Source: Rhodobiaceae bacterium UBA4490
GTDB taxonomy: Bacteria; Pseudomonadota; Alphaproteobacteria; Parvibaculales; Parvibaculaceae
DNA: 64,000 bases
Direction: 5' to 3'
NCBI GenBank assembly: GCA_002389665.1
Contig: DGNO01000004.1
Span: forward strand, 178,149 to 242,148
A program made the position numbers and the translations under genes. The notes under the pieces are model-generated. The model worked only from the letters and a program-made list of their open reading frames with translations. It was not told where the DNA came from and searched no databases. This document shows positions 1-64,000 of this stretch, piece by piece. The first letter of the stretch is position 1; each line of letters opens with the position of its first letter.

Positions 1-130
1 TTCCGTGCTCGGCATCGACAATTCCGTCAAGAGCCGCACGAGCTTCGGCGGCACGGCGCCGGATAACGTCAAAGCCATGGCTGCGTTCTGGGAAAAGACG
101 CTCGCTGGGGATAACAAAACTGATCGGTAG
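1..130 (+). CDS. argH: Argininosuccinate lyase, C-terminal end (partial)
   Basis: Only the last 42 codons are in the window; the reading frame begins at base 2 and ends with TAG at 128-130. The end contains [13 protein letters not shown], the conserved C-terminal stretch of argininosuccinate lyase, where the enzyme family usually reads SRxSxGGTAP. The enzyme cleaves argininosuccinate to arginine and fumarate in the cytoplasm, the last step of arginine synthesis. The order argH, small lipoprotein, lysA downstream is a common alphaproteobacterial arrangement and supports the call. The 5' part lies outside the window, so integrity cannot be judged. Confidence 0.85.
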
Positions 131-134
131 AACC

Positions 135-260
135 ATGAAACGCACACTGACCATTGCGCTGACCGCCGCTCTGACCCTGTCGCTAGGCCTTGCCGCTTGC
201 GGCAAGAAAGGCAATCTCCAGGACCCGCCCGCCCCGCAGCAGGAAGAGCAGGCCTCTTAA
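135..260 (+). CDS. Small lipoprotein, LptM/YifL-like
   Basis: A 41-residue lipoprotein encoded between argH and lysA. It begins MKRTLTIALTAALTLSLGLAAC, a signal peptide with the lipobox LAAC (Cys22), followed by GKKG and a short Pro/Gln/Glu-rich tail. This layout is that of the prokaryotic lipoprotein-attachment-site family to which E. coli LptM (YifL) belongs, a family often found beside lysA or dapF. LptM assists maturation of the LptDE lipopolysaccharide translocon; whether this protein does the same is inference from family and position. It starts four bases after the argH stop, so the genes are probably cotranscribed. Confidence 0.75.
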   Translation: MKRTLTIALTAALTLSLGLAACGKKGNLQDPPAPQQEEQAS

Positions 261-299
261 AACCGGCGCCCCAAAACCAGCGCTGCCGCAGAGAATCTT

Positions 300-1568
300 A
301 TGCATCATTTTGCCTACAAGAACGGCGTGCTTCATGCCGAAGATGTCGCGCTCAGCGATATTGCCGCAAAGATCGGCACGCCCTTCTATTGCTATTCGCG
401 CGCCACGATCGAGCGCCACTATCAGGTTTTTGCCGATGCCTTCAAAGGCACCGACACGCTGATCTGCTATTCGGTCAAAGCCAATTCCAACCTTGCCGTC
501 ATTAAACTGCTGGCGGATCTGGGCTCAGGCGCCGATGTCGTCTCGCAGGGCGAGCTGCGCCGCGCGCTGGCCGCAGGCATTGTGCCTGAAAAAATCGTCT
601 TTTCCGGCGTCGGCAAAACTGAAGAGGAAATGCGTTTCGCACTTGAGACGGGTATCCTGCAATTCAATGTTGAGTCGGAACCGGAACTCGAGCAGCTCTC
701 AAAAGTTGCCGCCGCCATGGGCAAGAAGGCTTCCGTTGCGCTGCGCGTCAATCCGGATGTCGATGCCAAAACCCACGAGAAAATCGCCACCGGGAAAGCG
801 GAAAACAAGTTCGGCATTTCCTGGCAGCGCGCGCCGGAGGTCTATGACCGCGCCGCTGCCCTTCCCGGCATCGAGGTGGCGGGCATCGATGTACATATAG
901 GCAGCCAGCTGACCGACCTTGCCCCCTTTGAAGCGGCCTTTACCCGTGTAGCGGAAATGGCTGAACGGCTGCGCGCCGCGGGCCACGACATCAAGCGGCT
1001 CGATCTTGGCGGCGGGCTCGGTATTCCCTACCGGGGCACGAATGACGTGCCGCCGCACCCGACCGAATATGCAGCAATGGTAGAGCGCACTGTCGGGCAT
1101 CTGGGCTGCACGCTGATGTTCGAGCCGGGACGCATGATTGCGGGCAACGCCGGCGTTCTCGTTTCCTCCGTCATCTATGAGAAGCACGGCACCGACCGGG
1201 CTTTCCTCATTGTCGATGCCGCGATGAACGATCTCATCCGCCCGACGCTTTATGATGCCCATCACGACATTCTGCCGGTGAGCGAGGCGCCGGACGCCGC
1301 ACCCGTCACTTATGATGTGGTGGGGCCCGTCTGCGAGACCGGGGATTTCTTCGCCAAGGGGCGCCAGCTTCCCCCCCTCAAATCCGGCGATCTCATCGCG
1401 CTTATGTCGGCCGGGGCCTATGGGGCGGTGCTTTCCTCGACCTATAATACGCGGCCTCTGGTGCCCGAAATCATGGTCTCCGGCGAACACATGGCCGTGA
1501 TCCGCCCGCGCCCAGATTATGACGCAATGCTCGGGCAGGATAAGATACCGGACTGGCTGGCCCCTTAA
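300..1568 (+). CDS. lysA: Diaminopimelate decarboxylase
   Basis: Cytoplasmic PLP enzyme that decarboxylates meso-diaminopimelate to L-lysine, the last step of lysine synthesis. At 422 residues it has the usual length. The PLP lysine is Lys60 in CYSVKANSN at the start of the alanine-racemase-like barrel. HIGSQ, the glycine-rich phosphate loop GGGLGIPY and EPGRMIAGNAG follow, and the C-terminal beta domain carries CETGDFFAKGR with the cysteine that completes the active site across the dimer. It lies 39 bases after the small lipoprotein gene and 60 bases before the TIGR02302 gene, all on the same strand. Confidence 0.96.
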   Translation: MHHFAYKNGVLHAEDVALSDIAAKIGTPFYCYSRATIERHYQVFADAFKGTDTLICYSVKANSNLAVIKLLADLGSGADVVSQGELRRALAAGIVPEKIVFSGVGKTEEEMRFALETGILQFNVESEPELEQLSKVAAAMGKKASVALRVNPDVDAKTHEKIATGKAENKFGISWQRAPEVYDRAAALPGIEVAGIDVHIGSQLTDLAPFEAAFTRVAEMAERLRAAGHDIKRLDLGGGLGIPYRGTNDVPPHPTEYAAMVERTVGHLGCTLMFEPGRMIAGNAGVLVSSVIYEKHGTDRAFLIVDAAMNDLIRPTLYDAHHDILPVSEAPDAAPVTYDVVGPVCETGDFFAKGRQLPPLKSGDLIALMSAGAYGAVLSSTYNTRPLVPEIMVSGEHMAVIRPRPDYDAMLGQDKIPDWLAP

Positions 1569-1628
1569 GGAAACGGACCTATCTGATCAGGGGGCAGCGG
1601 AACGCACGCGGGAAGAGGAGCCCTCGGC

Positions 1629-4304
1629 TTGGCGGAGCAAGACGCCTCACAAAAGCCTGGTCTGGAAAAGCCTGGCCTGCCTGCGCCGATCGAGCGGCGC
1701 GTGGGCGCAAGCCGCCTTGCGCTCTTCTGGGAGCGGCTCTGGCCCGCTCTCTGGCCGAGCCTCGCCATTCTCGGGCTTTTCACACTCGCGGGCCTCAGCG
1801 GCTTTCTAAGCAGCCTGCCCCTCGCCGCTCATTGGCTTTTGTGGTGCGCAAGTTTCGCCGCCGCCGGTTTTTTCCTCTGGCAGCGCCGCGCCGCGTTCTA
1901 CCCGCCAAGCCGCGAGGAAGCGCTGCGCCGGATGGAGCACATCTCCGGCCTCTCCCACCGCCCGCTTTCCGCTTTTAACGATGAAGCCGCCGAGGGCACG
2001 GGCGAGGCGGCGCTTTGGGCCGCTCATCGCGCCTGGATCGCGGAGAAAGTCGTCAAGGCCCGTGTCGGCCTGCCCCGCGCCAGCCTTGCCGCCGCCGACC
2101 CTTACGCGCTGCGCGCCGCGCTCGTCACCGCTCTTCTCGTCTTTGCCGTCATCCTCGGACCGGAAACGGGGGAGCGGCTGGCGCGCACCTATTGGCCGGG
2201 CCTCGGCATGCCGGACATGACAACCAGCGTCGATGCCTGGGTGAACCCGCCCGCCTATACCGGCCGGCCGCCACTCTTTCTGGCCGGCGCCAAAGGCGCG
2301 CCGAAAGGCAAAAGCGACTTCGAGATCCCCGAAGGTTCGGTCCTGACCTTACGCGTTCACGGCCCCGGCCCGCGCCCGGCCTATGCGCTTGCAGGCGGCA
2401 GCGAGACCGCCTTCAAGACGCTCAGCGAAAACGCCTATGAAGCGCAGGTGACGCTCAGCGAAGACACGGCGCTCACCCTCAGCCGGGCAAGCAACGATCT
2501 TTACAGCTGGGACTTCAAGATCATCCCGGATGATGCGCCTGAAATTGCTTTCGAAGGGCCGCTCGGAGACACGCTGCGCAAGGCGCTGCGCCTTGGCTAT
2601 GAAGCCAGCGACGATTACGGCCTAAAATCCGTTCAGGCGCGCATGGCACTCGGGCCGTCCGTTGTCCTGCAGGAACGCACGCTCTTTCAAACGGCTGGCA
2701 GCGATCCGCTTTTCGAACGGGCGGAAGAGGACGAAGAAGCCGGGGGTAAAAACGGCAAGCCGGAAAGCCTGCTCATGCCCCCGCCCGTCGTCGAGCTGCC
2801 CTTGCCGCGCCTGCGCCCCAAAAAAGTCTCCCAGGAAGTTTTCCGCGATCTGACGGCCCATCCCTGGGCGGGCCTGCCGGTCGAGCTTTGGCTCGCCGCC
2901 GAAGACGATGCGGGCCAGACGGGCAAAAGCGAAACGCGTTCCCTCACCCTGCCTGCGCGCCACTTCAAGGAGCCGCTCGCCGCCGCCATTGCCGAGCAGC
3001 GCCGCCGCCTTGCTCTTTACCCGGACTCGCGCATGAACATCGCCGGGTTTCTGAGCGCCTTTTCGCAGGACCTGGAACGCCAAGGCGGCGACATGACGGT
3101 CTTTCTCGGCCTGCGCGCAGCCTATTGGCGGCTGACCAAGGCGCAGCACCTCGCCGATCTGGACGGCGTGCTTGATCTTCTTTGGGACCTTGCCCTTCAT
3201 ATTGAGGACGGCGATCTCTCGCTGGCCGAGCGCGACCTGCGCGATGCGCGCGAGAAGCTGGCCGAAGCGCTGGCCGAAGGCGCATCGGATGAGGAAATCG
3301 AAGCGGCGATGGAGGCGCTGAAGTCGGCGCTCGCCCGTTATCTCGACGCGCTCTCGGAGAAGATGGGCGACATGGCCGAACAACTACCCGCCATGCCGCA
3401 GAACCCCGACACACAGGCGCTCGAGCGCTCCGATCTTGAAAAAATGCTGGAAGCGATCGGCGATCTCGCCCGCACCGGCGCCCGCGAGCAGGCCCAGGAC
3501 ATGCTTTCCCAGCTCGGCAATATTCTGGAAAATCTGCAGACCGGTGAGGGTCAAAACCAAAGCGCGCAGGCCCCTTCCGCTCTTTCCGAAGCGCTGAATG
3601 AAATGGGTGAATTGATCGGCGAGCAGCGCGAGCTCATGGACGACACGTTCGGCGAGGCCAAGAAGGAAGAAGCCCGCCCGCTTGAAGAGCAAGGCCGCCA
3701 GGGCCTCAGCTCCAACCAGCAAGGAGCAGGGCAAAGCGGCAATCAGCAAAATGGCACGCAGCAGGGCGGTGCCCGCCAAGGCGCGCAGCAAGGCGCCCAG
3801 CAAGGTGCAGGCAAAGGCGGCTATCCGGACCTGCGCGGGCGCCAGCAAGCCCTGCGCGACAAGCTGCGCGCCTTGATGGAAGAACTGCACAATAACGGCG
3901 AGGAAGTACCCTCCGCCCTTGAACACGCTCAGCGCGCGATGGATCAGGCCGATGACCGCCTGAAACAGGGCCGGGCGGAACGCGCAACCGGTGCGCAGGG
4001 CCAGGCCATCGACCAGCTGCGCGCGGGCGCCCAGTCCATGGCCAATCAGATGCTGGAACGCATGGCAGGCGGCATGGCCCGTTCGGGCAATTCGGGCCAG
4101 GGCAACGGCAATGCCAATACCGATCCTCTGGGCCGGCCGACCCGTTCCGCCGGGCCCGATTTCGGCGACGATGTGCAGGTGCCCGATGTGATCGATGCAG
4201 AGCGCGCGCGGGAAATCCTCAATGAGCTGCGCCGGCGCGCCGCCGAGATGGGCCGCCCGCAGATCGAGCTCGATTATCTGGAAAGATTGCTGCGGCGCTT
4301 TTAA
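1629..4304 (+). CDS. TIGR02302/DUF4175 family membrane protein
   Basis: An 891-residue protein of an alphaproteobacterial family (TIGR02302, DUF4175) with no firm function. The start is a TTG at 1629, chosen because GAAGAGGAG lies just upstream. Two hydrophobic segments near residues 37-85 and a third near 160-180 anchor it in the inner membrane. A long, probably extracytoplasmic region follows, then a helical acidic part, then a Gln/Gly/Ala-rich stretch around residues 690-735 with repeated QQGAQQGA units. The C-terminal end returns to a charged helical sequence (YLERLLRRF). It follows lysA, the usual neighbourhood for this family. Its stop codon directly abuts the hpt stop on the other strand. 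Confidence 0.85.
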   Translation: MAEQDASQKPGLEKPGLPAPIERRVGASRLALFWERLWPALWPSLAILGLFTLAGLSGFLSSLPLAAHWLLWCASFAAAGFFLWQRRAAFYPPSREEALRRMEHISGLSHRPLSAFNDEAAEGTGEAALWAAHRAWIAEKVVKARVGLPRASLAAADPYALRAALVTALLVFAVILGPETGERLARTYWPGLGMPDMTTSVDAWVNPPAYTGRPPLFLAGAKGAPKGKSDFEIPEGSVLTLRVHGPGPRPAYALAGGSETAFKTLSENAYEAQVTLSEDTALTLSRASNDLYSWDFKIIPDDAPEIAFEGPLGDTLRKALRLGYEASDDYGLKSVQARMALGPSVVLQERTLFQTAGSDPLFERAEEDEEAGGKNGKPESLLMPPPVVELPLPRLRPKKVSQEVFRDLTAHPWAGLPVELWLAAEDDAGQTGKSETRSLTLPARHFKEPLAAAIAEQRRRLALYPDSRMNIAGFLSAFSQDLERQGGDMTVFLGLRAAYWRLTKAQHLADLDGVLDLLWDLALHIEDGDLSLAERDLRDAREKLAEALAEGASDEEIEAAMEALKSALARYLDALSEKMGDMAEQLPAMPQNPDTQALERSDLEKMLEAIGDLARTGAREQAQDMLSQLGNILENLQTGEGQNQSAQAPSALSEALNEMGELIGEQRELMDDTFGEAKKEEARPLEEQGRQGLSSNQQGAGQSGNQQNGTQQGGARQGAQQGAQQGAGKGGYPDLRGRQQALRDKLRALMEELHNNGEEVPSALEHAQRAMDQADDRLKQGRAERATGAQGQAIDQLRAGAQSMANQMLERMAGGMARSGNSGQGNGNANTDPLGRPTRSAGPDFGDDVQVPDVIDAERAREILNELRRRAAEMGRPQIELDYLERLLRRF

Positions 4305-4856
4305 TCAGGCATCCGGCAGATAGCCGATATAGGGCAGCGCCCTATAGGCATGGGCAAGATCCATCCCGTAACCGATGACGAACCTGTCGGGGCATTCAAA
4401 GCCCACATAATCCGCATCGAAAGAGACCGCCCGCTTGCCCGGTTTATCGAGCAGCACGCAGGCAGCGGTTTTCGCTGCCCCGCGCGAGGTCAAAAGCCCG
4501 GTGGCAAATTCAAGCGTGCGGCCCGATTCCAGAATGTCATCGATGAGCAACACTTTGTCGCCGCTGACATCGGCCTCCAGATCTCGCAGCACCTCGACCT
4601 TGCCGGAAGAAGAGGTGGCGGCGCCGTAACTTGCCAGCGACAGGAAATCGACGCGCGGATTGGCGCCCGCAAAATGCAGCGCGCGCACGAGATCGGCGGC
4701 AAAAATGAAACTGCCTTTGAGCACCGGCACGATCAGAAAATCACTGCCGAAGTCGGCCACGATCTCGCGGGCAAGCGCGCCCAGCCGGTCGCCGATTTCA
4801 GCGGCGCTGAAAAGTACTTCGATGCGCGGATTTGCGTCTGAACCGCCCTTGCTCAC
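4305..4856 (-). CDS. hpt: Hypoxanthine phosphoribosyltransferase
   Basis: Purine salvage enzyme of 183 residues that joins hypoxanthine (or guanine) to PRPP to give IMP (or GMP). The PRPP-binding motif VLLIDDILESGRTL is clear, and the upstream KGSFIFAADLVRAL and SLASYGAATSSSGKV segments match type I PRTases of this group. The gene is convergent with the TIGR02302 gene with no bases between the two stops. Its start overlaps the stop of the zinc-ribbon gene by four bases (ATGA), so the two minus-strand genes are translationally coupled, with the zinc-ribbon gene first. Confidence 0.93.
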   Translation of the reverse strand: MSKGGSDANPRIEVLFSAAEIGDRLGALAREIVADFGSDFLIVPVLKGSFIFAADLVRALHFAGANPRVDFLSLASYGAATSSSGKVEVLRDLEADVSGDKVLLIDDILESGRTLEFATGLLTSRGAAKTAACVLLDKPGKRAVSFDADYVGFECPDRFVIGYGMDLAHAYRALPYIGYLPDA

Positions 4857-5698
4857 CGGGCAGCCTCGTCCTTTTCCCCGCCCGTTTCATCACCGTTCTT
4901 TTCGGCCCCGCCTTCCGGCGTTTCCTCTTCTTCGGTAAAGCGGATGACGAGATCGCGCGCTTCAAGCGGCGGACTAGAAAGACGGGTGACGAATTCGGCC
5001 CGCTCGGCAGGATCGAGCGCGGTTTCGGGCAGACGGAAGGTCCAGTGATAAAGCCGCTCGCGGTTTTCCCCGCGCAGGTCGATCTGAACCGGGCGCAGCG
5101 GAATGCGCGCCTCGCCTTCATTGATCACTTCCCCGCGGATGGAAAGCACCGGCAGCCCGTTTTCGAACTGGTATTCGTAAGAGACGTTTTGAAATGCCAT
5201 GTCGTCGATATCGACGGGATCGTTGAAGGCGGCATAAAGCGTTTGCGTGGCCGGCCAGAGGCGAATGATCTCGCTGCGGAAAGCGGCCGCGCCAAGCGCG
5301 GAGCCCGCGACAAAGGCGATGAGCGCCACCCAGCCTGCCACCTGCAGCGTGCGGCTGCCGCGCGCCTTGACGGGCATTTGATGGCGCGGACGGCTGCGCG
5401 CGGGCGCCGCCTCGTCTTCCTCATCGGCCTTTTTGGATTTCTTGGACGGTTTTCCGAAATCGGGGGCAAGCGGCGGCGGGGGCGGGGGTACATCCTCACT
5501 GCTCTCTGCCTCGCCGCTCTCCGCTTCAGTGGCAGCGGCGCTCTCCAGCTCTTCGGCGTCTTCCTTGGCCTGCGCGCTTTCCGGTTCCTGATGCCAATGC
5601 TCCCCGCATTTCGCGCAGCGGACCTTACGGCCCGACGGTTCGAAACCGGCGGCATCCACGTTGTAACGCGTATCACAGGATGGGCACGTTATAATCAT
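4853..5698 (-). CDS. MJ0042-type zinc-ribbon membrane protein (DUF3426-like)
   Basis: A 281-residue protein. The N-terminus holds an MJ0042-type zinc ribbon with CPSC (Cys5, Cys8) and CAKC (Cys28, Cys31). Next comes an acidic, Glu/Ala-rich linker with a run of prolines, then a basic patch and one transmembrane helix (VAGWVALIAFVAGSALGAAAF). The C-terminal domain has the SIRGEVINEGE pattern of DUF3426. The family is widespread in proteobacteria beside hpt or ftsE but has no assigned role. It is the first gene of the pair with hpt and is transcribed away from ftsE. Confidence 0.82.
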   Translation of the reverse strand: MIITCPSCDTRYNVDAAGFEPSGRKVRCAKCGEHWHQEPESAQAKEDAEELESAAATEAESGEAESSEDVPPPPPPLAPDFGKPSKKSKKADEEDEAAPARSRPRHQMPVKARGSRTLQVAGWVALIAFVAGSALGAAAFRSEIIRLWPATQTLYAAFNDPVDIDDMAFQNVSYEYQFENGLPVLSIRGEVINEGEARIPLRPVQIDLRGENRERLYHWTFRLPETALDPAERAEFVTRLSSPPLEARDLVIRFTEEEETPEGGAEKNGDETGGEKDEAAR

Positions 5699-5904
5699 GC
5701 GATTCGACTAGCGAGTGGCCTATATGTTCTTCGCACACAGTGCGTGGTGAAACAAGCTGAGCCCTACCATCCAGGATACGCGGATGGCACGGAAAACCGG
5801 CCCCGGAACGGCCTGCCGGAGAAAGGCCCAAGCCCTTTATTTAACGACCATACACGGTTAAGAGGGGGTTAAGGTAGAAGCCAAAACACAGCCGGAGACC
5901 CTTT

Positions 5905-6564
5905 ATGGTGCGATTCGAAAATGTGGGCATGCGCTACGGCATGGGACCGGAAGTCTTGCGCGATGTCTCGTTTCACCTGGAGCCGGGGTCTTTTCATTTT
6001 CTTACCGGCCCGTCCGGGGCCGGCAAGACCTCGCTCTTGAAACTCATGTTTCTGGCCCACAAGCCCTCGCGCGGGCTGATTTCCATGTTCGGCCATGACA
6101 TCGCAACGACCGACCGCAAGGACCTGCCGAGCCTGCGCCGGCGTATCGGCATCGTTTTTCAGGAATTCCGGCTGCTCGACCATCTCACCACTTACGAAAA
6201 TATTGCCCTGCCGCTGAAAGTGGCCGGGCGCGAGGAAGCCAGCTACCGGGCCGATGTGCGCGAGCTTCTGGCCTGGGTGGGCCTTGGCGAGCGCATGGAC
6301 GCCAAACCGCCGACGCTTTCGGGCGGGGAAAAGCAGCGCGCCGCCATCGCCCGCGCCGTCGTCGCCCAGCCCGAACTTTTGCTGGCCGACGAGCCGACCG
6401 GCAGCGTCGACCCGGAAATGGGCCAGCGCCTGATGCGGCTCTTTGTAGAGCTCAACCGGCTCGGCACTTCGATCCTTTTCGCCACCCACGATCATTCATT
6501 GGTCGAACAGGTGGGCGCACCCGTCCTCCTCATTCAAAACGGGGAGCTTGTCTATCATGGCTGA
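5905..6564 (+). CDS. ftsE: Cell division ATP-binding protein FtsE
   Basis: ATPase subunit of the FtsEX complex, which couples the divisome to peptidoglycan hydrolase activation. It has 219 residues, typical for FtsE. Walker A is GPSGAGKT (Lys41), the signature is LSGGEKQRAAIARA, Walker B is LLLADEPTG and the switch histidine is in FATHDHS. It overlaps ftsX by 8 bases. The 206-base gap upstream separates it from the divergent zinc-ribbon gene and must hold both promoters. Confidence 0.95.
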   Translation: MVRFENVGMRYGMGPEVLRDVSFHLEPGSFHFLTGPSGAGKTSLLKLMFLAHKPSRGLISMFGHDIATTDRKDLPSLRRRIGIVFQEFRLLDHLTTYENIALPLKVAGREEASYRADVRELLAWVGLGERMDAKPPTLSGGEKQRAAIARAVVAQPELLLADEPTGSVDPEMGQRLMRLFVELNRLGTSILFATHDHSLVEQVGAPVLLIQNGELVYHG

Positions 6565-7501
6565 GAGCGCCGGCGCCCCGCCCGAAGAGACGGGCCTGCC
6601 CTGGACCGAACGGCTGCGCCGCATGGCCGCGCCGCAAAAAGGCGTCATGCCCGCCGCCGGCACGACGGGGCCGACGCTCGTCCTCGTCATCGCCGCCATG
6701 AGTTTTCTGGCCTGCCTCGCGCTCGGGGCATCGCTCATCGTCTCTAAAGCCGCCAGCGGCTGGGAAAGCGATCTCACCGGCACCTTGACCGTGCAGGTGA
6801 AGCCGTCCGATGAGGTAAGCCCGGACGACCAGATCGCCGCCGCCCGCTCTCTCCTCCTCGCCACGCCCGGCATCGTGAAAGCCGAAGCGCTCGGGCAGGA
6901 AGAAACCGCCGCGCTGATCGAGCCCTGGCTCGGCACGGGCACGGTTTCGGACAGCCTGCCACTGCCCCGCCTCATAGATGTGGCGCTCGAAAAAGGCGCA
7001 AAAATCGACATGGAAGCGCTCGCCGCGCGCCTTGCCGATGCCGCCCCCGGCCTCGTCCTCGACACGCACCGCCAGTGGCTTGAGGACCTTTTGGGGGCAA
7101 CTTCGGCGGCACGCTTTCTTGCCTTTGCGGTGCTGGTGATCATTTCGGCGACCACCATCGCGCTTGTCATTTTCGCTTCACGGGCAGGGCTTTCGGCCAA
7201 TCAGGAAGTGGTGGAAGTGCTCCATCTTTGCGGCGCGCGGGACGGCTTCATCGCCGCCGAAATCCAGCGCCATTTCTTCGATCTGGGCTGGCGGGGCGGC
7301 CTGATTGGCTTCGGCCTCGCGCTTTTCACATTCCTGCTGATGGAAATATTGGCGGCGGACGGGGCGCTCTTTCTGGTGCCACTTCCCTCGCTCTCCGCGC
7401 TGCATTATCTCTGGCTGATGGTGGTGCCCGCCGCGCTTGCGCTTGTGGTGGCCGCCACGGCCCGCTTTACCGTGCTTAGGGTGCTCGGACGGATGATGTG
7501 A
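6557..7501 (+). CDS. ftsX: Cell division protein FtsX
   Basis: Membrane partner of FtsE, 314 residues from the ATG at 6557. A TTG at 6548 is in frame, but the GGGGAG ribosome site at 6541-6546 is one base from it and ten from the ATG, so the ATG is preferred. The first membrane helix (LVLVIAAMSFLACLALGASLIV) is followed by a periplasmic domain of about 100 residues and three more helices in the C-terminal FtsX/permease domain (VLVIISATTIALVIF and later). The ATG overlaps the ftsE stop, as expected for a coupled pair. Confidence 0.93.
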   Translation: MAESAGAPPEETGLPWTERLRRMAAPQKGVMPAAGTTGPTLVLVIAAMSFLACLALGASLIVSKAASGWESDLTGTLTVQVKPSDEVSPDDQIAAARSLLLATPGIVKAEALGQEETAALIEPWLGTGTVSDSLPLPRLIDVALEKGAKIDMEALAARLADAAPGLVLDTHRQWLEDLLGATSAARFLAFAVLVIISATTIALVIFASRAGLSANQEVVEVLHLCGARDGFIAAEIQRHFFDLGWRGGLIGFGLALFTFLLMEILAADGALFLVPLPSLSALHYLWLMVVPAALALVVAATARFTVLRVLGRMM

Positions 7502-7617
7502 CGCGGCCCGTTCAGCCCCTGTATACTCCCCGGCAATAGACTGAAAATAATAGACTGTAAAAGTCAGGGTGTCCGAGAGGCGGCGCAAGCCCCGGAGGCG
7601 AAGTGGAGGAGCTGGAA

Positions 7618-8253
7618 ATGGCTGAGGCCGGCCGGCAAGCGAGAAACGGGACTGCAGGCTGGATTGCCCGCCTGGCAGGCACGGTGCTGCTTGCCCTGCT
7701 TCTGGCCTATCTCATCGGCCTGATCGGTTTCATTCAGTCGCTGGAAAAGAAAGCGCCCGCAGCCCTTGCCCCGGCTGACGGCATCGTCGTTCTGACCGGC
7801 ACGCCCGAACGGCTTTCCGAAGCCATGGGCCTTCTCGATAGCGGCAAGGCGAAGCGGCTGCTCGTTTCCGGCGTCAATCCGGAAGTCACCCGCGAGGAAC
7901 TGCGCGCCGCGCTGAAAGCCGATCAGGCGCTGTTCGATTGCTGCGTCGATCTTGATTGGCGGGCGGAGAACACCATCGGCAATGCCATCGAGACGGCGAC
8001 CTGGGCGCAGGAAAACGCCATGCAGCGCCTTATCGTCGTCACCAGCGCCTATCATCTGCCGCGCGCACTGCGCGAGCTGCAAAGCGCCATGCCGGAGGCG
8101 GAGCTGACCGGCTATCCCGTCTTTCAGGATCAAGTCCGCCTGAATGACTGGTGGGCCTATCCGGGCACCGCAAAGCTTCTCGTTTCCGAATATACGAAAT
8201 ATCTTGTCTCCTTCGCCCGCACATACCTCGCCCCGCCGGTGCCCGGCGCCTGA
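7618..8253 (+). CDS. YdcF/DUF218 family membrane-anchored protein
   Basis: Protein of 211 residues from the ATG at 7618, which has GGAGGA seven bases upstream; a GTG at 7603 is possible but its ribosome site is too close. One N-terminal transmembrane helix (AGTVLLALLLAYLIGLIGFI) precedes a DUF218 (YdcF/SanA-like) domain: ADGIVVLTG near the start, GKAKRLLVSGVN in the middle, and ENTIGNAIETATWAQ followed by VVTSAYHLPRAL. The biochemical role of the family is unsettled; envelope functions have been proposed. It sits between ftsX and the acyltransferase gene, 23 bases from the latter, in a layout common in Alphaproteobacteria. Confidence 0.83.
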   Translation: MAEAGRQARNGTAGWIARLAGTVLLALLLAYLIGLIGFIQSLEKKAPAALAPADGIVVLTGTPERLSEAMGLLDSGKAKRLLVSGVNPEVTREELRAALKADQALFDCCVDLDWRAENTIGNAIETATWAQENAMQRLIVVTSAYHLPRALRELQSAMPEAELTGYPVFQDQVRLNDWWAYPGTAKLLVSEYTKYLVSFARTYLAPPVPGA

Positions 8254-8276
8254 GGCGCATCCATAGGACGGTTCCC

Positions 8277-8999
8277 GTGCTCTTTCTGCGTTCCGCGCTT
8301 TTCAATCTGGTTTTTTATGTGTCCTCGGCGGTGATCTGCATTGCGGTAACGCCCGCCTTCATCCTGCCGCGCGGCGTTATCGTCTTTTGCATGCGCGCCT
8401 GGTCGCGCTGGACCATGTGGCTGCTGCGCGTCATTGCCGGCACGCGCTATGAGTTGAGGGGACTGGAAAATCTGCCGGGGGAGCCCGCGCTCATCGCCTC
8501 CAAGCACCAGTCCATGTGGGACACGATCATCTACGCCGCGATCTTGAACGACCCGGCCATCGTGCTGAAAAAAGAGCTGCTCTATATCCCCTATTACGGC
8601 TGGTATTCGCTCAAGGCGCAGATGGTGCCGGTGGACCGCGCCTCGGGCGCCAGCGCCCTGCGCAATCTCATCCGCCATGCCAAGAACGCGCTGGCGCAGA
8701 ACCGGCATCTGGTGATCTTCCCCGAAGGCACGCGCGCGGCGCCCGGATCACGCAACCCTTACAAGCCGGGTGTCGCCGGGCTCTACAGCCAGCTCGGCAT
8801 TGCCTGCGTGCCCGTGGCGCTCAATTCCGGCCTTTACTGGCCCCGCCGCAAGTTCCTGCGCAGGCCGGGCACCATCGTGCTGGAATTCCTGCCGCCTATT
8901 CCGCCCGGCATGAACCGCAAGGCCTTCATGGCCGAGCTTGAGGGACGCATCGAGCCGGCAACGGACAAGCTTTTGGCCGAGGCCGGGTTTTCCGGTTAA
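8277..8999 (+). CDS. plsC: 1-acyl-sn-glycerol-3-phosphate acyltransferase (PlsC family)
   Basis: Membrane acyltransferase that makes phosphatidic acid from lysophosphatidic acid. The start is a GTG at 8277 with AGGACGG upstream, giving 240 residues. An N-terminal hydrophobic region (FNLVFYVSSAVICIAVTPAFIL) is followed by the acyltransferase motif KHQSMWDT (the HX4D motif) and by VIFPEGTRAAPG (the FPEGTR motif that binds glycerol phosphate). It ends the ftsE-ftsX-ydcF-plsC run. Confidence 0.9.
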   Translation: MLFLRSALFNLVFYVSSAVICIAVTPAFILPRGVIVFCMRAWSRWTMWLLRVIAGTRYELRGLENLPGEPALIASKHQSMWDTIIYAAILNDPAIVLKKELLYIPYYGWYSLKAQMVPVDRASGASALRNLIRHAKNALAQNRHLVIFPEGTRAAPGSRNPYKPGVAGLYSQLGIACVPVALNSGLYWPRRKFLRRPGTIVLEFLPPIPPGMNRKAFMAELEGRIEPATDKLLAEAGFSG

Positions 9000-9114
9000 A
9001 GCTTTGCGCCCGCGCCGGTAACACCCCTGCAACTCTCCCGGCCTAAAATGCGCCTGCCAATCGAACTCACCGTGCAGGCGGGCGGCAAACCCGTGAACAT
9101 TAACGGAACATTCA

Positions 9115-9143
9115 TTGACGCCAGGGGTCCGGCTTCCTAGCTT
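9115..9143 (+). promoter_or_regulatory. Candidate promoter of the ribonucleotide reductase gene
   Basis: TTGACG at 9115-9120 and TAGCTT at 9138-9143 are separated by 17 bases, a plausible sigma-70-type promoter 39 bases before the start codon. I saw no NrdR-box-like sequence and no cobalamin riboswitch consensus between 9000 and 9181. Confidence 0.4.
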
Positions 9144-9181
9144 ATAGGGCCCTGCGGGAGCGCCCGCGCAAGGAGAGTGAA

Positions 9182-11473
9182 ATGGGTGAACGCCCGGCCA
9201 TTGCAGAGGAAATCTGGAACCTGAAATACCGGTTCCGCAGCCCGGATGAAAACCCCCAAGACGGCAGGGGCGATGCCTCTGTGCGCGATAGCTGGGCGCG
9301 GGTCGCCTCCGCCCTGGCGCTGGCCGAACCCCATGACCGGGTGGGCTGGGCGGCGCGCTTTTATCAGGCGATGGAAGATTACAAGTTCCTGCCCGCCGGG
9401 CGCATTCTGGCAGGCGCGGGGACCGGGCGCGACGTCACGCTTTTCAACTGCTTCGTCATGGGCACCATTCCCGACACGATGGCCGGCATCTTCGAGCATT
9501 TGAAGGAAGCCGCGCTGACCATGCAGCAGGGCGGCGGCATCGGCTATGACTTCTCGGTGCTGCGCCCCAAAGGCGCGCCGGTGAAGGGCGTGGGCGCGGA
9601 TGCCTCCGGCCCCTTGAGCTTTATGGATGTGTGGGACGCGATGTGCCGCACCATCATGTCGGCGGGCGCGCGGCGCGGCGCGATGATGGCGACGATGCGC
9701 TGCGATCATCCGGATATCGAAGACTTTATCGACGCGAAACGCGAAGCGGGGCGGCTGACGAATTTCAATCTCTCCGTCCTTGTCACCGATGCCTTCATGC
9801 AGGCGGTGGAAGAAGACGGCGACTGGCAGCTCATTTTCGAAGGCAAGGTCTTCAAGACCTTGCGCGCCCGCGCGCTCTGGAACCACATCACCGCCTCGAC
9901 TTACGCTTATGCCGAGCCCGGTGTGATCTTCATCGACCGCATCAATGCCCGCAACAACCTGCATTATTGCGAAAGCATTCAGGCGACGAACCCCTGCGGC
10001 GAGCAACCCTTGCCGCCTTATGGCGCCTGCCTTCTCGGCTCGCTCAACCTTGCCGCCCTCGTCAAACATCCCTTCGGCGCCGAAGCCCATATCGATGAGG
10101 ACGAGCTTGCAGATCTCGTCCATGTCGCCGTGCGGATGATGGACAATGTGATCGACGTCTCGCGCTTTCCCCTGCCCGAGCAGGAGCATGAGGCGAAAGC
10201 CAAACGCCGCATCGGCCTTGGCGTGACGGGCCTTGCCGATGCGCTGTTGATGTGCGGCGCGCGCTACGGCGCGCCGGAAAGCCTGACGCTCATTCACCGC
10301 TGGATGAGCCGGTTGCAGCATGCCGCCTATGCCGCCTCCGTGGAGCTTGCCAAGGAAAAGGGACCCTTCCCGCTTTTCGAGAAGGAGCCTTATCTCGCCG
10401 GTGAAACCGTCAAGGCGCTGCCCCAGCATCTTCAGGATGCGATTGCCCATCACGGCATCCGCAACGCGCTTTTGACCTCCATCGCACCCACCGGCACGAT
10501 CTCGCTTTTCGCGGGCAATGTCTCAAGCGGCATCGAACCGATTTTCGCGCCGAGCTACCGGCGCAAGGTGCGCCTTGCCGATGGCAGCACGCGCGAGGAA
10601 GAGGTGGTGGATTATGCCCTTGCCGAATACCGCGCCCTGAACGGCGCAGACGCGCCGCTGCCTGAGGCCTTCACCACCGCGCAGGACCTGACCCCGGACG
10701 CTCATATCGCCGTGCAGGCCGCCGTCCAGCCTTATATCGACAGCTCGATCTCCAAGACGATCAATTGCCCCGCCGATATAAGCTTCGAGGCGTTCAAGGA
10801 TATTTATACCAGCGCTTATAAAGCGGGCCTGAAAGGCTGCACCACTTACCGCCCGAGCGAGGTGCGCGGCTCCGTGCTCTCGATCTCACCCGCCGAAAGC
10901 CCGGCGGAAGAAGAAAGCGGCGCGCCCGTTTTCGAGGTCAAAGACGGCGTCGTTTATATGTCGAAGCCGCTCGAGCGCGATGCGGTATTGCCCGGCTATA
11001 CCTACAAGCTGCAATGGCCCGAAAGCGATCATGCCATTTACATCACGCTCAACGACATCATTCAGGACAAGCGCCGCCGCCCCTTCGAGATTTTCATCAA
11101 CTCGAAGAACATGGAGCATTATGCCTGGACCGTGGCGCTGACGCGGATGATTTCCGCCGTCTTCCGGCGCGGGGGTGATGTGACGTTCGTCGTCGAAGAA
11201 CTGAAAGCCGTGTTCGATCCGCGCGGCGGCTCCTGGATGAACGGGCGCTATGTGCCCTCACTTCTGGCCGCCATCGGCGAGACGATCGAGCGGCACATGA
11301 TCGATATCGGTTTTATCGCCAAGCAAGACGGCAAGCCGCTCAGCGAGGGCAACTTGCTCGAAGGAGCGGTGGTAACGGGGATGAAAGGCTGCCCGCGCTG
11401 CGGTGAACGCGGGCTGGTGCGCCAGGAAGGTTGCGACACCTGCACTTCCTGCGGCTATTCGAAATGCAGCTAA
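9182..11473 (+). CDS. nrdJ: Adenosylcobalamin-dependent (class II) ribonucleotide reductase
   Basis: Reduces ribonucleotides to deoxyribonucleotides using adenosylcobalamin, so it works with or without oxygen. It has 763 residues. NPCGEQPL (Asn270-Leu277) is the catalytic Asn/Cys/Glu motif of the barrel. A TSCPD-type domain follows (FEIFINSKNMEHYAWTVALT and VEELKAVFDPRGG), and the C-terminus carries two CxxC pairs (CPRC, CTSC) plus a final CGYSKC that reduces the active site. AAGGAGAGTGA gives a strong ribosome site. This implies a need for B12 in the host; a BtuF-like protein is encoded at 52898. Confidence 0.95.
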   Translation: MGERPAIAEEIWNLKYRFRSPDENPQDGRGDASVRDSWARVASALALAEPHDRVGWAARFYQAMEDYKFLPAGRILAGAGTGRDVTLFNCFVMGTIPDTMAGIFEHLKEAALTMQQGGGIGYDFSVLRPKGAPVKGVGADASGPLSFMDVWDAMCRTIMSAGARRGAMMATMRCDHPDIEDFIDAKREAGRLTNFNLSVLVTDAFMQAVEEDGDWQLIFEGKVFKTLRARALWNHITASTYAYAEPGVIFIDRINARNNLHYCESIQATNPCGEQPLPPYGACLLGSLNLAALVKHPFGAEAHIDEDELADLVHVAVRMMDNVIDVSRFPLPEQEHEAKAKRRIGLGVTGLADALLMCGARYGAPESLTLIHRWMSRLQHAAYAASVELAKEKGPFPLFEKEPYLAGETVKALPQHLQDAIAHHGIRNALLTSIAPTGTISLFAGNVSSGIEPIFAPSYRRKVRLADGSTREEEVVDYALAEYRALNGADAPLPEAFTTAQDLTPDAHIAVQAAVQPYIDSSISKTINCPADISFEAFKDIYTSAYKAGLKGCTTYRPSEVRGSVLSISPAESPAEEESGAPVFEVKDGVVYMSKPLERDAVLPGYTYKLQWPESDHAIYITLNDIIQDKRRRPFEIFINSKNMEHYAWTVALTRMISAVFRRGGDVTFVVEELKAVFDPRGGSWMNGRYVPSLLAAIGETIERHMIDIGFIAKQDGKPLSEGNLLEGAVVTGMKGCPRCGERGLVRQEGCDTCTSCGYSKCS

Positions 11474-11494
11474 GGGCAAAGGACAAAAACAACA

Positions 11495-11911
11495 ATGCGC
11501 GGCGCCATCCATCATCTCGACCTGACCGTCAAAGACCCCGCCATTTCCGCTCCCTTTTACGATGCCGTTCTGGGCTTCATGGGCTATGCCCGCGTCGATG
11601 AAGACGCCGACAGCGTCGATTGGGCGGCGCGTCCCGCAGGCGCTTATCTCTCCATCGGTATTTTGCGCGCCGAAGCTAAAAGCGCGGGCCAGAAACACAA
11701 TCGCTACGCCCCCGGCCTTCATCACGTCGCCTGGCATGCGCAAAGCCGGGAAGATGTGGACAGGCTCCATGCGCTGCTGAAAGAAATCGGCGCGGAAATT
11801 CTGGATGCCCCCGCCGCCTATCCCCAATATGGCCCGGATTACTACGCCGTCTTTTTTGCCGACCCAGACGGGCTGAAACTCGAATTCGTCTACGAACCTT
11901 ACGCTGCCTGA
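11495..11911 (+). CDS. VOC (glyoxalase/dioxygenase fold) family protein
   Basis: Small 138-residue VOC-fold protein. It starts with the typical RGAIHHLDLTVKD and AIHHLD/HHVAWHA pairing, where His residues and a late Glu (LKLEFVYEP) form the usual metal site of this fold. Substrate cannot be told from sequence; members include glyoxalases, ring-cleavage dioxygenases and resistance proteins. It overlaps the next gene by one base (TGATG), so the two are probably coupled. Confidence 0.85.
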   Translation: MRGAIHHLDLTVKDPAISAPFYDAVLGFMGYARVDEDADSVDWAARPAGAYLSIGILRAEAKSAGQKHNRYAPGLHHVAWHAQSREDVDRLHALLKEIGAEILDAPAAYPQYGPDYYAVFFADPDGLKLEFVYEPYAA

Positions 11912-13122
11912 TGCCCCTTCAAATCACCAACCGCCAGGCCCGCCATCTGCTTCTCGACTTGCAGGGCCTGACGCGCAAACCCGCCGCGCCGCTTCCCAAA
12001 GAAGAGCTGCGCGCCCTGATCGGCAAGCTCGGTTATCTGCAGCTTGATTCGGTCAATGCCGTCGAGCGCGCCCATCACATGATGCTTTTCTCGCGCGCGG
12101 AAAAATACAAACGCGAGGATTTGCACGCGCTCCATGAAAGCGACAAGGCGCTTTTCGAGCATTGGACCCATGATGCCTGCCTTATCCCGATCGAGTTTTA
12201 TCCCTATTGGCAAGAGCGCTTCAAAGCGGCCCGGCAGAAACTGAAACACGGGGCCTGGAAAACACGGCTCGGCCCGCATGGCCCTAAAACCATCAAAAGC
12301 GTCAAACAGCGGATCGAGAAAGAAGGCCCGCTCATGGCCCGTGACTTTGAAGACAAAGGCGCGGGCGGCTGGTGGGGCTGGGGGCCGTCCAAAACCGCGC
12401 TGGAATTTCTCTGGCGCACCGGCGATCTTGCCATCTCCAAGCGCGAGGGTTTTCAGAAAGTCTATGACCTGGCGGAACGTGTTATCCCCGACGATCACCG
12501 CACCCATACCCCAAGTGCGGCGGAAATCCGCGACTGGAAATGCCGCGAGGCGCTGAAACGGCTGGGGACGGCCACGCAAGGGGAAATTACCGCCTTCTGG
12601 GAAAGTCTGCCGCCGGCGGAAGTCAAAAAATGGCTGGCTGAGAATGCCCGCGAGCTATGCGAGGTGGAAATCACCGGCGCGGACGGAACGAAACGCGCGG
12701 CCATGGCCTTTAAGGATATCGAGGAGCGTCTTGAAGACGCCCCCACCCCGCCCACGCGCCTGCGCTTTCTCAGCCCTTTCGACCCCGTGCTGCGGGACCG
12801 GAAAAGAGCTGAGCGCATTTTCGGCTTCGATTACCGGATCGAGATTTTCGTCCCCGAAAAGAAGCGCCAATATGGCTATTACGTCCTGCCCATTCTGGAA
12901 GGGGCGCGTTTTACCGGCCGCGCGGACATGAAAGTTCACCGCAAGGAAGGTGTGCTGGAAGTGAAAGGCCTTTGGCTCGAACCCGGCATCAAATGGACGG
13001 GCGCCCGCGAGGAAGCCTTCCGCAAGGCGCTGGCGCGGCTCGCCAAGTTTTCAGGCGCCGAAACGATCAAGACAGACGCTGCGATACGGCGTGCCATAAA
13101 GCTTCAAGATGGGCGTCCTTAA
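11911..13122 (+). CDS. Winged-helix protein of the YcaQ/AlkX family
   Basis: Protein of 403 residues of the HTH_42 (YcaQ) family. Motifs include GYLQLDSVNAVERAHHMMLFSR near the start, IEFYPYW, and RFLSPFDPVLRDRKRAERIFGFDYRIEIFVP toward the end. E. coli YcaQ is a DNA glycosylase acting on interstrand cross-links; the family has related antibiotic-biosynthesis members, so a DNA-repair role is likely but not proved. The last 56 bases overlap the convergent ChaC-like gene, and the two proteins share that DNA in opposite strands. Confidence 0.85.
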   Translation: MPLQITNRQARHLLLDLQGLTRKPAAPLPKEELRALIGKLGYLQLDSVNAVERAHHMMLFSRAEKYKREDLHALHESDKALFEHWTHDACLIPIEFYPYWQERFKAARQKLKHGAWKTRLGPHGPKTIKSVKQRIEKEGPLMARDFEDKGAGGWWGWGPSKTALEFLWRTGDLAISKREGFQKVYDLAERVIPDDHRTHTPSAAEIRDWKCREALKRLGTATQGEITAFWESLPPAEVKKWLAENARELCEVEITGADGTKRAAMAFKDIEERLEDAPTPPTRLRFLSPFDPVLRDRKRAERIFGFDYRIEIFVPEKKRQYGYYVLPILEGARFTGRADMKVHRKEGVLEVKGLWLEPGIKWTGAREEAFRKALARLAKFSGAETIKTDAAIRRAIKLQDGRP

Positions 13123-13597
13123 TGCCGATCTCGCGCAGATGCGTGAGCGTGCCGAAAAGATAATCGGGATTGGCCCCGGACTGGCCTTTCCCTTCCGCAA
13201 TGAGGCGAACCTGATCGTCGAAAGAGAGCTTGCCGGCATATTGCAGATGCGCGCGGTCGACGATGAAGCAGAGCGCGGCCACCTTCTCACCCGTTTCCAG
13301 AAGCCGCACGGGGCGCATCACATCGAGATAGACGCTCGTGACCTGCTCGCGCTCCTGCAAGTAAGCATAGACCTCTGCGGCCTTTTCACCGGCCACGCGG
13401 AAGGCCGCGCCCCGGCATGCCCCGCCCCTGTCGAGGCCGAAAACGAGGCCCGGTTTTTCCGGCGTGCCGCGATGGACATGGGAGAAAACGCAAAACTCCC
13501 GGTGGTAGCCGTAAAGGCGCGCATCGCGCCGTTCCACGAAATCGAAACCCGGCCGCCACATCAGCGAGCCATATCCAAATACCCAGAGATCCTGCAT
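13067..13597 (-). CDS. Gamma-glutamylcyclotransferase, ChaC-like
   Basis: Protein of 176 residues of the ChaC/GCG family, which releases 5-oxoproline from glutathione or gamma-glutamyl peptides in the cytoplasm. The substrate loop is FGYGSLMWRPGF and the catalytic glutamate lies in YLQEREQVTSVYLD; RRDARLYGYHREFCVFS is a strong family signature. The 3' end runs 56 bases into the convergent YcaQ-type gene. The same window has a GGT, a GST and glyoxalase II, all glutathione-linked, but they are not in one operon. Confidence 0.9.
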   Translation of the reverse strand: MQDLWVFGYGSLMWRPGFDFVERRDARLYGYHREFCVFSHVHRGTPEKPGLVFGLDRGGACRGAAFRVAGEKAAEVYAYLQEREQVTSVYLDVMRPVRLLETGEKVAALCFIVDRAHLQYAGKLSFDDQVRLIAEGKGQSGANPDYLFGTLTHLREIGIKDAHLEALWHAVSQRLS

Positions 13598-13672
13598 GAT
13601 ACCTCTTACTTGCTCCGCCAGACCCTAGCGGGCAGACTTGAGGGCAGCAATAAAAGCCGGACCGATTCATAA

Positions 13673-14770
13673 ATGGCAAAAAGCGCCGACACAGCCCCCC
13701 GTTTCCCTTGGAAGATCGCCGCTCCCTTCGGCGCGCTCGCGCTGATCGCGGGGGCCTATAGCGTTTTCTGGTTCACGCTTGCAGGCAATCTGGAAGAAGA
13801 GCTGCTCGCTTATAAAGGCCGCGTTCAGGACAGCGGGTTGAAGGCGGACTGGCAGACCCATGAGATGCACGGCTTTCCCTACCGCATGGGCGTGACGCTG
13901 AAAGAGGCAACACTGACCCGCGGCCGCGGCAAGACCGCCTGGGCGCTCGCCCTGCCGGAAATCAGCGCCCAGATGCTTCCCTATAGGCCCGGCCATTTCA
14001 TCATCGACGTCAAAGGCGAGCAGGATTTGACGCTGAAAGGCCCCGAAGGCGAGCGGCGCTTCATCTCGAAAGCCGAAACGCTCTGGGGCAGCTACGTCGC
14101 ACGCAAGGACGCCATCGGGCGGCTCGCCGTCGAGGTGAAAGACTGGACGGCCTCAGGCCTCAGTGAGGACAGCGGCACCTTCATCGGCTCGGCAAGCGCG
14201 GGCAGCTTGCAGCTTCACACGCGCCCCGCGCCCGACCCTGAGGCCGCCGAAGAAGACGCGCCGCCGCTGCCCCGCACCTACGACCTGGCGCTCAAAGCAA
14301 CGGATATTGCTTGGGACTTCGGCCCCGTCACGGGCTGGCTCGAGCCTGAAATCGCGCTCATCGAAGCCCAGATGCGCGGCTATGAAGTGCCGGAGCGTCT
14401 GCCCGCCGATCTCGATACCGGCGCGCGCGCCTGGGCGGCTTCGGGCGGGCGCATCGCCATTTCCGATCTCCAGCTTCTCTGGGGACCTATCGACATGAAG
14501 GGCCAGGGCGAGCTGACGCTCGATGCCAAAGGCCGCCCAAGCGGGCGCATCGAGGCCAGCTTCGGCAAGGTGGAAGACCTGATTGCCCGGCTCGTTGAAA
14601 CCGGCATCGTGAAGAAAGAAAGCGCGCCGGTCATCTTTGCCGGCGCGGGCATCATCTCCGCCCTGCAAGGCAAACCGCAGGACGGGCGCATGCATCTGCC
14701 GCTCGCCTTTCATGAAGGCGTGGTGTTTCTGGGGCCCGTCTCAATCGGGCGCCTAGAGCCGCTTTATTAA
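13673..14770 (+). CDS. DUF2125 family protein
   Basis: A 365-residue protein of the DUF2125 family found in Alphaproteobacteria. It has one N-terminal membrane helix (IAAPFGALALIAGAYSVFWFTLAG) and an extracytoplasmic body. The conserved ADWQTHEMHGFPYRMGVTL segment follows the anchor, and GQGELTLDAKGRPSG occurs later. The pattern of repeated beta strands recalls AsmA-like envelope proteins, but I cannot assign a function. It ends six bases from the convergent tyrA gene. Confidence 0.82.
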   Translation: MAKSADTAPRFPWKIAAPFGALALIAGAYSVFWFTLAGNLEEELLAYKGRVQDSGLKADWQTHEMHGFPYRMGVTLKEATLTRGRGKTAWALALPEISAQMLPYRPGHFIIDVKGEQDLTLKGPEGERRFISKAETLWGSYVARKDAIGRLAVEVKDWTASGLSEDSGTFIGSASAGSLQLHTRPAPDPEAAEEDAPPLPRTYDLALKATDIAWDFGPVTGWLEPEIALIEAQMRGYEVPERLPADLDTGARAWAASGGRIAISDLQLLWGPIDMKGQGELTLDAKGRPSGRIEASFGKVEDLIARLVETGIVKKESAPVIFAGAGIISALQGKPQDGRMHLPLAFHEGVVFLGPVSIGRLEPLY

Positions 14771-14776
14771 GCCGCC

Positions 14777-15724
14777 TTATTTTTTGGAAACGGATTTTGC
14801 GTGGGTGGGATTGCGCCCGAAATTCGGCGCATCCGTGTCCTGGCCCGCATCGATAATGGAGCGGCGCACCGCGCGCGTGCGGGTGAACAGATCGAACAGC
14901 ATGTCCCCGTCGCCCCAGCGGATCGCCCGCTGCAGCGCGGCGAGGTCCTCGGAAAAGCGGCCCAGCATTTCCAGCACCGCTTCCTTGTTGTTGAGGAAAA
15001 CATCACGCCACATGGTGGGGTCCGAGGCGGCAAGGCGTGTGAAATCGCGAAAGCCGCTTGCGGCATATTTGATGACTTCGGACTGCGTGACCTTTTCCAG
15101 ATCCGTCGCCGTGCCCACGATGTTATAGGCGATGAGATGCGGCAAATGGCTGACGATCGCAAAGACGAGATCGTGATGCTTGGATTCCATCACATCGACA
15201 TTCGAGCCGCACCCTTCCCAGAACGCGGTCAGCGCTTCGATGGCCTCCGCCTCCGTGCCCGGCGCAGGCGTGAGGATGCACCAGCGATTGTCGAAAAGTT
15301 CGGCAAAGCCCGCGTCGGGACCCGATTCTTCCGTCCCGGCAATCGGGTGGCCGGGAATGAAATGCACGCCCTCCGGCACATAAGGGCCGACATCGCGCAC
15401 CACGGCGGTTTTCACCGAACCCACATCGGTCAGGATTGCGCCTTTCTTTAAGGCAGGTTCGATTTCCTTCGCAGAAGGCCCGAGCGCGCCCACCGGCACG
15501 CAGAGAATGACGAGATCGGCATCTTTCGCCGCTTCCGAAGCGCTCTCATGAGCACTGTCGATGAACCCGATTTCAAGCGCCCGCGCGCGCGTCTCTTTCG
15601 AGCGGGCAAAACCGGCAATATGCCCGGCAAGCCCCGCGCGCTTGACCGCATGGCCGATGGAGCCGCCGATAAGCCCGAGCCCGATCAGCGCGATGCGTCC
15701 GAAAAGAGGTTCGCTCTTGCTCAT
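14777..15724 (-). CDS. tyrA: Prephenate/arogenate dehydrogenase (TyrA family)
   Basis: NAD(P)-dependent dehydrogenase of tyrosine synthesis, 315 residues. The Rossmann motif is [40 protein letters not shown] and the later [11 protein letters not shown] helices are TyrA hallmarks. It lacks a chorismate mutase domain; a separate chorismate mutase is encoded two genes upstream. It overlaps hisC by four bases (ATGA), so the block chorismate mutase-hisC-tyrA is one operon. Preference for prephenate or arogenate cannot be told here. Confidence 0.92.
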
Positions 15725-16815
15725 GCCTTCCCCAAAAACTCTTTCAATACGGCCACGACCTTCAGATTGGCTTCTTCCGTGCTCACCGTCAGGCGCAGAT
15801 AATCCGGCAGCCCGTAGGAAGCGATCTGCCGGAGGATCAGCCCTTTCGAGCAGAGAAACTCATCCGCCTCCGCCGCGCTCTTGCCCGTTTCGGGCGGAAA
15901 GCGGAAAGAAATGAAATTCGTCACGCTGGGCACAACCTCGAGCCCGAGCGCGGAAATTTCCTCGCTCAACCAGGCACGCCATTTCTCATTATGAGCGACA
16001 GCTTTTGCCGTGTGCTCTTTATCCTCGATCGCGGCAATACCTGCTTTCATCGCCGGCACATTGACGTTGAAAGGCCCGCGAATGCGGTTCAGCACATCCG
16101 CAACGCTTGCCGGACAATAGGCCCAGCCGAGCCTGATCGCGGCCAGGCCATAGACTTTCGAGAAGGTGCGCGTCATCACCACATTGTCATGGGTCGCAAC
16201 CAGCTCGATCCCGGATTCATAATCGTTGCTGCGCACATATTCAGCGTAAGCGGCATCGAGCACCAGAAGCACATCCTCCCGCAACCCTTCGCGCAGGCGC
16301 TTGATCTCGGAGAAAGAAAGATAGGTGCCCGTCGGGTTGTTGGGATTGGCGAGGAAAACGATCCGCGTCTTTTCGTTTTGCGCCGCCAGAATGGCATCGA
16401 CATCCGCGGTGAGGTTCTTCTCCGGCACCTGCACGATCTCTCCGCCCGCCGCTTTCGTAACGATGGGATAGATCAGAAAGCCGTGCCGGGTCGCAATCGC
16501 TTCATCGCCGGGTCCGATATAGGCCTGGGCCAGCAGGTGCAGCAATTCGTCCGAGCCTGCCCCGCAGACGATGCGTTCCGGATCGAGGCCATAAACGCCG
16601 GCAATGGCTTTACGTAGCTCCAGCGCGCCGCCATCGGGATAGCGCTCCATGGCGCCGAGCGCTTCCATCGCCGCCTCGCGCGCCTTGGGGCTCGGCCCAA
16701 GCGGGGTTTCGTTGGCCGACAGCTTGTACTGCTTGAGCGTGCCTTCCACTTTCTCGCGCCCGCCCACATAAGGGGCGATATCGAGAATGCCGGACCGGGG
16801 CCGAACGGGGCTCAT
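15721..16815 (-). CDS. hisC: Histidinol-phosphate/aromatic aminotransferase
   Basis: PLP aminotransferase of fold type I, 364 residues. The N-terminal [33 protein letters not shown] and [17 protein letters not shown] (PLP lysine Lys220) motifs match HisC. In this place between tyrA and a chorismate mutase it probably transaminates phenylpyruvate, hydroxyphenylpyruvate or prephenate as well as, or instead of, imidazole-acetol phosphate. It starts three bases after the stop of the chorismate mutase gene. Confidence 0.9.
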
Positions 16816-16818
16816 CGC

Positions 16819-17706
16819 TTACTCTCCTTTTTCAAGACAGCCGGCAAGGCGCACGGGATCGGCATGTCCGCCGATCAGCTGCACCCCGTCGATGCCGTCC
16901 CGGTTATAGAGAGTTTCAAGGCGCCCGTCCCCGGCACTGATGAAACCGGTGAGACCAATCAGCGCAAAATATTGCCCATTTTGTTCTGTGCGCAGATAGA
17001 CGCTGCCCGTCAGGCCTGCTTCTTCGAGCAAAGTTTCCACCGCGCCCGCGCTCACCGCTTCGGAAAAGCTCAGCACGGCAAGGCTCGTATCGGCGCCCGT
17101 TTCCTCAAAATCGGCCTGCGCCACCGCATAGGCTTCCGGCATCATGCCGGGTTCGGTGAGGAACGGCAGGCAGGCGACGACGCGCACCGGCGCCGTATCG
17201 CCGCGCCCCAGCATCGCCCACCAAGCATCGCTGCCGGGTTCGGGCGCGGGCAGAATGCCGATCACCGAGCGGTCCTTGGAGACCCGGCGCAGGACGTCCA
17301 TCGCCTCCTCGCGCAGGCTCATCGGCGTGAAAGAACCGTAATAACCGCGCGCCAGATCCCAGAGGCGCAGCGGATCGCCGCCCCCGAAAACTTCCACCCG
17401 GAGCGGGCCTTGCAGGCGGATTTTCGCGGACATGATTTCCCGCCAAAGCCGAAAGACGACGGCAAGCGGCAACGGGCCTTCATGGCGCGCGGCAAGGGCG
17501 CGCAGCACTTCCGCTTCCCGGCCCGGCCGGAAGGCGATGAAACTGCCCTCGCCCGCCTCGCTCGCCGCCTGCGCCTTGGCTTCGGCCACCTGCCGCACGA
17601 GCTCGGTGCGCTCCATCAGCAAGTCGTGCATCCGCGCGTCGATCGCATCGATCTCCCGGCGCACATCGCTGAGCGGTTTGACCTCGCCTCTATCCTGATC
17701 CGCCAT
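16819..17706 (-). CDS. Chorismate mutase with an uncharacterised C-terminal domain
   Basis: 295 residues. Residues about 10-95 form an AroQ-type chorismate mutase domain (SDVRREIDAIDARMHDLLMERTELVRQVAEAK, with the basic residues and FRPGREAEVL expected in the active site), which turns chorismate into prephenate. The remaining 200 residues (starting VEVFGGGDPLRLWDLARGYYG) have the length and position of a prephenate dehydratase plus regulatory domain, but I do not see the dehydratase TRF motif. It may be a degenerate dehydratase-like domain. First gene of the operon with hisC and tyrA, divergent from metX. Confidence 0.82.
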   Translation of the reverse strand: MADQDRGEVKPLSDVRREIDAIDARMHDLLMERTELVRQVAEAKAQAASEAGEGSFIAFRPGREAEVLRALAARHEGPLPLAVVFRLWREIMSAKIRLQGPLRVEVFGGGDPLRLWDLARGYYGSFTPMSLREEAMDVLRRVSKDRSVIGILPAPEPGSDAWWAMLGRGDTAPVRVVACLPFLTEPGMMPEAYAVAQADFEETGADTSLAVLSFSEAVSAGAVETLLEEAGLTGSVYLRTEQNGQYFALIGLTGFISAGDGRLETLYNRDGIDGVQLIGGHADPVRLAGCLEKGE

Positions 17707-17838
17707 GCCTGCTTCCCGCCTCGCGGGCCTTCCTTAGGGCGCTCGCACGGGGTTTTCCGCCCCCTGCGGCCCTTGTCCCAGCCTGTGCAAAATGAGCGGT
17801 ATTCATAAGGACGAACACGGCTAAAATCAAAGAAAACA

Positions 17839-17868
17839 TTGACATTTCAGGCACCTCTGCCCCATCTA
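17839..17868 (+). promoter_or_regulatory. Candidate metX promoter
   Basis: TTGACA at 17839-17844 is a perfect -35 element. CATCTA at 17863-17868, 18 bases on, is a weak -10. A transcript from here would carry a leader of about 110 bases before the metX start at 17986. Confidence 0.5.
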
Positions 17869-17871
17869 ACG

Positions 17872-17961
17872 AGCTTATTCAAGCTGCCCTTTGCCTGCCG
17901 GCCAAAAGCCGCAGGCCGGGCAAGACGGCCCGGAAAACCGGGGCCGGGACCTGAATTCAGG
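17872..17961 (+). promoter_or_regulatory. Structured 5' leader of metX
   Basis: The leader holds a run of possible stem-loops: AGCTT/AAGCT with loop ATTC (17872-17884), GCCTG-C-CGGC pairing GCCG-CAGGC around CAAAA (about 17892-17917), GGCCCGG pairing with CCGGGGCC around AAAA, and the palindrome CCTGAATTCAGG (about 17950-17961). metX leaders in Alphaproteobacteria often contain a SAM-II riboswitch, but I could not find the SAM-II core here. This could be a divergent SAM-responsive leader or plain GC-rich structure. Confidence 0.3.
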
Positions 17962-17985
17962 CAAAAGCAGAGCTGAGAACCGCCC

Positions 17986-19176
17986 ATGTCCGCAGCTGCG
18001 GGAGCACATACCGGCGCCACGCCGCAAGACCCCCGCCTTGAAGCGCCCGAAGCGCGCCTCGAGACGGTGACGTTCGGCCCAGACAAACCGCTCCGGCTGG
18101 ATTCGGGCGAGAATCTGAGCCCGGTAACGCTGGCCTATAACACTTACGGCGAGCTCAATGCCGACAAGTCCAACGCGGTCCTGATCTGCCATGCGCTGAC
18201 CATGGACCAGCATGTGGCCAATGCCCATCCCCAGACCGACAAGCCCGGCTGGTGGCTGCGCATGGTCGGACCCGGCCGGACCATCGACACGAACCGCTTC
18301 TTCGTCATCTGCCCCAATGTAATCGGCGGCTGTCAGGGCTCGTCCGGCCCGACCGAAACGAACCCCAAAACCGGCAACCCTTACGGGCTCGATTTTCCCG
18401 TCATCACCATTGCCGACATGGTGCGCTCGCAGGCCATGCTGCTCGACCATCTGGGCGTCGAAACGCTCTTCTGCGCCATTGGCGGCTCGATGGGCGGCAT
18501 GCAGGTGCTCGAATGGGCAAGCGCCTATCCAGAACGCGTCTTCAGCGCCATTCCCATGGCAACGGCGGCGCGCCATTCGGCCCAGAACATCGCCTTTCAC
18601 GAGGTGGGGCGGCAGGCCATCATGGCCGACCCCGACTGGCATGGCGGCACCTATCTCGACCATGGCACGCGCCCGACCAAGGGGCTTTCCGTGGCGCGCA
18701 TGGCCGCGCATATCACCTATCTGTCGGAGACCGCGCTCTTCCGCAAATTCGACCGCAATCTGCAGGACCGTGACACGCTGACCTATGATTTCGGCGCGCC
18801 GGACTTTCAGATCGAAAGCTATCTGCGCCACCAGGGCATGACCTTCGTGGACCGCTTCGACGCGAACTCCTATCTCTATATCACCCGGGCGATGGATTAT
18901 TTCGATCTCGCCGCGGCGCATGGCGGTGTGCTCGCCAACGCCTTCAAGGGAACGAAGACACGTTTTTGCGTCGTCTCCTTTACGAGCGACTGGCACTATC
19001 CGACTGCCTATAACAAACAGATCGTGCATGCGCTCATCGCCGCAGGCGCCAATGTCAGCTTCGTGGAAATCGAAACCGACAAAGGCCATGACGCCTTCCT
19101 TCTGGACGAGCCGGTGATGGACGACACGCTGGCCGGTTTCATCGCTTCCGCTGCGCGTCAGCGCGGCCTGGTCTGA
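17986..19176 (+). CDS. metX: Homoserine O-acetyltransferase
   Basis: Alpha/beta-hydrolase-fold enzyme of 396 residues that activates homoserine with an acyl group, the first committed step to methionine. [21 protein letters not shown] and the nucleophile elbow [13 protein letters not shown] (Ser168) are diagnostic, and FTSDWHYP and [10 protein letters not shown] (His368) supply the rest of the triad. The acyl donor (acetyl- or succinyl-CoA) cannot be decided by eye. metW follows 32 bases downstream, the standard metXW pair. Confidence 0.94.
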
Positions 19177-19208
19177 AAGCAAGCAGAGAAGGTAAGCAGA
19201 GGCAGGCC

Positions 19209-19829
19209 ATGGCGCTGGACACGACAACCCAAACCCGTATCGACCTTATCGCCGTCGCCGACCTGGTGCGCGAGGGCGCGCGCGTGCTCGATGTAGGCTG
19301 CGGGGAAGGCGAGCTTCTGGAATTGTTGCGCGACCGGCGGCAGGTCGACGGGCGCGGCGTGGAGATCAGTCAAGCCGGCGTCAATGCCTGTGTGGCGCGC
19401 GGCCTCTCCGTCGTGCAAGGGGATGCGGACCGCGATCTCGGGGATTATCCCGACGACAGTTTCGATTACGTCATTCTCAGCCAGACCATTCAGGCAACGC
19501 GCAACCCGCGTGAAGTGCTGGGCCAAATGAAACGGATCGGGCGGCGCGTCGTCGTCTCCTTCCCGAATTTCGGGCATTGGAAAATCCGCTTGCAGCTTCT
19601 TCTGTCGGGCCGTATGCCGGTCACCCGCACGCTGGCGGATGAATGGTACGACACGCCCAATATTCACCTGTGTACGGTGCGCGACTTTCTCGATCTCTGC
19701 GAGGCGGAGAACCTTGCCATCGAAAAGGCGCTGATGCTGGCAGGCGATACAAGCTGGACCGAGCATAATCCCGGCACCCGCGCCAATTTGCGGGCCGAGC
19801 AAGCGGTCTTCCTGCTTTACCGGAAATAA
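19209..19829 (+). CDS. metW: Methionine biosynthesis protein MetW
   Basis: A 206-residue methyltransferase-fold protein. The SAM-binding-like motif VLDVGCGEGELLELL lies near residue 30, followed by YVILSQTIQATRNPREVL and VSFPNFGHWKIRLQLL, hallmarks of MetW. MetW works with MetX and raises homoserine acyltransferase activity in several proteobacteria. It is in the same operon as metX and converges with the PII gene, whose stop is only seven bases away. Confidence 0.93.
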   Translation: MALDTTTQTRIDLIAVADLVREGARVLDVGCGEGELLELLRDRRQVDGRGVEISQAGVNACVARGLSVVQGDADRDLGDYPDDSFDYVILSQTIQATRNPREVLGQMKRIGRRVVVSFPNFGHWKIRLQLLLSGRMPVTRTLADEWYDTPNIHLCTVRDFLDLCEAENLAIEKALMLAGDTSWTEHNPGTRANLRAEQAVFLLYRK

Positions 19830-19836
19830 GCCGCGC

Positions 19837-20181
19837 TTACGTCACCACGGCTTCGGCATCACGCTCGCCCGTGCGGATACGCACGGCCTGTTCCAGATCG
19901 AGCACGAAAATCTTGCCGTCGCCGATCTTGCCGGTCTTCGCCGCCTTACCGATCGTCTCCACCACCTTGTCGGCGATGTCATCGCCCACAGCGATGTCGA
20001 AGCGGACTTTCGGCACCAGCGTGACCTGATATTCCGCGCCGCGGTAAATCTCGGTCTGACCTTTCTGCCGCCCATGACCTTTGACTTCCGTCACCGTCAT
20101 GCCCGACACGCCGATGGCGCTCAGCGCATCCATCACGGCATTCGTCATGGCAGGTTTCACGATGGCCACTACAAGTTTCAT
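19837..20181 (-). CDS. glnK: Nitrogen regulatory protein PII
   Basis: PII signal protein of 114 residues. The start is the ATG at 20181, which has AGGAGATCGAC just before it and gives the usual MKLVVAIVKP N-terminus; an upstream in-frame start at 20205 would add eight residues. The T-loop carries the uridylylation tyrosine at exactly position 51 (RGAEYQVTLVPK) and the C-terminal GDGKIFVLDLEQAVRIRTGE matches PII. PII senses 2-oxoglutarate and ATP/ADP to regulate nitrogen assimilation. No amtB gene is adjacent, so the glnK rather than glnB name is a guess. Confidence 0.9.
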   Translation of the reverse strand: MKLVVAIVKPAMTNAVMDALSAIGVSGMTVTEVKGHGRQKGQTEIYRGAEYQVTLVPKVRFDIAVGDDIADKVVETIGKAAKTGKIGDGKIFVLDLEQAVRIRTGERDAEAVVT

Positions 20182-20208
20182 GTCGATCTCCTGCGTCTTT
20201 TTCAAACG

Positions 20209-20961
20209 TCAATCATTGGACGAAGCGGATGCGCGCGGCACCGCCACGGGCCGCAAGCCCGGCAATACGGCCCGCGCGGATGCGCGGCGTACCGGCACCG
20301 GTGTGCCTGCATAAAACTGTTTGGCCGCTTCCACAAGCATGACCCCGGCAAGGCGCTGGCCGAAGACCCGCCCGCCCCGCTCGAAAGCCGAGGACCAGCG
20401 CAAAAGCGGGCGCCAATCGAAAGGTAAGAAAAAGAGCGCGGTCGACCAGTCGGTCGGGCTGAACATCGCATCGCGCAGGAGCCGGATAAGCTGGCCGCGG
20501 GTAAACGGGCGCCCATGGCCGAACGGCGTCGTCTCCCGCCGCGCCCAGATGCCCCGCCGGTTCGGCACGACGATGAGCAGCCGCCCGCCGGGTTTGAGCA
20601 CCCGCCAGGCCTGGCGCAGCATGGTGCCGAGCGGCTCGGAACTTTCCACCGTGTGAACAAGCAGCAGCCGGTCGATACTGTCATCGGGCAGCGGCCAATC
20701 GGTCTCTTCGACCAGCGCGGTGCGGCTGGGCCCTTCCTTCGGCCAATAGATCACCCCTTGCTGGGCGGGCATCAGCCCGAGCACACGCTCGGCTTCATCC
20801 AGAAAGAGCCGCAAATAAGGCGTGGCATAGCCGAAGCCCGCCACATCCATGCCATGCAAATCCGGCCAGATTTCACGGATGCGCCGGCCCAAATGACGGC
20901 GGGTCATCCGCCCGAGGGGGCGGGCATAAAAATCCCTGAGATCGGCCACATCCATATGCAT
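20209..20961 (-). CDS. SAM-dependent methyltransferase (class I)
   Basis: Protein of 250 residues from the ATG at 20961 (a second ATG lies at 20955). DVAGFGYATPYLRLFL replaces the classic glycine-rich loop, DDSIDRLLLVHTVE marks the acidic and motif II region, and AWRVLKPGGRLLIVVPNRRG is a strong methyltransferase motif III. This family is commonly encoded divergently from gloB in Alphaproteobacteria, as here. Substrate unknown. A longer frame runs upstream into the gloB leader but has no better start. Confidence 0.83.
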   Translation of the reverse strand: MHMDVADLRDFYARPLGRMTRRHLGRRIREIWPDLHGMDVAGFGYATPYLRLFLDEAERVLGLMPAQQGVIYWPKEGPSRTALVEETDWPLPDDSIDRLLLVHTVESSEPLGTMLRQAWRVLKPGGRLLIVVPNRRGIWARRETTPFGHGRPFTRGQLIRLLRDAMFSPTDWSTALFFLPFDWRPLLRWSSAFERGGRVFGQRLAGVMLVEAAKQFYAGTPVPVRRASARAVLPGLRPVAVPRASASSND

Positions 20962-21106
20962 GGGCGAAAGCCTAGCAGAAACGGCGAAAAGGCGGAGGGG
21001 CTTTCTGCGCCCCGCCTTCCTTATTTCAGGGCGGACGCGCCGGTTCAAATCCGGCCCCCAACGCGCTAGGCTGCCCGGAACAAACATTCAGCCAGTGGTG
21101 GTCCCC

Positions 21107-21877
21107 ATGTCCAAGCTTATCGTTCACCAGTTCCCGTGCCTCTCAGATAATTACGGCTATCTGCTGCACGACCCGGAGACGGGCGCGACCGCCGCCATCG
21201 ATACGCCGGAAGTCGCCCCGATCCTGAAAGCGCTGGAGGAGAAAGGCTGGACGCTCACGCATATCCTCAACACCCATCACCATTTCGATCACGCGGGCGG
21301 CAATCTGGAACTGAAAGAAAAGACCGGCTGCACGATCATCGGCCCGAAGGGCGAGGCGCAGCGCATTCCCGGCATCGATACAGCGCTGGGCGATGGGGAC
21401 ACCTGCCCCTTCGGCAGCCGCGAGGCCAAGGTGCTGGATGTAGGCGGGCACACGCTCGGCCATATCGCTTATTATTTTCCGCAAGACGGCATTGCCTTTG
21501 TGGGCGACGCGCTTTTCGCGCTGGGCTGCGGGCGTATCTTCGAGGGCACGGCGGAGCAGATGTGGACCTCGCTGCAAAAGCTGATGGGCCTGCCCGACGA
21601 GACGGTAGTTTACTGCGCCCATGAATATACGCAGGCCAATGCCCGCTTTGCCGCAACCATCGAGCCTGCGAACAAAGCCCTGCAGGAGCGCATCCGCGAG
21701 ATCGATGCGAAACGCGCGGAAGGCAAACCCACCGTGCCGACCACCATCGGCCTTGAAAAAGCGACCAATCCGTTTTTGCGGCCGATGAGCGAGGATGTGC
21801 AAAAAACACTGAACCTTGTCGGCGCGCCGCTGGTCGATGTCTTCGCCGAAACCCGCGCCCGCAAGGACAGTTTCTAA
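21107..21877 (+). CDS. gloB: Hydroxyacylglutathione hydrolase (glyoxalase II)
   Basis: Metallo-beta-lactamase-fold enzyme of 256 residues that hydrolyses S-lactoylglutathione to lactate and glutathione. The ATG at 21107 gives MSKLIVHQFPCLSDNYGYLLHD, a normal family start. The metal motif THHHFDHAGG, VLDVGGHTLGHIAYY, FVGDALFALGCGRIFEG and YCAHEYTQANARFA are all present. The 5' region is shared with the divergent methyltransferase gene. Confidence 0.95.
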   Translation: MSKLIVHQFPCLSDNYGYLLHDPETGATAAIDTPEVAPILKALEEKGWTLTHILNTHHHFDHAGGNLELKEKTGCTIIGPKGEAQRIPGIDTALGDGDTCPFGSREAKVLDVGGHTLGHIAYYFPQDGIAFVGDALFALGCGRIFEGTAEQMWTSLQKLMGLPDETVVYCAHEYTQANARFAATIEPANKALQERIREIDAKRAEGKPTVPTTIGLEKATNPFLRPMSEDVQKTLNLVGAPLVDVFAETRARKDSF

Positions 21878-21912
21878 GCGGGTAGGAGAAATAAGCGGCT
21901 GAGAGGGGGCTC

Positions 21913-22341
21913 ATGCTGTCATCGGAAGAAATAATCCTGCTGCTCGGCCTCGAGCCGCATCCGGAAGGCGGGCACTTCAAGGAAGTCTTCCGCGATGAGG
22001 GAGAGGCCGGCGCGCGGGCCCATTCAACCGCGATCTATTATCTCCTGCGCAAAGGCGAGCGCTCCCATTGGCATAAGGTGGATGCAACCGAGATCTGGCA
22101 CTGGTATGCAGGCGCCCCGCTCCGGCTTTGCGTTGCCAAGGAGGAGGCGAAACCTGCCTCTGAATTCCTGCTCGGCAACGACCTCGTCCATGGCGAACGC
22201 CCGCAGCACGTGGTGCCTGCCCATGCCTGGCAGGCGGCGGAAAGCTGCGGCGAGTGGACGCTGGTCGGCTGCACCGTCGCGCCCGGTTTCGACTTTGCCG
22301 GCTTCGAGCTTGCCGCCAAAGACTGGGCGCCGGGCAAGTGA
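21913..22341 (+). CDS. Cupin, DUF985 family
   Basis: 142-residue cupin of the DUF985 group. Recognised by LEPHPEGGHFKEVFRD, STAIYYLLRKGERSHWHKVDATEIWHWYAGAPLRL and VPAHAWQAAE, which form the single cupin barrel with clustered histidines. Function is not established. It overlaps the following deacetylase gene by four bases (GTGA), implying translational coupling. Confidence 0.87.
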   Translation: MLSSEEIILLLGLEPHPEGGHFKEVFRDEGEAGARAHSTAIYYLLRKGERSHWHKVDATEIWHWYAGAPLRLCVAKEEAKPASEFLLGNDLVHGERPQHVVPAHAWQAAESCGEWTLVGCTVAPGFDFAGFELAAKDWAPGK

Positions 22342-23183
22342 GCCGGGCCCGCGCCACCACCGCGCTTCTGGCCGCCTTTGGCGCCGCGCTTTTAGCGAGC
22401 CTGCCCGCCCATGCGCAAACACCCTGTCCCGGCGCGGGCGCGCAGAATGTGCTCGGCCCCGCCCGTATTATCGAAGTGGACACGCAAGGCGGCGGCGCTT
22501 ACGGCACGCTGCAATATGCCCGCAGCCTCGATCTCGGTGAGAAGGAAATTCTCTTCACCTTCGATGACGGGCCGGACCCGGAGGTCACGCCGCAAATTCT
22601 CGACACGCTGGACCGGCACTGTCTCAAGGCGACGTTCTTCTTCACCGGCCTGCGCGCCGAGCGCTATCCGGAACTCGTGCGCGAAGCCTGGCGGCGCGGC
22701 CACACGATCGCAACCCATACCTATTCCCACCCCAACAATCTGCGCCGCTTCGCGCCCTCTTATGCGCGCGGCCAAATTACCCGCGGCCAGGAAGCGATTA
22801 CCGCCGCCCTGCAAGGAGCCGAGGATACGAAGGAGGCCGAGCTTGCCCCGTTCTTCCGCTTTCCCGGCCTGAATGACAGCGCGCGGCTGAAAGCCTGGCT
22901 CGCGGCGCAAGACATCGCGGTCTTTTCCTGCGATTTCGGCAGCGACGATTGGCGGCGGATTTCCGCCTGGAGCGTCTATAAGCGCACCATACGCAGCGCC
23001 TCCTATATGGGCCGGGGCATCGTCATCATGCATGACACCAAGGCGCGCACGGCCACGGCCCTGCCGATGATCCTGGACGAGCTTGTAAAACGCGGTTTCA
23101 CCGCCGCTCATATGCGCCCGAAAAAGAGCCCCGAAACTTTGGCCGGGCTGCCGGAGGGGACGCTGCGCCCCGAGCAGCCCTAA
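22338..23183 (+). CDS. Secreted polysaccharide deacetylase (NodB domain)
   Basis: Predicted exported carbohydrate esterase family 4 protein, 281 residues from a GTG at 22338 that overlaps the cupin stop. A signal peptide runs to about residue 27 (ending SLPAHAQ). The NodB domain shows motif 1 FTFDDGPDPEVTP with the catalytic and metal Asp residues, motif 2 THTYSHPN with metal histidines, and later FRFPGLND and IVIMHDTKA. It probably removes acetyl groups from a cell-wall or surface polysaccharide. The next gene encodes an M15-type peptidoglycan peptidase, so a wall role fits. Confidence 0.87.
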   Translation: MSRARATTALLAAFGAALLASLPAHAQTPCPGAGAQNVLGPARIIEVDTQGGGAYGTLQYARSLDLGEKEILFTFDDGPDPEVTPQILDTLDRHCLKATFFFTGLRAERYPELVREAWRRGHTIATHTYSHPNNLRRFAPSYARGQITRGQEAITAALQGAEDTKEAELAPFFRFPGLNDSARLKAWLAAQDIAVFSCDFGSDDWRRISAWSVYKRTIRSASYMGRGIVIMHDTKARTATALPMILDELVKRGFTAAHMRPKKSPETLAGLPEGTLRPEQP

Positions 23184-23221
23184 TTCTTGCGGCAGGCATG
23201 GCGATTGACTAACGTTTGCCC

Positions 23222-23866
23222 ATGAAAAAAGAACGCCGCAGCATGAATGACGTGAGCCGCCGCAAGGCGCTGCAATGGGGCACGGCCGCTGCCGCGAGCG
23301 CACTTGTCACGCCGTCACTCGTGCGCGCCGAAGCGCCCTACAAGCGCACTTTGAAAATGCAGAGCCTCAATTCCGGCGAAAAGCTCACTATCACCTATTG
23401 GGCGGACGGCGCGTACCTCAAAGACGCCTTGCCCCGCATCAACTGGTTCATGCGCGATCTGCGCGCCCATGAAAGTTTTAAGATGGATGTGCGCCTGCTC
23501 GATCTTCTATGGGAGATCGACCGGCACACGCGCTCGCGCAACCCGCTTTACACGATGTCGGGATACCGCTCGCCGGAAACCAACGCCATGCTGGCCGCCA
23601 CAAGCGAAGGCGTCGATGAAGCAAGTTTTCACATGCGCGGCATGGCGATGGACCTGACGCAGGATTTCCGCGATCCTGAAGCGCTGTTTCTCGTGGCGAA
23701 AAAATTGGGGCGCGGCGGCGCGGGCTTTTATCCCACCAAACGCCCCTTCGTGCATGTGGATGTCGGCCCGAAAGACCTTTGGCGCTGGCCGGAAAAACCG
23801 CGGGAGGGGCGCGCCGCGGACTTTGACCGCAGCGATGCGGAAACGGCAGCCAAGGCAAAAAGCTGA
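23222..23866 (+). CDS. YcbK/MepK-like M15 peptidase (DUF882), Tat-exported
   Basis: Exported zinc peptidase-like protein of 214 residues from ATG 23222 (ATG 23243 is possible). The N-terminal SRRKALQWG followed by an Ala-rich stretch is a Tat-type signal, as in E. coli MepK. The M15 core is visible: SGYRSPETNAML, SFHMRGMAMDLT (HxxGxAxD zinc motif) and FVHVDVGP (HxD). MepK cuts 3-3 cross-links in peptidoglycan. It is 38 bases after the deacetylase gene on the same strand. Confidence 0.88.
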   Translation: MKKERRSMNDVSRRKALQWGTAAAASALVTPSLVRAEAPYKRTLKMQSLNSGEKLTITYWADGAYLKDALPRINWFMRDLRAHESFKMDVRLLDLLWEIDRHTRSRNPLYTMSGYRSPETNAMLAATSEGVDEASFHMRGMAMDLTQDFRDPEALFLVAKKLGRGGAGFYPTKRPFVHVDVGPKDLWRWPEKPREGRAADFDRSDAETAAKAKS

Positions 23867-23887
23867 TTTCCTCACGGACTTATCATC

Positions 23888-23918
23888 TTGCAACGCACAA
23901 AAAGCTTGCGCATTGCAA
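23888..23918 (+). promoter_or_regulatory. Candidate PhaR-binding sites, distal pair
   Basis: TTGCAACGCA (23888-23897) contains TGC-N3-GCA, and TTGCGCATTGCAA (23906-23918) is a TTGC/GCAA palindrome. PhaR proteins studied in other Alphaproteobacteria bind TGC-N3/4-GCA type palindromes. The pair lies 90-120 bases before phaR. Confidence 0.5.
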
Positions 23919-23972
23919 CAGGCCCTTGCGACAATTCGCCAAACCTAGAGAAACATGAAGACTAAAACGGAG

Positions 23973-23983
23973 CTGCAATGCAG
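23973..23983 (+). promoter_or_regulatory. Candidate PhaR-binding site, proximal
   Basis: CTGCAATGCAG is a perfect CTGC-N3-GCAG palindrome, further extended by AG/CT on either side. It lies 27 bases before the phaR GTG, where binding would block transcription, consistent with the autorepression reported for PhaR. Confidence 0.6.
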
Positions 23984-24010
23984 CTACCGGCAAGGTGAAC
24001 TGGGGGTCAG

Positions 24011-24670
24011 GTGGCACAGCAGGACGATACGGACAAAGACGTCATCAAAATCAAGAAATACGCGAACCGCCGTCTCTACAATACGGCGACGAGTTCCTAT
24101 GTGACGCTCGAGGATCTGGCGCAGATGGTGCGCGACGGTGAAGAATTCATCGTGCATGACGCCAAGACCGGCGATGACATTACGCGCTCCGTCCTTACAC
24201 AGATCATTTTCGAGCTGGAGGCAAAAGGCCAGAACCTTCTGCCTATCAAGTTCCTCCGGCATCTGATTACGCTTTACGGCGACAGCCTACAAAGCTTCGT
24301 GCCCTCTTATCTCGACATGTCGATGGATACGTTCTCGCGCGAGCAGGACCGCATGCGCGAACGCTTCACCGATGCCTTTGGCGGGCCGGAGCGCATGAAC
24401 CAGTGGGAAGAACAGATCCGCCGCAACATGTCGCTTTTCGAAGACACATTCATGCGCATGTTCGCCCCCTTTGCCGGAGCCGGACGCAGCAGCGGCGGCG
24501 ATTATAGGAGCGAGTACCGGCCCGCGCCGCGACAAGCCGCGGAGACGGCCCCGCCGCCTGAGGCGGCAAAACCGGAAAAACCCGGCGAGGAAAAAGCCGA
24601 ACTCGACGAGCTCAAGAAGCAGATGGCGGAAATGCAGTCCATGCTGAAGAAGCTCGCCGACAAGAATTGA
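24011..24670 (+). CDS. phaR: Polyhydroxyalkanoate synthesis repressor PhaR
   Basis: 219-residue regulator that binds both PHA granules and DNA, repressing phasin genes and itself until granules titrate it away. The N-terminal PHB/PHA accumulation regulator domain (VIKIKKYANRRLYNTATSSYVTLEDLA and FIVHDAKTGDDITRSVLTQIIFE) is unmistakable, followed by the accumulation domain (PIKFLRHLITLYGDSLQSFVP) and a C-terminal coiled coil (ELDELKKQMAEMQSMLKKLA). The start is GTG at 24011. It stands 32 kb from the PHA synthase gene of this window. Confidence 0.95.
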   Translation: MAQQDDTDKDVIKIKKYANRRLYNTATSSYVTLEDLAQMVRDGEEFIVHDAKTGDDITRSVLTQIIFELEAKGQNLLPIKFLRHLITLYGDSLQSFVPSYLDMSMDTFSREQDRMRERFTDAFGGPERMNQWEEQIRRNMSLFEDTFMRMFAPFAGAGRSSGGDYRSEYRPAPRQAAETAPPPEAAKPEKPGEEKAELDELKKQMAEMQSMLKKLADKN

Positions 24671-24804
24671 CGCCTCCAAAGCGTTTCATTTCGGCACAGA
24701 ACGATCCACAGCGTTAAGATTTAGACCCTCCAGCCCTCAAAATTCAGCGATTTTGTATTAAAGCTGAACGGAAAATCTGGCCGCACTCTTGCGGCTGGAT
24801 TACC

Positions 24805-25134
24805 ATGACGAGGGTAACGCACATAACGCAGAGCGCCTTTCCCGCCTTACCGGCGCGGAGACGTGAGGCGCGCGCAACAGGACGTGCTGAGGATAAGCCG
24901 GTGGAGATTCTTGCACCACGCCGCCCGGCCAGCCGAGGAAGAAACGCCCCGCTCGCACAGCGCCGGGCGAACCGTCCTTCCGCGCCCTTCCTCGCCCAAT
25001 ATGTCGACCAGCACTCCCCCCGCCCGCTCAGCCAGGAAGAAGCGGCCCGTAAACAGGCCAATGCCGGCAGCGCTTATCGCAGCGCCGAAGAGCTCTCGCC
25101 CTATCCGGTCAGCATCCGCCTGAAAGACCTTTAA
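24805..25134 (+). CDS. Small conserved hypothetical protein
   Basis: 109 residues, Arg/Ala/Pro-rich, with no signal peptide or membrane segment. The segment APFLAQYVDQ and the ending AYRSAEELSPYPVSIRLKDL resemble short uncharacterised proteins with a FLAQ core that are common in Rhizobiales. I cannot name a function. A second frame over the same DNA looks like a shadow because this one carries the recognisable core. Confidence 0.6.
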   Translation: MTRVTHITQSAFPALPARRREARATGRAEDKPVEILAPRRPASRGRNAPLAQRRANRPSAPFLAQYVDQHSPRPLSQEEAARKQANAGSAYRSAEELSPYPVSIRLKDL

Positions 25135-25167
25135 GAAAAATCTCCAAGCGGTTTCCCGTGAGCAGAT

Positions 25168-26757
25168 TCAGTAGCCGACCGCCGCACCGTCCTTGCGCGG
25201 GTCGGAGCCGCCTATCATCGTGCCGCGCGCATGGTCGATGAAAATCGCCTGGCCGCCGCCATGCGGCAGGAAAGCCTCGGACAGTTTATGGCCGCGCGCC
25301 TCGAGCCTTTTACGGGTTTCCACCGAAAGACCCTTTTCGACATCGAGCGCCTCTGCGCCGGGGAACGCGCGCGGGCTGTCCAGCGCCTCCTGCACGTCCA
25401 TGCCATAATCGAGCATATTCGTGACGACATGGGCATGACCCACGGCCTGATAGGCCCCGCCCATCACGCCGAACGGCATCACCGTCTTGCCCTTCTCGCT
25501 CATCATCGCGGGAATGATCGTGTGCAAGGGCCGCTTGCCGCCGGCAACACAGTTCAAATGCCCCTCTTCCATCACAAAGCCCGATCCCCGGTTCTGGAAC
25601 ATGACGCCGGAACCCGGCGCGAGAATGCCCGAGCCGAAACCGAAGAACAGCGAATTGATGAAGGAGACCGCATTAAGGTCCTTGTCGACCACGGTCAGAT
25701 AAATCGTCTCGCGGTTCAGCGGATCGCGCAGCGTGCTGAGATCGGAAATGCGGCTCTTCGCATCGATCCGCGCGGCAAGCTCACCCGCAAGCCCATCCGA
25801 CAGGAGCCGGTCCACCGGCACTTCGCCGAAATCAGGATCGGCCACATATTTATCGCGCATATCATAAGCAAGGCGGGCCGCTTCCATTTCATAATGGAAG
25901 CGCTCGGCCCCATGCGGATCGAGCCTGCCCATATCGAGCCGCGAGAGAATGTTCAGCATCAAGAGCGCGGTAATACCCTGCCCGTTCGGCGGGATTTCGT
26001 GGATCTCGCGGCCCCGGTACGACGTTTTGATGGTCGTCACATAATCGGGCGCGTTTTCCGCGAAATCTTCCAGCTCATGAAACCCGCCGAGCGCCTGCAG
26101 CTTGGCGACCATGTCTTCGGCAACCGGCCCCTTGTAAAACCCGTCCCGGCCTTCTCTCGCGATCCGGCGCAGCGTTTCGGCGAGCACCGGCAGACGAAAC
26201 TTATCGCCTGCCTGCGGGCCTTTACCGTCAATCAGCAGCTGGCGCGGCGCATCTTTATCATGCGCCAAATGCCCTTCCAGAAATTGCCATTCCATCGCAA
26301 TGCGCGGGGCAACGGCAAAACCTTCTTCGGCATAGGCGATGGCCGGCTCCAAAAGGCGGCCAAGCTCCATCGTGCCATGATCTTCCACAAGCCGCGCCCA
26401 GGCATCCACTGCCCCGGGAATGGTGACGGAGTGAACGCTGTTAAGCGAAAGCTGCTCGACGCCCTTGGCGCGCAACTTTTCAAGAGAAAGGGATTTCGGC
26501 GCCCGGCCCGAACCGTTAAGCCCGATAATCTCCCCGCCGCCTTTCTTGGAAAGAAGCGCAAAACAGTCGCCCCCGATCCCGGTATTGTAAGGCTCGATCA
26601 CACAGAGCACGGCGGAAGCGGCAATCGCCGCATCGACCGCATTGCCCCCTTGGCGCAAGATCGCGATCGCCGCTTCCGCCGCCAAAGGCTGCGAGGTGGC
26701 GCAGAGACCGTTCACGGCATAGACCGGTGAGCGGCCCGGGAAATGCAGATCGCGCAT
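25168..26757 (-). CDS. ggt: Gamma-glutamyltransferase family protein
   Basis: N-terminal-nucleophile hydrolase of 529 residues. The autoprocessing threonine is probably Thr351 in NRETIYLTVVDKD, the counterpart of TTHYSVVD in E. coli GGT. GGNAVDAAIAASAVLCVIEPYNTGIGGDCF and IPPNGQGITALLMLNIL are strong family motifs. It starts MRDLHFPGRSPV with no signal peptide, so it is predicted cytosolic, unlike periplasmic GGT; such forms include acylases and amino-acid-related enzymes. It lies three bases after the regulator gene upstream in the minus-strand run. Confidence 0.88.
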   Translation of the reverse strand: MRDLHFPGRSPVYAVNGLCATSQPLAAEAAIAILRQGGNAVDAAIAASAVLCVIEPYNTGIGGDCFALLSKKGGGEIIGLNGSGRAPKSLSLEKLRAKGVEQLSLNSVHSVTIPGAVDAWARLVEDHGTMELGRLLEPAIAYAEEGFAVAPRIAMEWQFLEGHLAHDKDAPRQLLIDGKGPQAGDKFRLPVLAETLRRIAREGRDGFYKGPVAEDMVAKLQALGGFHELEDFAENAPDYVTTIKTSYRGREIHEIPPNGQGITALLMLNILSRLDMGRLDPHGAERFHYEMEAARLAYDMRDKYVADPDFGEVPVDRLLSDGLAGELAARIDAKSRISDLSTLRDPLNRETIYLTVVDKDLNAVSFINSLFFGFGSGILAPGSGVMFQNRGSGFVMEEGHLNCVAGGKRPLHTIIPAMMSEKGKTVMPFGVMGGAYQAVGHAHVVTNMLDYGMDVQEALDSPRAFPGAEALDVEKGLSVETRKRLEARGHKLSEAFLPHGGGQAIFIDHARGTMIGGSDPRKDGAAVGY

Positions 26758-26760
26758 GAC

Positions 26761-27120
26761 TTACTCCTTGCGGGACAGATCGAGAATAAGGGCTTTCAAA
26801 TCGACGATGGCGCGTTCGATGCGCGTCATGCGCCCGCTAAGCTCCTCGAGCTTTTCCATCACCGCGCCCATGTCGCCTTCCTCAGGCGCCTCTTGCGGAA
26901 GCGGCGTCGACACGCCCGCCCTGTCGGCGATCTCGGTGGCAGGCACGGCAAAGAATTTGGCAAGCTGAGCCACTTCCTGCGGCATCAGCTCACGCTGGTC
27001 TTTCCAGATTTCGGCGACCTGGGAAGGGGTCAGGCCAAGCGCGGCGGCCACATCCATCTGGTTTTGGCCAAGCGCGCGCAGGCGCGTGTTGAACCAGTCC
27101 TGATCGAAGAAAAGCGCCAC
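26761..27120 (-). CDS. Small XRE-family helix-turn-helix protein
   Basis: 119 residues. An XRE-type helix-turn-helix sits near residues 18-65 (RLRALGQNQMDVAAALGLTPSQVAEIWKDQRELMPQEVAQLAKFFAVP), followed by a coiled coil (MEKLEELSGRMTRIERAIVDLKALILDLS). Its stop is just three bases before the GGT start, so it is probably cotranscribed with and may control that gene or the upstream enoyl-CoA hydratase. Target sites are unknown. Confidence 0.8.
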   Translation of the reverse strand: MALFFDQDWFNTRLRALGQNQMDVAAALGLTPSQVAEIWKDQRELMPQEVAQLAKFFAVPATEIADRAGVSTPLPQEAPEEGDMGAVMEKLEELSGRMTRIERAIVDLKALILDLSRKE

Positions 27121-27145
27121 CCTTGCACCCTGTCTTTATTCCGCC

Positions 27146-27964
27146 TTAGCGGCCTTTGAATTGCGGCGCGCGTTTTTCCAGAAAACTTGCCACGCCTTCC
27201 CGGTGATCCTCGCTCTGGAAGAGCGTGCCGAGCGTTTGCGACACCCAGCCGCCGATCTCACGCAGTTCGCCATAAGCCGAGCGCCGGAGCCCCTCCTTCA
27301 TATAGCGCAAGGCAAGCGGCGCGTTAACCGCCATGCGCGCCGCCAGCGCCCGCGCCTCGCTCAAAAGCGCGTCATGAGGCACGGTGCGCAGCACGAGGCC
27401 GATCCGCTCCGCCTCGCCCGCATCGATGACATCGCCGGTGAAAAGCAGTTCCGCAGCCTTTTGCGGGCCGACCAGCGCCGGCAAACGCCAAAGCCCGCCC
27501 ACATCGGAGATAAGCCCGCGCTTGATGAAAATTTCACCGAAGGCGGCTTTTTCAGAAGCGATGCGCATATCGGCAAAAAGCGCAAGTTCCATGCCCCAGC
27601 CGACCGCCGGACCGTTGATGGCGGCGATGACGGGCTTTTCGCATTCAAGCGCGGCAACGGCGGCGGGCGTCGGCTCGGGCCGCACCGCCGTCAGCCGGGC
27701 GACGCTTTTTTCTTTCTGCTCGCCCGTCATCATTTCCTTCACGTCCTCGCCCGAACAAAAGGCAGGATCGGCGCCCGTCACGATGAGGCAGCGCGCCGCC
27801 TCGTCCTGACTTGCAAAGCGGAAGCCTGCTTCCACCTCATCATAGGCGCGCCGGTTCAGCGCATTGCGCCGCTCCGGCCGGTTGAGGGTGAGCGTTGCGA
27901 TATGATCTGCCACCTCATAGCGCACGCACTCAAAATCCTTCGGGTGAATTTTGTAAGACGTCAT
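27146..27964 (-). CDS. Enoyl-CoA hydratase/isomerase family protein
   Basis: Crotonase-fold protein of 272 residues from the ATG at 27964, which has GGGGAAGAG upstream. IATLTLNRPERRNALNRRAYDEVE is the start of the fold, GADPAFCSGEDVKEMM gives the first oxyanion-hole loop and AAINGPAVGWGMELALFADMRIASEKAAFGE the second. Hydrates or isomerises an enoyl-CoA; the exact substrate is not readable. It is in a run with an SDR of the dienoyl-CoA reductase type, so fatty-acid oxidation is the likely setting. Confidence 0.88.
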   Translation of the reverse strand: MTSYKIHPKDFECVRYEVADHIATLTLNRPERRNALNRRAYDEVEAGFRFASQDEAARCLIVTGADPAFCSGEDVKEMMTGEQKEKSVARLTAVRPEPTPAAVAALECEKPVIAAINGPAVGWGMELALFADMRIASEKAAFGEIFIKRGLISDVGGLWRLPALVGPQKAAELLFTGDVIDAGEAERIGLVLRTVPHDALLSEARALAARMAVNAPLALRYMKEGLRRSAYGELREIGGWVSQTLGTLFQSEDHREGVASFLEKRAPQFKGR

Positions 27965-27998
27965 CTCTCTTCCCCTGATCTTTGCGCCCGCGCCGAGC

Positions 27999-28799
27999 TT
28001 AGTTGCCCGCCAGCGCATCCGCGCTTGCATCGCCGAGCTTCGAGCCGCCATCGCAATCGATGATCGTGCCGGTGATGTAAGCGCCATTGTCCGAGGAAAG
28101 GAAAAGCGCCGTCTCCGCGATATCCGTCTTCGTGCCGTAATCGCGCAGCGCGAGACGCGATTTCACCGCCTCTTCCATTTCAGGCGTCGGCGCAAGGCGC
28201 GCCATGCCTTCGGTATCGGCAATGGGGCCGGGCGAGATCGCATTGACGCGCACGCCGGCCGGGCCCCATTCCATGGCAAGGCATTTCGTGAGCATGTTGA
28301 TGCCCGCTTTCGCCGCACAGACATGCGACTGGAACATCATCGCGTTCACCGCCTGAGGCGCGGTGATGGAAATGAGCGAGGCGCCCGGCCGGTTCAAATG
28401 TTCGAAGGAGGCGCGCAATACATTGAACGTGCCGATGAGATCGATATCGACGACGGTCTTGAAACCGTTGGAGGACATGCCAAGCGCGGGCGCCACGAAA
28501 TTACCCGCCGCCCCCGAGATGACGATATCGATCTTGCCGAACTGTTTGACGGTTTCCTCATAGGCTTTGGCGACGCTGTCGAAATCGCGCACATCCGCCG
28601 CCATGCCGATTGCCTCATGCCCCTTGTCGGTCATGGTCTTGGCGGCGGCAACGATTTTCTCGTGGCTGCGCGAGATGACGGCGACTTTCGCCCCATGCTC
28701 GGCAAAGTGCTGCGCAATGCCGAGATTGATGCCGCTCGAGGCACCCGCGATGAAAGCGACTTTCCCTTCAAGCGCCTTTTCCTTGATGATGCTGGCCAT
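27999..28799 (-). CDS. SDR of the 2,4-dienoyl-CoA reductase type
   Basis: 266 residues from ATG 28799, which has GGGGAGAG upstream. The cofactor motif is GASSGINLGIAQHF and DVRD, SGAAGN follow. Where most SDRs have YxxxK this protein has SHVCAAKAG: the tyrosine is missing but the lysine is kept, a pattern shared with the DECR/peroxisomal dienoyl- and enoyl-CoA reductases. SPGPIADTEGM closes the site. It probably reduces unsaturated acyl-CoA during fatty-acid oxidation, fitting the adjoining hydratase gene 34 bases downstream. Confidence 0.86.
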   Translation of the reverse strand: MASIIKEKALEGKVAFIAGASSGINLGIAQHFAEHGAKVAVISRSHEKIVAAAKTMTDKGHEAIGMAADVRDFDSVAKAYEETVKQFGKIDIVISGAAGNFVAPALGMSSNGFKTVVDIDLIGTFNVLRASFEHLNRPGASLISITAPQAVNAMMFQSHVCAAKAGINMLTKCLAMEWGPAGVRVNAISPGPIADTEGMARLAPTPEMEEAVKSRLALRDYGTKTDIAETALFLSSDNGAYITGTIIDCDGGSKLGDASADALAGN

Positions 28800-29015
28800 G
28801 CGTCTCTCCCCGTTTTTTGAAAGCCTTATTTTGAAATCTATAGGCACTAAACCGGGCAAGAAGCGCTCTTGCAAGCCGCCATGATGCCCCTGGCCCGCTT
28901 GACGCAAGGGGGCGCAGGGGAATGCCGGGTTCGTAGCCAGGTTCCCAGTTGGGTTCATCGCGGCTTTCGGCCATACTCGCCCTGATCCGCAGTTCCAAAC
29001 CCAAGGCCCGCTTCC

Positions 29016-30098
29016 ATGAAGAGTCTCAAATCAGCCATCGTGCTTCTCGCGCTTCTTATTCTTCTGGCCGGCATCGCCTATTGGTGGGCGGGCAAGGATT
29101 TAAAAGAGCTGAGCGGAGCCGAGCGCGCGCAGCTGAAGGCGGACGGGCTTGCCCATGATTTTGCGCCCTTGAGCGAGGGCACCGTTCATTACCGCCTGGA
29201 AGGGCCGGAAGGCGCGCCTACCATCCTCCTTGTGCATGGCTTTTCCGTGCCCTCTTTCGTCTGGGATGCGCATTTTGCACCGCTGACAGAGGCCGGTTAC
29301 CGGGTCCTTGCCTTCGACAATTACGGGCGCGGCTTTTCCGACCGCCCAGAGGGGCCCTATGACGCCGCGCGCACGGACCGCCTCATCACCGATCTTCTCG
29401 CGCATCTGAATATCGCGGGTAAAATCCATCTCGCCGGCTATTCCATGGGCGGGGCAGCGGCCGGGCTTTTCACCGCCCGCCACCCGGAGCGTGTGCGCAG
29501 CCTCACGCTTATCGCGCCAGCAGGGGTGGAAGCCATCGAACCTTCCGGCGCGGTGAACCTGCTGCGCGCGCCGCTCGTCGGTGACTGGATCGGCCGCGTT
29601 TTCGGCAAGGAAATTTTCTATGACAGGCTGGCGGAAGAAGAGAAAACCCGCGACGGCGGCGAGGCCTTCACCGCCCGCTTTGCCAAACAGATGGAATATC
29701 GCGGCTACACCAATGCGCTGATTTCCACCATGCGCCATTACCCGATGCTGGACGGTGCGCCGGGCGCTTTCCGCAGTGTGGGTGAAAGCGGCGTGCCGAT
29801 GCTGGCCATCTGGGGCGAACAAGACAAGGTGGTTCCCTTCGCCCACTCTGCCGCGCTCACGCGCCTTGCCCCGCAGACAAAGCTGATTTCGTTCCCGCAG
29901 CTGGATCACTCCCTGACCTATAGCGCGCCGGAAAAAGTAACCCCGCTCATTCTGGAGCATATCCGCGCCCATCACGTCGCCCTCAGCCCCGGCGGCATCG
30001 GCGCCAAACCGCGCGGTCCCGCCGCACGGATGCAGGCCCGCGAATGCGACTGTCATGTAAGCCCGGAAAAAATCACACCCGAAACTCCAGAGCTTTAG
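29016..30098 (+). CDS. Membrane-anchored alpha/beta hydrolase
   Basis: 360 residues. One N-terminal hydrophobic anchor (residues about 6-25, IVLLALLILLAGIAYWWAG) and an alpha/beta hydrolase domain: LLVHGFSVPSFVWD oxyanion region, nucleophile elbow LAGYSMGGAAAG, acid in AIWGEQDKVVPF and histidine in QLDHSLTYS. About 40 residues beyond the fold, with a CDC motif near the end, are unexplained. Substrate unknown. Divergent from the SDR gene across 216 bases. Confidence 0.86.
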   Translation: MKSLKSAIVLLALLILLAGIAYWWAGKDLKELSGAERAQLKADGLAHDFAPLSEGTVHYRLEGPEGAPTILLVHGFSVPSFVWDAHFAPLTEAGYRVLAFDNYGRGFSDRPEGPYDAARTDRLITDLLAHLNIAGKIHLAGYSMGGAAAGLFTARHPERVRSLTLIAPAGVEAIEPSGAVNLLRAPLVGDWIGRVFGKEIFYDRLAEEEKTRDGGEAFTARFAKQMEYRGYTNALISTMRHYPMLDGAPGAFRSVGESGVPMLAIWGEQDKVVPFAHSAALTRLAPQTKLISFPQLDHSLTYSAPEKVTPLILEHIRAHHVALSPGGIGAKPRGPAARMQARECDCHVSPEKITPETPEL

Positions 30099-30132
30099 AC
30101 GGAACCACGCAATTGCCAAAAGGGTGGGCGAC

Positions 30133-30978
30133 ATGTCGGTAGGTATATTTCTAGCCGTATTGATTGCCGCAATTTTGCATGCTGCCTGGAATGCACTTGT
30201 AAAGGTGAGCGCCGACCAACTTGTCCTTTTAGCTGTCCTTAAGGCCGGAACAACTGTTTTTGCTTTGGCCAGCGTCCCCTTCTTCGAAATACCGCCTACA
30301 GAAGCTTGGCTACATATTGTCATTTCGACCATTATCCATACCGGATATTTTCTTTTCCTAGTTATCTCGTATCGATACGGTGACCTCAGCCACGTATATC
30401 CTCTGTCACGCGGTGCGGCACCGCTAATCGTTGCCGCCATCGCCACCATCTTTCTGGGAGAGGTGCTGAGTCTTCACGCAACCTTGGCTGTGCTGCTCAT
30501 AGCTATCGGCATTATGAGCTTGATGTTGACCAAGAGCGCGGATGGAAAATGGCAACCTAAGGTCATTGCTGCTGCGCTCACCACAGCCAGCCTCATTGCC
30601 GGGTATACTATTGTGGACGCAACGGGTGCACGCCTAACCGGAGATGCACATAGCTACATTCTTTGGCTAAACGTATTCAACGGCATACCCATCATCCTCA
30701 TCACTCTTTTCTTCCGGCGGAAACAAATCCATACGCAGGTAGGCCATGTCTGGAAAGCAGGCATGCTGTCCGGCATTGTCTCTCTTCTTGCCTATTGGAT
30801 TGTTCTGTGGGCAGCTACCCAGGCTCCACTAGCCATGGTAGCTGCAGTGCGCGAGACGAGTATTATTTTCGCAGTTCTCTTCGGGGTTCTGCTCCTCAGG
30901 GAAAGCTTGGATATTAGGCGGCTACTTTCCATTTTCGTTACCCTATCAGGAGCATTGTTACTGAAGATAAGCCGCTGA
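30133..30978 (+). CDS. EamA/DMT-family transporter, AT-rich
   Basis: Membrane exporter of 281 residues from the ATG at 30133 (a GTG at 30124 is in frame). Ten hydrophobic helices in two EamA halves; HAAWNALVKVSADQLVLLAVLKAG and YPLSRGAAPLIVAAIATIFLGEVLSL are family signatures. Such proteins move amino acids, metabolites or drugs. Base composition stands out: three sampled 60-base lines have 31, 22 and 25 G+C (52, 37 and 42%), against about 70% in flanking lines. Codons ending in A/T are frequent. This suggests acquisition from another genome. Confidence 0.88.
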   Translation: MSVGIFLAVLIAAILHAAWNALVKVSADQLVLLAVLKAGTTVFALASVPFFEIPPTEAWLHIVISTIIHTGYFLFLVISYRYGDLSHVYPLSRGAAPLIVAAIATIFLGEVLSLHATLAVLLIAIGIMSLMLTKSADGKWQPKVIAAALTTASLIAGYTIVDATGARLTGDAHSYILWLNVFNGIPIILITLFFRRKQIHTQVGHVWKAGMLSGIVSLLAYWIVLWAATQAPLAMVAAVRETSIIFAVLFGVLLLRESLDIRRLLSIFVTLSGALLLKISR

Positions 30979-31063
30979 AACGGCATATGTCTCACCGCTT
31001 GCCGCGCGCCGCGAAGACGCCTAGAACCGGGAAACTGGAAGAAAGAGGCCTGCGCGCCCATCT

Positions 31064-32590
31064 ATGCGGGGCATAGAGGTTTCAAGGCAAAGCACCGTGA
31101 TCAAGGACATCAGCGACAAAGGCGTGATTTTGGAGGAGCTGGGCTGGGTGGACCCGCTGGCGCTTTTCGCGCCGCTTGCCCATGAGCCTTTCGCGCTCTT
31201 CCTCGATAGCGCCACCGCCGGGCCGGGCCGCGAGGCGGCGCTGCATGGCCGCTGGAGCTTCATTGCCGCCGATCCCGTCTGCACGCTGAAAGCGGAGCCG
31301 GAAGGCAGAGCCTTGCTGGACGGGTCGCCGTGCCAGGAGCCCGCCTTCGACCTCATCGCCCGTCTCCTTGCCCGCCACCGGCTTGAAAAAGAAGACCTGC
31401 CGGAAGCCGCCCGCGCCATTCCCTTTACCGGCGGACTCGCCGGGACGATCGGGTATGAAATGGCCTGCGCGCTTGAGGACTTGCCTGCGCTTTCAAAAGA
31501 CCCGCTGCCTACCCTCGCCCTCGGCCTTTACGACGTCGTGCTTGCCTTCGATCATCAGACCCGAAAGCTCTTTTTGATCTCCACCGGCCTTGGCGAGGAA
31601 AAGCCGCCTGCCCGCGCCGCGCGGGCCGAAGCGCGCGCCGCCAAATGGCGCGCCCGCATCGCGCTCAATCCCGCACTTACTCCCTTGCACTGGCCGCTCA
31701 GCCCGCAGCCTGCCCATTCCGTCAGAGCGCTCAAAACACCGGATGCCTATAAAGCCGATATCGCCAGGGTCATCGCCTATATTCATGCAGGCGATATTTT
31801 TCAGGCCAATCTCAGCCAGCGCTTCGAAAGCGATCTGACGCCCGACGAAACGCCCTTCCTGCTTTACCGGCGCCTGCGCGCCCATTCGCCCGCGCCCTTT
31901 GCCGGGTTCTTCAATCTGGAAGAAGGCGCGCTGCTTTCTTCTTCCCCTGAACGCTTTCTCTCATCGGACGGCAAAACCGCGCAGACGAAACCCATCAAAG
32001 GCACACGTCCGCGCGGGGGAACTGCGAAGGAAGATGCCGCTCTTGCCGCCGAACTTCAGGCAAGCGGCAAGGACCGGGCGGAAAACGTCATGATCGTCGA
32101 TCTGATGCGCAATGATTTTTCCCGTGTCTGCAAAGACGGCAGCCTGCGCGTACCCGCGCTCTGTGCGCTCGAAAGCTACGCGAATGTCCATCATCTCGTC
32201 TCGACCGTTGAAGGCGAGCTTTGCGAGGGAAAAACCGCGCTCGATCTTCTGATGGCAGCCTTTCCCGGTGGCTCGATCACCGGCGCCCCGAAAATCCGCG
32301 CCATGGAAGTGATCGCCGAGCTCGAGCAAAATCCGCGCGGTATTTATTGCGGCAGCTTCGGCTATCTCGGTCTTGACGGGCGTATGGACATGAACATTTC
32401 CATCCGTACCATGAGCATTGCGGGCGGCAAGGCACGTTTCAATGCGGGCGGCGGTATCGTGGCCGATTCCGATCCGCAGGAGGAATATGAGGAAAGCCTT
32501 GCCAAGGCGAGCGCCATGCGCGCCGCGCTTCTCGGCATCCGCCCCGATGAACGCGCAAACGAGAGCAGCGGGGCAAAGCACCGCTCATGA
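31064..32590 (+). CDS. pabB: Aminodeoxychorismate synthase component I
   Basis: Makes 4-amino-4-deoxychorismate from chorismate and ammonia for folate synthesis. 508 residues from ATG 31064; a GTG at 31097 is an alternative, and neither has a strong ribosome site. The motif PIKGT (Lys312) marks PabB rather than anthranilate synthase, which has PIAGT. VIVDLMRNDFSRVC, FPGGSITGAPKIRAMEVIAELE and NISIRTMSI complete the chorismate-binding fold. It overlaps pabA by four bases; pabB-pabA-pabC form one operon. The start region follows the AT-rich exporter gene. Confidence 0.93.
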   Translation: MRGIEVSRQSTVIKDISDKGVILEELGWVDPLALFAPLAHEPFALFLDSATAGPGREAALHGRWSFIAADPVCTLKAEPEGRALLDGSPCQEPAFDLIARLLARHRLEKEDLPEAARAIPFTGGLAGTIGYEMACALEDLPALSKDPLPTLALGLYDVVLAFDHQTRKLFLISTGLGEEKPPARAARAEARAAKWRARIALNPALTPLHWPLSPQPAHSVRALKTPDAYKADIARVIAYIHAGDIFQANLSQRFESDLTPDETPFLLYRRLRAHSPAPFAGFFNLEEGALLSSSPERFLSSDGKTAQTKPIKGTRPRGGTAKEDAALAAELQASGKDRAENVMIVDLMRNDFSRVCKDGSLRVPALCALESYANVHHLVSTVEGELCEGKTALDLLMAAFPGGSITGAPKIRAMEVIAELEQNPRGIYCGSFGYLGLDGRMDMNISIRTMSIAGGKARFNAGGGIVADSDPQEEYEESLAKASAMRAALLGIRPDERANESSGAKHRS

Positions 32591-33201
32591 TCCTGCTCAT
32601 CGATAATTACGACAGCTTCGTTCACAATCTTGCCCGCTATGTGGGCGAGCTTGGTTATGAACGCCGCGTGCTGCGCAATGATGCGGTGACAATTGCCGAG
32701 ATCGAAGCGATGCGCCCGGACGCCCTTATCCTCTCGCCCGGTCCTCGCACACCGGATGAAGCGGGCATTTGCCTTGGGGCGGTCGAGCGCCTTGCCCCGC
32801 AGCTTCCCATTCTCGGCATCTGCCTTGGCCATCAATGCATCGCGCAGGCATTCGGCGGCAGTGTGCGCCGCGCCGCGCCGCGCCATGGACGCGCCTCACC
32901 CATCCGTCACAATGGCGCGCTAGTCTTTGCCGGCCTGCCCAATCCTTTTGAAGCGGCGCGCTATCATTCCCTCGCCGTCGATCTGCCGGAAGGGGGAGTG
33001 TTGCAAGAAACCGCCCGCGCCGAAGACGATGGTGAGATCATGGCGCTTGCCCATGAAAGCCTGCCCGTAACGGGCCTGCAGTTTCACCCGGAATCGGTGC
33101 TCACCCCGCTCGGCCACAAGCTGCTCGCCAATTTCTTTGCCGCCTCAGGCCTCAAACCCTCAAAAGCATCGAGCCTGCGCCATGAGGAACTTGCCCCATG
33201 A
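32587..33201 (+). CDS. pabA: Aminodeoxychorismate synthase glutaminase component
   Basis: Class I glutamine amidotransferase of 204 residues that supplies ammonia to PabB. The triad is Cys79 (LGICLGHQ), His167 and Glu169 (LQFHPESVL). MILLIDNYDSFVHNLARYVGELG is the normal PabA/TrpG start. It overlaps pabB at 32587-32590 and pabC at 33198-33201, each by ATGA. TrpG proteins look alike, but a PIKGT-type partner and the pabC neighbour point to folate synthesis. Confidence 0.93.
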   Translation: MILLIDNYDSFVHNLARYVGELGYERRVLRNDAVTIAEIEAMRPDALILSPGPRTPDEAGICLGAVERLAPQLPILGICLGHQCIAQAFGGSVRRAAPRHGRASPIRHNGALVFAGLPNPFEAARYHSLAVDLPEGGVLQETARAEDDGEIMALAHESLPVTGLQFHPESVLTPLGHKLLANFFAASGLKPSKASSLRHEELAP

Positions 33202-34055
33202 CGGTCTGGCTCAACGGCGCGCTCACCGGCTCCGGCATGCCGGTCATCGAACCCTCAGACCGGGGTTTTCTGTTGGCCGACGGGCTCTTTGAAACCTTGC
33301 TGGCGCGCGAAGGCCGCCCGCTTTTCTTTGATGCGCATCTGGACCGGCTGGAGCGGAGCGCCGAAGAGCTCGCCTTGCCCATCCCCGCCAGCCGCAAAAA
33401 AATCCGCAAAGGCATGAGCGCGCTTCTTGCCGCCAACAAATTGGATGAAGGCGAGGCGAGCCTGCGCCTCACTCTGACGCGGGGGCCGGGCGCGCGCGGC
33501 ATCGCCTTACCTGAAGACCCGCATCCCACCTTGCTCATTACCGCCGCCCCGCTCGGCAAGGCGCCCGATACCGTAACGGCCATCACCGCCGCCATCCGGC
33601 GCAACGAAACCTCCCCCGCCGCGCGCATGAAGACTCTCGCCTATCTCGACAATATTCTGGCGCGGCGCGAGGCGAATGCAAAAGGCGCGGGCGAAGCGCT
33701 GATGCTGAACACGAAAGGCCGGCTTGCCTGCGGCACGATCGGCAATCTTTTTCTCTGGAAGGGCGCGGCGCTTTTCACCCCTGCTCTGGAGGAGGGCGTT
33801 CTTCCAGGCATTACCCGCGCGCAAATCATCGCCCTTGCCGAAGAAGAAGGGCTCACTTGCCGCGAGGCCCCGCTCGAGCCGGATACTTTGCGCAGCTGCG
33901 ACGGCGCGTTTTTGACGAACTCACTCGTCGGCCTGCCGCGCATCAGAAAAGTAGACGGCGAGGCCCTGCCCGATCATGCCCTGACCGGGCAGCTTGAAGC
34001 CGCTTACCTGGCGCTTCTCGAAAAAGAAGCGACAAAGGAACCTGGCGGCGAATGA
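33198..34055 (+). CDS. pabC: Aminodeoxychorismate lyase
   Basis: Class IV PLP enzyme of 285 residues that releases pyruvate from aminodeoxychorismate to give 4-aminobenzoate. It begins MTVWLNGALTGSGMPVIEPSDRGFLLADGLFETL, the class IV N-terminus. The PLP lysine is in MKTLAYLDNILARREA, and GTIGNLFLW and SLVGLPRIRKVDG follow. Branched-chain aminotransferase-like homologues share this fold; position in the pab operon supports PabC. Confidence 0.9.
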   Translation: MTVWLNGALTGSGMPVIEPSDRGFLLADGLFETLLAREGRPLFFDAHLDRLERSAEELALPIPASRKKIRKGMSALLAANKLDEGEASLRLTLTRGPGARGIALPEDPHPTLLITAAPLGKAPDTVTAITAAIRRNETSPAARMKTLAYLDNILARREANAKGAGEALMLNTKGRLACGTIGNLFLWKGAALFTPALEEGVLPGITRAQIIALAEEEGLTCREAPLEPDTLRSCDGAFLTNSLVGLPRIRKVDGEALPDHALTGQLEAAYLALLEKEATKEPGGE

Positions 34056-34083
34056 AAACGGCGCCCCGCTGCCGGGACGCCGT
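34055..34083 (-). terminator. Candidate terminator of the 34113-34502 gene
   Basis: ACGGCG (34058-34063) pairs with CGCCGT (34078-34083), with an inner CCCG/CGGG stem. Read on the minus strand the stem is followed by TTTTC, after the end of the small membrane protein gene. It abuts the pabC stop. Confidence 0.4.
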
Positions 34084-34112
34084 CTGCAAACTCTTGAACG
34101 CAAGCGCGGTAT

Positions 34113-34502
34113 TTATTCGCCGACGGAAAAGTCGCGCCGCGCCGTCGTAATGGTGACGGTGAAGCCTGCCACCACATCCAGCAACACCAGAAGCGTGATC
34201 AGGAAGAACGTCGAATTGCCGAAGGCCGGCAGCGCGATGAACTCGATCAGGCAGACAAGCAGCACGATCAGCGACAGCGCGTGATTGATGATCGAGGTCG
34301 TGCCGGTGCGCGTGGCGCTGACCAGTTCCAGAAACAAGAGAACCAGCCCGGCGGAAAGCAGCGCATCGCTCACGGCCACCCCCCAATTCGCGCCCGATAT
34401 GAGCGCAACGGTGAACAGCTCGGTATCGAGGCTGGGTCCGGTCAGAAAAGCGATGATGTTATAGGCAATAACGATAATGGCCATAAGCGGCATCGAGCCC
34501 AT
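34113..34502 (-). CDS. Small four-helix membrane protein
   Basis: 129 residues with four predicted membrane helices: LMAIIVIAYNIIAFLTG, ISGANWGVAVSDALLSAGLVLLFLELV, ALSLIVLLVCLIEFIALPAF and TFFLITLLVLLDVVAGFTVTI. The start ATG at 34502 has AAGGGGG nine bases upstream. No function can be assigned; it looks like one of the small conserved membrane proteins of Alphaproteobacteria. Confidence 0.7.
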   Translation of the reverse strand: MGSMPLMAIIVIAYNIIAFLTGPSLDTELFTVALISGANWGVAVSDALLSAGLVLLFLELVSATRTGTTSIINHALSLIVLLVCLIEFIALPAFGNSTFFLITLLVLLDVVAGFTVTITTARRDFSVGE

Positions 34503-34637
34503 ATTTGTTCCCCCTTACAAATGGTCGGCCTCCATGGGCCAAAGTGTAGCAAGCAGTGCCCGTCAAGGCCATGTAAACTCAGGCCCTTAAACTATTTACG
34601 ACAGAAAAAAACCGGAAAAGCAGGCTGAGAATAAAGA

Positions 34638-34663
34638 AAAAGCGCCGGGAAACCGGCGCTTTT
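34638..34663 (-). terminator. Rho-independent terminator of rpmF
   Basis: AAAGCGCCGG / CCGGCGCTTT (34639-34648 and 34653-34662) with loop GAAA. On the minus strand the stem is followed by TTTTTCTTT, 28 bases after the rpmF stop. Confidence 0.8.
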
Positions 34664-34690
34664 CAATAAATCACCTGGGAGGCGAAGGAC

Positions 34691-34876
34691 TTAGATGTCG
34701 TCCTTGGCTTCCAGAACCTGGCGGCCACGATACATGCCCGTCTTCAGGTCGATATGGTGCGGACGGTGCAATTCGCCCGTTTCCTTATCTTCCATATAGG
34801 CCGGCGCGGAAAGCGCATCGGCGGAACGGCGCATGCCGCGCTTGGAAGGGGTGGTTTTCCGCTTGGGAACAGCCAT
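34691..34876 (-). CDS. rpmF: Ribosomal protein bL32
   Basis: 61 residues, [20 protein letters not shown] at the N-terminus and [12 protein letters not shown] near the end, a normal bL32 of the form without zinc-binding cysteines. Part of the large ribosomal subunit. Start ATG at 34876 has GGGAGCGATGAG upstream. Followed by a clear terminator. Confidence 0.96.
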
Positions 34877-35097
34877 CTCATCGCTCCCGTTTCAACACCG
34901 GCATCAGGCCCGGCTCGAAACTGTCAAATCTTTCAAGGACTTAAATAATTCAGGGCGCGGCAAATCCGAGCCAGCGCCCCATTGGGTGCGCGTTATAGCG
35001 GCAAATGGGCCCCGCGTCTATGGGCTCGTGGCAAAAAACCGCGCCGCGCTCCCCTTTTCCGCGCGCCCCAGTCCGGTCCCCCTCAGACTGCCGCGCC

Positions 35098-35406
35098 TCA
35101 ATCCGAAAGACAGCCCTCAGCGCCGCGGTAACGCGCCTCGGCCCGGATCAGCCAGAAGACGGAGGCGGAAATGCGCTTTTCTTCCTCGTCCACTGAGGCC
35201 CGCACCAGCTCGAAGCCGGGCGGATCGTCCTTCCGGCACTCTTCCAAGGGCCGCTCCGCAATAAAAACGCAGGAACAGGCAGTTTTGGCGACAGCCCGCG
35301 CACCCACTTCCGCGTCCGCCGCCATGCGCCGGGCAGGGCCGAGCACCAGCGCGATCAGAACGGCGAGCACCACCGCGGAAACGAGATATTTGATATTCAC
35401 GGGCAC
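35098..35406 (-). CDS. Small exported or membrane-anchored protein beside a serine hydrolase
   Basis: 102 residues from a GTG at 35406. One N-terminal hydrophobic segment (YLVSAVVLAVLIALVLG) then a short exterior domain containing AKTACSCVFIAERPLEECRKDDPPG and SASVFWLIRAEARYRGAEGC, with four cysteines. The AKTACSCVFIAER part recalls the N-terminal region that precedes the catalytic domain in many alphaproteobacterial serine hydrolases of the beta-lactamase fold. It is divergent from such a hydrolase gene by 40 bases, so it could be a detached partner domain. That is inference. Confidence 0.62.
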   Translation of the reverse strand: MPVNIKYLVSAVVLAVLIALVLGPARRMAADAEVGARAVAKTACSCVFIAERPLEECRKDDPPGFELVRASVDEEEKRISASVFWLIRAEARYRGAEGCLSD

Positions 35407-35446
35407 ATCCTTAGGCTGCTTTGGCCAAGATTAGGAGTACCCGCCC

Positions 35447-36607
35447 GTGTCAGCTCTGTCCATTACCGCTTCCGCCAAGCTCCCGCACGGGGCCCTGAAA
35501 AGCCTGCTTGCAGCATGCTGCCTGGCGCTTCTGGTACTTCCGGCGCAGGCCGAGCTCGCCCCTCTTCCTGCCCAGCCGGAAGAAACGCGCTGGCCGGATG
35601 GCGGCTGGCCGGAGGCGGCGGGACCCGAAGCGCTTCAAACCCGCATCCGCGAGACGCTCACCAATGAAGAGGACCCGCATCTGAAAGGCGTGCGCGCGCT
35701 TCTTGTCGTGCGCGGCGGCAAACTCATCGGCGAGGGCTACCGCGCGGGCTTTGACCGGAAGACACATTTTCAGTCCTGGTCCATGGCCAAAAGCATCACC
35801 CATGCGCTGACCGGTATCTTGAGCATGAAAGGCAAGCTCGACATCACCGCGCCCGCCCCCGTGCCCGAATGGCAGCGCCGGGACGGCGATGCGCGCGCCG
35901 GGATCCGCCTCGAGGATCTGCTGCGTATGCAGTCCGGTCTTACGTTCCTGGAAAATTACGAAGCGCCCTCGAAATCCCACGCCCTGCAAATGCTTTTCGG
36001 CTCCGGGCGAAAAGATATGGGCCATTATGCCGCCAGCCTGCCGCTCGCCCATGACCCGGGGACCCACTGGTCCTATTCGAGCGGCACCAGCAATATTATC
36101 GCCCGCATCCTGAAAGAGGCGGCCGGCACGCAAGACGCCGCCGCCTTCAACACCTTCATGCAGGAAGAACTTTTCAAGCCCATCGGCATTGAAAGCGCCG
36201 TGCCTGAATTCGATGCGAGCGGCACACTTATCGGCTCTTCCTTCGTGCATATGACGGCACGGGACTGGGCGCGTTTCGGCTATCTTTATCTGCGCGATGG
36301 AAAGTGGAACGGCAAAAGGCTCTTGCCGGAAGGCTGGGCCGATCATGCCCGCCGTCCCGCGCGCCATTCAGGCGGCCTCTACGGCGCTCATTTCTGGCTG
36401 AATGCGCCCGATCCTGAAACAGGCAAGCCGGCCCTTTCGGACCGGCTGCCTGCGGATGTGTTCATGGCGAGAGGTTTCGGCGGCCAGCTTGTGGCGATCT
36501 TTCCCACCCAGGACATGGTGCTGGTGATGCTGGGTGTCGTCTATGAAGACGATGCGGAGCCGCTGGTCAATCTGATTGCCGACCTGGCCGAGAGCGCTGC
36601 GCCCTGA
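35447..36607 (+). CDS. Exported serine hydrolase, beta-lactamase/class C-type fold
   Basis: 386 residues from GTG 35447. A signal peptide ends near ...LVLPAQAE (about residue 36). The catalytic SxxK is SMAKS in THFQSWSMAKSITHAL, the second motif YxN-type position is WSYSSGTSN, and RGFGGQLVAIFP lies near the end where KTG-like residues sit. The family includes esterases, D-aminopeptidases and hydrolases of unknown substrate more often than true beta-lactamases. Divergent from the small cysteine-containing protein gene. Confidence 0.85.
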   Translation: MSALSITASAKLPHGALKSLLAACCLALLVLPAQAELAPLPAQPEETRWPDGGWPEAAGPEALQTRIRETLTNEEDPHLKGVRALLVVRGGKLIGEGYRAGFDRKTHFQSWSMAKSITHALTGILSMKGKLDITAPAPVPEWQRRDGDARAGIRLEDLLRMQSGLTFLENYEAPSKSHALQMLFGSGRKDMGHYAASLPLAHDPGTHWSYSSGTSNIIARILKEAAGTQDAAAFNTFMQEELFKPIGIESAVPEFDASGTLIGSSFVHMTARDWARFGYLYLRDGKWNGKRLLPEGWADHARRPARHSGGLYGAHFWLNAPDPETGKPALSDRLPADVFMARGFGGQLVAIFPTQDMVLVMLGVVYEDDAEPLVNLIADLAESAAP

Positions 36608-36620
36608 GCCGGACGGAAAC

Positions 36621-36866
36621 TTAGCGCTTCTCGTCTTCTTTTTTGTCGTTCTTTTTGTCGGACTTCACGGTGCCCGTCACCAGAAGATCGTCTTCGCTGA
36701 TCCCGGCTGCCCCGCCTTCGGACATTTGTTCGAAGAGGCGCTGCATGCTTTCGCGGTCATAGGATTTCAGCGTGTCTTCGGCGGCAAGCGCTGCGCCCGC
36801 GCCAAGAAGGCCGGCCAGCGCCGCGCCCGTCACGATCTGCATGAATTTCGTCGTCTGGTTCCGCAT
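36621..36866 (-). CDS. Small exported protein with Lys/Asp-rich tail
   Basis: 81 residues. A signal peptide of about 28 residues (MQIVTGAALAGLLGAGAALAAE) is followed by a short acidic body (YDRESMQRLFEQMSEGGAAGISEDDLL) and a highly charged tail of Lys, Asp and Glu. No known domain. Convergent with the serine hydrolase gene, 13 bases between stops. Confidence 0.6.
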   Translation of the reverse strand: MRNQTTKFMQIVTGAALAGLLGAGAALAAEDTLKSYDRESMQRLFEQMSEGGAAGISEDDLLVTGTVKSDKKNDKKEDEKR

Positions 36867-36945
36867 GGGTCCCCCCGGAGTCGCGGTTTCGTCTCAATCT
36901 CTACCGCCACTCTAACGGCCAATCGGTACCAATTTATTAAAATGC

Positions 36946-36979
36946 AAAACGCGCTGTTGCAAACCGCACAGCGCGTTTT
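36946..36979 (-). terminator. Terminator of ald, possibly bidirectional
   Basis: A perfect 12-base stem, AAAACGCGCTGT (36946-36957) and ACAGCGCGTTTT (36968-36979), with a ten-base loop. Read on the minus strand after ald it is followed by GCATTTTAA; the plus-strand side is also T-rich (TTTTCTTCTCTTT). Confidence 0.72.
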
Positions 36980-37020
36980 CTTCTCTTTAAGTAAATATTA
37001 ACCCTGAAAGCAGCCGGGTC

Positions 37021-38139
37021 TTACGCCGCTACCGCCTTTGCCGGCTCCATGAAACGGTGTCCCGTCGCCTCTGCCACGGCCCGGTATGTCAGCTCGCCCT
37101 GATGGACATTGAGCCCGGCAAGAAGATGCGGATCATCCTGCAGCGCCTTGCGGTAGCCTTTATTGGCAAGGGCCAGCGTGAAAGGCAGCGTCGCGTTATT
37201 GAGCGCGAAAGTAGAGGTGCGCGCCACCGCGCCCGGCATATTCGCCACGCAGTAATGCACCACGTCATGCTTGATGAAGGTGGGATCGGCATGGGTGGTG
37301 GCTTTGGAGGTTTCGAAACAGCCGCCCTGGTCGATGGAAATATCGACCAGCACCGAGCCCCGCTTCATCTTGCGCACCATCTCTTCCGTTACGAGCTTGG
37401 GCGCCGCCGCCCCCGGCACCAGCACCGCGCCGATGACGAGATCGGCGCCGAGCACATGCTCCTCGATTGACTGCACCGTGCCAAAGATCGTGTTGAGCAT
37501 CGGCCCGAATTGCAGATCGAGCTCGTAAAGCCGGTGCAGATTGATGTCGATGACCGTGACATGGGCTTCAAGCCCCATGGCCATGCGCGCCGCATTCGTG
37601 CCGGCCACGCCGCCGCCGAGCACCACGACTTTCGCCGCCGGCACGCCCGGCACCCCGCCGAGAAGCTGGCCGCGCCCGCCCTGCTCCATTTCAAGGCAGT
37701 GAGCGCCCGCCTGGATCGACATGCGCCCGGCCACCTCGCTCATCGGCGCAAGCAGCGGCAAGCCGCCGCGCTGGTCCGTCACCGTTTCATAGGCAATCGC
37801 GACGCAACCGGAATCGATCAGCGCCTGGGTCTGATCGGGATCGGCGGCAAGGTGGAGATAGGTGAAAAGGATTTGCCCGTCGCGCAGCATTTTCGTTTCG
37901 GAAGGCTGGGGCTCTTTCACCTTCACGATCATGTCGGCTTCGGCAAACACTTCCTCGGCGCTTGCCGCGATCTTTGCGCCTGCCTGCTCATAAGCCTCAT
38001 CGAAGAGCCCGATCGCGGTGCCCGCATCTTTCTGCACCACGACTTCGTGGCCGTTCACCACCGCTTCACGCACGCTTGCCGGGGTCATGCCGACCCGGTA
38101 TTCGTGAACCTTGATTTCCTTGGGGACACCGATGCGCAT
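37021..38139 (-). CDS. ald: Alanine dehydrogenase
   Basis: NAD-dependent enzyme of 372 residues that interconverts alanine with pyruvate and ammonia. MRIGVPKEIKVHEYRVGMTP is the diagnostic start; Lys75 (VKVKEPQ) and His96 (FTYLHLAAD) are the catalytic pair, and VVLGGGVAGTNAARMAMG is the Rossmann loop. TAGGAGAATGAGGCC precedes the ATG. A terminator follows the gene, and a hairpin with a T-run lies in its leader at 38225-38246. Confidence 0.95.
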   Translation of the reverse strand: MRIGVPKEIKVHEYRVGMTPASVREAVVNGHEVVVQKDAGTAIGLFDEAYEQAGAKIAASAEEVFAEADMIVKVKEPQPSETKMLRDGQILFTYLHLAADPDQTQALIDSGCVAIAYETVTDQRGGLPLLAPMSEVAGRMSIQAGAHCLEMEQGGRGQLLGGVPGVPAAKVVVLGGGVAGTNAARMAMGLEAHVTVIDINLHRLYELDLQFGPMLNTIFGTVQSIEEHVLGADLVIGAVLVPGAAAPKLVTEEMVRKMKRGSVLVDISIDQGGCFETSKATTHADPTFIKHDVVHYCVANMPGAVARTSTFALNNATLPFTLALANKGYRKALQDDPHLLAGLNVHQGELTYRAVAEATGHRFMEPAKAVAA

Positions 38140-38224
38140 GGCCTCATTCTCCTAAAGCTTGAGGGGCCGCGCCGGGAGCCGGAAGGCGCGCGCGCCCTTT
38201 ACATGAAGGAAGTCTAGGCGCGAA

Positions 38225-38246
38225 AAACCCCGCTCTCCAAGAGCGG
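38225..38246 (-). promoter_or_regulatory. Hairpin with T-run in the ald leader
   Basis: CCGCTCT (38230-38236) and AGAGCGG (38240-38246), loop CCA. On the minus strand the stem is followed by GGTTTTTCG, so it resembles an intrinsic terminator about 90 bases before the ald start. It could be an attenuator of ald; no minus-strand gene lies directly upstream for it to terminate. Confidence 0.4.
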
Positions 38247-38325
38247 CCTGGCGGGCGGATTGTTCCCGCGTTTAAAATGATAAGCGAAATAAAGGCGCGC
38301 GGGAAATGCGCAGCGGACGAAGAAG

Positions 38326-38952
38326 ATGACGGAATTCAACGACGCTCTCAAAAACAGGCTGACAACGGGCCTCGGCGCCTTTCAGCACCAGCTTGCAGAT
38401 GCCCCACATCTTAAACATGCCGCGGTCTGTCTGACGCTGCTGCCCCACCCGGAGCAAGCGCGCCGGGCCTCACTTCTTCTCACCCGGCGCGCGCCGCGTC
38501 TCAGTTCTCATGCCGGGCAATGGGCACTGCCGGGCGGGCGCATCGACCAGGGCGAAAGTCCGCTTGAGGCCGCGCGGCGGGAAATGCGCGAGGAGGTCAA
38601 TCTGCATCTGGAGGAGGCGCATTGCCTCGGCCGGCTCGATGATTATGAAACCCGCTCCGGCTATCTCATCTCGCCTTTCGTCTTCTGGGCTGAGGAGACA
38701 GGCGCGATGCGCCCCAATCCGGGGGAAGTCGCCTCTCTTCATCCGATTGCGCTTGAAGCATTCGATAGGCCGGACTCGCCCGAGTTCATCACCATCCCGG
38801 AAAGCGAGCGGCCCGTGATCCGGCTTTATTTCGAAGACAGCAACATTCACGCGCCCACCGCCGCCGTGCTGCATCAGTTTCTGGAGCTTGCGCTGCATGG
38901 ACGCGTCACCCGCGTCGCCCATTACGAGCAGCCGGTCTGGGCCTGGAAATAA
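38326..38952 (+). CDS. Nudix hydrolase, CoA pyrophosphatase type
   Basis: 208 residues. The Nudix box is GRIDQGESPLEAARREMREEV (G71 to V91 region), preceded by LLTRRAPRLSSHAGQWALPGG, the extra signature of NudL/CoA-diphosphatase proteins (UPF0035). It likely cleaves CoA or acyl-CoA to phosphopantetheine derivatives and 3',5'-ADP. It ends two bases from the convergent DUF2061 gene. Confidence 0.9.
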   Translation: MTEFNDALKNRLTTGLGAFQHQLADAPHLKHAAVCLTLLPHPEQARRASLLLTRRAPRLSSHAGQWALPGGRIDQGESPLEAARREMREEVNLHLEEAHCLGRLDDYETRSGYLISPFVFWAEETGAMRPNPGEVASLHPIALEAFDRPDSPEFITIPESERPVIRLYFEDSNIHAPTAAVLHQFLELALHGRVTRVAHYEQPVWAWK

Positions 38953-38954
38953 GC

Positions 38955-39227
38955 TCAGCGCGGGCTGAAAGCGATATGGCTGAAGCCATGACTATGGGCG
39001 CGGGCACTTTCGGGCGCTGCCGCTTGCACGGCCTTTTCCGCAGCGCTTGCCGGCCAGAAAACGTTCCAGCCTTTCTCATGGAAATAAAAGACCAGCGTGT
39101 TCACCGTCGGCTCGATCAGCGCAACGCCCGTGGCAATCGCCACCGAGCCCGTCAGCGCGAAGGTCACCCCAAAGCCCACCCCGAAGTGCAGGACGGCGAA
39201 AGTGGCGGTTTTGATCAGGTCTCTCAT
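38955..39227 (-). CDS. DUF2061 family small membrane protein
   Basis: 90 residues from the ATG at 39227, which has GGGGTTTGCG upstream; an ATG at 39239 lacks a ribosome site. MRDLIKTATFAVLHFGVGFGVTFALTGSVAIATGVALIEPTVNTLVFYFHEKGW covers the DUF2061 domain with two membrane helices. The remaining tail contains HSHGFSH, a possible metal-binding histidine cluster. The promoter on the minus strand is overlapped by a Fur-type palindrome, which hints at iron control. Confidence 0.83.
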   Translation of the reverse strand: MRDLIKTATFAVLHFGVGFGVTFALTGSVAIATGVALIEPTVNTLVFYFHEKGWNVFWPASAAEKAVQAAAPESARAHSHGFSHIAFSPR

Positions 39228-39260
39228 CGCAAACCCCATGATGCGAATTAGAATGATTTC

Positions 39261-39289
39261 AAAATATAGTTTTTGAGAACCATTGTCAA
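39261..39289 (-). promoter_or_regulatory. Promoter of the DUF2061 gene with a Fur-type box
   Basis: On the minus strand TTGACA (39289-39284) and TATTTT (39266-39261) are 17 bases apart. TGAGAACCATTGTCA at 39274-39288 matches 12 of 15 positions of the 7-1-7 Fur consensus TGATAATCATTATCA and covers the -35 element, where a repressor would block RNA polymerase. Confidence 0.5.
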
Positions 39290-39487
39290 CAAGAAACCTT
39301 ACCTTATGAGGGGAATGCGCGGCGGGCACGGGGCCACTCAGCCTGCCGCACTGGCCGGGCGCCCTCCGGTCCGTTAAAGCGGCACTTACCTTAACCGCGC
39401 TTTACCTAAAATTTTAAACGTCCGTGAACGGCTAAGCCTGCATTCTCCATCTTGAGGGTGGGGTCATAAAAGAATGCAGGTGTCACT

Positions 39488-40561
39488 GTGTTTCAGCGTC
39501 TGATTGCCCTCGCCCAGGAACCTTCCAGCGACAAGCGCCGCGAACTGATGGGGCAAGTCGCGGATATCTTCACCGAAAATGCAGAAACCTATTCGAGCCG
39601 GGAGCTGGCGCTCTTCGGCGAGATCATGGCGAACCTGCTCAACCAGATCGAGCGGGAAAGCCGCCGCGAGACATCGCAAAAGCTTGCCCCGCTCTGCCAG
39701 ACCCCGCGCAGTCTCGCCCTGCAGCTTGCCCATGACGAAGCGGAAATCGCCGCGCCCATGCTGCAATTCTCCCCGGTGCTGACGACGGACGATCTCATCG
39801 AACTTGCCAAGGCAAAAGGTCAGCCGCATTTGCAGGCCATTGCGCGGCGCGCCCATCTGGAAAGCGAGCTGACGGACGTGCTGCTTGAAAGAGGCGAGGC
39901 ACCGGTGCAGCAAACCCTTGCAGCGAACACACAGGCGGAATTTTCCGAATGGGGCGGCAAGCACCTCACCGAACTCGCAGAGGACGACGCCCTTGTGCGG
40001 AATGCCCTTTGGATGCGCGCCGAACAGGGCGGCAAGGCCTTCAGCAATATCATTTCGGTCCTACCGGAAGGCCACCGGGCGATTTTCGAAAAGCTGACAA
40101 ATGCAAGCGAGGAGGCGGCCAAGAATCTTCTGGCCATTGCCGCCCAGATCGCCAAACGCAACACGCCCGAATACCGCCGCCGCCGGCTGCACGCGAAAAT
40201 CGCCGCCAAGGAAATCAAGGCGGGCCGGCGCTCTCTCGACACGATCGTGCGCCAATATAGTGAAAAAAACTGGATGCTGGCCCTCGCGCATCTGCTGGCA
40301 AGCGTTGCCGGGATCGAGGAAAAATTCGTCATCAACATTCTGGCAAAAAGCGCGAACGAAGCGCCCGCGCTTTTGTGCCGCGCCCTCGGCATGCAGGACG
40401 AAACCTACCGCGCGCTCTGCCTGGCGCGCTGCGAAAGATTGAAACTGCCAGACAGCATTACCGAACAATGGCTGGAAGAATTCCGCGCGCTGGACGGCGA
40501 AACGGCCCGGCGGGGTCTGCGCTTCATCACCGTGCGCACGCGCCTAGAAAAGACCGGCTAA
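39488..40561 (+). CDS. DUF2336 family protein
   Basis: 357 residues from GTG 39488. An all-alpha protein of the alphaproteobacterial DUF2336 family: SSDKRRELMGQVADIFTENAETYSSRELALFGEIMANLL at the start, then helical repeats with HEAT-like character (AEIAAPMLQFSPVLTTDDLIELA). Some members are linked to receiver domains, but none is seen here. Function unknown. It ends three bases from the convergent rlmJ stop. Confidence 0.85.
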   Translation: MFQRLIALAQEPSSDKRRELMGQVADIFTENAETYSSRELALFGEIMANLLNQIERESRRETSQKLAPLCQTPRSLALQLAHDEAEIAAPMLQFSPVLTTDDLIELAKAKGQPHLQAIARRAHLESELTDVLLERGEAPVQQTLAANTQAEFSEWGGKHLTELAEDDALVRNALWMRAEQGGKAFSNIISVLPEGHRAIFEKLTNASEEAAKNLLAIAAQIAKRNTPEYRRRRLHAKIAAKEIKAGRRSLDTIVRQYSEKNWMLALAHLLASVAGIEEKFVINILAKSANEAPALLCRALGMQDETYRALCLARCERLKLPDSITEQWLEEFRALDGETARRGLRFITVRTRLEKTG

Positions 40562-40564
40562 CGC

Positions 40565-41410
40565 TCACTCTCCGCCCGCTTCCAGAAGAAAACGCGCGCG
40601 CGCGATGCCGAGCCGCGCCACAAGGTAAGGCAGGATTTCTTTTTCAAGCTGCGCTTTGAGCGTGTAAGGCGGGTTGAGAAGGAAAAGCCCGCAGCCATTG
40701 AGCCGGTCCGCGCGCGCCTCCCCATAGATCATCAATTCCGCGCGCAGCCAGCTTCCCGGCGCAAGCGTTTGCGCCTCACGGGCGAACCGGTCCACAGGCC
40801 CGCGCTCTTTTACCGGATACCAGATCATGTAGGTACCCGTGGCAAAGCGGGAAAGCGCTTCTTTCAGATGCGCGGCGAGCGCTGCAAACTCATCGCGCTT
40901 TTCGAAAGACGGATCGATCAGCACGAGCCCCCGGCGCGCTTTAGGCGGCAAAAAGGATTTTAGCGCAAGATAGCCGTCGAGCCCGTAAACCCGCGCCTGC
41001 TTGTCGCCCTCGAAGCGGGAGAGCAAGACCTCCTTGTCCTTTTCATGCAGCTCGCAGAATTTCGCCTCATCCCCTGCCCGCAAAAACCCGCGGGTGATGA
41101 AAGGCGAGCCGGGATAAATCCGCACGCCCTCGCCCGTCCCTTCCGGCTGCAGCGCGCGCACCCTCTCAAGATAGGGTCGGAAAATCTCCGGACAGGCCGG
41201 ATCGGAAAGCAGCCTTGCAATGCCGCCCTGAAACTCGCCTGTCTTCTGCGCCTCCTCGCTTGAGAGGTCGTAAAGCCCGATGCCCGCATGGGTGTCGAGC
41301 ACGAAGAACGGCTTTTCCTTCTGCGTGAGATAGGACAGCACCAGCGTCAGCACGCTGTGCTTGAGGACATCGGCAAAATTGCCGGCATGATAGATATGGC
41401 GGTAGTTCAA
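40565..41410 (-). CDS. rlmJ: 23S rRNA (adenine-2030-N6)-methyltransferase
   Basis: 281 residues. RlmJ methylates A2030 of 23S rRNA. The start MNYRHIYHAGNFADVLKHSVL is diagnostic, and the catalytic motif is DPSFE (LVLIDPSFEKRDEF), the form of the NPPY/DPPY motif seen in RlmJ. Its start follows a terminator for the GST gene, so it is likely separately transcribed. Confidence 0.94.
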   Translation of the reverse strand: MNYRHIYHAGNFADVLKHSVLTLVLSYLTQKEKPFFVLDTHAGIGLYDLSSEEAQKTGEFQGGIARLLSDPACPEIFRPYLERVRALQPEGTGEGVRIYPGSPFITRGFLRAGDEAKFCELHEKDKEVLLSRFEGDKQARVYGLDGYLALKSFLPPKARRGLVLIDPSFEKRDEFAALAAHLKEALSRFATGTYMIWYPVKERGPVDRFAREAQTLAPGSWLRAELMIYGEARADRLNGCGLFLLNPPYTLKAQLEKEILPYLVARLGIARARFLLEAGGE

Positions 41411-41430
41411 GAACAGCTTCCCAACGAAAA

Positions 41431-41453
41431 AGGGCGCCCGGTAAAGGCGCCCT
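41431..41453 (-). terminator. Terminator of the GST gene
   Basis: AGGGCGCC (41431-41438) / GGCGCCCT (41446-41453) with loop CGGTAAA. On the minus strand the stem is followed by TTTTTCG, 71 bases after the GST stop and just before rlmJ. Confidence 0.75.
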
Positions 41454-41523
41454 CTTTTAACCCGTTAAAGCAGGGAAGAGAAACGGGCAATGCAGCGCGG
41501 ATCCTGCCACTTGCCCAAGCTCT

Positions 41524-42213
41524 CTAGCGCTGCACCATCGTCTGGGCGCGCTTGGCAAACTCTTCCGCCTCTTTGCCATTGCCCTGGCGGATCGCGTCGA
41601 TATCGACCGGTACCTTGACGCCTTTTTGCGCGGCGGGCCGCTCGGCGATCTTGTCGATCCAGCGCTGCAGGTGATCGAGCCCTTCGACGGACGCACCCGA
41701 CCAAGCATGGGTGCGCACCCAGCACCAATTGGCGATATCGGCGATCGTGTAAGCATCGCCCGCCAGCCATTCGCTTTCCCCGAGACGGCGCTCCAGCACT
41801 TCGAAAAGACGGCGCGACTCGTTTTGATAGCGATCGATAACCGGCTGGATCTTTTCGGGCCAGTAACGGTTGAAGACATTGGCCTGCCCCATCATCGGGC
41901 CGATACCGCCCATCTGGAACATCAGCCACTGGATCACCTGCGAGCGGCCTTTAGCGTCCGCAGGCAGGAGCTTGCCGGTCTTTTCGGCGAGATAGAGCAT
42001 GATCGCGCCGCTTTCGAAGACCGCAAAATCATCTGCATCACGGTCGATGATCGCCGGAATGCGCCCGTTCGGGTTGATTTTCAGGAACCAGTCCTGCTTC
42101 TGCTCGCCCGACTGCATGTCGATGGCTTTCACCTCGTAAGGCAGGCCGAGTTCTTCAAGTGTCACGGAAGCTTTCCAGCCATTGGGCGTGGAGGCGGTGT
42201 AAAGGTCGATCAT
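41524..42213 (-). CDS. Glutathione S-transferase
   Basis: 229 residues from the ATG at 42213, with AAGGAA upstream. The thioredoxin-like half has [40 protein letters not shown] (cis-proline) and [16 protein letters not shown], closest to the YfcG/Ure2p-like group, which has disulfide-reductase activity. The helical half has [17 protein letters not shown]. Cytosolic. Confidence 0.9.
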
Positions 42214-42575
42214 GGGTTTTTCCTTGAGTTCCCAGAAAACAGGTTTTCTTTGAAGCCGGGCAGCAGACAGCACGCCTGCCATGCCCGCCGATTATGCAAG
42301 TGCCGTCGATATTGGCGGCGCCTGGCTAAAGCGCAACCATTTGCCCGGTGCCTGACACCGGAAACCCGCTCACTTGGCCGTGAAGCGCGCCTCACGCAAT
42401 CGATGTGCCTGCAGGGACACGGGTCCCGCCACTTGTTCATTTTTATCAACATTTTCATGAACCAGGCTCAATCATCCCCCTTGCACCCAAGCAAAAAGAG
42501 AGAAAGACTTGTTGAATTCCCGCCTTTTTCTATGGCGGGCGGGGGTCAGCCAGGCAAATTCGGAGGATTGGGATT
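42214..42575 (+). other. Gap of 362 bases upstream of potF
   Basis: No gene seen. It must hold the promoters of GST and potF. Hairpins include CCGGTG/CACCGG near 42338-42360, GGGAC/GTCCC with an ACGG loop (42414-42427) and CCCGCC/GGCGGG (42519-42539) just before the potF ribosome site CGGAGGATTGGG. Confidence 0.6.
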
Positions 42576-43679
42576 ATGACGCGCAATAATGGCAACAGAG
42601 GCATGTCGGGTCTGCTGAAGGCGCTTTCGCGCCGTCAGTTCGTGACCGGCGCAGCGGCTGTGGGGGTGACCATCACGGCCATGCCGAAATTCGCCGCAGC
42701 GGAAGAGAAGAAGCTGAATTTCTACAACTGGGATACGTATATTGGGGAAACCACCCTCGATGACTTCAAGGAAGCCACCGGCATCGAAGTCACGATGGAC
42801 CTTTTCGCCGACAATACGGAACTTTTCGCCAAGCTGCGCGAAGGCAACCCGGGCTACGACGTGATCGTGCCCTCGAACGACTATGTCGCGCGCATGTCCG
42901 AAGCCGGCATGCTGGAAGAAATCGATCATTCGAAGATTCCGAACATCAAGCATCTCTTCCCGCGCTTCCTGGGCGAGGACGTGTCCTTCGATCCGGGCCG
43001 GAAATACTCGCTCCCCTATATGTGGGGCACGATCGGCATCGGCTACCGCAAGTCGCGCATGGACGGCGTGCCGGATAGCTGGAAGTGGCTGATGGATTCG
43101 GACAAGTATGCCGGCAAGATCGCGCTTATGGGCGAATGCGGCACGCTGATGCAGATGGCCATGCAGTATCTCGGCCATGACATCAACACCACCGACCCGG
43201 CGCATTTCAAAGCCGCCGAGGAACTGCTGATCAAGCAGAAGCCGCATATCAAGTCCTTCGCCGAAGACAACGGCCAGGACCTGCTCGCCTCCGGCGAATG
43301 CGACATCGTGATGGAATGGAACGGCGATATTTCGCAGGTCATGGCCGAAGACGACGATATCGGCTATGTGCTGCCCACCGAAGGCGGGCTCCTGTGGGAA
43401 GATGCGCTGGCCATTCCGAAGGACGCGCCGCATCCTGAAAACGCGCATGCCTTCATCAACTACATCTATGAGCCCGAAGTGAACCGGCTCATCGCCGACT
43501 TCATCCAGTACGCTTCGCCGAACAAAACCGCGGTGGAAGGCATGGACCCGGCTTACAAAGACAATCTCGCCATCTTCCCGCCCGAAGAAGCGCTTGCAAA
43601 AGCACAGACGGCGAAATATCTCGGCGAGGATGTCGTCGGGCAGCTTGAAGAAGCTTGCACGCGTATCTTTGCAGCCTAA
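42576..43679 (+). CDS. potF: Polyamine ABC transporter substrate-binding protein
   Basis: 367 residues, exported periplasmic protein. A Tat-type signal (ALSRRQFVTGAAAVG) ends near KFAAAEEKK. The mature part starts LNFYNWDTYIGETTLDDF and continues ATGIEVTMDLFADNTELFAKL and YDVIVPSNDYVARM, all typical of PotD/PotF proteins that bind putrescine or spermidine. Permeases and ATPase follow. A stem-loop after the gene may favour its higher expression over the permease genes. Confidence 0.92.
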   Translation: MTRNNGNRGMSGLLKALSRRQFVTGAAAVGVTITAMPKFAAAEEKKLNFYNWDTYIGETTLDDFKEATGIEVTMDLFADNTELFAKLREGNPGYDVIVPSNDYVARMSEAGMLEEIDHSKIPNIKHLFPRFLGEDVSFDPGRKYSLPYMWGTIGIGYRKSRMDGVPDSWKWLMDSDKYAGKIALMGECGTLMQMAMQYLGHDINTTDPAHFKAAEELLIKQKPHIKSFAEDNGQDLLASGECDIVMEWNGDISQVMAEDDDIGYVLPTEGGLLWEDALAIPKDAPHPENAHAFINYIYEPEVNRLIADFIQYASPNKTAVEGMDPAYKDNLAIFPPEEALAKAQTAKYLGEDVVGQLEEACTRIFAA

Positions 43680-43692
43680 GACGGCAGCAAAA

Positions 43693-43719
43693 CGGGGCGG
43701 ATGGAAATCATCCGCCCCG
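43693..43719 (+). other. Stem-loop between potF and potH
   Basis: CGGGGCGGATG (43693-43703) and CATCCGCCCCG (43709-43719), loop GAAAT. The T-run after it is weak (CTTTCGTT), so it is more likely a partial terminator or an mRNA-stabilising stem than a full stop. Confidence 0.6.
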
Positions 43720-43796
43720 CTTTCGTTCTAAACCACTACCAACGGCGCTCTGGGGGCGCCCGATTTCAGTCAAGCACGCCGGGGCAAAGGGCGAGA

Positions 43797-44714
43797 ATGG
43801 AACATTGGCGTAAATCCGCAGGCGCTTTCTGGGCAGGCTTTCTGCCGCCCACTCTTTGGCTACTAGCCTTTTTCTTCGTTCCCCTGTCCCTGATCTGGGC
43901 GTTCAGCTTCGGCGAAAAATCCGGCATCATCGATATCGATCTCGTCTGGACGTTCGAGAATTATGCCCGGGCGCTCGAACCGCTTTATCTCGGCATTTTC
44001 GCAAAATCGCTCTGGATGGCGACGATCACGACCTTCATCTGTCTGGTTGTGGGCTTTCCGGTCGCCATCGGCATCGTCTTCGCGCCGCCCAAAATGCGCA
44101 TGTGGCTCTTGCTGCTTGTCATTCTGCCTTTCTGGACGAACCTCTTGATCCGCACTTACGCGCTGATCGCGGTTCTGCGCACGCGCGGCCATGTCAATTT
44201 CGCGCTGGAATGGATGTGGGATCACGCCAATTCCTTCCTGACGCTGATCGGGCTCGGCAGCTTCAGCCTTCTGGGCGAGCGCTTCGAGCCGCTCGAAATG
44301 CTCTATAACAACACCGCCGTGGTCATCGGCCTTGTCTATGTGGGCCTGCCCTTCATGGTACTGCCGCTTTACGCCGCGCTCGACCGGCTGGACCGCTCCT
44401 ATATCGAGGCAAGCCTCGATCTTGGCGCCGGACACACCCGCACCTTCTGGTCCGTGGTCGTTCCGCTTGCCCTGCCGGGCATCGCCAGCGGCATCGTCAT
44501 CACGTTCATTCCGACACTCGGCTCCTTCCTGACACCAGACCTGCTCGGCGGGCCGGACAGTCAGATGATCGCCAATGTGATCGAGCGCCAGTTCAAATCG
44601 GCCAATCATTGGCCCTTCGGCTCGGCGCTCTCCTTCCTTCTGATGTATGCAACCTTCTTCGGCCTTGCCGTGCGTGCACTGATGTCGCGCAATGAAGAAA
44701 GGGGGGGCCGCTAA
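43797..44714 (+). CDS. potH: Polyamine ABC transporter permease (PotB/PotH type)
   Basis: 305 residues from ATG 43797, with AAAGGGCGAG upstream; an earlier in-frame ATG at 43701 lies in the stem-loop. Six membrane helices; the EAA loop is EASLDLGAGHTRTFWSVVVPLALPG. Inner-membrane partner of the next gene product. Stop and next start overlap (TAATG). Confidence 0.93.
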   Translation: MEHWRKSAGAFWAGFLPPTLWLLAFFFVPLSLIWAFSFGEKSGIIDIDLVWTFENYARALEPLYLGIFAKSLWMATITTFICLVVGFPVAIGIVFAPPKMRMWLLLLVILPFWTNLLIRTYALIAVLRTRGHVNFALEWMWDHANSFLTLIGLGSFSLLGERFEPLEMLYNNTAVVIGLVYVGLPFMVLPLYAALDRLDRSYIEASLDLGAGHTRTFWSVVVPLALPGIASGIVITFIPTLGSFLTPDLLGGPDSQMIANVIERQFKSANHWPFGSALSFLLMYATFFGLAVRALMSRNEERGGR

Positions 44715-45571
44715 TGGCTTTGCTTTCCCGCCTGCGCGCCCGGCGCGAACCCATTGGCCCGCTCGACTATTACCGCAAGCTCTGGCTGCGGCTGATCATG
44801 GCCGGCACGTTGATCTTTCTTTACGGGCCGATTTCGACTCTCGTCGCCTTTTCCTTCAATGACAGCCGGCGCAATATCGTCTGGCGCGGCTTTACGCTGA
44901 AATATTACGAAAAGGCGCTGGAAAACGACGAGCTGATCGAAGCCTTCACGAACTCGCTCACCATCGCCTTTTTCACCACCATCGTTTCGGTAATCCTGGC
45001 CGCGCTCGCCGCCTATGTGCTCTGGCGCTTCCGCTTTCCTTTCAAAGCCGCTTATGAAGGCGCCGTGGCGCTGCCCATCGTGATCCCTGAAATCTGCATG
45101 GGCGTGGCGATGATGGCCTTCTTCGCGCGCATCGGCTGGCCTTCCGATCTGCCCTGGCCTCTCTCGCTCTCGCAGATCACCATCGCCCATATCGCCTTTT
45201 CCTTCCCCTTCGCGGCGATCGTCATCCGCGCGCGGCTGGAGACTTTCAACCGGGAACTGGGAGAATCGGCGCGCGATCTTGGAGCCTCCGAAGCCCGCGT
45301 CTTCTGGGATATCGTGGTGCCGCATATGAAGCCGGGGCTGATTGCCGGCGCCCTTCTTTCCTTCACGCTCTCGCTCGACGATTTCGTGATCACCTTCTTC
45401 ACCGCCGGCCCCAATACGGTCACCTTCCCGGTGAAGGTCTATTCCATGGTCCGGTTCTCCGTGACGCCGGAAGTGAACGCCGCCTCGACCATCCTCATCG
45501 GTCTGACGCTGGTGCTCACCGCCATCGCGCTCCGGCTCCAGAACCGCAACAATATGAACATGCAAGCGTGA
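44714..45571 (+). CDS. potI: Polyamine ABC transporter permease (PotC/PotI type)
   Basis: 285 residues, six membrane helices. EAA loop ESARDLGASEARVFWDIVVPHMKPG. AAGGGGGGG gives a strong ribosome site inside the end of potH. SLDDFVITFFTAGPNTVTFPVKVYSMVRF is a PotC/PotI signature. The end overlaps the GTG start of the ATPase gene by four bases. Confidence 0.93.
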   Translation: MALLSRLRARREPIGPLDYYRKLWLRLIMAGTLIFLYGPISTLVAFSFNDSRRNIVWRGFTLKYYEKALENDELIEAFTNSLTIAFFTTIVSVILAALAAYVLWRFRFPFKAAYEGAVALPIVIPEICMGVAMMAFFARIGWPSDLPWPLSLSQITIAHIAFSFPFAAIVIRARLETFNRELGESARDLGASEARVFWDIVVPHMKPGLIAGALLSFTLSLDDFVITFFTAGPNTVTFPVKVYSMVRFSVTPEVNAASTILIGLTLVLTAIALRLQNRNNMNMQA

Positions 45572-46665
45572 CGATTATGGCAGACATGCAAGACCCGATT
45601 ATTCGCATCGAAAATATCTGCAAGACCTATCCGGGCGGTGTGCAGGCCGTGGACAATGTCTCGCTCAATGTGGACCGGGGCGAATTCTTCGCGCTGCTCG
45701 GGCCCTCGGGCTGCGGCAAGACCACGCTGCTGCGCATGATGGCGGGCTTTGAAATTCCGACCAGCGGCACGCTCCTCATCGACGGGCAGAACATGGCGGA
45801 TGTGCAGCCCAACAAGCGCCCCGTCAACATGGTCTTCCAGTCCTATGCGGTTTTCCCGCATATGAGCGTCGCGCAGAATGTGGGCTACGGGCTGAAAATC
45901 GAAGGCCGCCCGAAAAGAGAAATCGCCGAGCGGGTGCAAGAAGCGCTCGACCTCGTCAAGCTCGGCCATCTGGGCGGGCGCATGCCGGACGAGCTTTCCG
46001 GCGGCCAGCGCCAGCGCGTCGCGCTCGCCCGCGCGCTGATCAAACGCCCGAGCGTGCTGCTGCTCGACGAGCCGCTATCCGCCCTCGATGCGAAACTGCG
46101 CGAGGCCATGCAGATCGAACTCGTGCGGCTGCAAAAGACCGTGGGCATCACCTTCGTCATTGTCACCCACGACCAGGACGAAGCGCTTTCCATGGCCAAC
46201 CGCATCGCGGTGATGGAACAGGGCGTCGTGAAACAGATCGCCGGCCCCGCCGAACTTTACGAAAGCCCGAATTGCCGCTTCGTCGCCGACTTCATCGGCA
46301 AGATCAATCTCTTCGACGGCCAGGCAAAAGCGAATGGCAACGGCAAAACGCTGGTGGAGACGCCCGTGCTCGGAAAAGTCGAATTCGGCGGCGATGCAAA
46401 CGGCCCCGTCTCGCTCGGCGTGCGCCCGGAAAAGGTCCGCGTCAGCCGGGAAAAACCGGGCGGCAATCTGCTTGCCGCCCAAGGCCCCGTCACCGACATC
46501 GCCTATTATGGCGGCTACTCGAAAGTCTTTGTCGATATCGGCGCGAAGGAGCCCGTCCTTGCCGACATCACCAATGCCGAGCGCAGCACGGGCCCCGGCT
46601 TTGAAAACGGGGAAAAGCTCTGGGTAAGCTGGCGGGCCGAAGACACGCTGGTTCTGACCTCGTAA
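45568..46665 (+). CDS. potG: Polyamine ABC transporter ATP-binding protein
   Basis: 365 residues from GTG 45568 (ATG 45577 is an alternative). Walker A GPSGCGKT, signature LSGGQRQRVALARAL, Walker B VLLLDEPLSALD, switch TFVIVTHDQDEAL; a C-terminal TOBE-like domain (SLGVRPEKVRVSREK) typical of the PotA/PotG group. Last gene of potFHIG, followed by a good terminator. Confidence 0.94.
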   Translation: MTIMADMQDPIIRIENICKTYPGGVQAVDNVSLNVDRGEFFALLGPSGCGKTTLLRMMAGFEIPTSGTLLIDGQNMADVQPNKRPVNMVFQSYAVFPHMSVAQNVGYGLKIEGRPKREIAERVQEALDLVKLGHLGGRMPDELSGGQRQRVALARALIKRPSVLLLDEPLSALDAKLREAMQIELVRLQKTVGITFVIVTHDQDEALSMANRIAVMEQGVVKQIAGPAELYESPNCRFVADFIGKINLFDGQAKANGNGKTLVETPVLGKVEFGGDANGPVSLGVRPEKVRVSREKPGGNLLAAQGPVTDIAYYGGYSKVFVDIGAKEPVLADITNAERSTGPGFENGEKLWVSWRAEDTLVLTS

Positions 46666-46693
46666 ACCGAAGCACACAAACACCTGCAGCTTG

Positions 46694-46722
46694 AAACCGG
46701 AAAGCCCCGCTTTCCGGTTTTT
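46694..46722 (+). terminator. Terminator of the potFHIG operon
   Basis: AAACCGGAAAGC (46694-46705) and GCTTTCCGGTTT (46709-46720) with loop CCC, followed by TTTCTTC. Confidence 0.88.
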
Positions 46723-46750
46723 CTTCGTCCGGCGCGCCCTCTGGTCTTCC

Positions 46751-46779
46751 TTGACAGGTCAGTTAGCGTTTGCTAACCA
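46751..46779 (+). promoter_or_regulatory. Promoter and operator of the tetR-family gene
   Basis: TTGACA at 46751-46756 and TAACCA at 46774-46779 with 17 bases between. GTTAGC-GTTT-GCTAAC at 46762-46777 is a perfect six-base inverted repeat lying between the two elements, a good place for an autorepressor. The same motif occurs before the next gene at 47445-47460. Confidence 0.65.
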
Positions 46780-46802
46780 TTGCTTATCCCAAGGAGAAAC
46801 CC

Positions 46803-47405
46803 GTGACTAACGCGCCGAGCTTTTTGATCGAAACACAAGACCCGCCCGCCAAAAAGGCGATCATGCTGGCGGCTCTCGATCTGTTCGTGGCGCGCGGCAT
46901 CGAAGGCACGAGCATCCGCGACGTGGCGGAAAAAGCGGGCTATTCCAACCCTGCCCTTTACAAACATTTTGCCAGCAAGGAAGAGCTCGCCTTTGCGCTT
47001 TTCGAGCGCTGTTACGGGGAAATGAGCGCATGGCTCGACCGCACCCTTGCCGATACGGACGGGCCTTTTCCCGAACGCTTTGAAAAGCTCATCGCGGCCT
47101 ATACCGGGCTCCTCGATAAATGCCCGGAAGCCTCGATCTATGTGAACGAGAACCTTGCCGCCTTCTGGCCGAAAATGCCCGCCGCCCAGAAAAAGCGCAC
47201 GCTCATCACCCGCTACCGGGAAATCCTGGCGGCAGGGCGCAAGGAAGGCGCGGTCACGAACGGGCAAGAAGAAGAACTGCTCGTCGTCCTTGTTGCCGGC
47301 ACGCTCGCGCAGTTCTCCCGCATGATCTATCTCGGCGGGCTGGCAAGACCTGCCGGCAAATGGACAAAGCCTTTATCGAAACTCTTGCTGCGCTCCTTGA
47401 GCTGA
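46803..47405 (+). CDS. TetR-family transcriptional regulator
   Basis: 200 residues from the GTG at 46803, which has AAGGAGAAACCC just upstream; an ATG at 46770 lies inside the promoter region. The N-terminal helix-turn-helix (AALDLFVARGIEGTSIRDVAEKAGYSNPALYKHFASKEELAFALF) is typical TetR. The ligand domain is not recognisable. It likely controls itself and the adjacent membrane protein gene through the shared inverted repeat. Confidence 0.92.
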   Translation: MTNAPSFLIETQDPPAKKAIMLAALDLFVARGIEGTSIRDVAEKAGYSNPALYKHFASKEELAFALFERCYGEMSAWLDRTLADTDGPFPERFEKLIAAYTGLLDKCPEASIYVNENLAAFWPKMPAAQKKRTLITRYREILAAGRKEGAVTNGQEEELLVVLVAGTLAQFSRMIYLGGLARPAGKWTKPLSKLLLRSLS

Positions 47406-47444
47406 ACCTCGTCCCCCCCGCGTCTCTTTTTATTTACCCCGTTA

Positions 47445-47460
47445 GTTAGCATTTGCTCAC
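47445..47460 (+). promoter_or_regulatory. Second copy of the TetR-type operator
   Basis: GTTAGC-ATTT-GCTCAC differs at one arm base and three spacer-position bases at most from the GTTAGC-GTTT-GCTAAC operator upstream of the tetR gene, with the same four-base spacing. It lies 21 bases before the next start codon. Confidence 0.6.
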
Positions 47461-47480
47461 CGACCTCACAGGAGGACCCC

Positions 47481-48152
47481 ATGAATGCAATCGGACACGG
47501 CATCACCGCCATCGTGCTGAAAAAGGCCTTCCCGGAAGCCAATCTCGGCTGGCTTCTCGTTTCCACCGAAGCTGTGGAGATCGCCTTTGTCGGCTTCAAC
47601 ATTGCCGGTATCGAACGCACGGAAATCGCCGTGCCGTTCAAAAGCGTAATGGACATGCATCTCGTGCATATGCCCTGGTCGCATTCTGTGCTGGCGGGGC
47701 TCTGCTTTGCCGGGCTCTTTTATGCCGCCGCACTATACTTCACGAAGAACCCGCGCATCGGCCTGGCGCTCGCGCTCGGCGTCTTCTCCCACACACTGCT
47801 CGACCTTGCGGTCCATGCGCCCGACATGGCGCTCGCCCCGCTCATTGACGGGCCGATGCTTGGCACAGGTCTATACGGTTCGCACCCGCAATGGGCCTTT
47901 GCCGTCGAAATCGCTTATGCGCTTTTTTGCTGGTGGATCGCGCAAGGTAATTGGAAGCTCTTTGCGCTTATCGTGATCGGCAATCTCATCTCGATCACCT
48001 CTTACTTTCCGAGCCTTGAGGGATCGGAAAACCTGCTCGCGGAGAACCCGGCCATCTTCCCCTATTTCGTGCTGGGGCAGATCGTCATCTTCCTCAGCCT
48101 GATCTGGCTTTTCGGGCGCAGCCCGCGCGGGACGAAAGCCGTTCCGGCCTGA
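47481..48152 (+). CDS. Membrane protein, probable target of the adjacent TetR
   Basis: 223 residues with five to six membrane helices. MPWSHSVLAGLCFAGLFYAA and ALGVFSHTLLDLAVHAPDMAL place His and Asp residues at helix ends, a layout seen in YdjM-like membrane-bound metal-dependent hydrolase proteins. Function unknown; the YdjM link is tentative. GGAGGACCCC is a strong ribosome site. Transcribed after the tetR gene with its own operator-like site. Confidence 0.72.
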   Translation: MNAIGHGITAIVLKKAFPEANLGWLLVSTEAVEIAFVGFNIAGIERTEIAVPFKSVMDMHLVHMPWSHSVLAGLCFAGLFYAAALYFTKNPRIGLALALGVFSHTLLDLAVHAPDMALAPLIDGPMLGTGLYGSHPQWAFAVEIAYALFCWWIAQGNWKLFALIVIGNLISITSYFPSLEGSENLLAENPAIFPYFVLGQIVIFLSLIWLFGRSPRGTKAVPA

Positions 48153-48173
48153 CGCGCATCCGGGCGGGCAGGT

Positions 48174-48899
48174 TTACTCCTGCTCGTCCGGCTCAAGGCT
48201 CCCGCGTTCGGAAATCGCGCGCACCTCGCGCAAAATCGCATCCGTACGCATTAGCGGCAGGATTTCGTTGATCAGGCGGATACCGGCGGCAGCAAGGCGG
48301 GCGGCATCTTTCTGATCGTAGCGGTCGCCGAGATTGCGGTAGAAGGTCGCCACTTCATCATCGACCAGGAACTTGATGAACTCGGCATAACGCTGCCAGC
48401 TGCGCACGCCGTAACTGATATCGTCCGTATAGCCGGCCGCGCGCACTTCGTCCCAAAGCTGAAGGAGCCGCGCATTGCGGTGATCGATCCAGCGCGTGCC
48501 ATCGCGCTCCTCGACATGGATGAGCCCCATATCGATATATTCCTCGATATCGGCATCGGGCACATCAAGGCTCGCGGAAACTTCTGAAAGTGGGCGCTCC
48601 TTCAAGCCTTCAGGATTGGAGAGGAGCGGATAAAGCGCTTCTTCCAGCCCGATCAAGGGTTCCACCTGGCCGCCCCGGCGCTGCTCCTGGGCATGGATGA
48701 CATGCTTGATGACGGAGAGCGGCAGAAAGCGTTCCTGCTGAAGCTGCTTGATGAGCTTCAGCCGTTCCACATGTTCGGTGCCGTAGCGCGCGACATTGCG
48801 CTTCGGGCGCTCCGGTTCCGGCAAAAGCCCCTCGCGGATATAGAAGCGGATCGTCTCCCGGCCCACACCCGCTGCCTGCTCCAGCTCCTTCATCTTCAT
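48174..48899 (-). CDS. MerR-family transcriptional regulator
   Basis: 241 residues. The N-terminal MerR helix-turn-helix is MKELEQAAGVGRETIRFYIREGLLPEPERPKRNVARYGTEHVERLKLI. The long C-terminal part (about 160 residues) shows no cysteine-rich metal site, so a metal sensor is unlikely. It lies downstream of the acyl-CoA ligase gene on the same strand, beyond that gene's terminator, and could regulate fatty-acid genes, but that is inference. Confidence 0.88.
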   Translation of the reverse strand: MKMKELEQAAGVGRETIRFYIREGLLPEPERPKRNVARYGTEHVERLKLIKQLQQERFLPLSVIKHVIHAQEQRRGGQVEPLIGLEEALYPLLSNPEGLKERPLSEVSASLDVPDADIEEYIDMGLIHVEERDGTRWIDHRNARLLQLWDEVRAAGYTDDISYGVRSWQRYAEFIKFLVDDEVATFYRNLGDRYDQKDAARLAAAGIRLINEILPLMRTDAILREVRAISERGSLEPDEQE

Positions 48900-48970
48900 C
48901 GCTACGCATACCTTTTCAGAAGAACCGGCCCAGTTTAGGCGATTTTGCCCGAAAGACCGAGAGGCCGGTC

Positions 48971-49005
48971 AAAAAAGAGCCCCGCCCGGCGGACCGGACG
49001 GGGCT
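48971..49005 (-). terminator. Terminator of the acyl-CoA ligase gene
   Basis: AGCCCCG-C-CCGG (48978-48989) pairs with CCGG-A-CGGGGCT (48994-49005) around CGGA. On the minus strand the stem is followed by CTTTTTTG. Confidence 0.85.
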
Positions 49006-49026
49006 GCTTGTCTTTTGCAGGAAGCC

Positions 49027-50778
49027 TCAGGCGACGCCGAGGCTTTGCAGGAATTCGTCCTTAAGCTGACGCTTGAGGATCTTGCCATTGGCATTGCGCG
49101 GCAGAGGCTCGGTGCGCAGCTCGATCTTCACCGGCACCTTGAAGGCGGCAATATGCTCGCCCACGAAGGCGCGCAGCTTTTCTTCCGTCACCTTGGCGCC
49201 CGGCTTGATCTGCACGATCGCGCCGACCTCTTCGCCCAGCACCTTGTGGGGAATGCCCACCACGGCAGCGTCCATCACATCTTCATGCGCATAAAGGGCA
49301 TCTTCCACTTCCACGCAATAAACGTTCTCGCCGCCGCGGATCAGCATGTCCTTGGCGCGGTCGAGAATGAAGATGAAACCTTCCTCATCCACCCGCACCA
49401 GATCGCCCGTATGCAGCCAGCCATCGGTAATGGATTCGGCCGTCGCCTCGGGCTTGTTCCAATAGCCGCTGACCACGTTCGGCCCCTTGATCCAAAGCTC
49501 GCCCACTTCATTGGGGCCAAGCTCTTTGCCTTCCGCATCCACAACCTTGATGTCGCAGACGGGAATGGCGGGCCCGGCGCTGTTCGGCCGGTTGACGTAA
49601 TCTTCCGCCGAATTCTGGCTCGTCACGGAAGAGGTTTCCGTCAGCCCGTAGCCGTTGCCCGGCTGCACCTGGGGAAACTCTTCCTTGATGCGGGTGACAA
49701 GCTCGGGCGCGGAAGGGGCGCCGCCATAAGAAATGCTTTCCACGGAGGAGAGATCGTAATCCTTGAAATGCGGATGTTCGAGCACCTGCCAGACCATGGC
49801 CGGCACGCCGCCGAACGCCTTGATCTTTTCTTCTTGGATAAGCTGCATGGCTTTCAGCGGATCCCACTTGTACATCATCACCAGCTTGCCGCCGCCGAAG
49901 GTCGTGCCGCACAAAATGGCGTGACAGCCCGTGGCATGGAAAAGCGGCACGGAGATCAGCGTCGAGGGCTTCGGCCCATCCGGGTCAGGCGGCTGCGGGA
50001 TCTCGCCCCGGCGCATCATCGAGCGCGCGGTGCCGATGGCAAGCGAAAGCAGGTTGCCGCAAATATTGCGGTGCGTGCCGAGCGCCCCTTTCGGTTTGCC
50101 CGTGGTGCCGGATGTATAGAAGATCGTCGCATTGTCTTCCGGCTCAAGCGCGACATCGGGCATTTTCGTGTCGGGCAGATCGGCATAGGCCCCATAAGGC
50201 GCAACCACCTCTTCCCAATCATCGCCGCCGGCCAGATTGCCGACGCCGCGCACGACCAGAAGCCCGCCGAGATTGAGATTCTTCAGATGCGGCTTGATGC
50301 TTTCCAGCCGCTCACCGTCGACCACCGCCAGCTTGGCGCCGGAATCGGACAGACCGTATTCCAGCTCTTCGCCGGTCCACCAGGAATTGAGCGGCACGAC
50401 AATGGCGCCGACAGCAGCGGCCGCCCAGAACGCGATCACCCATTCAGGATAATTGCGCATGGCGATGGCAACGCGGTCGCCTTTTTCGATGCCATATTTT
50501 TTCTGCAGCGCGGTTGCGAGCTTGGCCACCGCCCGGTAATGCGCTTCAAAGGTGACGCGCTCGCCTTCATAGACGAGAAAATCCAGATTGCCGTGCCCGC
50601 GGCTCACTTCGAGCACTTCGCGCAGGCTTTTGGGCGCATTTTTCCAGACCCGCATCTTCACGCCGCGGATCTCTTTTTCTTCCATCTCAAGCGGCGAGCC
50701 CTCGCCGGTCAGCAGCGCGTGGGCATCGGCAATCGACATGGCAGGCCACGGCGCGGAATTGGCGGCCGTTTCACTCAT
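49027..50778 (-). CDS. Acyl-CoA ligase (AMP-dependent synthetase)
   Basis: 583 residues, ANL superfamily. The AMP-binding motif is TIFYTSGTTGKPKGALGTHRN; YGLTETSSV is motif A5-like, GWLHTGDLVRVDEEGFIFILDRAKDMLIRGGENVYC contains the hinge region, and PRNANGKILKRQL near the C-terminus holds the catalytic lysine. It activates a carboxylic acid, probably a fatty acid, with CoA. Substrate length is unknown. The next gene upstream on this strand is 222 bases away. Confidence 0.92.
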   Translation of the reverse strand: MSETAANSAPWPAMSIADAHALLTGEGSPLEMEEKEIRGVKMRVWKNAPKSLREVLEVSRGHGNLDFLVYEGERVTFEAHYRAVAKLATALQKKYGIEKGDRVAIAMRNYPEWVIAFWAAAAVGAIVVPLNSWWTGEELEYGLSDSGAKLAVVDGERLESIKPHLKNLNLGGLLVVRGVGNLAGGDDWEEVVAPYGAYADLPDTKMPDVALEPEDNATIFYTSGTTGKPKGALGTHRNICGNLLSLAIGTARSMMRRGEIPQPPDPDGPKPSTLISVPLFHATGCHAILCGTTFGGGKLVMMYKWDPLKAMQLIQEEKIKAFGGVPAMVWQVLEHPHFKDYDLSSVESISYGGAPSAPELVTRIKEEFPQVQPGNGYGLTETSSVTSQNSAEDYVNRPNSAGPAIPVCDIKVVDAEGKELGPNEVGELWIKGPNVVSGYWNKPEATAESITDGWLHTGDLVRVDEEGFIFILDRAKDMLIRGGENVYCVEVEDALYAHEDVMDAAVVGIPHKVLGEEVGAIVQIKPGAKVTEEKLRAFVGEHIAAFKVPVKIELRTEPLPRNANGKILKRQLKDEFLQSLGVA

Positions 50779-51000
50779 GGGGAAACTCCCTGCAACAGTT
50801 TGATTATTGGTATAGGCCGGTTTGCCCGGCTCGGTTTGGCCGGATTACACATCGAAAGCCCGCCGAGGCCAAGCCCAAACGGGTCAAAATCGGTGAAAAA
50901 CCATGCGTTTTTTGGCTGAAGCAAGGCCCCGGCCTCACATCCGCCTCTCCAGCGCGCCCGATTCAGCCCGTTTAGCCCAGAGCCGGCAAAGCCGGAGAGG

Positions 51001-51951
51001 CTAACGTGCAAGCGCTTTGACCAGCGCCGCGCCGATTTCGGCAATGGCCGCGTTGCGCGCTTCCATGTCCGCATCCGTCTCGGCCAGATAGACGGCGGCC
51101 ACGACGGGCGCCCGCCCGCCTTGAGGGTTCGGCCAGATCACGGCAATGATCCCCCGCGCGCCGTTTCCCCCTGCCCCGCTTCGGTCGGCAATCCGCCACG
51201 TCTGCGGCAGGCTGGCGCGCAGCAGCGGGCCCGCCACTTCATTGTTCTGCATCCACCCCGTAAGCCGCGCACGGCCTTCTTCCGGCACCCGCTCACCCAG
51301 CAGCACCTCATGGAGGGAGGCCATGGCTGCCGCAGGGGTGGTCGTGTCCCGAAGATCACCGGGCCGTGCCTCGTTCAGCGCTGTTTCCCAGCGGTCGAGC
51401 CGCGTCTGCGTGTCGCCGAGCCTGCGCATGAAAGCGGTAAAACCCTCCGGTCCGCCCAAGCTGCGCAACACGAGATTGCCCGCCGTGTTGTCGCTCACCC
51501 TCAGCGCCGCCTCGCACAGCGCGCCAAGCGTCATGCGGGCGCCTGCATGTTGCTCCGTAACCGGGGAATAGGTGACGAGATCTTCTTTCTCGATCGCGAT
51601 CTGCCGCTCAAGCTCCTCCTCGCCCGCTGCCACACGGGCAAGCACACCGGCACAGGCAAATGCCTTGAACGTGCTGGTCAGGGCAAAACGTTCCTCGGCG
51701 CGGTACATCCAGCGCCGGCCGGTTTGCGTATCGAGAATGGCTAAGCCGACCCGGGCATTGAGACGCTGCTCGATGGCTGCCGCCGCAGCAAGCAGTTCCC
51801 CGCCTTGCTTGACCGCCTTGTCTGCTTCCTGCGCGGCGCGAGCATCCGGCACGGCGGTGCAAACGATAAATCCAGCCAGCAAGAGGCAAACCGCAGCCCA
51901 GCTGGACGGGCACTTCCACATCAGCCGGAGAAGGGGGGCATCTCGCCCCAT
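51001..51951 (-). CDS. Class A beta-lactamase
   Basis: Exported serine beta-lactamase, 316 residues from ATG 51951 (ATG 51921, which overlaps the ykgJ-like stop as TGATG, would give 306). The signal peptide ends near ...VPDARAA. Motifs are complete: STFK (Ser93), SDN (Ser153-Asn155), ExxLN (Glu189) and RSG in ADRSGAGG, where most class A enzymes have KTG; RSG/RTG occurs in the CARB/PSE carbenicillinases. Expected to hydrolyse penicillins; spectrum cannot be read from sequence. No mobile element flanks it, so it looks intrinsic. Confidence 0.9.
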   Translation of the reverse strand: MGRDAPLLRLMWKCPSSWAAVCLLLAGFIVCTAVPDARAAQEADKAVKQGGELLAAAAAIEQRLNARVGLAILDTQTGRRWMYRAEERFALTSTFKAFACAGVLARVAAGEEELERQIAIEKEDLVTYSPVTEQHAGARMTLGALCEAALRVSDNTAGNLVLRSLGGPEGFTAFMRRLGDTQTRLDRWETALNEARPGDLRDTTTPAAAMASLHEVLLGERVPEEGRARLTGWMQNNEVAGPLLRASLPQTWRIADRSGAGGNGARGIIAVIWPNPQGGRAPVVAAVYLAETDADMEARNAAIAEIGAALVKALAR

Positions 51952-52673
51952 TCGGAAGGCCCGTACATCTCCTCTGCCTCTTTCGCAGCCTTCTTGTAGG
52001 CCTTGCGTGAGCGGTAGGGGCCGAATTTCGGATATTTTTTGGGATCGGCAGGCACGATCTTGCCGCCTGATTTCGGCAACACCTGCAGATATTCCCCCTC
52101 CAGCCCGATCAGCGGAATGGGCGCGTTCCGGCGCGAAAAGACCCGGCGCATAGTGGCCGACTGCTCATGAAAGGCGAGATACTCACCCTCATCCACATCG
52201 GTGAGCGTGTCGTAAGCCTCGATGAACTCCTTCACATAGGCTTTGTCCACCGCCTCGATGTTGGAGATGACCCAGCAGCGGTCCTCGAATGTCCAGTAAT
52301 ACGCAAGCCCTGCAAATTCCCCGCCCTTGGTGAAATAGGGATAGAAGGGAAAGGCCCGGCAGGCGAGCAGACGATTGTCGCGCTCGCAATATTTCGCGCC
52401 GTTGCAGACGATGGCGACGCAGGTCTCTTCGATCTCCGCCACTTCCTTTTTCGCATGCGCATCTTTGGGTTTGTAGCGCTTCCACATATCGGTGCGCTTC
52501 TTCATCACCTTCCATTCGGGCGGCGAGGCGGCGGGAATGGCGTGCTCGTGATCGCAGCACACGGGCTGGCCGCCATTCAGCGGCGCGCAATATTTGCCGC
52601 AATCATGCGCTTTGGAAATCGGCGCGCCAAAATTCTCATAGATCGTCTGATAGTGCTTCTTCTTGGCGCCCAT
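51921..52673 (-). CDS. YkgJ-family cysteine cluster protein
   Basis: 250 residues from the ATG at 52673. Cysteines in HDCGKYCAP, VCCDHEH, VAIVCNGAKYC and LACRAFPFYPYF match the CxxxCxxCC pattern of the YkgJ (zinc/iron-chelating) family. Cytoplasmic, function unknown. The stop overlaps a possible start of the beta-lactamase gene, which suggests cotranscription. Confidence 0.82.
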   Translation of the reverse strand: MGAKKKHYQTIYENFGAPISKAHDCGKYCAPLNGGQPVCCDHEHAIPAASPPEWKVMKKRTDMWKRYKPKDAHAKKEVAEIEETCVAIVCNGAKYCERDNRLLACRAFPFYPYFTKGGEFAGLAYYWTFEDRCWVISNIEAVDKAYVKEFIEAYDTLTDVDEGEYLAFHEQSATMRRVFSRRNAPIPLIGLEGEYLQVLPKSGGKIVPADPKKYPKFGPYRSRKAYKKAAKEAEEMYGPSEWGEMPPFSG

Positions 52674-52897
52674 AATGTGGCGAGCCTCCCATAGAGCCGC
52701 TGATAACGTGCTGCAAATCAAGCCAGTGCCGCGCCTGACAGGATGGGCGTAACAGCGCATCAGGTAAAGAGCAAGTGCGGCTGCGGCGAAGAAAGATTGC
52801 CAGTCGGAACCGGCCGCGCCATTGGCCTTCACGCACGTCCTGCGTATGCTGGCCCGCCCGCATAAAAGCCCGCATATAAATAAAGGACACTCCGCTC

Positions 52898-53695
52898 ATG
52901 TATCCGCCCCAGCGTATCGTCTGCCTGACCGAGGAAACCGTCGAAGCGCTTTATCTGATGGGCGAGGACGCGCGCATTGTCGGCGTCTCGGGCTATGCCG
53001 TGCGCCCGCCGCAAGTGCGCCGGGAAAAGCCGCGCGTCGCCGCTTTCACCTCCGCCAAGATCGACAAGATCCTGGAACTTGAGCCCGACCTCGTTCTGAC
53101 CTTTTCCGATCTGCAGGCGGAGATCGTCGCCGATCTCGTCAAAGCGGGCATTGCCGTCCATGCTTTCAATCAGCGCGACATTGCCGGCATCTTCGACATG
53201 CTGCGCATGCTGGGCGGCCTGATCGGCGAGCCGGAAAAAGCCGAGGCGCTCTGCGCGCGCCTTGAGGCGCGGCTTGCCGAGGTTCGCGCCACTTCCGCAA
53301 AACTTCCCCGCCGCCCGAAAGTTTATTTCGAGGAATGGGACGAGCCCATGATCACCGGCATCGGCTGGGTGTCGGAGCTGATCGGTATTGCCGGGGGCGA
53401 GGAATGTTTCCCGCAACTCGTCAAAGAGCCTTCCGCTTCAAACCGCATCATCACCCACGGCGATCTCCTTGCCGCCGACCCGGATATTTTCATCGGCTCA
53501 TGGTGCGGCAAGAAATTTCAGCCCGATGCGGTGCGCGCCAGACCCGGCTATGAAGCCTTGACAGCGGTGCGGACGGGCGCCCTCCATGAAGTCAAATCCA
53601 CCATCATCCTGCAGCCCGGCCCCGCCGCGCTGACCGATGGCCTTGAGGCGCTTGTGGGCATTATCCATGGCTGGGCCGCCGCCCAAGCAGCCTGA
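52898..53695 (+). CDS. BtuF-like (cobalamin/iron-type) binding protein without signal peptide
   Basis: 265 residues of the periplasmic-binding-protein class III fold (BtuF/FhuD/Fep type): RIVCLTEETVEALYLMG, IDKILELEPDLVLTFSDLQAE, YFEEWDEPMITGIGWVSELIGIAGGEECF. No hydrophobic leader precedes it, and no ABC permease or ATPase genes flank it, so it may act in the cytoplasm or be an orphan. The family assignment is to cobalamin-binding-like proteins; the ligand is unproved. It is followed on the same strand by the feoAB promoter region. Confidence 0.83.
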   Translation: MYPPQRIVCLTEETVEALYLMGEDARIVGVSGYAVRPPQVRREKPRVAAFTSAKIDKILELEPDLVLTFSDLQAEIVADLVKAGIAVHAFNQRDIAGIFDMLRMLGGLIGEPEKAEALCARLEARLAEVRATSAKLPRRPKVYFEEWDEPMITGIGWVSELIGIAGGEECFPQLVKEPSASNRIITHGDLLAADPDIFIGSWCGKKFQPDAVRARPGYEALTAVRTGALHEVKSTIILQPGPAALTDGLEALVGIIHGWAAAQAA

Positions 53696-53786
53696 GGAGC
53701 GGCCTGAGAGAACAATTTGAGGGCCTTCTGACGGCAGCCGGGCGCTTTCGCCGCACCGGCTCCTTGCCCGCTCACGCGGACTTTCC

Positions 53787-53816
53787 TTGCATAGTGCGAG
53801 TGAGTAGCAATATTAA
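53787..53816 (+). promoter_or_regulatory. feoAB promoter with a Fur-type box
   Basis: TTGCAT (53787-53792) and TATTAA (53811-53816) are 18 bases apart. Between them TGCGAGTGAGTAGCA (53795-53809) is a 7-1-7 type palindrome with TGC/GCA ends, similar to Fur-type sites of Alphaproteobacteria, and overlaps the spacer. Confidence 0.5.
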
Positions 53817-53874
53817 TGGTGCAAAGAACAACGCGGCAGCCCGGAAGGCTGCGGCGCCAAGGGATGTGTGAACC

Positions 53875-54168
53875 ATGTCGGACACAACGGCCAATCGTGA
53901 AGGCCAGACAACTCTCGCCGAAATGCGCTACGGCGAAAAAGGCCGTATTGCCAGCATCTCCAGCCCCGCGGCTGAAAGCCCGGAAAATAACGAAAGCCTG
54001 GCCGCGCGCCTGCTCGAACTCGGCATCATGGAAGGGGCGGAGATCGAAGCCCTGCACCGCTCGCCTTTCGGCGGCGATCCCATGTCGGTGAAAGTCGAGC
54101 GCACCATCATTGCCCTGCGCCGCGCCGATGCCAGCACCATCATCATCGAACGCCTGAACGGAAACTAA
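53875..54168 (+). CDS. feoA: Ferrous iron transport protein A
   Basis: 97 residues, SH3-like FeoA fold: LAEMRYGEKGRIASIS, RLLELGIMEGAEIEALHRSPFGGDPMSVKVERTIIALRRADASTIIIE. FeoA assists FeoB in Fe(II) uptake. Its stop is one base before feoB. Confidence 0.92.
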   Translation: MSDTTANREGQTTLAEMRYGEKGRIASISSPAAESPENNESLAARLLELGIMEGAEIEALHRSPFGGDPMSVKVERTIIALRRADASTIIIERLNGN

Positions 54169-54169
54169 T

Positions 54170-56038
54170 ATGAACTCGGCTCTGCGTCTCGCGCTGGTCG
54201 GCAATCCCAATGCCGGCAAATCCGCCCTCTTCAACGCTCTGACCGGCAGCCGCCAGAAGACCGGCAATTATCCGGGCACGACCGTGGAGCGCCGCGCCGG
54301 GCGCTTTCAAACGCAGCACGGGCTGGAAGTGAACGTCGTCGATCTGCCGGGCACCTATTCGCTCTCCGCGACAAGCCCAGATCAGGTCGTCACCCGCGAA
54401 GTGGTGCTGGGTCAGAGCGACAGCGAGCCGCTGCCCGATGTCATTTTGTGCGTGGTCGATGCAACCAATCTCAAACTCCATCTGCGACTCGTGCTGGAGC
54501 TGAAACAGCTCGGCCGGCCCATGCTGATCGCCCTCAACATGATCGATCTGGCCACCCGCGATAAGATCGATATCGATGTGGAGGCGCTGGAAAGCGCGCT
54601 CGGCATTCCCGTCATTCCGACCGTCGCCGTACGCCGCTCGGGCGTAAAGGAGCTCAGCGTCGAGCTGTCGAACCACCTCAATGACCTCGTCGAGGAAGCC
54701 GCCAAGACGGGCCCTGCTCCCGCCTGGCAGCCGCAGGACCTGAAATCCCTGCAAAAAGAAGCCGGCCGCATCGCGAAAGCCGCCACGCGCTCCGAAGGCA
54801 TCGAGCATTTGATGACGCGCCGCCTCGATGCGGTGTTCCTGCATAAGGTTGCCGGCCCCATCATTCTCTTTGCCATGCTTTTCGTCATGTTCCAGGCCGT
54901 CTTCGCCTGGGCCGAAACGCCGATGGAATGGATCGATATGGGCATCGGCGCGCTGGCCGACTGGCTCACCGCCAGCCTGCCGGACAATGCCCTGCGCAGC
55001 CTGCTTGTCGACGGGGTGATCGCCGGCGTCGGCTCGGTCGTCGTCTTCCTGCCGCAGATCCTTATTCTCTTTGCCTTCATTCTGGCGCTGGAAGCCTCGG
55101 GCTATATGGCCCGCGGCGCCTTCCTGATGGACCGGATCATGGCAAGCGTGGGGCTCAATGGCCGCGCCTTCATTCCGCTGCTTTCCAGCTTTGCCTGCGC
55201 CATTCCCGGCATCATGGCAACGCGCACCATCGACAATCCGCGCGACCGCCTGACCACCATCATGATCGCCCCGCTCATGACCTGTTCGGCGCGCATCCCC
55301 GTCTATACGCTGCTCATCGCCGCTTTCATTCCCAACCAGGCCGTGGGCGGCATCTTCAATCTGCAAGGGGTCGTGCTTTTCGCGCTTTATCTGGCGGGCA
55401 TCGTCAGCGCGCTCATCGTTGCCGGTGTCCTGAAGCGCACCGTCACGAAAGGCGCCTCCCAGTCGCTGCTCATGGAACTGCCGAAATATCAGCTCCCCAA
55501 TCTGCGTGACCTGGTACTCGGCCTTTATGAGCGCGTGAAAATCTTCATGGCGCGGGCGGGTAAATTCATCCTGACCACCATGATCGTGCTCTGGGTGCTG
55601 GCTTCCTATCCAGCCGCGCCAGCCGATGCCGCCTTGCCGGATATCTATTATTCCTATGCCGGGCAGATCGGCCGGGTGCTGGAAATTCTCTTCGCGCCCA
55701 TCGGCTTTACCTGGGAGATCGCAATCTCGCTCGTGCCCGGCATGGCCGCGCGGGAAGTCTTTGTCGGCGCGCTCGGCACGGTCTATGCGCTCTCGGGCAG
55801 TGAAGACCAGATCGCAACGAGCCTCGTCTCCCGCCTGCAAAACGCCTGGTCGCTGCCCACCGCCCTTGCCGTCATGGCCTGGTACGTCTATGCGCCGCAA
55901 TGCCTCGCCACCCTCGCCGTTGCCAAGCGTGAGACGAACTCCTGGGGCTGGATGTTCTTCATGGCCGGCTATCTGACCGCCATTGCCTATCTGGCAGCGG
56001 GCATCACCTATTGGACCGCTACCGCGATCATCGGATAA
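54170..56038 (+). CDS. feoB: Ferrous iron transporter B
   Basis: 622 residues, GTPase-coupled inner-membrane Fe(II) permease. G1 is GNPNAGKS, G3 DLPGTYS, G4 NMID; the membrane domain starts near residue 225 and includes PCS-region and gate motifs such as SSFACAIPGIMATRTI and PGMAAREVFVGALG. Somewhat shorter than the E. coli protein, as for many FeoB proteins lacking the long C-terminal part. Operon with feoA, under a Fur-type site. No feoC seen. Confidence 0.95.
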   Translation: MNSALRLALVGNPNAGKSALFNALTGSRQKTGNYPGTTVERRAGRFQTQHGLEVNVVDLPGTYSLSATSPDQVVTREVVLGQSDSEPLPDVILCVVDATNLKLHLRLVLELKQLGRPMLIALNMIDLATRDKIDIDVEALESALGIPVIPTVAVRRSGVKELSVELSNHLNDLVEEAAKTGPAPAWQPQDLKSLQKEAGRIAKAATRSEGIEHLMTRRLDAVFLHKVAGPIILFAMLFVMFQAVFAWAETPMEWIDMGIGALADWLTASLPDNALRSLLVDGVIAGVGSVVVFLPQILILFAFILALEASGYMARGAFLMDRIMASVGLNGRAFIPLLSSFACAIPGIMATRTIDNPRDRLTTIMIAPLMTCSARIPVYTLLIAAFIPNQAVGGIFNLQGVVLFALYLAGIVSALIVAGVLKRTVTKGASQSLLMELPKYQLPNLRDLVLGLYERVKIFMARAGKFILTTMIVLWVLASYPAAPADAALPDIYYSYAGQIGRVLEILFAPIGFTWEIAISLVPGMAAREVFVGALGTVYALSGSEDQIATSLVSRLQNAWSLPTALAVMAWYVYAPQCLATLAVAKRETNSWGWMFFMAGYLTAIAYLAAGITYWTATAIIG

Positions 56039-56192
56039 GCCATAAAGATCAAGCGCTTACCGGATTAGTATGCGCTTTCTAGACTTCCTGTCCTAAACCT
56101 GCGCTCAACGGAAAGGGCGCCCCCCCAACCTGGGTTTCCAGGCGGGGCCCGAGCGGCCCCGGCCCTTTCCCCCAATGGACAGGAGAGTGACC

Positions 56193-56684
56193 ATGGCGAA
56201 GAAAACCGAAACCCGCGAACTTTTCGCAACCGTTCCCGCCGCCCGCACGCTGTGGCTGGCCAGCCTCGGCTTTTACGGCCGCCTCTATGACGAAGCGCTG
56301 AAGCGCGCCGAACAGCCGCGCGAACGCGCCCAGACCCTCTTTAGCGGTTTCGTGGCCAAAGGCGAGGAAGTGGAAAAAGAAACCCGCACCACGCTGACCC
56401 GCGCCCAGAAGGAAGCAACCGACAATCTGAAAGCCGCCCGCACCCAGGTGCAGTCCACGGTGGAAGAGCGCATCGCCAAGCTGCGCGACGCCCTGCCGGT
56501 TCCCCAGCTTCCTGCCAATGTCTTCCCGGCCAATGCCCGGATCAAGGAACTGGAAGCGGAAGTCGATGCTCTGACCCGCAAAGTCAACGCGCTGAACGCC
56601 AAGAAGGCCGCCGCCAAAACGGCAGCGAAGCCGGCCGCTCCCAAAGCTGCCGCCAAGCCGCGCACCGCTAAAAAGGCTGCGTGA
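56193..56684 (+). CDS. Phasin of the PhaF/PhaI type, upstream copy
   Basis: 163 residues from ATG 56193, with GGACAGGAGAGTG just before it. The phasin region begins RTLWLASLGFYGRLYDEA, close in pattern to PhaI/PhaF proteins of Pseudomonas, which coat PHA granules. A helical part (EEVEKETRTTLTRAQKEATDNLKAA) and a coiled coil with heptads (RIKELEAEVDALTRKVNALN) follow. The last 30 residues are Ala/Lys/Pro-rich like a histone H1 tail. A strong terminator separates it from phaC, so it is an independent transcript. Confidence 0.88.
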   Translation: MAKKTETRELFATVPAARTLWLASLGFYGRLYDEALKRAEQPRERAQTLFSGFVAKGEEVEKETRTTLTRAQKEATDNLKAARTQVQSTVEERIAKLRDALPVPQLPANVFPANARIKELEAEVDALTRKVNALNAKKAAAKTAAKPAAPKAAAKPRTAKKAA

Positions 56685-56709
56685 GTCCTCCCTGACGCAA
56701 GCTGAAACT

Positions 56710-56743
56710 GGCCCCGGCCTTACAAAGTCCGGGGCCTTTTTTT
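56710..56743 (+). terminator. Terminator after the upstream phasin gene
   Basis: GGCCCCGG (56710-56717) and CCGGGGCC (56729-56736) with an 11-base loop, followed by seven T's (56737-56743). Confidence 0.88.
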
Positions 56744-56756
56744 AAGCCGTTTATTG

Positions 56757-56765
56757 TGCACTGCA
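56757..56765 (+). promoter_or_regulatory. Candidate PhaR-binding site before phaC
   Basis: TGCACTGCA is a TGC-N3-GCA palindrome, same form as the sites before phaR. It lies 144 bases before the phaC start, after the phasin terminator. A six-base hairpin AGGACC/GGTCCT (56778-56795) with GTGTTTTTC follows. Confidence 0.5.
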
Positions 56766-56908
56766 CCTTAAGTTACCAGGACCCTTACAGGTCCTCGCGT
56801 GTTTTTCACTTCTATTTACTGGCGATTATGCGTTCTACTTAATCCCGGAGGAGCGCCGCCCCGGCGGCCAGCGACCGGAATACCGGCGCAAGTGAGGAGG
56901 GATAATCT

Positions 56909-58588
56909 ATGGCGAACACGGATCATAATCTTGGCAAGAAGGCCGACGAGAACACCATTGCCATGAGCCCGCTGGTGGGCCTGCCGCGCGAAGAGCTGCT
57001 GGCGGCCATCGGCACCGTGCTGAAGGAAACGGCCCGCCACCCGATAAATTTCGCACGCCATGCCGGCACGTTCGGCAAGGATGTCGTCGACATCGTGCGC
57101 GGGAAATCCGAGCTCGGCCCGGAGCCGAAGGACAAGCGCTTCAAAGACCCGACATGGGCTTTCAACCCGGTCTACCGCGCCGGTATGCAAAGCTGGATGG
57201 CGCTGCAAAAGGGCCTCAACAATTGGGTGGACGATCTGGAGCTTGCCGAGCTTGAGCGCGCCCGCGCCCAGATCGTGCTCAACATGATCACCGATGCCCT
57301 CTCTCCCACGAACTCGCTGATCGGCAATCCGGCCGCCCTCAAACGCGCCTACGAGACGGGCGGGCTTTCCCTCGTCAAAGGCCTGAAAAACGCCTATGGC
57401 GACATCGTCCATAATGGCGGTATGCCCTCACAGGTCGACAAGCGCCCCTTCAAAGTGGGCGAGAACCTCGCCTTGAGCGAAGGCGCCGTCGTCTACCGCA
57501 CGGAAATGGCCGAGCTCATTCAATACAAACCCCAGACACCGGAAGTTTATGAGATTCCGGTCTTCATGGTGCCGCCTCAGATCAACAAATTCTATGTCTC
57601 CGATCTGTGCCCGGAACTGTCGCTGGTGAATTACCTCACCCAGCTCGGCCATCAGGTCTTTATCATTTCCTGGCGCAACCCGACGAAGGAACACGCCCAT
57701 TGGGGCCTGGCCGATTACATCCGCACCGTGACGGAGCTTTCCGACGTGGCGATGAAAATCACCGGTCAGAAGAAACTCAACATCACCGGCGCCTGCTCCG
57801 GCGGCATCACGGTTTCGACATTGCTCTCGAACCTTGCCGCGGAAAATGACGAGCGCGTGAACACCGTGACCCTGCAGGTCTGCGTCCTCGATCCGCGCCG
57901 CACGGACAGCGAAATGGGCTCCCTCGTCAACAAGCGCGGGCTGGAACTGGCGCGCAAACGCTCGGCCAAGAAAGGCGTTCTGGAGGGCAGCGATCTGGCG
58001 CGCATGTTCGCCTGGCTGCGCCCTAACGACCTCGTCTGGAACTATGTGGTCAACAATTATCTTCTGGGTGAAGACCCGCCCGCGTTCAATATTTTGTTCT
58101 GGAACAACGATTCTACCAATCTTACCGCTGCGCTGCATTCGGACTATCTGGCACTATATGAAAGACAGCCTTTTGCGAATCAGGGAACGGTTGATTTCAT
58201 GGGGAACATGATCGATCTGCGCAAAGTCAAAGCCGACACCTTCATCGTTGCCGGCATGACCGATCACATCACCCCCTGGAAAGCCTGTTACCGCACGACC
58301 CATCTGATGGGCGGCAATGTGAAGTTCGTTCTGTCCGCAGGCGGACATATTCAGGCGCTTCTCAACCCGCCGCTGAATCCGAAGGCGAAGTTTTATTGGA
58401 ACGAACAGAATCCGGACAATCCGGAAGAATGGCTGGCAGGCGCAAGCGAGAAGAAAGGCTCCTGGTGGGACGAATGGGCGGTTTGGCTTTCCGAACGCTC
58501 CGGCGCCCCCAAGCCCGCGCCCAAGAAACTGGGGAACCGTAAATATCCCCCGATCGAGGCAGCGCCCGGCAGCTATGTGTTCGAATAG
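56909..58588 (+). CDS. phaC: Class II polyhydroxyalkanoate synthase
   Basis: 559 residues, the same length as Pseudomonas PhaC1. The lipase-like box is GACSGGI with Cys296; with Asp452 (GMTDHITPW) and His480 (SAGGHIQ) it gives the triad at the numbers known from P. aeruginosa PhaC1. ADENTIAMSPLVGL, DPTWAFNPVYR, MPSQVDKRPFKVGENLALSEGAVV, IQYKPQT, VPPQINKFYVSDL, LERSGAPKPAPKKLGN-type ends match class II synthases, which polymerise 3-hydroxyacyl-CoA of about C6-C14. A strong GAGGAGGG site precedes the ATG. Followed directly by phaZ. Confidence 0.93.
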   Translation: MANTDHNLGKKADENTIAMSPLVGLPREELLAAIGTVLKETARHPINFARHAGTFGKDVVDIVRGKSELGPEPKDKRFKDPTWAFNPVYRAGMQSWMALQKGLNNWVDDLELAELERARAQIVLNMITDALSPTNSLIGNPAALKRAYETGGLSLVKGLKNAYGDIVHNGGMPSQVDKRPFKVGENLALSEGAVVYRTEMAELIQYKPQTPEVYEIPVFMVPPQINKFYVSDLCPELSLVNYLTQLGHQVFIISWRNPTKEHAHWGLADYIRTVTELSDVAMKITGQKKLNITGACSGGITVSTLLSNLAAENDERVNTVTLQVCVLDPRRTDSEMGSLVNKRGLELARKRSAKKGVLEGSDLARMFAWLRPNDLVWNYVVNNYLLGEDPPAFNILFWNNDSTNLTAALHSDYLALYERQPFANQGTVDFMGNMIDLRKVKADTFIVAGMTDHITPWKACYRTTHLMGGNVKFVLSAGGHIQALLNPPLNPKAKFYWNEQNPDNPEEWLAGASEKKGSWWDEWAVWLSERSGAPKPAPKKLGNRKYPPIEAAPGSYVFE

Positions 58589-58602
58589 AAAAGGATGAGT
58601 AT

Positions 58603-59460
58603 ATGCCGGTAGGCAAAACCCCGTCTCATACGCCGCATCTGCCGAAGATGCGCTATCCGACCATCGGCGGACAGAAACTGCGCGTGGCGATCTGGGAAGG
58701 ATCGGGGCGGGCCCGGCCTATTCTCTTCTTCAACGGCATCGGCGCCAATCTGGAACTGGCAGCGCCCTTGGGCGAGGCCTTTACCGACCGCGACGTCATC
58801 ACCTTCGACATGCCCGGCATCGGCAAGTCGCCGGCCCCGCGCTGGCCTTACCGGGCCTGGCAGGCCGCGCGGCTCGCCCGCAAGGTGCTCGATGAATATG
58901 GCTATGACGAAGTAGACGTGCTCGGCGTTTCCTGGGGCGGGGCGATGGCGCAGCAATTTGCCATGCAGTACCGCGCCCGTGTCGGCAAGCTGATGTTGGC
59001 GGCCACATCCGCGGGCATGGTGATGGTGCCGGGCAAGCCCAAGGCACTTTCCAAGCTTGCCCATCCGCGCCGCTATCTCGATCCCGCCTATCTGATGCGC
59101 AATTTCGAGCAGCTTTACGGCGATGATCCCAATATGGCCGAAACGCACGCGATCAGCATTCTGCCGCCCACCGCGCGCGGCTATATGTACCAGCTTCTCG
59201 CCATGGCGGGCTGGACCTCCGTGCCCTTCCTGCCCTTCCTGCCGCATCCGACACTGATCATGATGGGCGACAGGGACAATATCGTGCCGCTCGCCAACGG
59301 GCATATTCTCAAGACGCTTATTCCTCAGTCCCGCCTGCACGTCGTTAAAGGCGGCGGGCACCTTTTCCTCGTCAGCCGGGCCGATGAAATCATCCCTGTG
59401 ATGCAGGATTTCCTGGACACGCCCGAGGAATTCGAAGGGGCTGGAGCACCTGCGCTCTAG
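58603..59460 (+). CDS. phaZ: Intracellular medium-chain PHA depolymerase
   Basis: 285 residues. LFFNGIGANLELAAPL, TFDMPGIGKSPAPRWPYR, VLGVSWGGAMAQQFA (Ser110), LAATSAGMVMVPGKPK, HPRRYLDP and VVKGGGHLFLVSRADEI (His253) closely follow Pseudomonas PhaZ; the acid is Asp223 or Asp225 in MMGDRDNIVPL. It hydrolyses stored mcl-PHA to 3-hydroxy acids. The gene starts 14 bases after phaC and the two form an operon, as in Pseudomonas. Confidence 0.92.
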   Translation: MPVGKTPSHTPHLPKMRYPTIGGQKLRVAIWEGSGRARPILFFNGIGANLELAAPLGEAFTDRDVITFDMPGIGKSPAPRWPYRAWQAARLARKVLDEYGYDEVDVLGVSWGGAMAQQFAMQYRARVGKLMLAATSAGMVMVPGKPKALSKLAHPRRYLDPAYLMRNFEQLYGDDPNMAETHAISILPPTARGYMYQLLAMAGWTSVPFLPFLPHPTLIMMGDRDNIVPLANGHILKTLIPQSRLHVVKGGGHLFLVSRADEIIPVMQDFLDTPEEFEGAGAPAL

Positions 59461-59491
59461 CCCTGCGCATTCACCTTCAAAGGAGGCCTTC

Positions 59492-59977
59492 ATGCCGCGA
59501 CAGAAAACCCCCGTGGACCGCGCCAGCGAACTTGCCCGCCGTATCTGGCTTGCCGGTGTCGGCGCCTACGGCCAGGCATATGATGAAGCCCAGGAACAGA
59601 TGTCGCGGGTGAATGAGGAAACCAGCAAAGTTTTCGACGAGCTGGTCAATCGCGGCGAAACGCTGGAAAAGAAACTCGCACCCGCGCGCGAGCGCATGAG
59701 CCAGCAATCGGACAAGGCGCTCGCCTCCCTCGAAGAACGCCTTGAAAAGATGCGCGCCATGTTCGGCATGAGCGGCAACGACCCCGACCTTGCCCGCAAG
59801 GTGGATACGCTGACCGCAAAGGTCGATGCGCTTTCCGCGAAGCTCGATGCGCTCGCCGCAGCGGGCGCAAAAAGGCCGGCGGCCAAAAAAGCAGCAGTAA
59901 AAAAACCTGCCGCGAAGAAAAAAGCGCCCGCCAAGAAAACCGCGGCGAAGAAGAAAACCGCCGCGAAGAAACGCTGA
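59492..59977 (+). CDS. phaF: Phasin of the PhaF type with histone-like tail
   Basis: 161 residues. ARRIWLAGVGAYGQAYDEAQEQMS marks the phasin (PHA granule-associated) domain, followed by a helical part and a coiled coil (DLARKVDTLTAKVDALSAKLDAL). From about residue 126 the tail is almost only Ala, Lys and Pro with AAKK repeats, as in PhaF, whose tail binds DNA and helps share granules between daughter cells. 31 bases after phaZ and 25 before phaD; likely in the same operon. Confidence 0.9.
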   Translation: MPRQKTPVDRASELARRIWLAGVGAYGQAYDEAQEQMSRVNEETSKVFDELVNRGETLEKKLAPARERMSQQSDKALASLEERLEKMRAMFGMSGNDPDLARKVDTLTAKVDALSAKLDALAAAGAKRPAAKKAAVKKPAAKKKAPAKKTAAKKKTAAKKR

Positions 59978-60002
59978 TGCGAAGCGGGGAAGCTGAAGCG
60001 GC

Positions 60003-60647
60003 ATGAAAACCCGCGACCGGATTCTCAAATCGGCGCTCGTCCTTTTCAATGAAGAGGGCGAGCCTTCCGTTTCCACCGTCGATATCGCCAATGAAGTCGG
60101 CATCAGCCCCGGCAATCTCTATTATCATTTCCGCGGCAAGGAAGTGCTGATCGAGGCGCTTTTCGATTCGTTCGAAGAAGAAATGCACATCGTTCTGGAA
60201 GCGCCCGTCGCCAAGCCCCTATCGGTCGAGGACAACTGGCTCTATCTCTATGTGGTCTTCGAAGAGATCTACGATTTCCGCTTCTTCTACCGCAACCTCT
60301 CCGATCTCTTGCAGCGCTATCCCCATCTTGCCCGCAGATTCCGCGACCTTCTCTCCTTGAAGGAACGCGCGCTCGGCGCCTTGCTGCGCGAACTGGCGAG
60401 CCGCGATTTCATTCATTTGGGTGAGGCGGAGCATATCCATCTTGCCGAACGGCTGACGCTGTTCATGACTTACTGGATGAACGACCGGGCCGTGCGCCAT
60501 CCCGAAGAAGACGGACCGGACCTTATCCATCGCGGCGTCTTTCAGATGCTGCTCACCATCGGCGCTTATGTGCCGGAAGGGCGCGAGGTATTCCTCACAC
60601 TGGTGGAAGGCTTTTATGCCGATATTGCCGCCAAAAAACGCCGCTGA
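60003..60647 (+). CDS. phaD: PhaD-type TetR regulator of PHA synthesis
   Basis: 214 residues. MKTRDRILKSALVLFNEEGEPSVSTVDIANEVGISPGNLYYHFRGKE is near-identical in pattern to Pseudomonas PhaD, the TetR-like activator of mcl-PHA genes. The ligand-binding part shows YDFRFFYRNLSDLLQRYPHLARRFRDLLSLK, also PhaD-like. Its ligand in Pseudomonas is thought to be a fatty-acid CoA ester. End of the phaC-phaZ-phaF-phaD run. Confidence 0.9.
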   Translation: MKTRDRILKSALVLFNEEGEPSVSTVDIANEVGISPGNLYYHFRGKEVLIEALFDSFEEEMHIVLEAPVAKPLSVEDNWLYLYVVFEEIYDFRFFYRNLSDLLQRYPHLARRFRDLLSLKERALGALLRELASRDFIHLGEAEHIHLAERLTLFMTYWMNDRAVRHPEEDGPDLIHRGVFQMLLTIGAYVPEGREVFLTLVEGFYADIAAKKRR

Positions 60648-60879
60648 ACCGCATAATCCCGGCCTTTTCAACATTACGAAGTTTTAATTCCCTCTTCATG
60701 CAGCCGCGCGGCCTGCCTGGTTAGTATGAGGAGCGGGCACAATTTCGTGAGTGAACGGCCCGCAGCGCGCCGCCATTTGCGCCGCGCTGGCAGTCGGCAA
60801 AGACTCAACCACCCGGTTTGAGGGGGATCAGACTGCAAAAGAGAAAGGAGAAACCGGGACCAAATTGGAGGAATAAGCC

Positions 60880-62244
60880 ATGAAAAAGAGCATTGCTCTG
60901 GCTTCGGTGCTGGTCGCCGGCTCGCTTGCCGGAACGGCGGCAGCCAAAGTGCCCGAAGCGCAAACGAACCGGCTTGGCAACGATTTGACGCCGATTGGGG
61001 CGGAGAAGGCCGGTAATGGCGGGGACATTCCCGCCTGGACGGGCGGGCTGACAAGCGTGCCCGACAGCGTCAAAGGGGATTTTCAGGCAGGCAGCCTGAT
61101 GCCCAATCCCTTCGCCAGCGACAAACCCAAAGTCGAAGTCACCCCGGCCAATATGGGCCAGTATTCGGATAAGCTGACGGAAGGCTATAAAGCGCTTCTG
61201 ACGACTTATCCCGATTACAAGATGAAGGTCTATCAGACCCGCCGCTCCTGCGCGTATCCCGAATTCGTCTATGAAGCGACGAAGCGCAACTCGCAGGTCG
61301 CGGACCTGACGCCGGGCGGTAACGGCGTCTCGAAAGGGATCATGGGTTTCCCGTTCCCCATCCCCAACAATGCGCTGGAAGTGATCTGGAACCACACGCT
61401 GCGCTATCGCGGCTTCAAGCTGACCCGTGAATTCACGGCAGCGCCGGTGACGCGTTCGGGCGAGTACGAGCTCATCACCGTGCAGGACGAAGCCATCTTG
61501 CAATGGTCCGACCCGAAGAAGAACGCGGCTGAAGAGCTGGACAATATCTCGCTCTACTACATCGCCAATACCGTGGCGCCTGCCCGTTCCGCCGGCAGCG
61601 TGATCCTCGTGCACGAAACGCTGAACCGTGCGCTGGAAGACCGCAAAGCCTGGCAGTATTCGCCTGGCACCCGCCGTGTGCGCCGTGCCCCGAACATTGC
61701 TTACGACAATCCGGGCACCAATTCCGACGGGCTTTCCACCTCGGACAGCTTCGACGGCTATAACGGCGCTCCGGATCGCTACAACTGGAAGGTGATCGGC
61801 AAGTCGGAAAAATTCGTTGCCGCGAATTCCTATGATGCGACGCTTGCTAGCTACGATCAGCTGATCAAGCCGTTGCATCTCAATCAGGATTACGTGCGCT
61901 ACGAGAACCACCGTGTCTGGACCATCGAGGCGACGCTGAAAGAAGGTACCCGCCACGTCTATTCGCGCCGGGTGAAACATCTGGACGAAGACAGCTGGAC
62001 CATGACAGGCGCCGAGCTTTACGACGGCCGCGGCGAGCTGTGGCGTGTGCAGGAACTGCATGGCCGCCAGTCTTATGCCGTGCCGCTCTGCAATAAGGGC
62101 GCGGAGATCGTCTACGACCTGCAGGCCGGCCGTTACCTCGCTCTGGCGCTGCAGAACGAAGGCCAGCCGATCAATTATGCGGCCGACGAACTGGATGTCG
62201 ACCGCTACACCCCGGCTGCGATTCGCCGCCTCGGTGTGCGCTAA
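60880..62244 (+). CDS. DUF1329 protein, first tandem copy
   Basis: 454 residues, exported. A signal peptide (MKKSIALASVLVAGSLAGTAAAK) is followed by NRLGNDLTPIGAEKAGNGGDIPAWTGGL, the DUF1329 start. The family has an outer-membrane lipoprotein-sorting-protein-like fold and often lies near transporters and fatty acid genes; the function is unproved. AGAAAGGAGAAACC and GGAGGAAT lie before the ATG. About 80% identical by eye to the next gene. A strong terminator follows it, so each copy has its own transcript end. Confidence 0.9.
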   Translation: MKKSIALASVLVAGSLAGTAAAKVPEAQTNRLGNDLTPIGAEKAGNGGDIPAWTGGLTSVPDSVKGDFQAGSLMPNPFASDKPKVEVTPANMGQYSDKLTEGYKALLTTYPDYKMKVYQTRRSCAYPEFVYEATKRNSQVADLTPGGNGVSKGIMGFPFPIPNNALEVIWNHTLRYRGFKLTREFTAAPVTRSGEYELITVQDEAILQWSDPKKNAAEELDNISLYYIANTVAPARSAGSVILVHETLNRALEDRKAWQYSPGTRRVRRAPNIAYDNPGTNSDGLSTSDSFDGYNGAPDRYNWKVIGKSEKFVAANSYDATLASYDQLIKPLHLNQDYVRYENHRVWTIEATLKEGTRHVYSRRVKHLDEDSWTMTGAELYDGRGELWRVQELHGRQSYAVPLCNKGAEIVYDLQAGRYLALALQNEGQPINYAADELDVDRYTPAAIRRLGVR

Positions 62245-62271
62245 TAACAACAAGCTTCTCACAATGGCTTG

Positions 62272-62303
62272 AAGCCGGCTCCCTGCGGGGAGCCGGCTTT
62301 TTT
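62272..62303 (+). terminator. Terminator of the first DUF1329 gene
   Basis: AAGCCGGCTCCC (62272-62283) and GGGAGCCGGCTT (62288-62299) with loop TGCG, followed by a six-T run. Confidence 0.93.
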
Positions 62304-62330
62304 GCTAAGGCTTTCAATTCACTGAGAGTC

Positions 62331-62371
62331 CCGATCATCTTAGAGCAAATTATCTTAAGACAGATGATCGG
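62331..62371 (+). repeat. AT-rich inverted repeat before the second DUF1329 gene
   Basis: CCGATCATCT (62331-62340) and AGATGATCGG (62362-62371) are a perfect ten-base inverted repeat; inside, TCTTA and TAAGA extend the symmetry. The centre is AT-rich in a GC-rich genome. It follows the terminator, so it is likely a promoter-region operator or a leader hairpin rather than part of the terminator. Confidence 0.6.
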
Positions 62372-62566
62372 CGAAAACCGGCCGCGCGGACCTTACAAAC
62401 ATTTAATGAAAGGTAACTCTGAAAGAAGGGTAACGTCCTTGTGGAAATGGGTCTCGGATATTCAAGGGGGAGGCCCGCGCCAGAAGACAGATAAAACGGG
62501 CAGAAGAACAGCGTGTGCTGACACTCCTCTTCCCTTCGGTCTGCGGCGATAATCACGGAGGGAACA

Positions 62567-63937
62567 ATGAAAATGAGAAAGAGCGTAGCCTTGGTATCCG
62601 CCTTGGTCGCCGGCACGGTCGCCGGATCGGCTCTGGCCAAGGTGCCCGAGGCTCAGGTCAACCGCCTCGGCGCCGACCTGACGCCCATGGGCTCGGAAAA
62701 AGCAGGTAATGGCGGGGCGATCCCGGCATGGACCGGCGGCCTGTCCAGCGTCCCGGCAAGCGTCCAGGGCGAATACTCGGCCGACAAACTGCTGCCGAAC
62801 CCGTTCAAGGGCGATGCGGTTCAGTTCGAAGTCACCGCTGGCAACATGGCGCAGTATGACGGGCAGCTGACGGAAGGCTATAAAGCCATGCTGTCGACCT
62901 ACCCGACCTACAAGATGAAGGTCTATCAGACCCGCCGTTCTTGTGCCTTCCCGGAATTCGTTTACGAAGCCAACAAGCGCAATGCGCAGGTTTCCGAACT
63001 GACGCCGGGCGGTAACGGTGTGTCCGAAGGGATCATGGGGTCTCCTTTCCCGATCCCCAACAACGCGCTGGAAATCATCTGGAACCACACGCTGCGTTAC
63101 CGCGCCTTCAAACTCACGCGTGAGTTCACGGCAGCGCCGGTGACCCGTTCGGGTGAATACGAACTCCAGACGGTGCAGGACGAAGCGATCATTCAGTGGT
63201 CGGACCCGGCCAAGAAGCGCGCCGAAGAGCTGGACAACATCTCGCTCTATTACATCGCCAACACCGTGGCTCCGGCCCGTTCGGCGGGTAGCGTGATCCT
63301 GGTGCACGAAACGCTGAACCGTGCCCTTGAAGACCGCAAAGCCTGGCAGTATTCGCCCGGTACGCGCCGTGTGCGCCGCGCGCCGAACATTGCTTACGAC
63401 AACCCGGGCACCAACTCCGACGGCCTGTCCACCTCGGACAGCTTTGACGGCTACAATGGCGCCCCGGACCGTTATGACTGGACGGTTCTCGGCAAGTCCG
63501 AGAAGTTCGTTGCAGCTAACGCCTATGACGCTTCGCTGGTCAACTACTCCGACTACCTGAAGCCCCTGCACCTCAACCAGGACCATGTCCGCTATGAGCT
63601 GCACCGGGTCTGGAGCATCGAGGCCAATCTTCGCCCCGGCACGCGCCACGTTTACTCGCGCCGCGTGACCCATCTGGACGAAGACAGCTGGACTATCACC
63701 AACGCAGAACTCTATGACGGCCGCGGCGAGCTGTGGCGCGTTCAGGAACTGCATGGCCGTCAGGACTACGGCGTGCCGCTCTGCAACAAAGGCGCGGAAA
63801 TCGTCTATGACCTGCAGGCTGGCCGTTACCTCGCTCTGGCTCTGCAGAACGAAGGTCAGCCGATCAACTACGGCGCCGAAGAACTGGATGTGAACCGGTA
63901 CACGCCGGCCGCTATCCGCCAGCTCGGCGTGCGTTAA
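62567..63937 (+). CDS. DUF1329 protein, second tandem copy
   Basis: 456 residues, exported; MKMRKSVALVSALVAGTVAGSALAK is the signal peptide and the mature N-terminus is VPEAQVNRLGADLTPMGSEKAGNGG. It is aligned end to end with the first copy and differs mostly in the N-terminal third. One stretch of about 85 residues (from AEELDNIS to GAPDRY) is identical in protein, while the DNA differs at many third positions. It uses AAC, CTG and GTG more often than the first copy, suggesting higher expression. Followed by its own terminator. Confidence 0.9.
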   Translation: MKMRKSVALVSALVAGTVAGSALAKVPEAQVNRLGADLTPMGSEKAGNGGAIPAWTGGLSSVPASVQGEYSADKLLPNPFKGDAVQFEVTAGNMAQYDGQLTEGYKAMLSTYPTYKMKVYQTRRSCAFPEFVYEANKRNAQVSELTPGGNGVSEGIMGSPFPIPNNALEIIWNHTLRYRAFKLTREFTAAPVTRSGEYELQTVQDEAIIQWSDPAKKRAEELDNISLYYIANTVAPARSAGSVILVHETLNRALEDRKAWQYSPGTRRVRRAPNIAYDNPGTNSDGLSTSDSFDGYNGAPDRYDWTVLGKSEKFVAANAYDASLVNYSDYLKPLHLNQDHVRYELHRVWSIEANLRPGTRHVYSRRVTHLDEDSWTITNAELYDGRGELWRVQELHGRQDYGVPLCNKGAEIVYDLQAGRYLALALQNEGQPINYGAEELDVNRYTPAAIRQLGVR

Positions 63938-63964
63938 TCGACCAGCCTCCCCGGAGGCAAAAGG

Positions 63965-63998
63965 AAGGCCGGTGCATCCCGCACCGGCCTTTTCTTTT
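63965..63998 (+). terminator. Terminator of the second DUF1329 gene
   Basis: AAGGCCGGTGC (63965-63975) and GCACCGGCCTT (63981-63991), loop ATCCC, followed by TTCTTTT at the window edge. Confidence 0.88.
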
Positions 63999-64000
63999 GG

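Follow-up and report, generated by a model that had tools for sequence, protein, structure and literature searches.

An older phasin/TetR regulon has probably taken up a phaC-phaZ pair belonging to a class-II-like lineage of Alphaproteobacteria, giving rise to a composite PHA-granule locus in a 64,000-nucleotide stretch of the genome of Rhodobiaceae bacterium UBA4490 (hereafter "the window"). The nearest named genome is that of Tepidicaulis marinus MA2, whose PhaC is 99% identical and whose DNA is 92% identical over 11 kb. Known parts are arranged here in a new way and accompanied by a conserved control site that we did not find described in the literature searched. Likewise, we found no report in the open-licence literature of an alphaproteobacterial class-II-like lineage or of a PhaD-phasin regulon.

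Gene Content and Layout of the Locus

A check of the open reading frames recovered all five genes on the forward strand in the order first described from the sequence, including the extra phasin gene in front (Table 1). The Pfam domains are PF07167 and PF00561 in PhaC, PF00561 in PhaZ, and PF00440 and PF13972 in the TetR protein. Both phasins pass the PF05597 cut-off of 28.8 bits (34.9 and 47.1 bits) and miss the cut-off of 94.7 of the phasin model TIGR01837 (36.3 and 43.8 bits). In a profile search of the host genome, these two were the only PF05597 phasins and there was no match to PF09361, in line with the earlier assignment of both to the PhaF/PhaI type. For phasin 1, an alternative upstream start is open at 56175. 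In GC and GC3, the five genes are similar to the window as a whole, which agrees with the earlier observation that their base composition is like that of the flanks. The sequence-only reading had also counted only one synthase; this holds for the locus but not for the genome, which carries a second, class I synthase elsewhere (G000:C2:596670) that groups with the class I synthases of its own family.

Table 1. Features of the phasin-phaC-phaZ-phasin-TetR locus (positions within the window).
Feature	Position	Strand	Description
Candidate PhaD-type operator TTAGTATGCGCTTTCTAG	56065..56082	.	Upstream of phasin 1; sole match with at most 1 mismatch in own genome
Second loose-pattern site, overlapping the first	56079-56096		Upstream of phasin 1
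Phasin 1 (PF05597)	56193..56684	+	163 aa, tail Ala/Lys-rich; closest to phasin 1 of related genera
Intrinsic-terminator-like hairpin and T7 run	56710..56743	+	3' of phasin 1; arms 11 (10 paired), loop 5
phaC, class-II-like PHA synthase	56909..58588	+	559 aa; Cys296, Asp452, His480; D/C/G/Q at Pseudomonas positions 130/325/477/481
phaZ, intracellular PHA depolymerase family TIGR02240	58603..59460	+	285 aa; 246.6 bits, cut-off 250.6
Phasin 2 (PF05597)	59492..59977	+	161 aa, tail Lys/Ala-rich
PhaD-like TetR regulator (PF00440 and PF13972)	60003..60647	+	214 aa

The gaps separating phaC, phaZ, phasin 2 and the TetR gene are 14, 31, and 25 bases. Judging from this layout, the four genes probably form a single transcript, because phasin 1 appears to have a terminator of its own. 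The hairpin concerned is absent from the list produced by a consensus terminator scan, in which a weaker one at 56778-56795 is listed.

A Class-II-Like Synthase of an Alphaproteobacterial Lineage

Among the PHA synthase class models, class II scored best with PhaC (700.3 bits, against 514 for class I and 91 for class III), although this score is below the curated class II cut-off (TIGR01839, 855.4); in a Pseudomonas-type family, 14 of 39 genomes have matches that exceed it. The length of the protein and its Cys-Asp-His triad fit class II synthases (about 560 aa), and the triad is conserved in the groups counted, with Cys296 and His480 confirmed in a second alignment. The PDB contains five related synthase sequences, none of which scores half as high with the class II model.

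The alphaproteobacterial class-II-like synthases, including that of the window, form one clade (24/24 rows, SH-aLRT 100) in a tree of 84 PhaC rows for which no root was inferred. This clade lies outside those of Pseudomonas PhaC1 and PhaC2 (Pseudomonas-type PhaC1: 13/13 rows, 99) as well as outside the class I clade (19/19 rows, 100). Two plasmid-borne copies from Alphaproteobacteria (Pukyongiella and Bradyrhizobium) fall outside it. The sequence-only reading had taken PhaC for a class-II-type synthase, which the best model and the conserved triad bear out with the caveat of the score just given, and had proposed a tree as the check on whether it branches among class I synthases, which it does not. 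Membership of class I is ruled out by the model scores together with the tree, and the window has Gln at position 481 where class I has Ala (19/19). PhaZ gives the same picture: although 4 bits short of the TIGR02240 cut-off, it belongs to an alphaproteobacterial clade (15/15 rows, 98/100) apart from Pseudomonas-type PhaZ.

In a database search that scored only the 8000 candidates with most shared words, the best 120 matches of PhaC were 99 to 58% identical, and those named after an organism were alphaproteobacterial or labeled merely "bacterium" or "Pseudomonadota bacterium." One alphaproteobacterial match (P0040) already bears the name "class II" at NCBI.

Copies of PhaC with at least 57% identity occur in 22 of the 40 family genomes, namely 2 of the window's own genus and 20 of 27 in genus g5 (referred to as Parvibaculum-type), and 7 of the 40 lack a match. 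At a threshold of at least 54% identity, 7 of 289 genomes of a class-wide sample carry a copy, the window's own genome included; in this sample the lineage extends to 4 further families. An AU test on a careful tree with six Parvibaculum-type rows rejected (p 0.0016) a clade joining Tepidicaulis and Parvibaculum-type PhaC, a grouping chosen with the first tree already known.

Transfer of the whole set as a block from Pseudomonas was one of two options in the sequence-only reading, and we consider it scarcely credible. The gene kinds are the same, the operator pattern is similar, and the phasins are of PF05597 with no PF09361 phasin present, all of which such a transfer would explain; yet the window's PhaC shares 47-50% identity with the 13 Pseudomonas-type PhaC1 rows vs. 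54-82% with the other rows of the alphaproteobacterial clade, both the PhaC and the PhaZ tree set the window apart from Pseudomonas, the phasins and TetR score highest against their own family, and PhaC copies are spread over the family and the four others. The second option, an old lineage of the same system, is favored for PhaC and PhaZ by their place in alphaproteobacterial clades.

A Phasin-Phasin-TetR Module That Occurs Without phaC-phaZ

All eight stretches from genera g3 and g4 show the series operator, phasin 1, phasin 2 and TetR, with neither phaC nor phaZ, and TetR starts 5-16 bases past phasin 2. Each of the window's phasins has its own namesake as best match in these related genera, and four of the g3/g4 phasins, belonging to two loci, score above the PF05597 cut-off. 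The phasin-phasin-TetR arrangement is also present in a genome of another family (G129). With the window's PhaC as query, no match was detected at E 0.001 in six of the seven g3 genomes, three of which (G003, G006, and G009) consist of one or two contigs and are rated 100% complete; the seventh (G004) has one match at 39% identity. In these six genomes, the phasin-phasin-TetR module appears to occur without a synthase. Among the genomes read, Tepidicaulis alone has phaC-phaZ in the middle of it.

In the 20 alphaproteobacterial loci of the PhaC lineage, phaZ always comes next after phaC in the same orientation. At E 0.01, a phasin was found beside the pair in 6 and a TetR gene in 7, with neither in 13, a count from which some phasins may be missing because phasins diverge fast. 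Five loci (L005, L006, and L094-L096) have phasin, TetR and phaC-phaZ together in another order, with TetR divergent. Since phasin/TetR and phaC-phaZ differ in distribution, the set was not inherited as one block.

It is unlikely that the five-gene locus is instead ancestral in the family, with phaC-phaZ later deleted from between the phasin genes in related genera. Such a loss would fit the six g3 genomes in which PhaC has no match, and the five alphaproteobacterial loci just mentioned do keep all the parts together, though reordered and with TetR divergent. On the other hand, adjacency of phasin 1 and phasin 2 is common to the eight stretches of two genera and extends to G129, and the Parvibaculum-type copies have no phasin detected beside them and a PhaC that is not sister to that of the window. 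Insertion of the pair between two phasin genes is the simpler reading, and loss a less likely one.

A PhaD-Like Regulator and Its Candidate Operator

Two Pseudomonas-type PhaD proteins share both Pfam domains (TetR_N PF00440 and PF13972) with the window's TetR, which combines these domains with linkage to pha genes, the features by which we recognize PhaD. The protein is 58-63% identical to the TetRs of g3 and g4, 54% identical to a full-length relative in G129 (P0253; 69% over a 103-residue part), and 38-52% identical, over parts, to Pseudomonas-type PhaD. A search of plasmids yielded at most 44% identity among the best 20 matches listed. In the TetR tree, Pseudomonas PhaD forms a long clade of its own (100/99), and other gammaproteobacterial TetRs lie among the alphaproteobacterial ones. 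Because the PhaD branch is long and separate, orthology draws no support from the tree; what upholds the earlier description as PhaD-like is similarity, that is, the two domains, the linkage and a Pseudomonas-like operator pattern. From these sequence features, the TetR protein is proposed to be a functional counterpart of Pseudomonas PhaD.

Comparison of the promoters of loci collected by phaC revealed the same 17-18 bases upstream of a phasin gene in the window and in L005, L006, L094, L095, and L096. A scan of the 40 family genomes allowing at most one mismatch found this palindrome once each, with 0 mismatches, in 10 genomes (both Tepidicaulis, all seven of g3, and G011), in every case upstream of phasin 1. 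At the same threshold, it was not found in any of the 27 g5 genomes or in G010, a 70% complete genome from the genus of G011; a reversed control pattern matched 3 of the 40. Across 385 alphaproteobacterial genomes, again with at most one mismatch, 15 genomes matched, 9 exactly and 6 with a mismatch. All nine exact matches lie 5' of a phasin gene, as does one of the six others; the remaining five have neither phasin nor TetR nearby. Since the reversed control matched more genomes (about 54 of 385 by hand count), weight is placed on the exact matches and their position only. When 12 alphaproteobacterial promoters were aligned, the site was 95% conserved and its surroundings 45-49%, a contrast that is partly circular because half of the rows were found via the pattern.

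For comparison, we used 12 Pseudomonas-type loci, their kind being inferred from an RNA marker, class II scores and grouping with named Pseudomonas PhaC1 rows. A loose form of the pattern computed here from sequence, [TC]TAG-N10-CTA[AG], is located upstream of phaC1 in 9 of 12 of these loci (200 shuffles: mean 0.10, maximum 1) and upstream of phaI in 9 of 11, and of the 19 sites that it has in 146 kb of such loci, 18 fall at phaC1 or phaI promoters; these counts are partly circular because the pattern was shaped after viewing the best matches there, a bias that the shuffles leave in place. By this computed pattern, the window's candidate operator resembles the sites at the Pseudomonas pha promoters. 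The 224 bases upstream of the window's own phaC do not contain the loose pattern. A half-operator resemblance was noted upstream of DUF1329-like genes.

Could the palindrome belong to the promoter, or be bound by some other phasin regulator, rather than serve as the TetR operator? We think this quite improbable. A CCTA lies 8-9 bases past the site in 9 of 12 promoters, as a -10 element might, and two of the 11 phaI promoters (L122 and L125) have no loose pattern, though a one-base variant is there. However, the site is palindromic and occurs as a single copy per genome where present in the family, a TetR gene of the same kind is found in every locus read with an exact match, and a similar pattern stands at the two promoters, phaC1 and phaI, that PhaD is reported to activate in the portions of the sources available to us (PMC9049629; PMC11592762).

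Specificity Positions and the Predicted Polymer

Positions known from engineering were numbered by the PhaC1 of Stutzerimonas stutzeri in a MAFFT alignment, in which position 477 corresponds to window residue 478. The window's PhaC has D130, C325, G477, and Q481, where all 13 Pseudomonas-type PhaC1 rows have E, S, S, and Q. Among its best 120 matches, C325 occurs in 115, Q481 in all 120 and G477 in 2: P0002 and also P0001, which shares 99% identity with the window. D130 was dropped as a special trait, D being common both in class I (16/19 rows) and in other class-II-like rows. Cys at position 325 presumably affects specificity, the papers cited below covering S325T and the position; no report of S325C was found in the literature searched.

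According to the parts of the reviews available to us, Pseudomonas enzymes altered at one of the four positions (for example by E130D, S325T, S477G, or Q481K) can incorporate lactyl units or yield more short-chain polymer (PMC3815930; PMC6403647; PMC10992027). The window's PhaC is predicted to make a mixed short- and medium-chain polymer, and medium-chain specificity is not assured. It is doubtful, to our minds, that it makes short-chain polymer only, with "class II" a label without function here. D130, C325, and G477 in place of E, S, and S would point that way, and Pseudomonas enzymes changed at these positions make polymer containing 3HB or lactate, as the same partial sources describe; but Gln481 is retained where class I has Ala, the P. 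stutzeri PhaC1 row has the same GACSGG box, and the genome already possesses a class I synthase for short monomers.

Proposed Assembly and Function

On the composite reading, the older alphaproteobacterial module would have consisted of the operator, phasin 1, phasin 2 and TetR, and the phaC-phaZ pair would have entered between the two phasin genes. TetR would read the operator upstream of phasin 1 and so set the supply of phasin, PhaC would polymerize (R)-3-hydroxyacyl-CoA and PhaZ would mobilize the polymer. The phasins would coat the granule and may, through their Lys-rich tails, attach it to the nucleoid in a PhaF-like manner.

More tentatively, the PhaD-type regulator, the operator and the PF05597 phasins could represent an old PHA-independent regulon, to which Tepidicaulis and the Pseudomonas line each added polymer cassettes such as phaC-phaZ on separate occasions. 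The phasins of genomes without a detected synthase might then do other work (nucleoid, lipid, or stress), given that the regulon is kept in complete-rated genomes in which no PHA synthase was found. The retention of phasin genes in such genomes would make a non-storage role of phasins directly testable, and the short operator offers a handle for seeking PhaD-like regulons in other classes. Overall, the locus suggests that a "Pseudomonas-type" cluster can be built from local parts, and it supplies a synthase that is naturally divergent at the engineered specificity positions.

Comparison With Known Systems

The MaoC-phaC-phaZ plasmid loci of Paraburkholderia, Bradyrhizobium and Pukyongiella resemble the window in their class-II-like PhaC with PhaZ adjacent or near, but have a hydratase-like gene in front and a PhaC outside the alphaproteobacterial clade, even in the two alphaproteobacterial hosts. 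The phaC-phaZ pairs of other Alphaproteobacteria (Parvibaculum-type, Chakrabartia, Hyphomonadaceae, and Kordiimonas) share the PhaC lineage and, where the locus was read, the PhaZ lineage. They differ in that neither a phasin nor a TetR gene was detected next to the pair in 13 of the 20 loci and that TetR is divergent in the remaining loci outside Tepidicaulis.

The 12 Pseudomonas-type loci have the order phaC-phaZ-(phaC)-TetR, and convergent phasin genes are present in 11, the twelfth stretch stopping before them. One of these loci (L130, in G732) has a single synthase and, like the window, PhaZ, TetR and two phasins; its phasins are convergent on the opposite strand, and its PhaC belongs to the Pseudomonas PhaC1 clade. 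With the phaC1ZC2D-phaFI cluster of Pseudomonas, the window has in common the kinds of genes, phaC followed by phaZ, a TetR gene that ends the phaC row, PF05597-type phasins and a similar operator pattern. Unlike that cluster, it has one synthase, both phasins on the phaC strand with one on each side, PhaC and PhaZ in separate clades, and an operator seen only upstream of phasin 1.

Phasin modules in related genomes

In g3, a related genus of the same family, the phasin genes lie in the order phasin1-phasin2-TetR and the candidate PhaD-type palindrome (the operator) is present (L156-L162). With the window's PhaC as the query (E 0.001), no PhaC match was found in six of the seven g3 genomes, and the phasin genes are thus kept in six genomes where a PHA synthase was not detected. 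Three g3 loci (L156, L159, and L162) also carry an inverted repeat, TCTAATC-AA-GATTAGA, in the gap between the two phasin genes, 5' of phasin2, the half-sites of which resemble those of the operator in the opposite orientation. The operator pattern occurs a second time in locus L094, and a weaker second site was seen in L095.

Flanking genes and additional sites
Feature	Sequence	Coordinates	Position
FeoA/FeoB iron genes (putative, named by inspection of the sequence)	window	53875-56038	before the phasin module
Two tandem genes, presumably DUF1329-like	window	60880-63937	
Second operator-pattern site	L094	8717-8734	between phaC and divergent TetR

The DUF1329-like genes of the window each share 81-82% DNA identity with the other copy in L003, and relatives of these genes occur 6-7 kb away from phaC in L089 and L105. 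Putative ferric iron ABC transporter genes, likewise named by inspection, precede the phasin module in G011 (L163); iron genes apparently lie upstream of the module in both the window and this genome.

Other class II-like phaC loci

The PhaC of one family member (L028, genome G036) clusters in the tree with Caulobacter/Phenylobacterium, apart from the other sequences of genus g5, which suggests further movement of phaC-phaZ among alphaproteobacteria. Plasmid records from Pukyongiella, Bradyrhizobium, and Paraburkholderia carry MaoC-phaC-phaZ loci (L078, L079, and L080), with a DUF445 gene 3' of phaZ in L078 and L080. A Pseudomonas-type genome (G709) encodes an additional, divergent class II-like phaC (L133), the product of which branches with the Bradyrhizobium plasmid copy in the PhaC tree.
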